A DNA stretch of 40,392 nucleotides from Rhodocyclaceae bacterium (GTDB lineage: Bacteria > Pseudomonadota > Gammaproteobacteria > Burkholderiales > Rhodocyclaceae), in NCBI GenBank assembly GCA_027492775.1, contig JAPUEC010000212.1:1-40392 (forward strand), written 5' to 3'. Each line of letters starts with the position of its first letter. Position 1 is the stretch's first letter. The notes below the pieces were generated by a model, which was not told the DNA's origin, searched no databases, and saw only the letters and a list, made by a program, of their open reading frames with translations. The position numbers and the translations under genes are program-made. Of the stretch, positions 1-40,392 are shown one piece after another.

Positions 1-2
1 TG

Positions 3-3000
3 CTCGGCGCCGTCGCCTTCCGGCTGCTACCGGTGGCGCCGCTGCCGCAGGTCGATTTCCCCACCATCTCGGTTTCGGCCTCGCTGCCCGGCGCCAGTCC
101 GGAAACCATGGCGGCCACCATCGCCACGCCGCTCGAACGCTCGCTCGGCACTATCGCCGGTATTACCGAAATCACCTCCAGCAGTTCGCTCGGCAGTACC
201 CGCATCACCCTGCAATTCGATCTCGACCGCAACATCGACGGCTCCGCCCGGGAAGTGCAGGCGGCGCTCAATGCCGCGCGCAGCCTGCTGCCCACCGGCA
301 TGCCGGGCAACCCGACCTATCGCAAGGTCAATCCGGCCGATGCGCCCATCGTCATCCTTTCCATGACTTCCGATGTGATGACGCGCGGCCAGATGTACGA
401 CGTCGCTTCCACCGTGCTGGCGCAGAAGTTGTCGCAAGTGAATGGCGTCGGCCAGGTCACGGTCGGCGGCGGCTCGCTGCCGGCGGTGCGGGTGGCGCTC
501 GACCCTGGCGCGCTGGCGCGGGCCGGCATCGGCGCCGAGGAAGTGCGCACCGCCATTGCCGCCAACAACGTCAATCGGCCCAAAGGCGCGCTCGAGGATG
601 ACCAGCGCCACTGGCAGATCCTCGCCAACGATCAGGCGACCAAGGCGGCCGATTACTTACCCATCGTCGTTTCCTGGAAGAACGGCGCCGCCGTGCGCCT
701 CTCCGACGTCGCCAAGGTCGAGGATTCGGTGCAGGACGTGCGCAACGCCGGTCTCGCCAACGGCAAGCCGGCGGTGCTGCTCATCCTCAATCGCCAGCCA
801 GGTGCCAATATCATCGAAACCGTCGACCGCGTGCGCGATCTGCTGCCGCAGTTGCAGGCCTCGATTCCCGCCTCTATCGACCTCGCCGTGGCCATGGACC
901 GCACGCCCACCATCCGCGCCTCGCTACGCGAAGTCGAGCGCACGCTGCTCATTTCCATCGTCCTGGTGGTGCTGGTGGTGTTCCTCTTCCTGCGCAGCGG
1001 GCGGGCGGCGCTCATTCCCAGCATCGCCGTGCCGGTGTCGCTGCTCGGCACCTTCGCCGTCATGTACCTGGCTGGCTTCAGCCTCAACAATTTGTCGCTG
1101 ATGGCGCTGACCGTCGCCACCGGCTTCGTCGTCGATGACGCCGTGGTCGTGCTGGAGAACATTTCGCGCCACATCGAGAAGGGCATGAAGCCCTTCGAGG
1201 CAGCGCTGCAGGGCGCCCGTGAAGTGAGCTTCACCGTCGTTTCCATGAGCCTGTCGCTGATTGCCGTCTTCCTGCCCATCCTGCTCATGGGCGGCATCAT
1301 CGGCCGACTCTTCAGGGAATTCGCCGTCACCCTTTCCGCCGCCATTCTCGTTTCGCTGCTGGTGTCGCTCACCCTGACGCCGATGATGTGCGCCCGCCTG
1401 CTGAAGCGGGAAGATCCGGACAAGCCGCACGGCCGCCTGCACCGCTGGAGCGCCGGCGCGCTCGCTGCCATGCAGCGCGGCTACGCCCGCTCGCTCGACG
1501 TCGCCTTGCGGCACGGCGTCATCACCATGCTCGTTCTCTTGGTGACGGTGGCGGGCAATATCTGGCTCTACGGCTATATTCCTAAGGGCTTCTTCCCGCA
1601 GCAGGATACCGGCCGCCTCATGGGCGGCATCCAGGGCGACCAGAGCATTTCCTTCCAGGCCATGCGCCAGAAACTGGCGACTTTCGTCGATATCGTCCAG
1701 CAGGACCCGGCGGTGGATACCGTCGTCGGCTTCACCGGCGGCGGCCAGACTAACAGCGGGCGCATGTTCATCAGCTTGAAGCCGCTCTCCGAGCGCAAAT
1801 TGTCGGTCGATAAGGTCATCGGCCGCCTGCGCGGCAAGCTGGCGCGCGAACCCGGCGCCAGCCTCTTCCTGGTGCCGGTCCAGGATATCCGCATGGGCGG
1901 TCGCTCCGGCAACGCCCAGTACCAATACACCTTGCAAGCCGACGACATCGGCGAACTGCGCCTCTGGGAGCCGCGCCTGCGCCAGGCGCTGAGCCAGGTG
2001 AAGGAGCTGACCGACGTCAATACCGACGCCCAGGACAAGGGGCTGCAGACCAGCCTGATCGTCGACCGCGACGCCGTCGCCCGCCTTGGCCTCAACCAGC
2101 GCCTGATCAATGCCACCCTCAACGATCTCTTCGGCCAGCGCCAGGTGTCGACCATCTATAACCCGCTCAACCAGTACCGGGTGGTGATGGAAGCGGCGCC
2201 GCAATACCTGCAAAGCGCGGAATCGCTCAACGATGTTTTCGTCGTCGCGCCCGGCGGCGTCTCGGTGCCGCTCTCCGCCATCGCCCGCTGGGAGCCGACG
2301 GCGACGCCGCTGGCGGTCAATCACCAGGGGCAGTTCGCCGCCTCGACCATTTCCTTCAACCTGCCCGAGAGCGTTTCGCTGTCGCAGGCGACGGCGGCGA
2401 TCGGCCGCACCATGCAGGAAATCGGCGTGCCGGTTTCAGTGCAGGGCAGCTTCCAGGGCACCGCCAAGGCCTTCCAGGATTCGCTCGCCAACCAGCCGCT
2501 GCTCATCCTGGCGGCGCTGATCGCCGTTTATATCGTGCTCGGCATGCTTTACGAGAGTGTCGTCCATCCCGTGACCATTCTCTCCACCTTGCCCTCGGCC
2601 GGGGTTGGCGCCCTGCTCGGGCTGCTCGCCTTCGGCGCCGAATTCAGCATCATGGCCTTCATCGGTGTCGTGCTGCTCATCGGCATCGTCAAGAAAAACG
2701 CCATCATGATGATCGACTTCGCATTGGAGGCCGAGCGCAGCCGCGGCCTCTCATCGCACGACGCCATCCGCGAAGCTTGCCTGCTGCGCTTCCGCCCGAT
2801 CATGATGACCACCATGGCCGCGCTCTTCGGCGCCCTGCCGCTGGCACTCGGCAGCGGCGACGGTGCCGAACTGCGCCAGCCGCTCGGCATCTCCATCGTC
2901 GGCGGCCTCATCCTCAGTCAGTTGCTGACGCTTTACACGACCCCGGTAATCTACCTGTATCTCGATCGCTTCCGCCTGTGGAGCCTCGCCCGGCGCAAGC

Positions 3001-3041
3001 GCGCCGCTGTGCCCCAGACGGTCACGGAAAGTCCGACATGA
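3..3041 (+). CDS. RND multidrug efflux permease (MdtB/MdtC-like), 5'-truncated
   Basis: Proton-driven inner-membrane pump of the AcrB/HAE1 family, which moves drugs and other toxic compounds to an outer-membrane channel through a periplasmic adaptor. The frame is open at the window edge, so the real start lies upstream; 1012 residues are visible of the usual 1020-1050. The start LGAVAF...[12 protein letters not shown] is the end of TM1 and the first porter strand. The adjacent acidic pair of TM4 (VVDDAVVV, visible residues 378-379) needed for proton relay is present, as is the late [13 protein letters not shown] segment. The PLPQVDFP start resembles MdtB/MdtC and MuxB/MuxC proteins more than AcrB. 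The stop overlaps the next start (ATGA), so the two are translationally coupled. Family is sure; substrate unknown. Confidence 0.95.
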
Positions 3042-4480
3042 CCCCGATCCGCATTGCCTGTTCCCTTGTGCTGTTGACGCTCGCCGGTTGCGCCGTCGGC
3101 CCCGATTACGAACGCCCGGCCGTAGCCGTGCCCGCCGCTTTCAAGGAGGCTGGCGAGTGGAAGGTGGCCGAACCGAAGGATGAAGCGCCGCGCGGCAAAT
3201 GGTGGGAAATCTACGGCGATGTGCAATTGAATGCGCTGGTCGAGCAGGTGGCAATTTCCAACCAGAACGTCCGCGCCGCCGAGGCGCAATACCGCCAGGC
3301 GGTCGCGGCGCTGGACGCGACCCGAGCGGGGCTGTTCCCGACGCTCAACGCCAATGTTTCCGCCTCGCGCGGCCAGGGCGCGACCGGCGCCACGAGTGGA
3401 GCGACCACTAGCGGCGGCCCGGTACGCGAGACCGATCGTGTCTCCCTCGGTGTCGGCTGGGAGGCCGATGTCTGGGGTCGCATTCGGCGCGGCGTCGAAT
3501 CCGGCCAAGCCTCCGCCCAGGCTGGTGTCGCCGATCTGCAGGGCCCGCTTTTAAGCGCCCAGGCGACGCTGGTGCAGGTCTATATCCAGTTGCGCGTCAG
3601 CGATGCCCAGCGCCGCCTGCTCGACCGCAATGTCGTCGCCTACCAGCGCTCGCTTGAGATCACCCGCAACCGCTACGAAGCGGGCGTGGCGGGAAAAGTG
3701 GATGTGGCGCAGGCGGAAACGCAGCTCAAATCGCTCCAGGCCCAGGTCATCGACGTGCAGTTGCAGCGGGCGCAGCTGGAGCATGCCATCGCCGCGCTCA
3801 TCGGCAAGACGCCGTCCGAATTCAGCCTCGCCCCGACCGAGACGCTGCCGGCTTTGCCGGCCGCCCCGCGGGCCTTGCCCTCGGCGCTGCTCGAGCGCCG
3901 CCCCGACGTCGCCGCCGCCGAGCGCCGTGCCGCCGCCGCCAATGCCGAGATTGGCGTCGCCCAGGCAGCCTTCTTCCCGGCGCTGACCCTTTCCGCCAGC
4001 GGTGGCTACCAGAGTTCCAGCTGGGCGCACCTCTTGAGCCTGCCCAACCGCTTCTGGTCCATCGGCCCGGCGCTGGCGCTCACCCTCTTCGATGCCGGCG
4101 CCCGTTCGGCGCGCAAGGAAGGGGCGGTCGCCGGCTACGACCGTGCGGTAGCGACCTACCGCCAGACGGTGCTGACCGCCTTCCAGGAGGTCGAAGACAA
4201 TCTCGCCGCCCTGCGCCTGCTCGCCGACACCGATGAAATCCAGCGCGCCGCCGCCGCCTCGGCTGCGGAAGCCTTGCGCCTGACCGAGAACCAGTACAAG
4301 GCAGGGACGGTGAGCTACCTCAACGTGGTTTCGACCCAGTCCGCCTCGCTCAACGCCGAGCGCAACCTGATCGAAGTCACCGGCCGCCGGCTGCTTGCCA
4401 GCGCCGCCTTGCAAAAGGCGCTGGGCGGAGGTTGGAGCGGCCTTGGCAGCCCTTCGCCAGCCGGCCGTCCTCTGGAGTGA
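3038..4480 (+). CDS. NodT-family outer-membrane efflux lipoprotein (TolC-like)
   Basis: Outer-membrane factor that forms the exit duct of the RND pump encoded just upstream. The ATG overlaps the pump's stop codon, which fixes this start although the frame is open further upstream. A signal peptide ends in the lipobox LTLAGC (Cys18), followed by the family hallmark AVGPDYERP. The 480 residues contain two OEP repeats, each with long alpha-helical stretches (for example [14 protein letters not shown] and [21 protein letters not shown]). The length is normal for NodT-type factors. The adaptor gene of the tripartite system should lie left of the window. The family call is sure. Confidence 0.95.
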
Positions 4481-4603
4481 GGAGATGGTCGCCACGCTAT
4501 ATTCCCGACTGATCTTGTCGGTTTTTGACGCAGGTCAAAGTGGCGAGTCAGACCGCTTCATAAGATAACGCTTATTGTTTTTCAAGCTGGCGTGATCTGT
4601 CGC

Positions 4604-4810
4604 ATGGCCAAGAAAATTCCTCTCCATCCCAAGCACCCCGAGCGCATCTGCTGGGGCTGCGACAAATATTGCGCCGCCAATGCCATGAACTGCGGCAACG
4701 GCTCCGAGCGCGCTCAGCATCCGGTCGAACTCATGGGCGAGGACTGGTATCTCGACGGCGATTGGGGGCTGGAGTTGTCCGAAGATGGCTTGTCGGTTCG
4801 TTCGCGCTGA
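4604..4810 (+). CDS. DUF3079-family small protein
   Basis: A 68-residue protein starting MAKKIPLHPKHPERICWGCDKYC. It has four Cys in the first half (Cys16, Cys19, Cys23, Cys30 by my count) and an acidic, Trp-containing tail with GEDWYLDGDWGL. The pattern matches the short proteobacterial DUF3079 family, whose function is unknown. The Cys arrangement (CWGCDKYC) suggests metal binding, but that is inference. A GTG twelve bases upstream is an alternative start; ATG is preferred because MAKK is the usual family beginning. A strong hairpin follows about 80 bp downstream, so it is probably transcribed alone. Confidence 0.8.
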   Translation: MAKKIPLHPKHPERICWGCDKYCAANAMNCGNGSERAQHPVELMGEDWYLDGDWGLELSEDGLSVRSR

Positions 4811-4891
4811 CCGTTGGCGAATTGGTTTGCTGGGCCGGTTGAGGAGGTCGGTGCGATGACACCCATTTTCCGCGTTCCCAAGAGATGAAAA

Positions 4892-4933
4892 CCGCAGCAC
4901 CGATAAAGGGCGGGTGCTGCGGAGCTTCTTTTT
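4892..4933 (+). terminator. Rho-independent terminator after DUF3079 gene (possibly bidirectional)
   Basis: A perfect 10-bp stem (CCGCAGCACC at 4892-4901 and GGTGCTGCGG at 4913-4922) with an 11-base loop is followed by a T-rich run at 4926-4932. On the other strand the stem is followed by TTTTC, so it may also end thiol peroxidase transcripts arriving from the right. Confidence 0.8.
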
Positions 4934-4967
4934 GCTTGGGCGGCAACACTTGCGGCCGCCCTCGCTT

Positions 4968-5471
4968 TCAGCCGAGCGCCGCCAAGGCTGCCGCGTAATC
5001 CGGTTCGTTCTTGATTTCCGGCACCAGTTCGCTGTGCAGGACGGCGTCGTTTTCGTCCAGCACGACCACGGCACGGGCGGCGACGCCCGCCAGCGGCCCG
5101 GTTTTGATCGCCACCCCGTAGGCTTCAAGAAATTCGCGACCACGCATGGTCGAAAGGGTGATGACGTTGCTCAGACCCTCGGCGCCGCAGAAACGGCTCT
5201 GGGCGAAGGGCAGGTCGGCGGAGATGCAGAGCACCACGGCGTTGGGAATCTCATTCGCCTTCTGGTTGAACTGCCGGACCGACATGGCGCAGGTCGGCGT
5301 GTCGATGCTGGGGAAAATGTTGAGGATCTTGCGCTTGCCGGCGAAGCTCGCCAGCGTGACGTCGGCGAGATCCTTGCCGACCAGTGAAAACTGTGTGCCT
5401 TGTTTTCCCTTGCCGGGGAATTCGCCGGCAACTTCGATCGGGTTTCCGGCCAGGGTGACGGTGTTGGGCAT
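4968..5471 (-). CDS. tpx: Thiol peroxidase (Tpx), atypical 2-Cys peroxiredoxin
   Basis: Cytoplasmic or periplasmic-facing antioxidant enzyme that reduces hydrogen peroxide and alkyl hydroperoxides using thioredoxin. The protein has 167 residues, close to E. coli Tpx (168). The peroxidatic Cys61 lies in PSIDTPTC and the resolving Cys95 in SRFCGAEGL, the same positions as in E. coli. The start [11 protein letters not shown] is supported by an AGGAG element upstream (reverse strand), so longer upstream frames are not used. It is monocistronic and divergent from the DUF4112 gene. The call is sure. Confidence 0.96.
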
Positions 5472-5656
5472 TGGATGCTCCTGCTGTTGTTGGGCTCTCG
5501 ATTGTCGCATCACCAAGCCGGGCATTCCATATTTCTTCCAAGCGTCGCCGCGCTTCCGGCCGCCAATTATGAGCGGCGATGAAACCTTTGCCCGCCCGGC
5601 GATTCCCACAACCGAGAGAACATGCATGGTCGCGATCGATCAAGCGCAATCCATCG

Positions 5657-6157
5657 ATGCCCAGAAACCGAAACCGCCTTCAAAACGCGCCGCTCTCGCC
5701 AGAGCGGCAAAAGATCAGCGAACGGATCAACGCCGTCGCCTGGCTGCTCGACAGTGCCATTCGACTTCCGGGCGGTTTCCGCATTGGCGTCGACGCCCTG
5801 ATCGGGCTGGTGCCCTTCCTCGGCGACGCGGTCGGCGTATTGTTCTCCGGCTACATTCTCCATCAGGCGGTGCGGGCGGGAGCGCCGCCGGCCTTGCTTT
5901 TGCGCATGGTCCTCAATGTTGCCGTGGAAGGCATCGTCGGCGCGGTGCCGTTCCTCGGCGATATCTTCGATGCTGCCTGGAAGGCCAACATGCGCAACGC
6001 GGCGTTGCTCGACCGGCATCTTGAAGACCCTCGGGGCGCGCGGAAGTCGAGCTGGTTCTTCGTTGCCGTTTTGGTGCTTGCCCTCGTCGGCTTTCTGCTG
6101 CTCATGGCCGGCCTGTCCTTCACGGCCCTCGCCGGGATCAAGCGCTTGTTCGGTTGA
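5657..6157 (+). CDS. DUF4112 domain membrane protein
   Basis: A 166-residue protein with a duplicated motif: GLVPFLGDAVG at about residues 50-60 and GAVPFLGDIFD at about 95-105. This duplication and the following AAWKANMRN are typical of DUF4112 proteins, whose role is unknown. A hydrophobic helix at about 134-155 near the C-terminus is a clear membrane segment; the two P-F-L-G-D regions sit in weaker hydrophobic stretches. The frame is open further upstream, but the ATG at 5657 gives a sensible N-terminus (MPRNRNRLQN) rather than an arginine-rich leader. Family call good, function unknown. Confidence 0.85.
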   Translation: MPRNRNRLQNAPLSPERQKISERINAVAWLLDSAIRLPGGFRIGVDALIGLVPFLGDAVGVLFSGYILHQAVRAGAPPALLLRMVLNVAVEGIVGAVPFLGDIFDAAWKANMRNAALLDRHLEDPRGARKSSWFFVAVLVLALVGFLLLMAGLSFTALAGIKRLFG

Positions 6158-6346
6158 GGGCCCGGAATATTGAATGCCGAGCTCGTCTTCGCTTCGCATG
6201 GCCCGGAAACAATTGCTTACAGACCGCAACATCTTCATGTCTGCCTGCTGCCGGCGCTGAGGCTATAGTGAAGAATGTGGCGGTGGAGCGCTTCGGGCGA
6301 TCGTTTTGCGCGAGCGCGATTCTGCCGGATGAGAAGGGCATGCATC

Positions 6347-6676
6347 ATGAGATCACTCAAATCGTTAATCGTTTTTCTTATGCTGATCGCCGCCGGGACG
6401 GGCAGCGCGCTGGCGCAGCATCACCGGCACCACCACGGTGGCGTGCGTTTTGGCGTCGTGGTCGGCCCGGCTTGGGGGCCATGGTATCCGCCGCCCTATT
6501 ACTACTACCCGCCGGTGGTCATCGAGCGCGCTCCGCCGCCGGTCTATATCGAGCAGTCGACCGCGCCGGCCCCAACCGCTTACTGGTACTACTGCCCGAC
6601 CGCGAATGCCTATTATCCGTACGTCAAGAATTGTCCGGTGCCCTGGCAAACCGTGACACCCAGGCCGCCCGGCTGA
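6347..6676 (+). CDS. Small exported His/Tyr/Pro-rich protein, function unknown
   Basis: A 109-residue protein with a clear signal peptide (MRSLKSLIVFLMLIAAG, probable cleavage after ALA). The mature part begins HHRHHHGG and carries a Tyr/Pro-rich stretch (PPPYYYYPPVV) and a paired-Cys tail (YWYYCPTANAYYPYVKNC). Short exported proteins of this look are common in proteobacteria, where YYYCPxxxxYYPYVxxCPxxW resembles a small repeated envelope motif. The His cluster could bind metal, but nothing proves it. It lies 13 bp before a lipoprotein gene on the same strand and is probably co-transcribed with it. Confidence 0.8.
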   Translation: MRSLKSLIVFLMLIAAGTGSALAQHHRHHHGGVRFGVVVGPAWGPWYPPPYYYYPPVVIERAPPPVYIEQSTAPAPTAYWYYCPTANAYYPYVKNCPVPWQTVTPRPPG

Positions 6677-6689
6677 CTTTCGGGGAAAG

Positions 6690-7235
6690 ATGATGATGAA
6701 AGCACCTTCAGCCCTTCTCGCCTTGCTGATGGTCGGCGGATGCGCCAGCCTCCCCACCGGACCGAGCCTGATGGCACTGCCCGGGACCGGCAAGAGCTTC
6801 GAGCAATTCCGCGCCGACGATTCCGAGTGCCGGCGTTATGCCTTCGAGCAGATCGGCGGCAGGACGGCCGACCGGGCGGCTACCGATTCGGCGGTGCGTA
6901 GCGCCGTGGTCGGAACGGTGATTGGCGCGGCCGCGGGTGCGGCGATCGGCGGGCGTAATGGCGCTGGGGTCGGTGCGGGCGCCGGCTTACTGGTCGGCGG
7001 CGCGGCGGGTTCCGACGCCGCCCAGCGGTCGTCCTACGGCAGCCAGCGCAGTTATGACAATGCCTACATCCAGTGCATGTACGCCAAGGGGCAGAAAGTC
7101 CCAGTTTCCGGGACGCTGCTCGAATCCACCCGTCCCTTGCAATCGGCACCGCCGGGGAGTTATCCGCCACCGCCGCCGGGCAATCCGCCCCCGCCACCCC
7201 CTGGCAGCCCACCGTCTCCGCCGCCGGCCAGATAG
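6690..7235 (+). CDS. Glycine-zipper lipoprotein with proline-rich C-terminus
   Basis: About 180 residues, with three consecutive ATG codons at the start; any may be used, and the GGGGAAAG element suits the later ones. The N-terminus is a lipoprotein signal (LLALLMVGGCAS). The middle has a Gly/Ala zipper (VIGAAAGAAIGGRNGAGVG... followed by GLLVGGAAGS), a pattern of membrane-inserting glycine-zipper proteins. FRADDSECRRYAFEQ precedes it and YDNAYIQCMYAKGQKVP follows, the usual frame of this lipoprotein family. The tail is almost pure Pro/Gly/Ser. Probably an outer-membrane lipoprotein; precise role unknown. Confidence 0.85.
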   Translation: MMMKAPSALLALLMVGGCASLPTGPSLMALPGTGKSFEQFRADDSECRRYAFEQIGGRTADRAATDSAVRSAVVGTVIGAAAGAAIGGRNGAGVGAGAGLLVGGAAGSDAAQRSSYGSQRSYDNAYIQCMYAKGQKVPVSGTLLESTRPLQSAPPGSYPPPPPGNPPPPPPGSPPSPPPAR

Positions 7236-7323
7236 CATCGGCCACCGTATTTTTCGGCGTGCAGCGGAAGGGAAGCAAGGCCGCCATGACCAATCACTAG
7301 GGAAGCTATTTAGAGGAGCGGAT

Positions 7324-7650
7324 ATGAATGCCGTGAAACGATGCTTCTTCATGGCGGTGCTTTTTGCAGCTTCAGCCGCCTCCTTTGCCTCGGAGTCAGA
7401 ACCTGTCCAAAAATCCGGATCGACTGCGTTTTGCCTGTACGAATTGCCGGGCGACGGCAATGGCGGGCGTCGGCGATGGGTCAATCTCGGCATTGTCCAG
7501 TATGTCGAAATCGGGCGTTCGGACGTGACCATCTACTACGGCGGCGGCAATTTCGGTAGCGGGCATGAGGCCCGGATTCCGGTGGCCAACCCACAGGAAG
7601 CGCTCGTATTGCTGCACAAGATGGCGGAACGCGCCCGCTCCTGCAGTTGA
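7324..7650 (+). CDS. Small secreted protein, function unknown
   Basis: A 108-residue protein with an AGAGGAG-like element just upstream of its ATG. An N-terminal signal peptide (MNAVKRCFFMAVLFAASAASFAS) is followed by a compact mature region of about 85 residues with a single early Cys (TAFCLYELPG) and a C-terminal Cys (ARSCS). Those two could form a disulfide. The middle, YVEIGRSDVTIYYGGGNFGSG, looks like beta strands. I do not recognise a family. It follows the two other small envelope genes on the same strand. Confidence 0.72.
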   Translation: MNAVKRCFFMAVLFAASAASFASESEPVQKSGSTAFCLYELPGDGNGGRRRWVNLGIVQYVEIGRSDVTIYYGGGNFGSGHEARIPVANPQEALVLLHKMAERARSCS

Positions 7651-7798
7651 GCCATCCGGCGCTTTCCTTAGCTGCGCCCTTCACGCCGTCGGGCCGACGG
7701 AACGAAAACTGCTCCAGTGAGATGACGGCATGCCCGTCCCTTTCCCCTTGCCATGCCCTGTGTGTGGCCATATGGCCTGATGGAGTAGATTAAGAAAA

Positions 7799-8281
7799 AT
7801 GGACGTTCTATTGGAAGAGCGCGAGACGCTGCCGCTCAAGGATGCCGTGAAGCACCTGCTCGAGGAGTGCCGTATGGTACTCCCGGGCATTCAGGCGCTG
7901 TTTGGATTTCAGTTGATCGTCGTGTTCAATCCCGGCTTCGATGAAAAATTTAGTCGGCTGGACCAGTATCTGCATCTGGTCGCCATCGCGCTGGTGGCGA
8001 TCGCGGTGGTGCTGGTGATGTCGCCGGCGGCCTGGCACCGCCAGCTGGGGCCGCGGGAAGTTTCCGCCGGCTTTCTCCGCATTTCGACACGGCTGCTATT
8101 GGCCAGCATGTTTCCGCTGGCCTTCGGTATTTGCCTCGATTTTTTCCTGATCGCGGAAATCATCACCGATGACGGCCTTGTCCCGGCGGTGATGGCGACG
8201 GCGCTGCTCGCCTGCTTTATTGCGTTTTGGTTTGTCTTCCCGCGCCTGGAGCGGCTGCGCGGATATCTCGGGCGCGCCTGA
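7799..8281 (+). CDS. DUF6328-like four-helix membrane protein
   Basis: A 160-residue integral membrane protein. A charged N-terminus (MDVLLEERETLPLKDAVKHLLEECRMVLPGIQALFGFQL) leads into four hydrophobic segments at about 31-45, 60-80, 98-122 and 127-148. The motif LLEECR..LPG.Q.LFGFQL..VF...F matches small membrane proteins catalogued as DUF6328; their function is not known. The gene is converging on the minus-strand flavoprotein gene, with only 21 bp between stop codons. Confidence 0.75.
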   Translation: MDVLLEERETLPLKDAVKHLLEECRMVLPGIQALFGFQLIVVFNPGFDEKFSRLDQYLHLVAIALVAIAVVLVMSPAAWHRQLGPREVSAGFLRISTRLLLASMFPLAFGICLDFFLIAEIITDDGLVPAVMATALLACFIAFWFVFPRLERLRGYLGRA

Positions 8282-8302
8282 GCAGCGCGCCCGTATTCAA
8301 GG

Positions 8303-9547
8303 TCATTCCGGCAAGGCGATTTTGCCGTCGGTGCTGAACTGGTAGTCGTGGAAGATGTGCTCGGCGGTGAGTAACTGGTAGCTGCCATCCTCGAGCTTTT
8401 TGGTGGTGTCCTTGAGCCGGTAGGTGTAGTGGCCGCAGGTCCAGCAGTTGAAGTTGCGCATCTGGGTGCACAGGCAGGTCTTGTCCATCACCTTGACCCG
8501 CTTCGCATCCGGGTGCAGCGCCACTTCACGGTTGTAAGCGGTGATGTAGCTGCAGTTGCCGTTGGCGTCGAGCAGGTAGCCGTAGGACTCGCAATTGGGC
8601 CGGATGCCGTCGCCGATCGCCGGGCTGCTCTTCAGCATGCGCATCGGGTAGCCGGTCGGAGAAATCTGGTTGACTTCGATATCGGCTTCGCTCGCCTTGA
8701 AGTATTCCTGCTGGACCTTGGCCGGCAGTCCGCATTCCTTGGCGACGGTGAAGCGGGTCGCGACCTGGACGGCGGAGGCGCCGTTCTCAAGGAAGGAAAC
8801 CGCATCGCTGCCGGTGAAAATGCCGCCCGCCGGGATGAGCGGAATGTCGATGTTTTCGGTCTTCATCCACGCCCGGATTTCGGCGACGATGGTCGCCAGG
8901 TCGTAAGCTGCCCAATCCATGCCGAATCCGAGGTGGCCACCGGCCAGCGGGCCTTCGATCACCACATAATCCGGCAGGCGGTTGGTGCGCGCGGATTTGC
9001 GCAGGAACAACTGCAGCGCGCGCAGCGATGAAACGATGATGCCGAGCTTGACGTCGCGGAAACGCGGGTGATCCTCGATCAGGGCGAAGCTGCCCAGATG
9101 CAGGCCGGCGGCAAGGGTGACGCCATCGATGCCGGCATCCAGCGCCGCCGCCAGACGCACCTTCAAGGTCTCCTTGGGCGCGTTCATGGTCAGCTTTTCC
9201 ATGCAGTTGATGAAGATCATGCCTTCGCCCCGCTTGGCGTCCATGGTGTTGCCGACGTGGAGGCGCGTCGCCTCTTCCAATTCGCCCAGGTTGAACTGCA
9301 CCTCGGCCTTGTTGGTGTTGGCCATGGTGTTCTTGTAGAACTTGGCCTTGTCCTTGACGAAGCTGGTGTCGTAACGGCGATCGGTCACCGTCTGGACCAT
9401 GGCGTCGGAGATATGCCCGACGCCGCCCAGCTTGGCGGCAACCAGTGCCAATTCGGTGGTCGAAATATCGACGCCCATACCGCCCACCATGATCGGCACC
9501 AGTTCCTGCTTGCCCAACTTCAGGCGAAAATCATCCACACGCTTCAT
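8303..9547 (-). CDS. Nitronate monooxygenase-like FMN oxidoreductase with Cys-rich C-terminal extension
   Basis: FMN-dependent TIM-barrel protein of the nitronate monooxygenase / 2-nitropropane dioxygenase family (414 residues). N-terminal PIMVGGMGVDIST, the central EGPLAGGHLGFG (about 199-209) and the phosphate-binding IPAGGIFTGSDA (238-249) with GASAVQVATRF are typical of class II-like members. After the barrel, residues 315-380 form an extension with Cys319, Cys332, Cys358, Cys360, Cys368 and Cys371 (CLC...NCWTCGHY), not part of the standard fold. The ATG at 9547 follows a GAGGGG element; a TTG one codon upstream is less likely. The physiological substrate is unknown; related proteins oxidise nitronates, and others are enoyl reductases. 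Confidence 0.88.
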   Translation of the reverse strand: MKRVDDFRLKLGKQELVPIMVGGMGVDISTTELALVAAKLGGVGHISDAMVQTVTDRRYDTSFVKDKAKFYKNTMANTNKAEVQFNLGELEEATRLHVGNTMDAKRGEGMIFINCMEKLTMNAPKETLKVRLAAALDAGIDGVTLAAGLHLGSFALIEDHPRFRDVKLGIIVSSLRALQLFLRKSARTNRLPDYVVIEGPLAGGHLGFGMDWAAYDLATIVAEIRAWMKTENIDIPLIPAGGIFTGSDAVSFLENGASAVQVATRFTVAKECGLPAKVQQEYFKASEADIEVNQISPTGYPMRMLKSSPAIGDGIRPNCESYGYLLDANGNCSYITAYNREVALHPDAKRVKVMDKTCLCTQMRNFNCWTCGHYTYRLKDTTKKLEDGSYQLLTAEHIFHDYQFSTDGKIALPE

Positions 9548-9665
9548 CAAATACCCCTCGGGAGGTCGCGGTTGCTCCGCAACGCTTATAACCGATTCCC
9601 GTTAAAAAATGGTTACCCATTGTCCAAAAAACGCCAGACCTTTTGCCCATGAGAACAAGCGACAA

Positions 9666-9683
9666 CGCCGGCGAACGCCGGCG
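9666..9683 (-). terminator. Hairpin downstream of tRNA-Leu
   Basis: The self-complementary arms CGCCGGCG (9666-9673) and CGCCGGCG (9676-9683) are separated by two bases, so the RNA would fold with a slightly opened loop. On the minus strand only a loose T-rich run follows, so termination strength is uncertain. Its position just past the tRNA 3' end fits a processing or termination hairpin. Confidence 0.4.
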
Positions 9684-9689
9684 CTTCAG

Positions 9690-9774
9690 TGGTGCCGAGA
9701 GAGGGACTCGAACCCTCACGCCTTTCGGCGGCGGATTTTGAATCCGCTGCGTCTACCGATTCCGCCACCTCGGC
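9690..9774 (-). tRNA. tRNA-Leu (anticodon CAA)
   Basis: The reverse strand folds as a class II tRNA: 7-bp acceptor stem (GCCGAGG paired with TCTCGGC, one G-U pair), D arm, a GCGGA/TCCGC anticodon stem with loop TTCAAAA (anticodon CAA, reads UUG), a long variable arm (CGCC GAAA GGCG) and a T arm with GGTTCGAGTCC. CCA is encoded at the 3' end (9690-9692). The long variable arm and discriminator A73 identify leucine. Confidence 0.97.
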
Positions 9775-9788
9775 CGGGTGGAGGGCGA

Positions 9789-9817
9789 ATTATGCGCGAA
9801 ACGGCAATGGGCGACAA
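9789..9817 (-). promoter_or_regulatory. Sigma-70-type promoter of tRNA-Leu
   Basis: On the minus strand TTGTCG (9812-9817) and CATAAT (9789-9794) are spaced by exactly 17 bp, four and five matches to the sigma-70 consensus. The mature tRNA begins 14 bp beyond the -10 box, a normal stable-RNA leader distance. Confidence 0.65.
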
Positions 9818-9837
9818 GTCGGCGCGGCGACCGCGGC

Positions 9838-9870
9838 GTCGGCGGCGGCAAGTGAATTTTGCCCGCCGAC
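9838..9870. other. Large hairpin between DMT permease gene and tRNA-Leu promoter
   Basis: The arms GTCGGCGG..GCAA and TTGC..CCGCCGAC pair with a two-base bulge around a loop of about seven bases. It lies 43 bp past the stop codon of the last gene in the livHMGF-DMT operon, where a terminator is expected, but lacks a T-run on either strand. It could be a Rho-dependent or 3'-end stabilising structure. Confidence 0.35.
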
Positions 9871-9913
9871 GGCACTTTATCGCGGGAGGCGTCTGCGATT
9901 CCCTGCCTCCCAC

Positions 9914-10882
9914 TCAGGTCGTATGGCCTTGCGCCGCGACGCTTTCCGGCTTGATCCGCACCGCCCACAGGACGCCGGCAACCAGCAGGCCGATACCGAT
10001 GGTAGTCGCCGGTGCCGGCCACTCTCCGCGTAGCAGGAAGGCGTAGGCAAGGGCGGCGAGGGTTTCGAAGACGATCAGCTGCCCGGCGATGGCCGTCGGC
10101 AGACGCTGGCTGGCTTCGTTCCAGCACAGGGTGCCGAGCCAGGAAGCGAAGAGGCCGATGGAAATCATGAGGACGAGAAAGAATTCAGGACGCGGGCCGA
10201 ACGGCATGTGGAACGGGTTGTCGCTAACCGAGAAGAAAGTCCAGAGTCCCAGATAGCCAATCAACGCCAGCGGCAGTGTCGTCAAGCCCTGCGCCGTGGC
10301 CCAGATGCGTGGGTTGCGTCCCGGGTGCTCGCGCAGCCAATCGGCGTTGCGCAGCGGATACCAGGTCCAGCAGACCACCGCGCCGACGGCGAAAAAGGCG
10401 CCGAGCGCATAGCGACAGTCGTCGGAGGCCGCTTCCCGGTGCAGCACGGCAAGTTCTGCATGATTGACCAGTCCGATGCCGGCGGCGATCAGGATCAGGC
10501 CGGGGATGAGTCGCTTCCATGGCAGCCGGCCGTCGCGCTGGCTGTCGCGCAGGTTGGCGGCGATGGCGATCACCACTGGCAGGGTGCCGATGATCATGGT
10601 CGGCAGCGGCGCGCCGGCCCGTTGGATGGCGCTCGCCAGGCAGAGGTAGTAGAGCAGGTTGCCGATGACGGATAGTTTCAGGGCTTCCAGCCAATCGCCG
10701 CGCGTGAGCTGGCGCAGTTGCCGGCGATCGAGCCAGGCCAGCGGCAGGGTGATGAGTCCGAAAGCGAGGTAACGGCCGAAGGATTGCAGCGCCGCGGGAT
10801 ATTCCGGCAGCAGGACCGGACCAATGAAGACCAGCCCCCACATCATGCCGGCCGCGAGGGCGAAGAGAACGCCGGCTCGCAT
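9914..10882 (-). CDS. EamA/DMT-family permease
   Basis: Inner-membrane transporter of the drug/metabolite superfamily, 322 residues with about ten hydrophobic segments arranged as two EamA halves (second half beginning near ALGAFFAVGAVVCWTWYPLRN). Members export amino acids, metabolites or drugs; the substrate is not readable from sequence. The N-terminus MRAGVLFALAAGMMWGLVFIGP is a typical first helix. The ATG is only three bases past the stop of the preceding DMT gene and has a GGAG element, so it is the last gene of the livHMGF-DMT operon. The two DMT proteins differ clearly in sequence, so they are not a recent duplication. Confidence 0.9.
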   Translation of the reverse strand: MRAGVLFALAAGMMWGLVFIGPVLLPEYPAALQSFGRYLAFGLITLPLAWLDRRQLRQLTRGDWLEALKLSVIGNLLYYLCLASAIQRAGAPLPTMIIGTLPVVIAIAANLRDSQRDGRLPWKRLIPGLILIAAGIGLVNHAELAVLHREAASDDCRYALGAFFAVGAVVCWTWYPLRNADWLREHPGRNPRIWATAQGLTTLPLALIGYLGLWTFFSVSDNPFHMPFGPRPEFFLVLMISIGLFASWLGTLCWNEASQRLPTAIAGQLIVFETLAALAYAFLLRGEWPAPATTIGIGLLVAGVLWAVRIKPESVAAQGHTT

Positions 10883-10885
10883 CGG

Positions 10886-11799
10886 CTATCTCCGCTCCGC
10901 CAAGGCGGCGAGACCGATGCCCGCCAGGAGCAGGCCGAACCCGAGCGCCTGGAGCGGCGCCAGCGTTTCGCCGAAGAAAATAAAGGCCATGAGCGCGCTG
11001 CCGATAGGTTCGCCGAGGGTGACGACGGCGACGAAGGTGGCCGAGACATGGCGCAGCGACCAGTTGTAGGCGGTATGGCCGACCAGTTGCGGACCAACCG
11101 CCATGCCGACCAGCGCTAGCCAGGCGGGAATCGAAAAGCCGACGAGCGCCGCGCCCGAGCCTCCGGCGGCGGCGAAGAGGAAAAGCGCGGCAACGCCGTA
11201 GGCCAGCCAGATATAGACCGATAGGGTAACGCCCGCGCGCAGTCGCCGGCCGATGAGCAGGTAGGCGGAGAAGCACCACGCCCCGACGAGCGCCAAGGCG
11301 TTGCCCAGCAGCGGATTGGCACCCGGCGCGGCGTGCTGACTGTCCGAGAGGAAAATGAGGAAGGAGCCGGCCAGCGAAAGTCCGATTCCCGCCATCATGG
11401 CGCGCCCGGGTTTCTCTTTCCAAAGGATGAAGGTCGCCAGCCCGATCCAGAGCGGGTTGCTGGTCACCAGCGCGGTCGATGAGGCGACCGAGGTGTATTC
11501 GAGGGACGAAATCCAGGTGCCGAAATGCGCCGCGAGACAAAGACCGGCGGCGAGCGCGAGCCCGAGTTGGCGGCGGGTCAGCGCCGTGACATGGCGGAAA
11601 TTTCCGAAGAGGGCAATGGGCGTCACCACCATCGCCGCCAGCCCGAGGCGCCATGCGGCGATGGTCAGCGAAGGCACACCGCCGCCCTGCGCCAGCCGGG
11701 CGAGAATGGCGCCGAAGGCGATGGCAGAGAGGCCGATGCCAAGCACGAGAAAAGGCAGCCAGCGCGGCGGTTGGCGATGCACTTGCTGCTCCGGAGCAC

Positions 11800-11803
<4 letters not shown>
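10886..11803 (-). CDS. EamA/DMT-family permease, translationally coupled to livF
   Basis: A 305-residue inner-membrane transporter with about ten helices and both EamA repeats (FGAILARLAQGGGVPSLTIAAWRL, then GEPIGSALMAFIFFGETLAPLQALG near the end). The start is taken as TTG at 11803, overlapping the livF stop as TTGA and preceded by GAGG seven bases upstream. No ATG lies near the first helix, which supports this. Such proteins export amino acids or other small metabolites; coupling to an amino acid uptake operon suggests a role in balancing the same substrates, which is inference. Confidence 0.9.
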
Positions 11804-12512
<709 letters not shown>

Positions 12513-12516
<4 letters not shown>

Positions 12517-13358
12517 GTGCCCGCCCCCACGTCTTCGTCCCCGGCATCTTCCTCGCCGAGATAAGCCTGGATGACGTGCGGGTCGTTCTGCACCTGCTCC
12601 GGCGTGCCCTCGGCGATCTTCTTGCCGTAATTGAGCACCACCACGTGGTCGGAGACCTTCATCACCACGCTCATGTCGTGCTCGATGAGGAGCACGGCGA
12701 TGCCTTTGTCGTGGGCGAGCTGGAGCAGCAATTCGTTGAGCTCGGCCGATTCGCGTGGGTTGAGGCCTGCCGCCGGCTCGTCCAGGCAGAGCAGCACGGG
12801 GTTGGCGCAGAGCGCCCGGGCGATCTCGATGCGCCGCTGGGTGCCATAGGGCAGGTCGCCCGCGGCAGTGTCGGCAAAGCCTGTCAGGCCCAGCGTTTCC
12901 AGCCAGTACATGGCTTTGCCGACTGCCGTCGCTTCGGCACTGCGATAGCCCGGCAGCTTGAACAGGCCGGCGAGCGAAAAGCGCGAGGCGGCCTGGAGGT
13001 CGTTGTGCTGGGCGACGATGAGGTTTTCCAGCACGCTCATCTTGGGAAAGAGGCGGATGTTCTGGAAGGTCCGTACCACCTGCGCATCGCCAGCGACGCG
13101 ATGGGCGGCGAGCGTCTCCAGCCGGATTTCGCCAATGCCCGGGTGGGCGAGCCGCACCGATCCGGAGGTGGGCCGGTAGAAGCCGGTGATGCAGTTGAAC
13201 AGCGTCGTCTTGCCGGCGCCGTTGGGGCCGATGACCGAGGTGATGGCGCGCGTCGGCGCAACGAAGGAGAGCGCGTCGACGGCGGTCAAGCCGCCGAAGC
13301 GCATGGTCAGGTTTTCCACCCGAAGAATGGCCGGCGGGCCCTGCATGGCGTTGCTCAT
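12513..13358 (-). CDS. livG: Branched-chain amino acid/amide ABC transporter ATP-binding protein LivG
   Basis: The second ATPase of the LIV system, 281 residues. Walker A is GPNGAGKTT, followed by LFNCITGFYRPTSGSV, the Q-loop VRTFQNIRLFPKMSVLENL diagnostic of LivG, Walker B LLCLDEPAAGLNPRE and LLIEHDMSVVMKVSDHVVVLNYGKKIAEG. The ATG at 13358 overlaps the livM stop (ATGA), which selects it over a longer upstream frame. A short acidic tail (EEDAGDEDVGAGT) extends past the usual end. Confidence 0.95.
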
Positions 13359-14497
13359 GACGCCTCCGCTTTGGCTGCCGGCGCCTTCAGCGTCGGCTGG
13401 CGATGGGCGAGCAGGCCGCCCGGCTTCCACACCATGATCAGGATCATCGCGGCGCCGAAGAGCAGCATGCGGTATTCCGCGAAGTCGCGACCGATCTCCG
13501 GCAGCAGCACCAGCACCAGCGCCGCCAGCACGACGCCGAGCTGGCTGCCCATGCCGCCAAGAACGACGATGGCGAGAATGATGGCGCTCTCGCTGAAAAC
13601 GAAACTCTCGGGCGAAATGAAGCCCTGGCGCGAAGCGAAGAAAACGCCGGCAATGCCGCCCAGCATGGCCCCCAGAGCGAAGGCCGAGAGCTTGACGTTG
13701 GTGACGTTGATGCCGAGCGCCTTGCAGGCGATCTCGTCCTCCCGCACCGCTTCCCAGGCCCGGCCGATGGGCAGTTTGCGCAGCCGCGAGACAAAAACAT
13801 TGGTCAGCAGCGCCAGCGCCAGGATCAGGTAATAGAGAAAGATGATGCGGTGGTCGGGCGAGTAGTCCAGGCCGAAAAATTGCGAGAAGGTGGCCGGGCC
13901 ATCGTCGCTTGGCGCCTTGAAGGGCAGGCCGAAGAAGGTCGGGCGGGGGATGGAGGCGATGCCGTTGGGGCCGCCCGAGAATTCCGTCCAGTTCACCAGG
14001 ATGACGCGGATGATCTCGCCGAAGCCGAGCGTGACGATGGCGAGGTAGTCGCCCCGAAGCCGCAGGGTCGGCCAGCCGAGGACGATGCCGAAGAAGGCTG
14101 CAGTGGCGCCGGCGACCGGCAGCGCTTCCCAGAACCCCCAGCCGAACTGGGTCGAGAGCAGGGCGTAGGTGTAGGCGCCGACGGCGTAGAAGGCGACGTA
14201 GCCCAGGTCGAGCAGGCCGGCCAGGCCGACCACGACATTGAGGCCCCAGCCGAGCATGACGTAGATGAGCACGGTGGTGGCGGTGTCGACGACGTAGCGG
14301 TTGTCGGAAAAGGCGATCGGCAGCGCCAGCGAGAGGCCGAGCAGCAACCAGCCGATGGGCTTGACGAAGCTGCGCGCCGGTCCCAGTTCCGGGCCGGCCG
14401 TTACGGCGGCGGCGCGGCGTCGCTGACCCAGCGTCTCGCCAACGAAGCGCAGCGTCAGCCGGCCGAAAAAGCTGATGGCGACGAAGGCCGCCAGCAC
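13355..14497 (-). CDS. livM: Branched-chain amino acid/amide ABC transporter permease LivM (main frame, 5' end frameshifted)
   Basis: Inner-membrane permease that pairs with LivH. The frame as it stands opens at a GTG (14497) and gives 380 residues with the LivM core: GWGLNVVVGLAGLLDLGYVAFYAVGAY, LGFGEIIRVILVNW, the EAA-like GRAWEAVREDEIACKALGI and the GGMGSQLGVVLAALVLVLLPE end. No ribosome site precedes that GTG. A convincing N-terminal segment with its own ATG lies in another frame just upstream (14455-14655). Joined, the two give about 434 residues, close to the usual LivM length. Either a real frameshift or a base error near 14505-14515 is likely; the rest of the operon is intact. Confidence 0.85.
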   Translation of the reverse strand: MLAAFVAISFFGRLTLRFVGETLGQRRRAAAVTAGPELGPARSFVKPIGWLLLGLSLALPIAFSDNRYVVDTATTVLIYVMLGWGLNVVVGLAGLLDLGYVAFYAVGAYTYALLSTQFGWGFWEALPVAGATAAFFGIVLGWPTLRLRGDYLAIVTLGFGEIIRVILVNWTEFSGGPNGIASIPRPTFFGLPFKAPSDDGPATFSQFFGLDYSPDHRIIFLYYLILALALLTNVFVSRLRKLPIGRAWEAVREDEIACKALGINVTNVKLSAFALGAMLGGIAGVFFASRQGFISPESFVFSESAIILAIVVLGGMGSQLGVVLAALVLVLLPEIGRDFAEYRMLLFGAAMILIMVWKPGGLLAHRQPTLKAPAAKAEAS

Positions 14498-14655
14498 CGC
14501 CAGCGCGTTTGCAGCATGAGCTTGCCGCCCTCGTCGACGGTGACGAGCCCGATCATGGGAATGCCGAGTACCAGGGCGACGAAGGCGACCCAGGCAGCGT
14601 CGCGGATGCGCTCCCCGGCCGTCGGCGCGTGTTCGGTGTTGAAGACGGCGGTCAT
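14455..14655 (-). pseudogene. livM: Out-of-frame N-terminal segment of livM
   Basis: This frame encodes a LivM-type N-terminus: MTAVFNTEHAPTAGERIRDA, then a hydrophobic helix (WVAFVALVLGIPMIGLV) and TVDEGGKLMLQTRW. After that it turns into non-LivM sequence, while the neighbouring frame picks up ALAVLAAFVAISFFGRL, the expected next helix. The switch point lies in the repetitive stretch CGCTGGCGGTGCTGGCGG (minus strand, about 14500-14515), where one base is missing or two extra. The ATG at 14655 sits 22 bp after the livH stop, where the operon's next start is expected. Confidence 0.7.
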
Positions 14656-14677
14656 GGCGAAACCCCGGAATCGCCCA

Positions 14678-15592
<915 letters not shown>

Positions 15593-15795
15593 TGCTTCTC
15601 CCTCGACTGCTTCTATCCGCGTCGCCTTGGCGGAACGGCGAGGGCGAGATGATACGCCGGCTGCGCGCGTCCGAATACGCAGCCGCCGGGGCGGCTTGCG
15701 ATAAAGGTTTCTCGATGAGGCGATCCGGCTTTTTGTCTGGAACGGGAATCGGTGGCCGGCTGATTCTTGTTTCCCGGGCGGTTCTACGACCGCAT

Positions 15796-15820
15796 GAAAA
15801 AGGGGCGGCAACGCCGCCCC
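15796..15820 (-). terminator. Rho-independent terminator after livK-like gene
   Basis: On the minus strand an 8-bp GC stem (GGGGCGGC / GCCGCCCC, 15802-15820) with a three-base loop is followed by TTTTT (15797-15801). It sits 48 bp past the solute-binding protein stop and before livH. It may act as an attenuator that makes binding protein in excess of the permease, a common pattern in ABC operons. Confidence 0.85.
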
Positions 15821-15868
15821 CCGGATTTTACTGCACTTCGCCCGATATCTCGTTCGGGGCGTTCCGCG

Positions 15869-16963
15869 TTACTTCACGTAATCGTACTTCCCGTCCTTCC
15901 ACTGATAGACGACGAAGGCCGGTGCCTTGCTGTTGCCTTTGGCGTCGAATTCCATCTTGCCGAGCACGGTGTCGAACTTGCCGTTGCGCAGCGCCTTTTC
16001 GAGGTCGGCGTACTTGACGCTCTTGGCCTGGTTCGCGGCTTGCTCGAAGAGCTGAAAAGCGGCATAGGCGTAGAGCACGTAACCTTCCGGCTCGATCTTG
16101 GCGTCGCGGAATTTCTTGACGATGGGTGCGGCGGCGGCGCTCTTGCGCGGGTCGGGGCCGAAGGTGAAGAGGACGTTGTTGGAACCGTCACCGGCGGCGG
16201 TGACGAGTTCGGAATTGGACATGGTGTCGCCACCCATCACGGTCAGCTTGAGGCCGGCTTGCTTGGCCTGGCGCAGGATGAGCGCGACTTCGGTGTGATA
16301 GCCGCCGTAGGCCATGACTTCGATGCCGGCCGACTTGAGCTTGGAAATCAATCCGGAATAATCCTTGTCGCCGGCGGTGATGGATTCGCGCAGCGCCGGC
16401 TTGGCCTTCTTCGCTTCCATCGCCTTGGCGATCTCGTCGGCCAGGCCCTTGCCGTAGGCGCTCTTGTCGTCCACCACGGCGATCTTCTTGCCCGCGAACT
16501 TGTCGGCGAGATAGCTACCGGCCACCTGGCCCTGCTGGTCGTCCCGACCGGCGATGGCGAAGATGTTCTTCAAGCCGCGGTCGGTCACCTTGGGGTTGGT
16601 CGATACGGTCGCCACCGGGATATTGGCTTCGAGATAGACCTCGGAAGCGGGGATGGTCGAGGACGAGCACCAGTGGCCGTGCATGAAGACGATCTTCTTA
16701 TTCACCATCTGGTTCGCCACCGCCACGGCCTGCTTCGGATCGCAGGCATCGTCGCCCACCACCAGTTGCAGTTTCTGGCCGAGCACCCCGCCACGGGCGT
16801 TGATGTCGGCGATGACCATGTCGGCGCCCTTCTTGATCTGGTCGCCGGCCGAGGCGTATTGCCCGGTCATCGGGCCGGCGATGGCGACGACGGTGTCGGC
16901 ATGGGCGGTAGCGAAGCCGCAAAGCGCGGCGAAGCTGGCGGCGGCGAGTATTTTCTTTTGCAT
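15869..16963 (-). CDS. Branched-chain amino acid/amide ABC transporter substrate-binding protein (LivJ/LivK-like)
   Basis: Periplasmic type I binding protein of 364 residues that delivers ligand to LivHM. A signal peptide (MQKKILAAASFAALCGFATAHA) is followed by DTVVAIAGPMTGQYASAGDQIKKGADM, the usual start of the family, and then GVLGQKLQLVVGDDACDPKQAVAVANQMV, where DDACDPKQA is the conserved strand-turn with the Cys of the family disulfide. Mid-region HGHWCSSSTIPASEVY contains the partner Cys. The ATG follows a GGGAGA element; a TTG one codon upstream is less likely. The exact ligand (Leu/Ile/Val, aromatic amino acid, amide) cannot be read. Confidence 0.93.
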   Translation of the reverse strand: MQKKILAAASFAALCGFATAHADTVVAIAGPMTGQYASAGDQIKKGADMVIADINARGGVLGQKLQLVVGDDACDPKQAVAVANQMVNKKIVFMHGHWCSSSTIPASEVYLEANIPVATVSTNPKVTDRGLKNIFAIAGRDDQQGQVAGSYLADKFAGKKIAVVDDKSAYGKGLADEIAKAMEAKKAKPALRESITAGDKDYSGLISKLKSAGIEVMAYGGYHTEVALILRQAKQAGLKLTVMGGDTMSNSELVTAAGDGSNNVLFTFGPDPRKSAAAAPIVKKFRDAKIEPEGYVLYAYAAFQLFEQAANQAKSVKYADLEKALRNGKFDTVLGKMEFDAKGNSKAPAFVVYQWKDGKYDYVK

Positions 16964-17065
16964 CAATATCTCCCTAAAGCGGCAAGTGATTAACCGGGCA
17001 GTAATACCGCAAATGGGGGTTCGCTGTCGAGCGCCGCTGCGCCGGCCGCCGTCATGGGCTGAACC

Positions 17066-18001
17066 TCAAACGAGCAGGACATGCCCTGCCGTCCGCACCA
17101 GCACGCCCACCGCCGCGCCCAGCAGCGCCTGCTTCCAGACGCTGGCGACGCGTTTCCCGGCCGAAATCAGCACCGCCACGCCAGGAATGTCGAGCGGGTG
17201 GATGAGGAAACCGGCGGCCTGGTTGAAGGCGGCGGCGGTGACCTGGCCCTTGCGCAGCATTTCTTCCGCCACGCCGAGCATGGCGGTGCCGCCGCCGAGG
17301 TATTTGGTCAGTGCCGGCAGCAGGAAGGCCGGGTCGATGGAAAGCATGGCGAAAGTCGGCGACAGCGCGCGGGTCAAAGCATCGATGCTGCCGCTGATGC
17401 GTAGCGCCATGACCACGATCAGCGAAAGCAAGAGCATCGGGATGGCGCCGATGGCGATGCGGAAGGCCTCCGCGCCGGCGTGGTTGATGACGTCGAGCAG
17501 GCCCTGCGGCTTGACCTGCGGCGCATGCAGGCTCTCATCCACCACATGGTCTTCCGCCGGCAGGGCGCGGGCAAAGATATGCCAGGTCACGGCGGCGGCG
17601 ATGAGGCCGCCGACCAACGAAATGAGCAGCAGCGGCCCGACCTTGAGGCCGAGCGCGGCCATGGGAAAAGTGACGTTGGCCTGCGACATGGCGAGCACCA
17701 TCGCCAGCGTCGCCGCCAGTTGCCGGTCGGAAACGCCGCGCTGCTCCATCATGGCGAGCGTCGCCACCGGCGCAGCGAAGCTCACCAGATTCACCTGCAG
17801 CATGGCGAAGGCGCCGAACCCCGTAAGGCCGAAGGGCTTCAAGAGCGGCACCAGGCGGTGCACCACCCAGTCGAGCACGCCCTTGGATTCGAGGTAACGC
17901 ATGATGGACAGCATCACCACCATCACCGGCAGGAGGATGAAGAGGGATAACTCGACTGCCGAGCGGCCAGCCTTGAGCACGAGGTCGATGAAAATGTCCA
18001 T
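17066..18001 (-). CDS. Nucleoside-recognition (Gate) domain membrane protein
   Basis: A 311-residue polytopic membrane protein with two Gate-type halves: SLFILLPVMVVMLSIMRYLESKGVLDWV near the start, and FRIAIGAIPMLLLSLIVVMALRISG in the second half, then the conserved TKYLGGGTAMLGVAEEML and FLIHPLDIPGVAVLISAG. Gate domains occur in nucleoside transporters and in the spore maturation proteins SpmA/SpmB; the role of the stand-alone bacterial forms is not settled. It starts 4 bp after the NRAMP stop, so it is the final gene of the suf-NRAMP operon. Confidence 0.85.
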   Translation of the reverse strand: MDIFIDLVLKAGRSAVELSLFILLPVMVVMLSIMRYLESKGVLDWVVHRLVPLLKPFGLTGFGAFAMLQVNLVSFAAPVATLAMMEQRGVSDRQLAATLAMVLAMSQANVTFPMAALGLKVGPLLLISLVGGLIAAAVTWHIFARALPAEDHVVDESLHAPQVKPQGLLDVINHAGAEAFRIAIGAIPMLLLSLIVVMALRISGSIDALTRALSPTFAMLSIDPAFLLPALTKYLGGGTAMLGVAEEMLRKGQVTAAAFNQAAGFLIHPLDIPGVAVLISAGKRVASVWKQALLGAAVGVLVRTAGHVLLV

Positions 18002-18005
18002 TCGC

Positions 18006-19295
18006 CTAAACCTTTGCCGTGGCGAACATGGCGACGACCACCAGCGCCATGACCGCGGTTGCCAGCCAGCCGAAGAGTTTGAGCCGCCGCGTGATGACGA
18101 ACTTGCCCATGACCTCGGGCTTGGTCGCCATGCGCATGATCGCGATCATGACCGGCACGGCGATGACGCCATTGACCACGGCGCTGTAGTAGAGCGCCTT
18201 GATCGGGTCGATGGGGGTGAAATTGAGCGCTACCCCGAGCAAGGTGGCGACCGCCAAGATGGCGTAGAAGCCGCGCGCCTTGGCGTAGTGCTTGTCCAGG
18301 CCAGTGCGCCACTTGAAGGTTTCAGCCACGGCGTAGGCGGCCGAGCCGGCGAGGATGGGCACGGCCAGCAGGCCGGCGCCGACGACGCCAAAGGAAAAGA
18401 GCAGGAAGGCGAATTCTCCGGCCACCGGGCGCAGCGCCTTGGCGGCCTGCGCCGTCGAGTCGATGTTGGTGACGCCGTGGGCGTGCAGCGTCACCGCCGC
18501 CGTCAGCATGACGAAGAAGGCGATGGCGTTGGAAAACCCCATGCCGACGTAGGTGTCGACCCGAATCCGCCGCATCTGCCGCCGCGCCTGCCAGGGCGCC
18601 TCGCGGAGCGGCATTTGGCGGTCGCTGCCGCGCTGTTCCACGACCTCCTGCGTTGCCTGCCAGAAAAAGAGATAGGGGCTGATGGTGGTGCCGAAGACGG
18701 CGACCATCGCCACCAGATAATCGGCCTTGAACGACAGCGGCGGCAGGACGGTTGCGCGCAGCGCCGTTGCCCACGGCACCTGAACCACGAACACGGTGGC
18801 GACATAGGCGAAGAGCGCCAATGTCAGCAGCTTGAGGATGGGCGCGTAACGCTCGAAGGGAATGAAGACCTGCAGCACCAGCGACAGCAGGCCGAAGCCG
18901 ACGGCATAGAGATGGGGCGAGCCGCCGATGAGCAATTGCAGCGCCGCTCCCATGGCGCCGATGTCGGCGGCGATGTTGATGACGTTGGCCGCCAGCAGCA
19001 GGACGACGATGCCGCGCACCAGCCAGGGCGGCGAGTGTTTGCGCATGTTTTCCGCCAGCCCGGCGCCGCTGACGCGGCCGATGAGGGCGCTGGTCATCTG
19101 GATGGCGACCATGAGCGGGAAGCTGAAGAGGGTCGTCCACAGCATGCCATAGCCGAAGGCGGCACCGACTTGGGAGTAGGTGGCGATGCCGCTCGGGTCG
19201 TCGTCCGCGGCGCCGGTGATCAGGCCAGGGCCGAGCTTTTCTAAGAGAGATTGGTTCTTGCCAAAGGCAGTTGCGGATTTTTCTCCGGTTGCCAC
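18006..19295 (-). CDS. NRAMP-family divalent metal transporter, atypical site motifs
   Basis: Inner-membrane transporter of 429 residues with about eleven helices, NRAMP fold. The canonical TM1 metal motif DPGN is here DPSG (residues 33-36, in ADDDPSGIATYSQVG) and the TM6 MPH region is TTISPY (203-208, followed by LFFWQATQEVVEQR). This is a recognised NRAMP-related branch, but loss of the Asn and Met ligands means Mn2+/Fe2+ selectivity cannot be assumed. The start is GTG, 4 bp after the sufT stop, so it belongs to the suf operon. The next gene starts 4 bp past its stop. Confidence 0.88.
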   Translation of the reverse strand: MATGEKSATAFGKNQSLLEKLGPGLITGAADDDPSGIATYSQVGAAFGYGMLWTTLFSFPLMVAIQMTSALIGRVSGAGLAENMRKHSPPWLVRGIVVLLLAANVINIAADIGAMGAALQLLIGGSPHLYAVGFGLLSLVLQVFIPFERYAPILKLLTLALFAYVATVFVVQVPWATALRATVLPPLSFKADYLVAMVAVFGTTISPYLFFWQATQEVVEQRGSDRQMPLREAPWQARRQMRRIRVDTYVGMGFSNAIAFFVMLTAAVTLHAHGVTNIDSTAQAAKALRPVAGEFAFLLFSFGVVGAGLLAVPILAGSAAYAVAETFKWRTGLDKHYAKARGFYAILAVATLLGVALNFTPIDPIKALYYSAVVNGVIAVPVMIAIMRMATKPEVMGKFVITRRLKLFGWLATAVMALVVVAMFATAKV

Positions 19296-19299
19296 GTCT

Positions 19300-19863
19300 T
19301 CAGATCAGGCCGGATTCGAGCCGCGCCGCCATGCTCATGCGATCCTGGCTCCAGGGCGGCTCGAAAGTCAGGCGGACCTTGGCGTCGGTGACGCCGGGGA
19401 TTTCCAGCAGCTTTTCCCGTGCCTCGTCTGCGAGGATGTTGCCCATGCCGCAGCCGGGCGCGGTGACGGTCATGACGACAGCGACGACGAACTCGCCCGG
19501 CTTCACCGGCGGCAGCACGCGCAAGTCGTAAACCAGCCCGAGTTCGACGATGTTGATCGGGATTTCCGGGTCGTAGCAGGTGGTGAGTTTTTCCCAGGCC
19601 AACGCCTCGACTTCCTCGGCGCTGGTCGGAATCGCCGTCGGCGCGGCTTCGGCGACATGCGTCGGCGCTTCAAGCCCGAGCGCATCGGCGTTGCCGCCTT
19701 CGATGCGGTAGAGGTTGCCGTCCACCCACACCGTGATGCTTTCGCCCAGACGCTGGGTAATGACGGCGAGGCTGCCTTTTTTCAACGTTTCCGGCGTTCC
19801 CCACGGCACCATGGTCGCGGCGCAGTCGCGGGTGAGCGGAATCTCTTCGCGTTTTTCGGACAT
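19300..19863 (-). CDS. sufT: Fe-S cluster maturation protein SufT (MIP18 family)
   Basis: A 187-residue protein that helps target or mature Fe-S clusters, member of the MIP18/DUF59 family. The C-terminal domain shows EALAWEKLTTCYDPEIPINIVELGLVYDL and MTVTAPGCGMGNIL with the conserved Cys. An N-terminal segment (LTRDCAATMVPWGTPETLKKGSL, about 10-45) is characteristic of the longer SufT form. It starts 3 bp past the sufU stop and is followed 4 bp later by the NRAMP gene. SufT in other bacteria matters mainly under high demand for Fe-S proteins. Confidence 0.93.
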   Translation of the reverse strand: MSEKREEIPLTRDCAATMVPWGTPETLKKGSLAVITQRLGESITVWVDGNLYRIEGGNADALGLEAPTHVAEAAPTAIPTSAEEVEALAWEKLTTCYDPEIPINIVELGLVYDLRVLPPVKPGEFVVAVVMTVTAPGCGMGNILADEAREKLLEIPGVTDAKVRLTFEPPWSQDRMSMAARLESGLI

Positions 19864-19866
19864 GCG

Positions 19867-20316
19867 CTACTCCGTCACCGCCGGTTCGGGGTTGTCGTGC
19901 AGGGCATGTTCGAGCGTGTGCCAGGCCAGCGTCGCGCACTTCACCCGTACCGGGAATTCACGCACGCCGGCAAGCGCCGCCAGTTTGCCCAACGCCTCGT
20001 CGTCCTCATTGCTGCTGCGATCGGTGAGCAGGGTGTGGAAACGCTTGAACAGGGCTTCCACCTCGGACACCGGCCGGCCCTTGACGGCTTCGGTCATGAG
20101 CGAAGCCGAGGCGGTGGCGATGGCACAGCCCTGGCCTTCGAAGCGGATATCGGTGACGACACCATCGTCCGTATTGAGAAACACTGTCACCTGGTCGCCG
20201 CAAAGCGGATTGTGGCCGGCGGCGGTATGGTCGGCATGTTCCAGCCGGCCGAAATTGCGCGGGTGGCGGTAGTGGTCGAAAACGACTTCCTGGTAAAGAT
20301 CGGCAAGAGTATCCAT
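19867..20316 (-). CDS. sufU: SufU, zinc-dependent sulfurtransferase of the SUF system
   Basis: Accepts sulfur from SufS and passes it to the SufBCD scaffold. The 149 residues carry the IscU-like ligands Cys39-x-Asp41 (NPLCGDQ), Cys64 (GQGCAIATAS) and Cys127 (RVKCATLAW). The long insertion between the second and third Cys (about 84-120) separates SufU from IscU and indicates Zn2+ rather than a scaffold role. ATG at 20316 is chosen; a TTG three codons upstream overlaps sufS and is possible. Using SufU instead of SufE/SufA is more familiar from Firmicutes and Actinobacteria but occurs in proteobacteria too. Confidence 0.94.
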   Translation of the reverse strand: MDTLADLYQEVVFDHYRHPRNFGRLEHADHTAAGHNPLCGDQVTVFLNTDDGVVTDIRFEGQGCAIATASASLMTEAVKGRPVSEVEALFKRFHTLLTDRSSNEDDEALGKLAALAGVREFPVRVKCATLAWHTLEHALHDNPEPAVTE

Positions 20317-20321
20317 GGCAA

Positions 20322-21587
20322 TCAACGCTTGAACATGCGATTGACGATGTGCAGGCCGGCGACCAGCGCTTCCACATCATCCGGCCCGTTGTAGAGGGCG
20401 AAGGAAGCGCGGGCGGTACCGGTGAGGCCGAGGTGCTCCATGAGCGGCATGGCGCAGTGATGCCCGGCGCGGATGGCGATGCCGTGATGGTCGAGAATGG
20501 TGCCAACGTCATGCGGGTGCGCGCCTTGCAATTCGAAGGAGACGATGGCGGTTTTCTCCGGCGCGGTGCCGATGCAGCGCAGGCCGGGAATTTCGCGCAG
20601 CGCTTCGGTCGTCAGCCGCAGCAGCGCCGCTTCGTGGGCGGCGATGCGCTTCAAACCCAGCGCCAGCACGTAATCGATGCTCGCTGCCAGGGTGATGGCG
20701 CCGGCGATGTTGGGTGTGCCGGCTTCGAAGCGCGCCGGCGGGTCGGCGTATTCAGTGCCGGAAAAGCGCACGGTGCGGATCATGTCGCCGCCGCCCTGCC
20801 AGGGCGGCATGGCGCGGAGCAGCTCCCGGCGGCCGTAAAGGGCGCCGATGCCGGTTGGGCCGTAGAGCTTGTGCCCGGAGAAGGCATAGAAATCGCAATC
20901 GAGCGCCTGCACATCGACTTCGACATGCGCCACCGCCTGGGCACCGTCCAGCAGCACCACGGCGCCGACGGCATGCGCCCGGGCGACGATCTCGGCCACC
21001 GGATTGACGGTACCGAGGGCGTTGGAAGCGTGGCCGACGGCGACGATGCGGGTGCGCTCGCCCAGCAGTTCGCCGAAGGCTGCCATGTCGAGCGCGCCGT
21101 CGGCATCGATGGGCACGACCTTGATGATGGCGCCGGTCTGCTCCGCCACCATCTGCCAGGGCACGATATTGGAGTGGTGTTCGAGCGTGGTGAGCAGGAT
21201 TTCGTCGCCCGGACGCAGCCGCGGCCGGCCATAGCACTGGGCGACGAGGTTGATCGCCTCGGTGGTGCCCCTTACGAAAATGATTTCTTCCTCGTGAGCG
21301 GCATTGAGGAAGGAGCGCACGATCTTCCGCGCTGCCTCGTAGGCGTCGGTGGCGCGCTGGGAAAGCTGATGCACGCCGCGATGGATGTTGGCGTTGCTCT
21401 CGCGGTAGAAGCGCGCCTCGGTCTCGATCACCGCCTGCGGCTTCTGCGTCGTCGCGGCATTGTCGAGATAGACCAGGCGTTTGTTGCGCAAGGGCCGCCC
21501 GAGGATGGGGAAATCCTCGCGCAGCTTCTCCAGCGTCTGGGCGTCGAACAGCTTCTCGGCGTGGGTGTTTTCGGTCAGGGCGTTCAT
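20322..21587 (-). CDS. sufS: Cysteine desulfurase SufS
   Basis: PLP enzyme that removes sulfur from cysteine as an enzyme-bound persulfide; 421 residues. Lys240 in FSGHKLYGPTG forms the Schiff base, Cys378 in RAGHHCAMPLM is the catalytic Cys on the short group II loop, and VYLDNAATTQKP and LEHHSNIVPWQ are the class hallmarks. The ATG overlaps the sufD stop (ATGA), which fixes the start over an arginine-rich upstream extension. Acts with SufU, encoded next. Confidence 0.97.
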   Translation of the reverse strand: MNALTENTHAEKLFDAQTLEKLREDFPILGRPLRNKRLVYLDNAATTQKPQAVIETEARFYRESNANIHRGVHQLSQRATDAYEAARKIVRSFLNAAHEEEIIFVRGTTEAINLVAQCYGRPRLRPGDEILLTTLEHHSNIVPWQMVAEQTGAIIKVVPIDADGALDMAAFGELLGERTRIVAVGHASNALGTVNPVAEIVARAHAVGAVVLLDGAQAVAHVEVDVQALDCDFYAFSGHKLYGPTGIGALYGRRELLRAMPPWQGGGDMIRTVRFSGTEYADPPARFEAGTPNIAGAITLAASIDYVLALGLKRIAAHEAALLRLTTEALREIPGLRCIGTAPEKTAIVSFELQGAHPHDVGTILDHHGIAIRAGHHCAMPLMEHLGLTGTARASFALYNGPDDVEALVAGLHIVNRMFKR

Positions 21588-22896
21588 GCGTTCTCCCGCA
21601 CGCGTTCGCCGGCCGGCAGGCGCGCCAGTAGCGCCGCTTCGAGGCGCTCCCGCAAGGCCGGGATGCCGATGCGCTCGATCACCTGGTGGCCGAAGGCGTG
21701 GGTGAGCATGGCGCGGCCGAGTTCGGCGTCGATGCCGCGTGTGCGCAGGTAGAAAAGCGCCGTTTCGTCCAGTTGGCCGATGGTGGCGCCGTGGGCACAC
21801 TTGACGTCGTCGGCGTAGATTTCCAGTTGCGGCCGGGCGTCGGCTTCGGCCTGCGGTGAAAGCAGCAGGGTGTCGCTGCGCTGCAGGGCATCGCTCTTGC
21901 GCGCGCCCTCGCGCACCAGGATGCGGCCGGTGAAAACGCCGCGCGCGCCGTCGTCGACAATGCCCCGGTAGTACTCGCGGCTGGTGCCGTGCGGCTGGGC
22001 GTGGTCGATGCGCGTCTGGTGATCGACATGCTGGCGGTCGACGGCGATGTAGAGGCCGTTGAAGAGGGTTTCGCAGCCCTCGCCGGCAAAGCGGGTGGCG
22101 ATGTCGTTGCGCGTCAGGCGCCCGCCGAGCGAGAAGGAATGCGATTCGAAATACGATCCCGCCAGCTGGGCGGCCGAAATATCGGCGAGGTGAAAGGCCT
22201 GCGCGCCTTCTTCCTGCACCTTGTAATGCCGGATGCGGGCGTTGGTGGCGAGAGAGACGCGGGTGACGCTGTTGGTCCAGTAGGGCGCGTCCGAGCGGCC
22301 GAAGTAGTGCTCGACGACGCTTGCTTGCGCGCCTTCCTCGGCGACGATCAGCACGCGTGGGTGGTTCGCCGTCCCCGCCGCGTCGGTGAGGAAAACAAGG
22401 TGCAGCGGCTGCTCGACGATGGCGCCGCGCGCCAGATGGATGAAGGCGCCGTCGGTGGCGAGGGCGGCGTTGAGCGCGGTCAGTGGCGTGCCGTCTTCCG
22501 GCGTGCCGAAATGCGGTTCGATGAGCTTGGCGTAGCGTGCCAGTGCCTCGGCGAGGTTAATGGCGGTGACGCCGGTGGGCAAAACGCCGGGCGCGGACAG
22601 CGTCGGCGCGTGGTGCCCGTTGACGAAGACCAGCCGGTGGCCTTCGCCGATGCCGGCGAGCAGGTCAGTTGCGTCGAGATGGGTGAGCGGAGCGGGCGCG
22701 GCGACGGGCAGCGATGCCGAGACCAGCGGCGCTAGGTTGGTGTATTTCCAGTTTTCGTTGGCGGGCGTGGGAAAGCCGGCGGCGGCGAAGCGTTCGAATG
22801 CTCGCTGTCGCACCGTCGCCAGCCAGGGCAGGCCACTGCCGGGCAAGGTCGCGGCGCGCTGGGCGAAATCCTCGGCGATGCCATCGGAAATAGCGT

Positions 22897-22900
<4 letters not shown>
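21584..22900 (-). CDS. sufD: Fe-S scaffold protein SufD
   Basis: Scaffold subunit of the SufBC2D complex, 438 residues of beta-helix fold. Key stretches are NENWKYTNLAPL near the N-terminus, HYKVQEEGAQAFHL, GCETLFNGLY, and the conserved HGATIGQLDETALFYLRTRG containing the His that contacts SufB, followed by LGRAMLTHAFGHQVIE. The start is TTG, overlapping the sufC stop as TTGA, with GGGAG seven bases upstream. Sits between sufC and sufS in the operon. Confidence 0.95.
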
Positions 22901-23673
<773 letters not shown>

Positions 23674-23681
23674 GATTTTCC

Positions 23682-25130
<1,449 letters not shown>

Positions 25131-25516
25131 TGCGTCAATCTCCTTGGGGCCAGGAGAAGCGCGGCGACGGGGCAAATGGGGCGTGGGGGCCACCAGCCAG
25201 TCGCACCGTCAGCCGGGGCTTCAATGGTGTTCCGAAAAGGCGGGTCATGCCGGCTTGAGGGGAGGCAACGCCAACACCGCCTCTTTGGAACACGCACTGG
25301 TTAGTCAAGGTGGATCAAATCAAGTTCAACGTTCGAACAGAGGGTCAATGCAAATGCGGTCGGAAAGCCAGGCCCGGGGGTGAGCGGCGGTAGAAGGCCG
25401 GTCATGGCAAGACAATAGCCGCCGCTTGAAGACTTTGGCATTATGCCGATTGGGCGTGGCGGGGTCGTTCAATGGAATGCAGCCGCCCGGTGACGACAAT
25501 TCGTTGCGGGAAACCG
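25131..25516. other. Divergent intergenic region between sufB and DUF805 gene
   Basis: This 386-bp gap must hold the suf promoter on the minus strand and the DUF805 promoter on the plus strand. I see no clear sigma-70 pair. TAGTCAAGG (25302-25310; minus strand CCTTGACTA) resembles one half of an IscR type 1 site, but the other half is poor, so I do not call it. For the plus strand, TTGAAG near 25426 and TATGCC near 25443 are loosely promoter-like. Confidence 0.5.
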
Positions 25517-26998
25517 ATGACCAATACCTTCTCGATTATTCTCACGGGCGACATCCTTCCCGGTTTTCAGGCTGGAAACGTTGCCGCGGCGCTGGCCAAG
25601 CTGCTCAAGACGACGGAGGAAAAGGCAGCCGGACTGCTTCTCGGCCGGGAGACAGTGATCAAGCGCAACGTCGCGCCGGACGACGTGGATCGCTATATCC
25701 GCGCCTTGAGCCAGGCGGGCGCGGCTGTTTTGCATCGCCCCATGCCGATTGTCCCGCCAGCGCCGGAAATGGCGCTGCAACCAAAGCAGCAACCGGCAGC
25801 GCCGGCGCCAGCGCCCGAATCGCCGGTTCGCCCACCGCCCTCGGCTGCGAGCGAGCTTGCGATTGTCGAAACCGTGATCTGCCCGAGCTGCGGCCACAGC
25901 CAGCCCAAACGCACGCTTTGCCTGAAATGCAGTTGCGACATGCCGCGCATGCAGGCCGCCAAGGAGAAGGAAGCAACGGAACCCAAGGCGCCGCCGGAGC
26001 CGGCCTATTGGGCCAGCCCGCGGGCGAACGTCGAGGATATGGATGACGGCGAATCAGAAGCGCCGTCCGCGATTGGGGTGTCCTTGAACGGACGTATCGG
26101 ACGCTTACGCTACCTTGCCTACGCGTGGCCGATCATGTTCGTGGGATTGGTGGCGTTTGCCATTATTTTGCTCACTACGCTTCGCCTTAAAGCCAGCGGA
26201 TTTTTATTGATGCTACCGTTTTTCCTGATTTTTTTCTGGATGACCCTTCGAATCATGGTTTTGCGATTACATGACCTGAATCGCAGCGGGAAATGGGTGC
26301 TGGCTTTAATTCTGGTATCGATTGCAGCGAGCGCGACGCAGTCCCCGACGTTGATCGTGATGTCGACGGTGATTTACTGGTTGAGTACGCTTGCTCTCAT
26401 GGCATGGCCGGGAACAGTTGGCGCGAACGACTACGGGCTGCCTTGCGGCGCCAATACCTTTTGGGTGAAGGTGGGCGCGTTTTTGATCATCGCCCTCTGG
26501 ACTATTGGCATCCTGATTCTACTGAGGACGCCCGGCGCCGGAAAAATGATTTTATCCGGCGCGATGGGTAAAGCGCCTGCCGCGTTGGAGCAGACAGCAG
26601 GCGGAGAGGCAAGTTATGTGGAAGTCCGAGTCGATCAGGAGGTTTCCGGGCGCAACATTGAAATGGCATTTTTCGGCAAGGTTCATAGCGAGTCGGATTG
26701 CCACACCTTTTCGGACAAGCTCAAGAGTCGGTTGCCGACCAGTTGCCCCAATTGTGTTGTCAGAACTATGCAATGCAAGTCACAGTTATTGCCGCGCTAT
26801 GCCATGCTTTTCGACAACACGCCCTCCAGTCTCACATACATGAGCCTTGCTAGCGGCGATCAATCTGAACGGGAGGGGCGTATTGTTTTCTGGGGGCTTT
26901 CGGTGGCCGAGAGCGACATCGTTTGCGATTCGCTGGTTGCGCGCATGCAACAATCCCAAAAAGGTCGGGTGCGATGTATTCGCGCCCGAGCGCCGTAA
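25517..26998 (+). CDS. DUF805 membrane protein with N-terminal ligand-like domain, zinc ribbon and Cys-rich C-terminal domain
   Basis: A 493-residue four-part protein. Residues 1-75 (FSIILTGDILPGFQAGNVAAALAKLL...) match a small N-terminal domain common in betaproteobacterial membrane proteins. A Pro/Ala linker leads to a zinc ribbon (Cys122, 125, 135, 138). Residues about 188-335 are a DUF805 domain: GRIGRLRYLAYAWPIMF, several helices, and the signature RLHDLNRSGKW. Residues about 365-493 form a soluble domain with Cys395, 410, 413, 420, 470 and 487 that I do not recognise. ATG at 25517 is chosen over a GTG further upstream because MTNTFSIIL is the usual domain start. Function unknown; divergent from the suf operon. 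Confidence 0.8.
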   Translation: MTNTFSIILTGDILPGFQAGNVAAALAKLLKTTEEKAAGLLLGRETVIKRNVAPDDVDRYIRALSQAGAAVLHRPMPIVPPAPEMALQPKQQPAAPAPAPESPVRPPPSAASELAIVETVICPSCGHSQPKRTLCLKCSCDMPRMQAAKEKEATEPKAPPEPAYWASPRANVEDMDDGESEAPSAIGVSLNGRIGRLRYLAYAWPIMFVGLVAFAIILLTTLRLKASGFLLMLPFFLIFFWMTLRIMVLRLHDLNRSGKWVLALILVSIAASATQSPTLIVMSTVIYWLSTLALMAWPGTVGANDYGLPCGANTFWVKVGAFLIIALWTIGILILLRTPGAGKMILSGAMGKAPAALEQTAGGEASYVEVRVDQEVSGRNIEMAFFGKVHSESDCHTFSDKLKSRLPTSCPNCVVRTMQCKSQLLPRYAMLFDNTPSSLTYMSLASGDQSEREGRIVFWGLSVAESDIVCDSLVARMQQSQKGRVRCIRARAP

Positions 26999-27050
26999 CC
27001 GCCGTTTTTCAAGCTGAGCTGCTGATGCGGCAGTAGAGCGCCATACTGGC

Positions 27051-28775
27051 TCACGCTGCCGTGTTGAAATCCCGCCCTTCCTTCACCTCGCGCACGACCC
27101 CGATGCGGACGACGAAGTCGCCGAAGCGTTCGCCCGGCTGCCGCTCGGCGGCGTAGCGGCGGATGAGGGGCGTTAGCGTCGCCAACAGTTTTTCCTCGTT
27201 GGCGTTCTCCAGCACCATCCGATTCAGGCGCTGACCGTGGAAACCGCCGCCGAGGTATAGGTTGTAGGTGCCCGGCCCGCGCCCGCTGAAACCGATTTCA
27301 GCGAGATAAGGGCGCGAGCAGCCGTTGGGGCAGCCGCTCATGCGGATGATGATGGGTTCTTCGCCAAGGCCGCATTCGGTGACCAGCGCTTCGAGCTTGG
27401 TCATAAAAGTGGGCAGGTAGCGCTCACTCTCGGCCATGGCCAGACCGCAGGTGGGTAGCGCGACGCAGGCCATGGCGTTGCGGCGCAGCAGGCTGAAGTT
27501 GCCATCGAGACCGTGTTCCGCCAGCAGGGCGGCGATTTTTTCCCGCTCCGCCTCGGCGATGCGGGCGATGATCAGGTTCTGATTGGCGGTGATGCGGAAT
27601 TCGCCCGTATGGATTTTGGCGATTTCCCGCAGGCCTGTGAGCAGGCGGCGCTCGGCGCCATCCCGCACACGGCCGTTCTCGATGAAGAGGGTGTAATGCC
27701 ACTGGCCGTCACTGCCGGTGTTCCAGCCGAAGCGGTCGCAGTTGGTGTCGAATTGGAAGGGCCGGGCCGCACCGAGCGTGAAGCCGAGGCGGCGCTCCAA
27801 CTCGGCCTTGAACCAGTCGAGGCCGCGGTCGTCGATGGTGTATTTCATCCGCGCGTGCTTGCGCTCGACCCGGTCGCCGTAGTCGCGTTGCAGCGTCACC
27901 ACTTTTTCGGCGACCTCGATCACCTGTTCCGGCCGGCAGAAGCCGATGACGTCGGCCAGGCGCGGATAGGTGGCCGGGTCGCGGTCGGTGCGCCCAAGGC
28001 CGCCGCCGACCGCGACATTGAAGCCGGCCAGCCGGCCATCCTCGACGATGGCGATGAAACCGAGATCCTGGATGAAGATATCGACGTCATTCACCGGCGG
28101 GACGACGAAGGCGATCTTGAATTTGCGCGGCAGATAGGTCGGCCCATAGATCGGTTCGTCTTCCTCCACGCCCACCAGCGGCGCTTCGTCCAGCCAGATC
28201 TCGCGATAAGCGTGCGTGCGCGGCAGCAAGTGGGCGCTCACCTCTTTGGCATACTCGTAGAGCTCGGCGTGGATGGCGGCGGGTTCCGGGTTCGAGGAGC
28301 AGAGCACGCCGCGATTGTCGTCGCCGCAGGCGGCGATGGTATCGAGCAGGGCCGCGTCGATGGCTTGGATGGTGCGTTTCAAGTCCTTTTTCAGCACGCC
28401 GTGCAGTTGAAAAGTCTGGCGCGTGGTCAGGCGCAGGCTTTGGTCGCAGTAACGGCGGGCGATCTCGTCGAGTTGCAGCCACTGGGCAGGCTGACAGACG
28501 CCACCCGGCAGGCGCAGGCGCACCATGAACTGGTAGGCGGGTTCGAGCTTCTGGCGCCGACGCTCCATGCGCAGGTCGCGGTCGTCCTGTTCGTAGATGC
28601 CGTGGAACTTGAGAATCTGCGTGGCTTCCTCGGGAATCGACCCCGTGATCGGGTCGCGCAAGCCCTCGGCGATGCCGCCGCGCAGGAAATGGCTGCTGCG
28701 CTTGACCGTCTCGGCGGGGTTGAGCGCTTCAAGCGGTTGCGAGACGTCGCGGCTGCGGTCGAGCGGGTCCTTCAT
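27051..28775 (-). CDS. cysI: Assimilatory sulfite reductase hemoprotein beta-component CysI
   Basis: Cytoplasmic enzyme reducing sulfite to sulfide with six electrons from CysJ; 574 residues. The siroheme/4Fe-4S ligands are Cys437-x5-Cys443 (ACVALPTC) and Cys482-x3-Cys486 ([17 protein letters not shown]). [13 protein letters not shown] at 117-129 is the siroheme-binding region. ATG at 28775 is eight bases past TAGGA and 8 bp after the cysJ stop; an upstream ATG at 28781 would leave no space for the ribosome site. Product sulfide feeds cysteine synthesis and so Fe-S assembly by the suf genes nearby. Confidence 0.96.
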
Positions 28776-28783
28776 CGGCATTC

Positions 28784-30598
28784 CTAATAGACATCGCGCT
28801 GGTAGCGCTTTTCCTGTTGCAGGCGCTTGAGCGTCGCCTCGGCGGTCTCCGCGTCCATGCCGCCCTCGAGCTGAAGGATGGCCGAAAGCGCGGCATGGAT
28901 GTCGGGTGCGAGGCGGCTGGCGTCGCCGCAAACGTAGATCGTGGCGCCTGCCTCAATCCAGGCGTATATCTCCTTGCCGCGTTCGAGCAGGCGGTGCTGG
29001 ACATAGATTTTCTCTTCCTGGTCGCGCGAGAAGGCCACGTCCATGCGGGTGAGGCGGCCATCCTTGAGCAGGCGCTGCCATTCGAGCTGGTAGAGGAAAT
29101 CAGTGCGGAAATGGCGGTCGCCGAAGAAAAGCCAGTTCTTTCCCGGCGCGCCGATCGCCTCGCGTTCCTGCATGAAGGCGCGGAAGGGCGCAACGCCGGT
29201 GCCGGCGCCGATCATGATGATGGGCGCGGCATTGTCGGCCGGCAGCTTGAAATTCTTGTTGCTCTCGATGAACACCGGCACCTTGTCGGCGCCATCGTGC
29301 TGCCGGGCGAGCCAGCTCGAAGCGGTGCCCTGGCGCTGGCGGCCGTGGCTCTCATAACGCACCACCGCCACCGTGAGATGGGCCTCGTCCGGAAAGGCGG
29401 CCTTGCTGGAAGCGATGGAATAAAGCCGCGGCTGGAGTTTGCGCAGCATGCCGACAAAGGTGGTGGCGTCGATTCCCGGCGCCGGGAATTCCGCGATCAC
29501 GTCGACGATCTGCCGGCCGGCGGTCCAGGCGCGCAGGTCAGCACGGTTCTCCGGTGCGACGCGTGCGAGCAGCTCTGCCGACCCGGTCAGTTGCGCATAC
29601 TGTTCGAGGAAACGCGGCGTCAGGGTGGTGATCTCGTAGGTGCACACCAGCGCCTCGGCCAACGGCATTTCGCCCGTTTCGTCCGGAACCGACGCTTCCG
29701 GCGGGAGCGCCAGCCGCGCCAGCAGCTCTTCGGCGAGCGCCGGATCGTTCTTCGCAACCACGCCGAGCGCGTCGCCGGGAGCATAGGTTAGTCCCGAACC
29801 CTCGAGCGAAAGCTCGACATGCAGCGTCTCCTTGCCCGAACCCCGGCCATTGAGATTGAGCATGGCGACAACCGGCGCGGGGAAAGGATCGTGCTGGCCG
29901 TGGCGGGCCGGCATCGATTGGAGCGCCGGCATGGAAATCGCGGGGGTCGCAGGCGGCGCAGTCGCCTGCATTTCGGTAGCAAACGTGGCGAGCACCGCTT
30001 CGATCCATTGCACCGCTGGCACCTGAAAATCCACGTCGCAGTCGGCGCGTGGATGCAGCCTCGTGGCGCCGAGCGTTTCCAGCCGTTGGTCGAAGTCCTT
30101 GGCGGTCTGGCAGAAGTTTTCGTAGCTTGAATCGCCCAGGCCGAGCACCGCGAAGCGGGTTTCCGCCAGGCGTGGCGCCTTGGCGGAATGCAGGAATTCA
30201 TAGAAGGTCGTCGCCGGCCCCGGCGGCTCGCCCTCGCCATAGGTGCTGGTGATGACCACGAGGTCGCGGACGTCTCGCAATTCCTGCAGGCGGAAATCCG
30301 CCATGTCGACCGCTCGCGCGGCCATGCCTCTTGCCGTTGCCAGCGCGGCCATGTCCTCAGCCAGCGACTCTGAACGCCCGGTCTCCGAGCCGTAGAGAAT
30401 GGTCAGTTGTCGCGCCGGGGCCGTGCTGGCAGGCGGAGCGGCCGCTACCGCCGGCGCGGCGCCGGGCCTGCGGGCGATGCCGGCAAGATAGCCGCTGATC
30501 CACAGCGCTTCGTCGGGGGAGAGCGTCTTGAGCAGGGTTTCCAGCTGCTGGGCATGCTCGAAAGTCAGCGGTGCGGGGTTGGGATCTCTTGCCGTCAT
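28784..30598 (-). CDS. cysJ: Sulfite reductase [NADPH] flavoprotein alpha-component CysJ
   Basis: FMN/FAD diflavin reductase that passes NADPH electrons to CysI; 604 residues (E. coli 599). A flavodoxin-like domain at about 65-205 ([33 protein letters not shown]), then an FAD domain with RLYSIASS, the NADP-binding [19 protein letters not shown], and the family C-terminal YQRDVY. The first about 60 residues carry [28 protein letters not shown], standard for CysJ. ATG at 30598 chosen over a TTG one codon upstream. Confidence 0.96.
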
Positions 30599-30624
30599 CA
30601 AAAATGCTCGGGCGCCGGCTGGTG

Positions 30625-31074
30625 CTAAAGCGTGGAGAAGAGGCGGTCGGGAAGCGCCTGGCGAATTTCCTGCGGACTATGTTTCGCGAAGTTCTTGCTG
30701 ATCTCCGTGTTCACCAGCGCCGTTGTGCCGGCGCCGAGTCTTTCCCGCAGCAAGCCGAGGAAAGCGGGCTCCGCCATGAGGCATAGCGCGTCGTACTTGC
30801 CTTGCTGGCGCCCTGTTTCCAGTTCAGCCGCCAGCTCCTCGGCGAAACGCATGACCTCGTGCCACTTCGCGCTATCCCGCACCTCGACCGCATGCTTGCC
30901 CGGACCGCCACTGTCGGCGGCGCTGCCCGGCCCATCGGTGACCAGATACTGCTCGCGCAACCGAGATTCCGGCCGGCAAAGCGTCTTCAACTCATGCAAC
31001 GGCCCCATCGGCGTCTCCGCCAGAAAAATCCGTGCCGTCGTACTGTTTGCTGCAACCACCCAAGCCTGGGCCAT
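30625..31074 (-). CDS. Host-attachment-family protein
   Basis: A 149-residue soluble protein of the family annotated as required for attachment to host cells (best known from Agrobacterium-like bacteria and common in free-living proteobacteria). The start MAQAWVVAANSTTARIFLAE, the basic PESRLREQYLVTDGPG, and the C-terminal motif ALVNTEISKNFAKHSPQEIRQALPD are diagnostic. The fold resembles eRF1-like/peptidyl-tRNA-associated proteins in some families, but function here is unknown. Same strand as cysJ with a 26-bp gap, so possibly co-transcribed with cysJI. Confidence 0.87.
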   Translation of the reverse strand: MAQAWVVAANSTTARIFLAETPMGPLHELKTLCRPESRLREQYLVTDGPGSAADSGGPGKHAVEVRDSAKWHEVMRFAEELAAELETGRQQGKYDALCLMAEPAFLGLLRERLGAGTTALVNTEISKNFAKHSPQEIRQALPDRLFSTL

Positions 31075-31249
31075 TTTTCGTCTCCTTTAAAAGCGGCGTT
31101 CGAAAAAGATCAACGAAGAGGTTTGGCAGGGGAGGGGGCAATGGGTTCCGATGCGGCGAACGTTTGTTGGATTGGGGTGCGGTCGTTTTTCTTTACATCG
31201 TATTTTTCGCGGAATCAGGCAGCCCTTGCCCAACAAGGCAACTCATTGG

Positions 31250-31265
31250 TGGCATGCGTCATGCT
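31250..31265 (+). promoter_or_regulatory. Sigma-54 (-24/-12) promoter for PEP-CTERM gene
   Basis: TGGCATGCGTCATGCT matches the sigma-54 consensus TGGCAC-N5-TTGC at eight of ten fixed positions, including invariant GG and GC twelve bases apart. Start of transcription would lie near 31277, about 65 bp before the PEP-CTERM start codon. An inverted repeat TTGCC-N6-GGCAA lies at 31226-31241 just upstream. Confidence 0.6.
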
Positions 31266-31341
31266 AAAGGGGCCCGCGATGCCGCGAGGTATCGCAAAAA
31301 ACGATAAATATCCCCAATGTTTCAGACAGAGGACATGACGT

Positions 31342-32004
31342 ATGCACGCATCGCTCAGAAAAACGATTTTCCTGCTTCTTGCCCTGGTCGGGCTGTGGTC
31401 GAGCACCCAGGTCCGCGCCGATATTTTGATCGGCTCCGGGGTGGTGGGCGCCACGCTCAGGCATTTTGAGATCGACGGGACGAAGAGCTACCTTACCTAC
31501 AACCCCGGTTTGATCGAGCCGGGCGGCCCCGCGCCAATGGATTTCCGCATTGCCGGCGAGCTTGATGCGCTCATTACGCCATTCGAGCGCACCTACCAAG
31601 TCGAAGGAGTTGAATATATCTATATTGATTACACGCTCATGTTCAAAAATGTGAATCTCGTTGGCAGCAACTTGCCTACGGGGTTCGAATTTCCTCTTTT
31701 CCCTATTGTCATCAACTCGCTCAGTGGGTCATCGATCAGTTTCTCGGGCGCCGAGCAGCAGTGTCTGGGCAATTGCACGCCTTCCGTTTCGGGCTCGATA
31801 GAACACGGCAGGCTGTATCTCGATGGCAGGGATCCCATTGAGAACGGTCGATTCATGGAGCAATACAGCATCTACATCGAAGCGAGCGAAGTTCCCGAAC
31901 CAGGAACGGCTTTGCTCATACTCTTGAGTTTTGGATTGCTGTATTCTCTGGCCGCAAGACGGCGCTGCGTTCTTCAGCGTTGCATCAATCCATCGGCTGA
32001 ATAA
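31342..32004 (+). CDS. PEP-CTERM sorting-domain exported protein
   Basis: A 220-residue exported protein that the EpsH/exosortase system would recognise, process and deliver to the surface or matrix. Signal peptide MHASLRKTIFLLLALVGLWSSTQVRA; the body is beta-rich with a Cys pair (QQCLGNC, 141 and 145). The sorting signal is VPEPGTALLILLSFGLLYSLAARRR (184-208): PEP motif, hydrophobic helix, Arg cluster. Oddly a 12-residue tail (CVLQRCINPSAE) continues past the Arg cluster, which usually is the end. Composition is visibly more AT-rich than the neighbours. Exosortase is not in the window. Confidence 0.88.
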   Translation: MHASLRKTIFLLLALVGLWSSTQVRADILIGSGVVGATLRHFEIDGTKSYLTYNPGLIEPGGPAPMDFRIAGELDALITPFERTYQVEGVEYIYIDYTLMFKNVNLVGSNLPTGFEFPLFPIVINSLSGSSISFSGAEQQCLGNCTPSVSGSIEHGRLYLDGRDPIENGRFMEQYSIYIEASEVPEPGTALLILLSFGLLYSLAARRRCVLQRCINPSAE

Positions 32005-32026
32005 AAAAGGGGGCCGCACGGCCCCC
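32003..32026 (-). terminator. Rho-independent terminator after iorB
   Basis: A 7-bp stem GGGGGCC / GGCCCCC (32009-32026) with a four-base loop is followed on the minus strand by TTTTTT (32003-32008). It lies 24 bp past the iorB stop. The T-run overlaps the stop codon of the convergent PEP-CTERM gene; on the plus strand only TT follows, so it acts mainly leftward. Confidence 0.85.
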
Positions 32027-32050
32027 TTGCGTTGTCCCGGTCGGCGAGAC

Positions 32051-32650
32051 TTAGTTTGCGGCGCGCCCCGCTTGCCGTCCGAGATCGAACGCCTGCTCGT
32101 TGGTCCCCACCCACTGCGGCTTGCTGGCGCGGAAGCGGTCGAGGATGCAGGCTTTGAGCGTTTCGGCCGGGAAGGGCAGCAGGTCGGCAATGGCGCCGAG
32201 CATGACGGTGTTCACCAAATGCAGGCCACCGAGACTACGGGCGATGGCACCGGCGTCGAAGTCGTGCACCTTGATGCCGGCTTTGCGTACCTCGCCAATC
32301 GGCTCTTCGGGATAGCTGAAGAGGCCGATGGAAACGATGGGCGGCGTCAGGCGCAGAGTATTGACCATGGCGACGCCGCCCGGCCGCAGGTAGTGGCACC
32401 AGCGCATCGCTTCGGCAGCTTCGAAACCGACCAGGATGTCGGCCTCGCCGGGCATGATCTCCGGCGATAGCACCTGAGTGCCGCAGCGCACATGCGAGGA
32501 GACGACTCCGCCGCGCTGCGCCATGCCGGCGACTTCGGTTTTCTTGACGTCGAGGCCCTGGCCGATGGCGGTATGCGCCAGGATTTCGGCGGCGGTCATG
32601 ACGCCTTGGCCGCCGGTGCCGACGACGAGAATATTGGTGGTCTTGTTCAT
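32051..32650 (-). CDS. iorB: Indolepyruvate:ferredoxin oxidoreductase beta subunit IorB
   Basis: Small subunit (199 residues) of the enzyme that oxidatively decarboxylates aryl-pyruvates such as indolepyruvate and phenylpyruvate to aryl-acetyl-CoA, reducing ferredoxin. The start MNKTTNILVVGTGGQGVMTAAEIL, the conserved KKTEVAGMAQRGGVVSSHVR and GEADILVGFEAAEAMR are the pyruvate-ferredoxin-oxidoreductase gamma-type domain. Its ATG overlaps the iorA stop (ATGA). Followed by a terminator, so it ends the paaK-iorA-iorB operon. Confidence 0.94.
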   Translation of the reverse strand: MNKTTNILVVGTGGQGVMTAAEILAHTAIGQGLDVKKTEVAGMAQRGGVVSSHVRCGTQVLSPEIMPGEADILVGFEAAEAMRWCHYLRPGGVAMVNTLRLTPPIVSIGLFSYPEEPIGEVRKAGIKVHDFDAGAIARSLGGLHLVNTVMLGAIADLLPFPAETLKACILDRFRASKPQWVGTNEQAFDLGRQAGRAAN

Positions 32651-34491
32651 GATTGAGTCGCCGGAACGATGGCGTCCTGGCCGCAGCACTGGACGCAGAG
32701 GTTGCAGCCGGTGCAGGCGGTGGTTTCGATGCGCACGAAGCTGAGGTCGACGGTCTTGCCCGAGGGCTTGACCTGCTGGTCGCGCCGGGTGACGAGGATG
32801 GCCGGGCAGCCGACATCGACGCAGGTGCCGCAGCCGGTGCATTTGTCTTCCAGCACCTTGAGCGAGGTGCGCTTTTCGAAATCCTCGATCAGCACACAGG
32901 GGCGGTTGGTGATGATGACCGAGGGCTCCTCGATCTTGGTCTCCTCGCGCAGCGCCTTGAAGAGCGTGGGGAGTTCGTAGGGATCGACCAGGCGGATGCG
33001 TTCCGGCTTGACGCCGAGCGCTTCGACCAGCTTGGCGAAATCGATGCGCGGCGCCGGGTTGCCGTGGAGGTCGCGACCGTTGGCCGGGGTGTTCTGGCCG
33101 CCGGTCATGCCCACAGTGCGGTTGTCGAGGATGAGCACGGTGACATTGCCACCGTGGTAGGTGATGTCCAAGAGGCCCGACATGCCCATGTGCATGAAGG
33201 TCGAATCGCCGATGACGGCAACGATTTTCTTGTTTTCATCGCTCTCGCCCCGGCCCTTGTCGAGGCCCAGCGCGATGCCCATCGAGGCCCCCATGGAGAC
33301 CAGCGAATCCAGTGAATTCCAGGGGTGTCCCACGCCGAGCGAGTAGCAGCCTATGTCGCCGGAAACGATGACATTGCGCAACTGCGCCAAGGTGAAATAA
33401 ACGCCGAGGTGTGGGCAGGAGGGGCAGAGCGTGGGCGGGCGGGGAAAGACTTCCAGCGCCGGCGCCTTGGGCGTTTCCGCCGCCGGGACTGCTTCGCCCA
33501 GCAGGCGGGCGACGGCCGGTTTCAACACCGCCGGCGAGAGTTCTCCGGTGCGCGGCACGACATCCTTGCCATGGGTGGCAATGCTCGCCGCCTTCATTTC
33601 GGTTTCGAGCAGCGGTTCGGTTTCCTCGACCACCAGCAGGCGGTCGACGGTGGCGGCGAAGGCGCGGATTTTCTCCAGCGGCGTCGGGTAGGAGAGGCCG
33701 AGCTTGAGGATGGGTGCGTCCGGGAAGGCTTCACGCACGTGCATGTAAGCCGGGCCGGAGGTGACGAAGCCGAGGCGGCGGTCGCTGCCGTCGATGGCAA
33801 CGTTGAGAGCGCTGGCCTCGGCCACCTGGCGCAGCTTTTCCTCGCGTTCGAGTTGCAGCGGCAGGCGGCGCTTGGCGTTGCCGGGCACCATGACCCAGCG
33901 GGTCGGGTCCTTGACGAAGCCCTTGCCGCGATGTTCCTCGCGCTCGCCCGCCACCACCAGGCACTTCACATGGCAGATGCGGGTGGTCATGCGCAGGATG
34001 ACCGGGCATTCGAACTGTTCCGAGAGCGCGTAGGCGGCGCGCGTCATGTCATAAGCTTCCTGCGAATCCGCCGGCTCCAGGATGGGCAGGTGGCCGAAGC
34101 GGCCCCAGAAGCGGGAGTCCTGTTCGTTTTGCGAGGAGGACATGCCGACATCGTCGCCGACGGCGATGACCAGCCCGCCGGGCGCGCCGGTGAGCGTCAG
34201 GGTCATGAGCGCGTCGGAAGCGACATTGACGCCCACGTGCTTCATGCAGCAGAAGGCGCGCGAGCCGGTCATGGCGGCGCCGATGGCGACTTCCAGCGAG
34301 ACCTTCTCATTCACCGACCACTCGGCGTAGATATCCGGGTAGCGGGCGACGCATTCGAGCATTTCGCTCGCCGGCGTGCCGGGGTAGGCGGCCGCCAGCT
34401 TGACGCCGGAATCCCACACGGCGCGCGCCACCGCTTCGTTACCCGAAAGGAATTGCCGGAGCGAGGCCGGCGCCTTGAATGGTGCGTTCAA
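32647..34491 (-). CDS. iorA: Indolepyruvate:ferredoxin oxidoreductase alpha subunit IorA
   Basis: Large subunit of 614 residues. N-terminal domain with GNEAVARAVWDSGVKLAAAYPGTPASEM, ThDP-binding C-terminal half with CPSCPHLGVYFTLAQ and GDSTFMHMGMSGLLDITYHGG, then two ferredoxin-like clusters at the end: CTGCGTCVDVGC and CTGCNLCVQCC. The start is TTG at 34491 with AGGAAG upstream; no ATG gives a complete N-terminus. The two 4Fe-4S clusters make it a client of the suf genes. Pairs with IorB (next gene) and PaaK (previous). Confidence 0.95.
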   Translation of the reverse strand: MNAPFKAPASLRQFLSGNEAVARAVWDSGVKLAAAYPGTPASEMLECVARYPDIYAEWSVNEKVSLEVAIGAAMTGSRAFCCMKHVGVNVASDALMTLTLTGAPGGLVIAVGDDVGMSSSQNEQDSRFWGRFGHLPILEPADSQEAYDMTRAAYALSEQFECPVILRMTTRICHVKCLVVAGEREEHRGKGFVKDPTRWVMVPGNAKRRLPLQLEREEKLRQVAEASALNVAIDGSDRRLGFVTSGPAYMHVREAFPDAPILKLGLSYPTPLEKIRAFAATVDRLLVVEETEPLLETEMKAASIATHGKDVVPRTGELSPAVLKPAVARLLGEAVPAAETPKAPALEVFPRPPTLCPSCPHLGVYFTLAQLRNVIVSGDIGCYSLGVGHPWNSLDSLVSMGASMGIALGLDKGRGESDENKKIVAVIGDSTFMHMGMSGLLDITYHGGNVTVLILDNRTVGMTGGQNTPANGRDLHGNPAPRIDFAKLVEALGVKPERIRLVDPYELPTLFKALREETKIEEPSVIITNRPCVLIEDFEKRTSLKVLEDKCTGCGTCVDVGCPAILVTRRDQQVKPSGKTVDLSFVRIETTACTGCNLCVQCCGQDAIVPATQS

Positions 34492-34560
34492 TCTGCTTCC
34501 TATCTCAAAATGCGTTTGGCGAATTCTGCACGGCTTCGCGCTGCGGCGATTTGCCCTGGA

Positions 34561-35868
34561 TCAAGCGCCTTTCTTGCGATGATCGATGACGCGTACCGCC
34601 TTGCCCATGGAGCGCTCGATTTCGCCGCGCTGCCGGAGATTGACGGTGGCACTGATGCCAATGAAATCCTTGATGTCCTTCTCCACCTTCAGCTTGACCC
34701 GGCGCATTGCTTCTTCGCCCTGGGCGAGCAGCGGCGGGCTGGCTTCGACATTGACGGTGAGCGAGTCGTGATAGCCCTCGCGCGAAACCTCGATCTGATA
34801 GAAGGGCGAAAGGGTCTCGGTACGCATCAGCACCGACTCGACCTGCGACGGGAAGACATTGACGCCGCGGATGATGAGCATGTCGTCGGTGCGGCCGGTG
34901 ACGCGCTTCATGCGGATGTGGGTGCGGCCGCACTTGCAGGGCTCGGTGTTGAGCACCGAAATATCGCGGGTGCGGTAGCGGATGATGGGGAAGGCTTCCT
35001 TGGTGAGCGAGGTGAAGGCCAACTCGCCCTCGGTGCCGTGCGGCACCGGCAGGCCGGTATCGCTGTCGACGACCTCGACCAGGAAGTGATCTTCCCAGAC
35101 GTGCAGGCCCTTTTTCGAGACGTTGCATTCCACCGCGACGCCCGGCCCCATCACTTCCGAAAGACCGTAAATATCGACGGCGTCGATGCCCAGGCGCGCC
35201 TCGATCTCGAAGCGCATCTCCTCGCTCCAGGGTTCGGCGCCGAAAATGCCGACCCGGAGCGGAAGCTTGCGCAAATCCACCCCTTGCTTCTCGGCTTCTT
35301 CGGCGATGTTCAGCGCGTAGGAGGGCGTGCAGCAGAGCGCATGGGCGCCGAAATCCTCGAGCAGCATGATCTGTTTGTGCGTCTGGCCGCCCGACATGGG
35401 AACCACCATGACGCCCAGCTTCTCGCCGCCGTAATGCAGCCCGAGGCCGCCGGTAAACAGGCCGTAGCCGTAGCCGTTGTGCAGACGCTCGCCGGGACGG
35501 ACGCCGGCGGCGACCAGGGAGCGCGCCACGAGTTCGGCCCAGGTCTTGATGTCGCGCCGGGTATAGCCGACAACCGTGGGCTTGCCGGTGGTGCCGGACG
35601 AGGCATGCACCCGCACCACCTGCTCGGTGGGCACGGCGAACATGCCGAAGGGGTAGTTGTCGCGCAGTTGCTCCTTCTTGGTGAAGGGCAGATGGCGCAC
35701 ATCGGCGATGCTCTGGATGTGCGAGGGTTTGACGCCCAGTTCGTCCATGGCGTCGCGGTAGAACTTGACGGTAGCGTAGCAGCGCTGCACGGTCGCCTGC
35801 AGGCGGCGTAGTTGCAAGGCTTCGATCTGCTCGCGCGGCAGCGTTTCGCTTTCGGTGTTGAAAATCAT
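34561..35868 (-). CDS. paaK: Phenylacetate-CoA ligase PaaK
   Basis: Acyl-adenylate-forming ligase that activates phenylacetate to phenylacetyl-CoA; 435 residues. Motifs: [19 protein letters not shown] (P-loop), [53 protein letters not shown] and C-terminal [12 protein letters not shown] with the adenylation Lys. ATG at 35868 follows GAGGGG. Precedes iorAB by 69 bp on the same strand. Together they turn phenylpyruvate and phenylacetate into phenylacetyl-CoA, the entry point for aerobic (Paa) or anaerobic (Pad) degradation, neither of which is in the window. Confidence 0.95.
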
Positions 35869-36021
35869 CGTTCACCCCTCCCTCGGCTGCGCGGGCATCA
35901 CGCCAACGCCGACGCCCCGCGGACGGGCAGCCGGACCGCCAAAAGTCATGTTGTTGAAAGGGTTAATGGTACCGGAACGCCCGCGGCTGGCGCAAATCCG
36001 GAATCGACGAAAAAATCAACC

Positions 36022-36038
36022 ATGAAGTTGAACTTCAT
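36022..36038. promoter_or_regulatory. 17-bp perfect palindrome upstream of RHH regulator
   Basis: ATGAAGTT-G-AACTTCAT is an inverted repeat with 8-bp arms. It overlaps a possible -35 box and lies about 38 bp, centre to centre, from a second perfect palindrome. The setting, just upstream of a ribbon-helix-helix gene, suggests an operator. Confidence 0.55.
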
Positions 36039-36055
36039 TGCGAGCTTCGTACTCT
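36028..36055 (+). promoter_or_regulatory. Candidate sigma-70 promoter of RHH regulator
   Basis: TTGAAC (36028-36033) and TACTCT (36050-36055) with a 16-bp spacer. The -35 is good and the -10 weak (three of six). The -35 sits inside the left palindrome and the start of transcription would fall near the right palindrome. Confidence 0.35.
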
Positions 36056-36060
36056 ACTTG

Positions 36061-36076
36061 CCATCCATATGGATGG
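36061..36076. promoter_or_regulatory. 16-bp perfect palindrome overlapping leader of RHH regulator
   Basis: CCATCCATATGGATGG is fully self-complementary. One mismatched base further out, CTT (36057-36059) also pairs with AAG (36078-36080), which is the start of the Shine-Dalgarno AAGGAG. It could be a protein operator or, in RNA, a hairpin that masks the ribosome site. Confidence 0.55.
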
Positions 36077-36089
36077 TAAGGAGATGGAG

Positions 36090-36506
36090 ATGAGTGTTCA
36101 CGAATTGCGTCAAAAGGCCGGTGAAGTCAGCGAAAAGATAACGATCAATCTGGGGGTGGTCGATCTCGGCCAGATCGATTTGCTGGTGCAGGAAGGCTTC
36201 TATTCCAATCGCACAGATTTGATCCGCACGGCCATTCGCAACCAGTTGTCGACCCACGCCGAAGTCGTGCGGGAGACTGTTGCCCGCAAGACCTTCGTTC
36301 TTGGTTTGCAGCACTTTAGCCGCGAGGATCTTGAAGCGCTGGAGGCGAGCGGAGAGACCTTGCAAATTCAGGTCTTGGGCCTTGCCCGTATCGCCAATGA
36401 CGTTTCCCCCGAACTCGCCCGCGCAACGATCGCTTCGATCACCGTGCTGGGCGCCCTGCATGCCAGTTCTACGGTCAAGGCCGCCCTGGCCGACCGCATC
36501 CATTGA
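36090..36506 (+). CDS. Ribbon-helix-helix (CopG-type) transcriptional regulator
   Basis: A 138-residue protein whose first 55 residues are a typical RHH DNA-binding unit: strand EKITINLGVVDL, then helices with QIDLLVQEGFYSNRTDLIRTAIRNQL. The rest is a mostly helical C-terminal region of unknown fold. Three in-frame ATGs exist (36069, 36084, 36090); the last is chosen because AAGGAG lies six bases upstream of it. Two perfect palindromes precede the gene and suggest autoregulation. The esterase gene follows 59 bp later on the same strand, so the regulator likely controls both. Confidence 0.85.
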   Translation: MSVHELRQKAGEVSEKITINLGVVDLGQIDLLVQEGFYSNRTDLIRTAIRNQLSTHAEVVRETVARKTFVLGLQHFSREDLEALEASGETLQIQVLGLARIANDVSPELARATIASITVLGALHASSTVKAALADRIH

Positions 36507-36565
36507 TCGGCATCCCGCCGAACCATTGCCGCCACGCAAGCCGGGCGGCCTGAAAGGAAATTTTG

Positions 36566-37831
36566 ATGATGAACGCAGGAATGCAAACCGCAATGCTCGA
36601 GGCCGCCCGCCTGACCCGAGCCGGTAATTTGGTCGAGGCCACGGCGATCCTCCAGCGCACCCTTGGCGGAAGCCAAGCCGCTTGGCCCGGCATGAGCGCC
36701 ACCGCTCGCCCTGAAACTGCCGCGATCGAGGGCGAATGTCGCGTCGTTGATGACGGGCCGTCGGTCTCCTCTGCGCAACGGCCTGAGGCAAAAGGCGCTT
36801 CGCCGAGGGAGGGGCGTGCACCTTTTTTCACGAAAACAGCCTGGCCCGGCCCTGATCTAGCTGCCTTGCACAAACCCTGGCAGGAGTTCCGGAGTCCGCT
36901 TTCCGAGCCATCGTCGAAACAGGCGCGCGGCCCGCTGCCCGATGGTGCCCAATTCATCGGCGGGTCTTACAGCAACGTTGCGGGAAGCCGCGGCTACAAG
37001 CTTTATGTTCCAAGCGGCTATCGCGGCCAGCCCTTGCCCTTGATCGTCATGCTGCACGGTTGTTCGCAGAACCCCGACGATTTTGCCGCCGGCACGCGCA
37101 TGAATGAACTGGCGGAAAAACAGCCATGCCTGTTGGTCTATCCGGCCCAGGCAACATCTGCCAACGGATCGAAATGCTGGAACTGGTTCAAGCCGGCCGA
37201 CCAGCAACGCGACCGGGGTGAGCCGTCGATCATCGCCGGCATCACGCGCGAGATTTGCTCGAAATACTCAGTTGACGCCCGACGCATCTATGTCGCAGGG
37301 CTATCGTCCGGCGGGGCAATGGCGGTGACGATGGCCGTCGCCTATCCCGAACTCTATGCCGCGGTTGGCATCCACTCCGGGTTGCCCCATGCGTTCGCCC
37401 GCGATCTGCCCTCCGCCATGGCGCTGATGCAGCAAGGGCGAACTTCGCCACTCGGACGCACAGCTGGGAATGCTTCCGGTGAGGGATTGCCGTTCCCCGC
37501 CATCGTCTTTCACGGCGACCGGGATACGACGGTGCATCCCGCCAACGGCGAACAGGTGATTTCGCAGTGCGGCGCGCAGGCGCGGTCGGGTGGCGACCCG
37601 CTACCGACCGTCGAGCGCGGACAAGTGCCGAATGGTCGTGCTTATACGCGCACCATCTATCGCGGAGCCGGAAACGAGCTTGTTGCCGAGCATTGGGTGA
37701 TCCATGGTGCCGGTCATGCCTGGGCAGGCGGAAGCGCAAAGGGGTCTTTCACTGATCCGGCCGGGCCAGATGCCGCCGCTGAAATGATGCGGTTTTTTTT
37801 GAGTCATGCCAGACCTGAAATATCTTCCTGA
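36566..37831 (+). CDS. PHB depolymerase family esterase
   Basis: Alpha/beta-hydrolase of the PHB-depolymerase/feruloyl-esterase (Esterase_phb) family, 421 residues. Oxyanion region VMLHGCSQNPDDFAAGTRMN (162-180), nucleophile Ser247 in AGLSSGGAM, Asp320 in HGDRDTTVHP, and His384 in HGAGHAWAGG. No signal peptide is present, so it is probably intracellular, unlike secreted PHB depolymerases. About 120 N-terminal residues (MLEAARLTRAGNLVEATAILQRTL, then a low-complexity linker) precede the catalytic domain. ATG at 36566 follows AAAGGAA. Native substrate could be PHB oligomers or another ester. Confidence 0.92.
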   Translation: MMNAGMQTAMLEAARLTRAGNLVEATAILQRTLGGSQAAWPGMSATARPETAAIEGECRVVDDGPSVSSAQRPEAKGASPREGRAPFFTKTAWPGPDLAALHKPWQEFRSPLSEPSSKQARGPLPDGAQFIGGSYSNVAGSRGYKLYVPSGYRGQPLPLIVMLHGCSQNPDDFAAGTRMNELAEKQPCLLVYPAQATSANGSKCWNWFKPADQQRDRGEPSIIAGITREICSKYSVDARRIYVAGLSSGGAMAVTMAVAYPELYAAVGIHSGLPHAFARDLPSAMALMQQGRTSPLGRTAGNASGEGLPFPAIVFHGDRDTTVHPANGEQVISQCGAQARSGGDPLPTVERGQVPNGRAYTRTIYRGAGNELVAEHWVIHGAGHAWAGGSAKGSFTDPAGPDAAAEMMRFFLSHARPEISS

Positions 37832-37852
37832 AACGAAGGGGTTACAGGCTTG

Positions 37853-37895
37853 CTGACGGCCGTCACCTCGCGAATCTTCGCTGGGAGGCCGTCAG
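37853..37895. other. Nested inverted repeat between esterase and kinase genes
   Basis: Outer arms CTGACGGCC (37853-37861) and GGCCGTCAG (37887-37895) are perfect; inside, GCGAA and TTCGC pair at 37870-37881. The two genes converge here. There is no T-run, so it is not a standard intrinsic terminator, but a 3'-end structure shared by both transcripts is plausible. Confidence 0.45.
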
Positions 37896-37957
37896 AGGCG
37901 GAGATGTCGGCGAATTAAAGAGACTTTTCCGGCAGAGACGCTACCGGTCGAGTGGTT

Positions 37958-38185
37958 CTAAGGGCTATAACCGGGCGTTTCGACCGGCGACACCGGCTTG
38001 TCGCAAATGCCGCGCCGAATGCAGTCGATCTGCCGTTGCCACAAATTCTTTTTTGGCTTGGGTTCTTCGACCGACTTGGCCTGCGATCCGGTCCCGGCGT
38101 AGGTATTGTGTCGAGCGGGCGTTTTTTTCTTGGTCACGACCTTGGCCGGCGCCGGAGCAGAAGCCGAGGCGGTGTTCGTCTTTTT
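37958..38185 (-). pseudogene. In-frame continuation of Ser/Thr kinase beyond its TAA stop
   Basis: Directly after the kinase TAA, the same frame stays open for 75 residues to a TAG at 37958. It reads like real protein: KKTNTASASAPAPAKVVTKK, then EEPKPKKNLWQRQIDCIRRG and ICDKPVSPVETPGYSP, with a Lys/Ala/Pro linker and a small two-Cys ending. It has no start codon or ribosome site of its own. Probably the true kinase C-terminus, cut off by a nonsense codon, an error in the adjacent C5-T-A7 run, or read through. Confidence 0.6.
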
Positions 38186-39439
38186 TTAGGGGGTTACCGA
38201 GCTGGGGGCGTGTACGGGTGGGGTGGGTGTGGGGGCCGGTGGGGCGGGCGGGGGTACGGGGGGGGCGGGGGGTGGGGGCGGCGTAGCGGCGACGAGTGTG
38301 GTCACGGGCGGTGCAACCGCGGCGGTCGTCGGAGATACCGGCGCAGTCCTTGCCGCCGAACTGGTCTCGGGAGGTGTTGCCGCCGGCTTCAGGTTGGAAA
38401 TGCCCCAGGCCGCCGCGCCTGCCAGCGCTAGCGCCAGAATGCCAACGCCGACGTACAAGGGCTGTTTGCGACGCGCCGCGGGGGCTGCGCCGGCTTTGGG
38501 GGGCTGGGTGCGATGCCCGGCAGGCAGCGTACGATCCTCGCCGCTGGTCGTATCGCGCCGCGGGGCGCTGCTTTCGTTGAAGGTCGCCGCCATGAGGGCG
38601 GGATCTGGGACGATGGACTCGTGCCGGCGCAACTCGGCGGCCATGTCCGCGCCCTCGGCGTAGCGCCGGTCCTTGTCCTTGGCCAGGCTACGCGCCAGGA
38701 TTTGCCGGAGGCCGGCGGGGCAGGAGTCGCCCAGCGGGTCGCCGGGCGACTCCTGCAGGATTTTGTACATGGTCGAAGTCAGGCTGTCGCCGGTGAATGG
38801 CGGCTTGCCGGAGAGCATTTCGTAGAGGATGACGCCGAGCGAAAAGATGTCGGAACGCCCGTCGAGACGCTCGCCGCGGATCTGTTCCGGCGACATGTAT
38901 TTGGGCGTTCCCATGAGGGCGCCGGTTTGGGTCAGGTTGCCGAGCGGGAGCTGGGCAATGCCGAAATCGGTGATCTTGGCCCGCCCATGGGCGGAAACGA
39001 TGATGTTGTCCGGCTTGATGTCGCGATGGATGACGCCGAAGCGATGGGCGTAGTCCAGGCCTTCGGCGATCTGAATGGCGTAGCTGACCGCGTCCTCGGT
39101 GGTCAGGCGGCCCTCGTCCATGAGGTTGCGCAGGCTCCGGCCTTCGAGGAATTCCATGGCGATGTAGGCGACGCCGCCTTCTTCGCCCGCGTCGTGGATG
39201 GTGACGATATTCGGGTGGTTGAGCCGGGCGGCGGACTTGGCTTCGCGCTGGAAGCGTTCCTTGAATTCCAAGCCTTGCTGCGGGCCGGGTTCGAGGCGCA
39301 CGGTCTTGAGGGCGACGCCGCGTTCGAGAACAGGGTCGAACGCCTCATAAACGATTCCCATGGTGCCACGCCCGATCTCTCGGATGATCCGGTAGCGTCC
39401 GATCGGCGGGGCAAGAGGAACGGTTTTCTCAAAAGTCAT
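38186..39439 (-). CDS. Membrane-anchored serine/threonine protein kinase
   Basis: Hanks-type kinase, 417 residues as read. Gly loop EIGRGTMGIVYEA (21-33), Lys45 in GVALKTV, HRDIKPDN (138-145, Asp140), DFG (158-160) and GTPKYMSPEQIRG are all intact, so catalysis is expected. Residues about 328-350 (LYVGVGILALALAGAAAWGI) form one transmembrane helix; the kinase is cytoplasmic. The Pro/Ala/Thr-rich region after the helix would be periplasmic. The frame ends at TAA (38186-38188) but continues in the same frame with coding character. No PASTA domain is seen. Substrates are unknown; the DUF423 gene lies 141 bp upstream on the same strand. Confidence 0.93.
   Translation of the reverse strand: MTFEKTVPLAPPIGRYRIIREIGRGTMGIVYEAFDPVLERGVALKTVRLEPGPQQGLEFKERFQREAKSAARLNHPNIVTIHDAGEEGGVAYIAMEFLEGRSLRNLMDEGRLTTEDAVSYAIQIAEGLDYAHRFGVIHRDIKPDNIIVSAHGRAKITDFGIAQLPLGNLTQTGALMGTPKYMSPEQIRGERLDGRSDIFSLGVILYEMLSGKPPFTGDSLTSTMYKILQESPGDPLGDSCPAGLRQILARSLAKDKDRRYAEGADMAAELRRHESIVPDPALMAATFNESSAPRRDTTSGEDRTLPAGHRTQPPKAGAAPAARRKQPLYVGVGILALALAGAAAWGISNLKPAATPPETSSAARTAPVSPTTAAVAPPVTTLVAATPPPPPAPPVPPPAPPAPTPTPPVHAPSSVTP
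38214..38284. repeat. G-tract-rich low-complexity DNA encoding Pro-rich kinase tail
   Basis: The plus strand is almost only G with spaced C and T (runs up to eight G), encoding PPPPPAPPVPPPAPPAPTPTPP on the other strand. Runs like these are prone to slippage and to G-quadruplex formation, and to sequencing error. Confidence 0.7.
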
Positions 39440-39580
39440 GGCTCATAACCCGATCAAGTTCTGGCGGTGCCCTTTCTTCTGCTCGGGGTCGGCGAATTAT
39501 TCTTGTTTTCGACAGCATGCGACGTGCCTGACGTTCACATTCTAGCCGATGCTCCGCCCGGACGTCGTGGCGAGATCGGC

Positions 39581-39967
39581 TTATGTTCTGCTTCTGCGCG
39601 CCGACCAGGCGCCGATACCGACCATCGCCCAGGCGATGAGGAAGGCGAGGCCGCCGAGCGGCGTGATCGCGCCGAGCCAGCGAATCTCGGTCAGCGCCAT
39701 GGCGTACAGGCTGCCCGAGAACAGCGCGATACCCGCCAGCATGACCATTCCTGCCCAGCGAAAAATGGCAGCGCCGCTTTGCGCGAGCAGCCAGGCGACA
39801 GCGAAAAGTCCGAGCCCATGCAACTGCTGGTAATGGACGCCCGTCTGCCAGACCGCGGACAGTGCGGGAGAAAGCCGGTCGTGCAGGGCATGGGCGCCGA
39901 ATGCCCCGCTCGCAACGCCGATAAAGAGGTTGAGCGCCGCCAAGGCGGCCAGATGGCGGTGGTTCAT
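39581..39967 (-). CDS. DUF423 (YgdD-like) membrane protein
   Basis: A 128-residue inner-membrane protein with four hydrophobic segments. The N-terminus LAALAALNLFIGVASGAFGAHAL and the middle WQTGVHYQQLHGLGLFAVAW, LFSGSLYAMALTEIRWLGAITPLGGLAFLIAW are the DUF423 signature. Function not established; E. coli YgdD is a homologue. It lies upstream of, and in the same direction as, the kinase gene. Confidence 0.93.
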   Translation of the reverse strand: MNHRHLAALAALNLFIGVASGAFGAHALHDRLSPALSAVWQTGVHYQQLHGLGLFAVAWLLAQSGAAIFRWAGMVMLAGIALFSGSLYAMALTEIRWLGAITPLGGLAFLIAWAMVGIGAWSARRSRT

Positions 39968-40331
39968 AATCAGTCTCCATGTCTCCGAGGGAGCGCCGGC
40001 TTGCGGTTCAATGTAAGGCGCGGATTTGTAAGCGCTGTGAAATTTTGCTTATCACGTAAGCGGGGTGGCTTAAGCCCAGAGGCAGGCAGTTCGCCGACGC
40101 TTTTCGTGAATCCATGTGGTTTCAACCCACTGGGCTCAAAAAGTGAACACGAAAAAGTGCATCGCCTGTCGGAATTCAGATTGCTTAGTTCAAGGCGGCT
40201 GAGTATGTACGGATGTCGACTGAGCATCAACAATACTCAACAGGAAATCAGGCAACTAAGATCCGCGACCACGAAGCACTCGCGCTCCACTCTGCGGCAT
40301 GTTCATTCATCATGGAAGCCTGGCGGGCTAA
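39968..40331. other. Intergenic region, lower GC, no gene seen
   Basis: This 364-bp stretch is clearly less GC-rich than the rest of the window and has no open frame with good coding character. It contains two imperfect copies of a GGCTTAAGCCC / GGTTTCAACCC-type inverted element (around 40068-40080 and 40120-40135). It probably holds promoters for the DUF423 gene (minus) and the pilin-like gene (plus). Confidence 0.4.
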
Positions 40332-40392
40332 GCCAAAAAGGCCGGCAACTTCCGTCTGACAGACGGCTATACCCTAGTGGAATTGATCCAAT
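40332..40392 (+). CDS. Type IV pilin-like N-terminus, partial, start unclear
   Basis: The frame reads KKAGNFRLTDGYTLVELIQ up to the window edge. GYTLVELIQ is the prepilin cleavage motif (Gly | Tyr-Thr-Leu-Val-Glu, Glu at +5) of type IV pilins and pseudopilins. The frame is closed by TAA just upstream (40329-40331) and has no ATG, GTG or TTG before the motif. An ATG at 40312 in another frame (MEAWRAKPKRPATS) would supply a basic leader if one frame shift occurred. Either the 5' end is broken, or there is a base error, or the start is a rare CTG. Confidence 0.45.

Follow-up and report, generated by a model that had tools for sequence, protein, structure and literature searches.

The PEP-CTERM gene and its neighbourhood

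We analysed a stretch of 40,392 nucleotides from a Rhodocyclaceae bacterium (assembly GCA_027492775.1, contig JAPUEC010000212.1), hereafter the window. Positions 31342 to 32004 of its plus strand hold an intact gene for a PEP-CTERM protein of 220 amino acids, identified from its open reading frame and profile matches and preceded by a probable ribosome-binding site (AGAGGA, 31328-31333, plus strand) 8 nt before the ATG. The protein carries a signal peptide at approximately residues 1-26, recognised by eye, and an anchor at residues 184-208, where PF07589 matches with 22.8 bits (cut-off 20.7); TIGR02595 also scored above its cut-off (16.7 against 16) and no further family did so in the two profile libraries searched, which contain these models. 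The sorting signal (PEPGTALL...AARRR, profile match) is encoded at 31891-31965 on the plus strand and is followed at 31966-32001, according to the translation, by the 12-residue tail CVLQRCINPSAE. The domain thus lies at the C-terminus, and the genome encodes an exosortase (249 bits), the combination that marks PEP-CTERM sorting proteins. An earlier note, made from the sequence alone, had set the gene beside those of floc-forming betaproteobacteria; a floc-specific reading was not supported, the flocculation PepA model NF033554 scoring the protein at 13.6 bits, under its cut-off of 80.

The gene forms a single-gene unit between a divergent and a convergent neighbour. The divergent gene (30625-31074, minus strand) encodes a Host_attach/baeRF family 12 protein (PF10116, 125.9 bits) and has a 267-bp intergenic region in common with the PEP-CTERM promoter, so co-regulation of the two is possible. 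Towards the convergent iorB lies a G+C-rich hairpin (32007-32028) that is terminator-like on the minus strand, one such hairpin being found against 1.4 expected in shuffles.

The tail past the Arg cluster, which the earlier note had pointed out as a 12-residue extension with two Cys, is indeed present, but it is not singular in length: 7 of the 177 collected PEP-CTERM C-termini run at least 34 residues from the PEP motif (median 25, the window's 36), one of them besides the window's belonging to the same genome (L006), and for this reason we rejected the tail as a new sorting signal. Cys residues past residue 23 were found in two of the 177, of which the window's is one and the other has a lone terminal Cys, and a two-Cys tail was seen nowhere else in this collection. 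The tail is uncommon, though not unique in length. The PEP-CTERM protein of L006 (contig C116) has its long tail likewise after the Arg cluster, 38 residues counted from PEP, and its gene is without the sigma-54 composite described below.

The G+C content of the gene (53.8%) and of its upstream region (50.9%) is lower than that of the window (63.9%), as had been noticed before. The separate acquisition suggested on this ground was not substantiated, since the value falls within the range of the PEP-CTERM genes of the genome (49.5-64.3%) and the promoter is that of the native regulon; moreover, neither a donor nor an empty site was found, and the relatives differ in their neighbourhood rather than by a clean insertion. 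In G001 and G003, both of the same genus, iorAB is approximately 79% identical and other genes adjoin it. No homolog of the protein was detected in 60 other genomes at E values up to 1e-5, nor in the contigs of close relatives, and a recognised PEP-CTERM gene lay within 1.6 kb of iorB in none of 74 related loci; these absences speak for a lineage-specific gene and not for the route by which it arose, and together with the low G+C content they would fit such a gene. A second patch of low G+C content (52.6-55%) occurs at positions 26001-26963 of the window, within the open reading frame 25472-26998.

The promoter, the activator box and their predicted regulators

Pattern and matrix scans located the -24/-12 (sigma-54, RpoN) promoter TGGCATGCGTCATGCT at 31250-31265 on the plus strand, about 76-77 nt before the ATG of the PEP-CTERM gene. 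Its GG/GC spacing is canonical and its -12 element deviates at one T. The pattern TGGCAYRNNNNWTGCW occurs once in the window, both strands taken together, where shuffling would give 0.07 (a copy in 7 of 100 trials), and the site came top of a weighted -24/-12 scan of both strands (0.96, next 0.91) for which the weights were chosen by hand after the sigma-54 consensus. The element pointed out in the earlier note is confirmed as the best -24/-12 match in the window, and the start that it placed near 31277 agrees with the predicted transcription start at 31276 (plus strand), computed from the -12 GC at 31263-31264. No sigma-70-like site was found at 31000-32150.

The second half of the putative switch had been missed. 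It is the activator box GGTCGTTTTTCTTTACA (31181-31197, plus strand), found by motif and matrix, a predicted PrsR site whose TTTACA stands 53 nt before GGCAT (52 nt before the T of TGGCAT). The box scores 13.3 bits by a matrix from other genomes, its leading T being absent, and GTCGN6TTTACA is common to it and to three other PEP-CTERM promoters of the genome. By a matrix trained on 171 promoters outside this genome, the pair 31181/31250 ranks first in the window with 31.5, the next pair reaching 3.0, a lead of 28 bits; the score is nonetheless low for the class, below the 5th percentile (36.1) of the scores that the training promoters themselves obtain.

The assembly that contains the window (G000; 3.17 Mb in 261 contigs, 97.3% complete) encodes all the components for which a genome check had been proposed: one RpoN, two exosortases and, adjacent to each other on contig C88, PrsR (745.5 bits, cut-off 502.6) and PrsK (881.8 bits, cut-off 300). 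Eleven PEP-CTERM proteins scored over the cut-off. Among named genomes, the nearest relatives by iorA are MAGs of unclassified Proteobacteria (78-80% identity), followed by Rhodocyclales genomes (about 72% and lower), which makes an uncultured member of the Rhodocyclales the probable source. The composite GTCGN6TTKACA-N36-66-GGCAYN6YGC matched four times in the genome, the window's copy included, each time in front of a PEP-CTERM gene, and the reversed pattern never; since the composite was written from the promoters of this very genome, the four hits are partly circular and speak for specificity, not for recall. With the matrix from the 171 promoters, scoring pairs appeared before 6 of 10 PEP-CTERM genes of the genome (L002, L005 and L007-L010) and not before L001, L003, L004 or L006, a count that leaves out the eleventh gene, L011, whose start is outside the locus.

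Two loci of the genome stand apart. In L004 (contig C260) a strong -24/-12 element TGGCACAGCAGATGCT at 752-767 precedes a PEP-CTERM gene that has no motif 1 box; TTGACA is found twice upstream, and another activator is perhaps used there. On contig C101 the second exosortase directly adjoins a large PEP-CTERM protein (951-1688 and 1738-1812; L014, L011) with the C-terminus PEPEFYALIALAGGIGAWMRRRRQDRA, VWA-type by eye, possibly a dedicated enzyme-substrate pair.

Because RpoN, PrsR, PrsK, the exosortases and the 11 PEP-CTERM proteins occur together with the strict composite before PEP-CTERM genes, the window promoter is, as judged from its sequence, an ordinary member of the known PEP-CTERM regulon predicted in 2006. 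For 99 of 167 proteobacterial PEP-CTERM genes, the section of Haft et al. (2006, PMC1569441) on the motifs describes an upstream 17-nt motif 1 ending in TTTACA, followed after a gap of 62.8 nt on average (SD 10.6, range 32-92) by a sigma-54 motif 2, which precedes the start codon by 71 nt on average. The window resembles these sites in having a 17-nt box as motif 1 (first base deviating), a -24/-12 element as motif 2, a gap within that range and a single-gene unit, with 76 nt from motif 2 to the ATG, and PrsR, PrsK and RpoN are all present in its genome.

We thus regard the gene, with a rough probability of 0.88, as a member of the PEP-CTERM sigma-54 regulon controlled by PrsK, PrsR and RpoN, whose product would be recognised by an exosortase; the control by RpoN with PrsK and PrsR named in the earlier note is well supported by the PrsR-type box at a regulon-typical distance. 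For this explanation we also refer to the vulgaris regulator DVUA0057, as treated in PMC3333781. The kinase PrsK would phosphorylate PrsR, which would bind the box at 31181-31197, centred approximately 87 bp before the start site and on a helical face permitting contact with RpoN-RNA polymerase at 31250-31265. The AAA+ domain of PrsR would then open the promoter and allow this gene alone to be transcribed; its product, a secreted PEP-CTERM protein, would be exported by its signal peptide and held by its C-terminal helix, so that the exosortase could recognise the PEP motif while the Arg cluster and the 12-residue tail would lie on the cytoplasmic side.

Two other explanations of the promoter were weighed. 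The window box is a weak copy and the genome contains seven further long PrsR-like matches under the family cut-off, related regulators of the NtrC type, one of which might activate the sigma-54 promoter in place of PrsR; we hold this to be improbable, as GTCGN6TTTACA is present in the box, at a gap usual for the regulon, and recurs before the three other PEP-CTERM genes. It appears more improbable still that the two boxes match by chance and that another promoter, undetected or different, serves the gene: TTTACA by itself is frequent (3 copies in the window, 3.1 expected) and the -12 element is imperfect, but the joint match stands clear of any other in the window by the 28 bits given above, and the reversed composite gave no match in the genome.

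Gap lengths and a third element across the regulon

The composite was then followed into other genomes. In 61 genomes it gave 54 matches, against one for the reversed control, and in the whole order it was present in 85 of 399 genomes, with control matches in three. The first set collected comprised 180 distinct composite hits, 123 of them with a PEP-CTERM-like C-terminus downstream. The gaps were mostly of 42-43, 51-54 and 61-66 nt, none being found at 44-50, 57, 58 or 60 nt and six strays at 40, 55, 56 and 59 nt. After these peaks had been seen, a second set was obtained by searching gaps of 66-96 nt (matches in 49 of 399 genomes, control matches in three; 80 of 87 rows fetched), and its 80 promoters clustered at 73-78, 82-89 and 94-96 nt. 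When the period was taken over from the first set, the second set showed a concentration R of 0.66, a value that none of 20,000 uniform draws attained; the two sets also agree in phase (8.05 and 7.80). The best common period is approximately 11.0 nt (11.15 and 10.8 for the sets separately), near a turn of DNA.

The comparison took in 260 promoters altogether, most of which come from other genomes in the order. Six peaks were placed, after both sets were known, at approximately 43, 53, 64, 74, 86 and 96 nt, and in 231 of 254 non-redundant promoters the gap deviates from one of them by no more than 2 nt; redundancy was removed at 70% identity of the gap sequence only, so shared ancestry may remain in these counts. 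The 53 nt of the window fall on a peak. This regulon-wide spacing rule suggests that the distance from box to promoter is quantised by whole helical turns. It counts against a regulon-wide reading that, on the DNA examined, a recognised PEP-CTERM C-terminus downstream was absent for 57 of the 180 and 28 of the 80 hits; some of these (L046, L072, L190 and others) may be other PrsR targets, and some may be cut-off genes or chance matches. L052, L083, L091 and L092 look coding to us.

The 38 PEP-positive promoters whose gap measures 64 nt read approximately RYAAGTnnTTGATTT in columns 31-45 downstream of TTTACA. When 200 non-redundant promoters with gaps of other lengths were scanned with a matrix of this element, 53 rose above the 99% level of shuffled gaps, where about two were expected; two were obtained with the gaps reversed and two of 200 in the sequences upstream of the box. 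On the opposite strand the element was found in 28 of the 200, and in one orientation or the other in 81. Its offsets are phased, mostly at 20-21, 30-32, 41-43 and 51-52 in forward orientation and near 33, 43 and 54 when reversed. A result that counts against the wider reading is the less sharp phasing of the gaps in promoters without an IHF-like score above 5 (R 0.59, n=27) than in those with one above 8.83 (R 0.80, n=110). Read on the other strand, the element fits the E. coli IHF consensus WATCARNNNNTTR, as given in PMC7962754. The gaps of many regulon promoters therefore hold a probable DNA-bending, IHF-like site that is itself in phase.

As the element was learned from these same promoters and its identity is a prediction, it could instead be a second half-site of PrsR or the site of another protein, which would be compatible with control of the window gene by PrsK, PrsR and RpoN. 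We consider this unlikely, given its fit to the IHF consensus, its occurrence in both orientations, which is more in keeping with DNA bending than with a half-site of PrsR, and the presence of both IHF subunit genes in the genome, each over its NCBIfam cut-off. The only candidate in the window, CAACTCATTGGTG (31240-31252, plus strand), overlaps the -24 region and scores 6.18 where the threshold is 8.83, a value that 264 of 5000 shuffles attain; it is probably not functional, and we hence claim no IHF site in the window.

Known systems and the meaning of the proposed regulon grammar

The mapped -24/-12 promoter of pepA in Aquincola tertiaricarbonis RN12, which depends on RpoN1 (PMC9850573), resembles that of the window in driving a PEP-CTERM gene, whereas the window protein is unrelated by the PepA model and has no prsT beside its gene. 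IHF between activator site and promoter is common at sigma-54 promoters according to PMC7962754 and PMC7057263, and many regulon members would share with the nif-type promoters treated there the order of activator site, IHF-like site and promoter; they differ in that the predicted activator is PrsR and not NifA, and the window is without a convincing IHF-like site. Unlike in the motif section of Haft et al., the gaps are here sorted into classes by helical turn, and a third element is added. This general architecture appears new; a full-text search, with subscription journals mostly outside it, gave no paper that pairs the abbreviation IHF with PEP-CTERM, while the full name of the factor occurs in three, in one of which IHF is confined to the reference list, so that priority is not claimed, and nothing on helical phasing of PEP-CTERM promoters was evident at the level of titles, with the same restriction on journals.

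It is likely, on the evidence of gap lengths and element offsets, that helically phased, mostly IHF-assisted loops unite the PEP-CTERM promoters of the order in a single class, with the window as a short-gap member. In such a class, the PrsR box, the RpoN promoter and an IHF site of either orientation would keep their faces aligned over whole-turn gaps of 43 to 96 nt. If so, one nucleoid protein would be a regulon-wide partner in the expression of exosortase substrates, and the window would manage with a poor or no IHF site. The precise grammar turns about 250 natural promoters into a ready-made helical-phasing experiment with IHF as the proposed partner, and it would sharpen the prediction of exosortase substrates and of the switches of floc and biofilm surface proteins.
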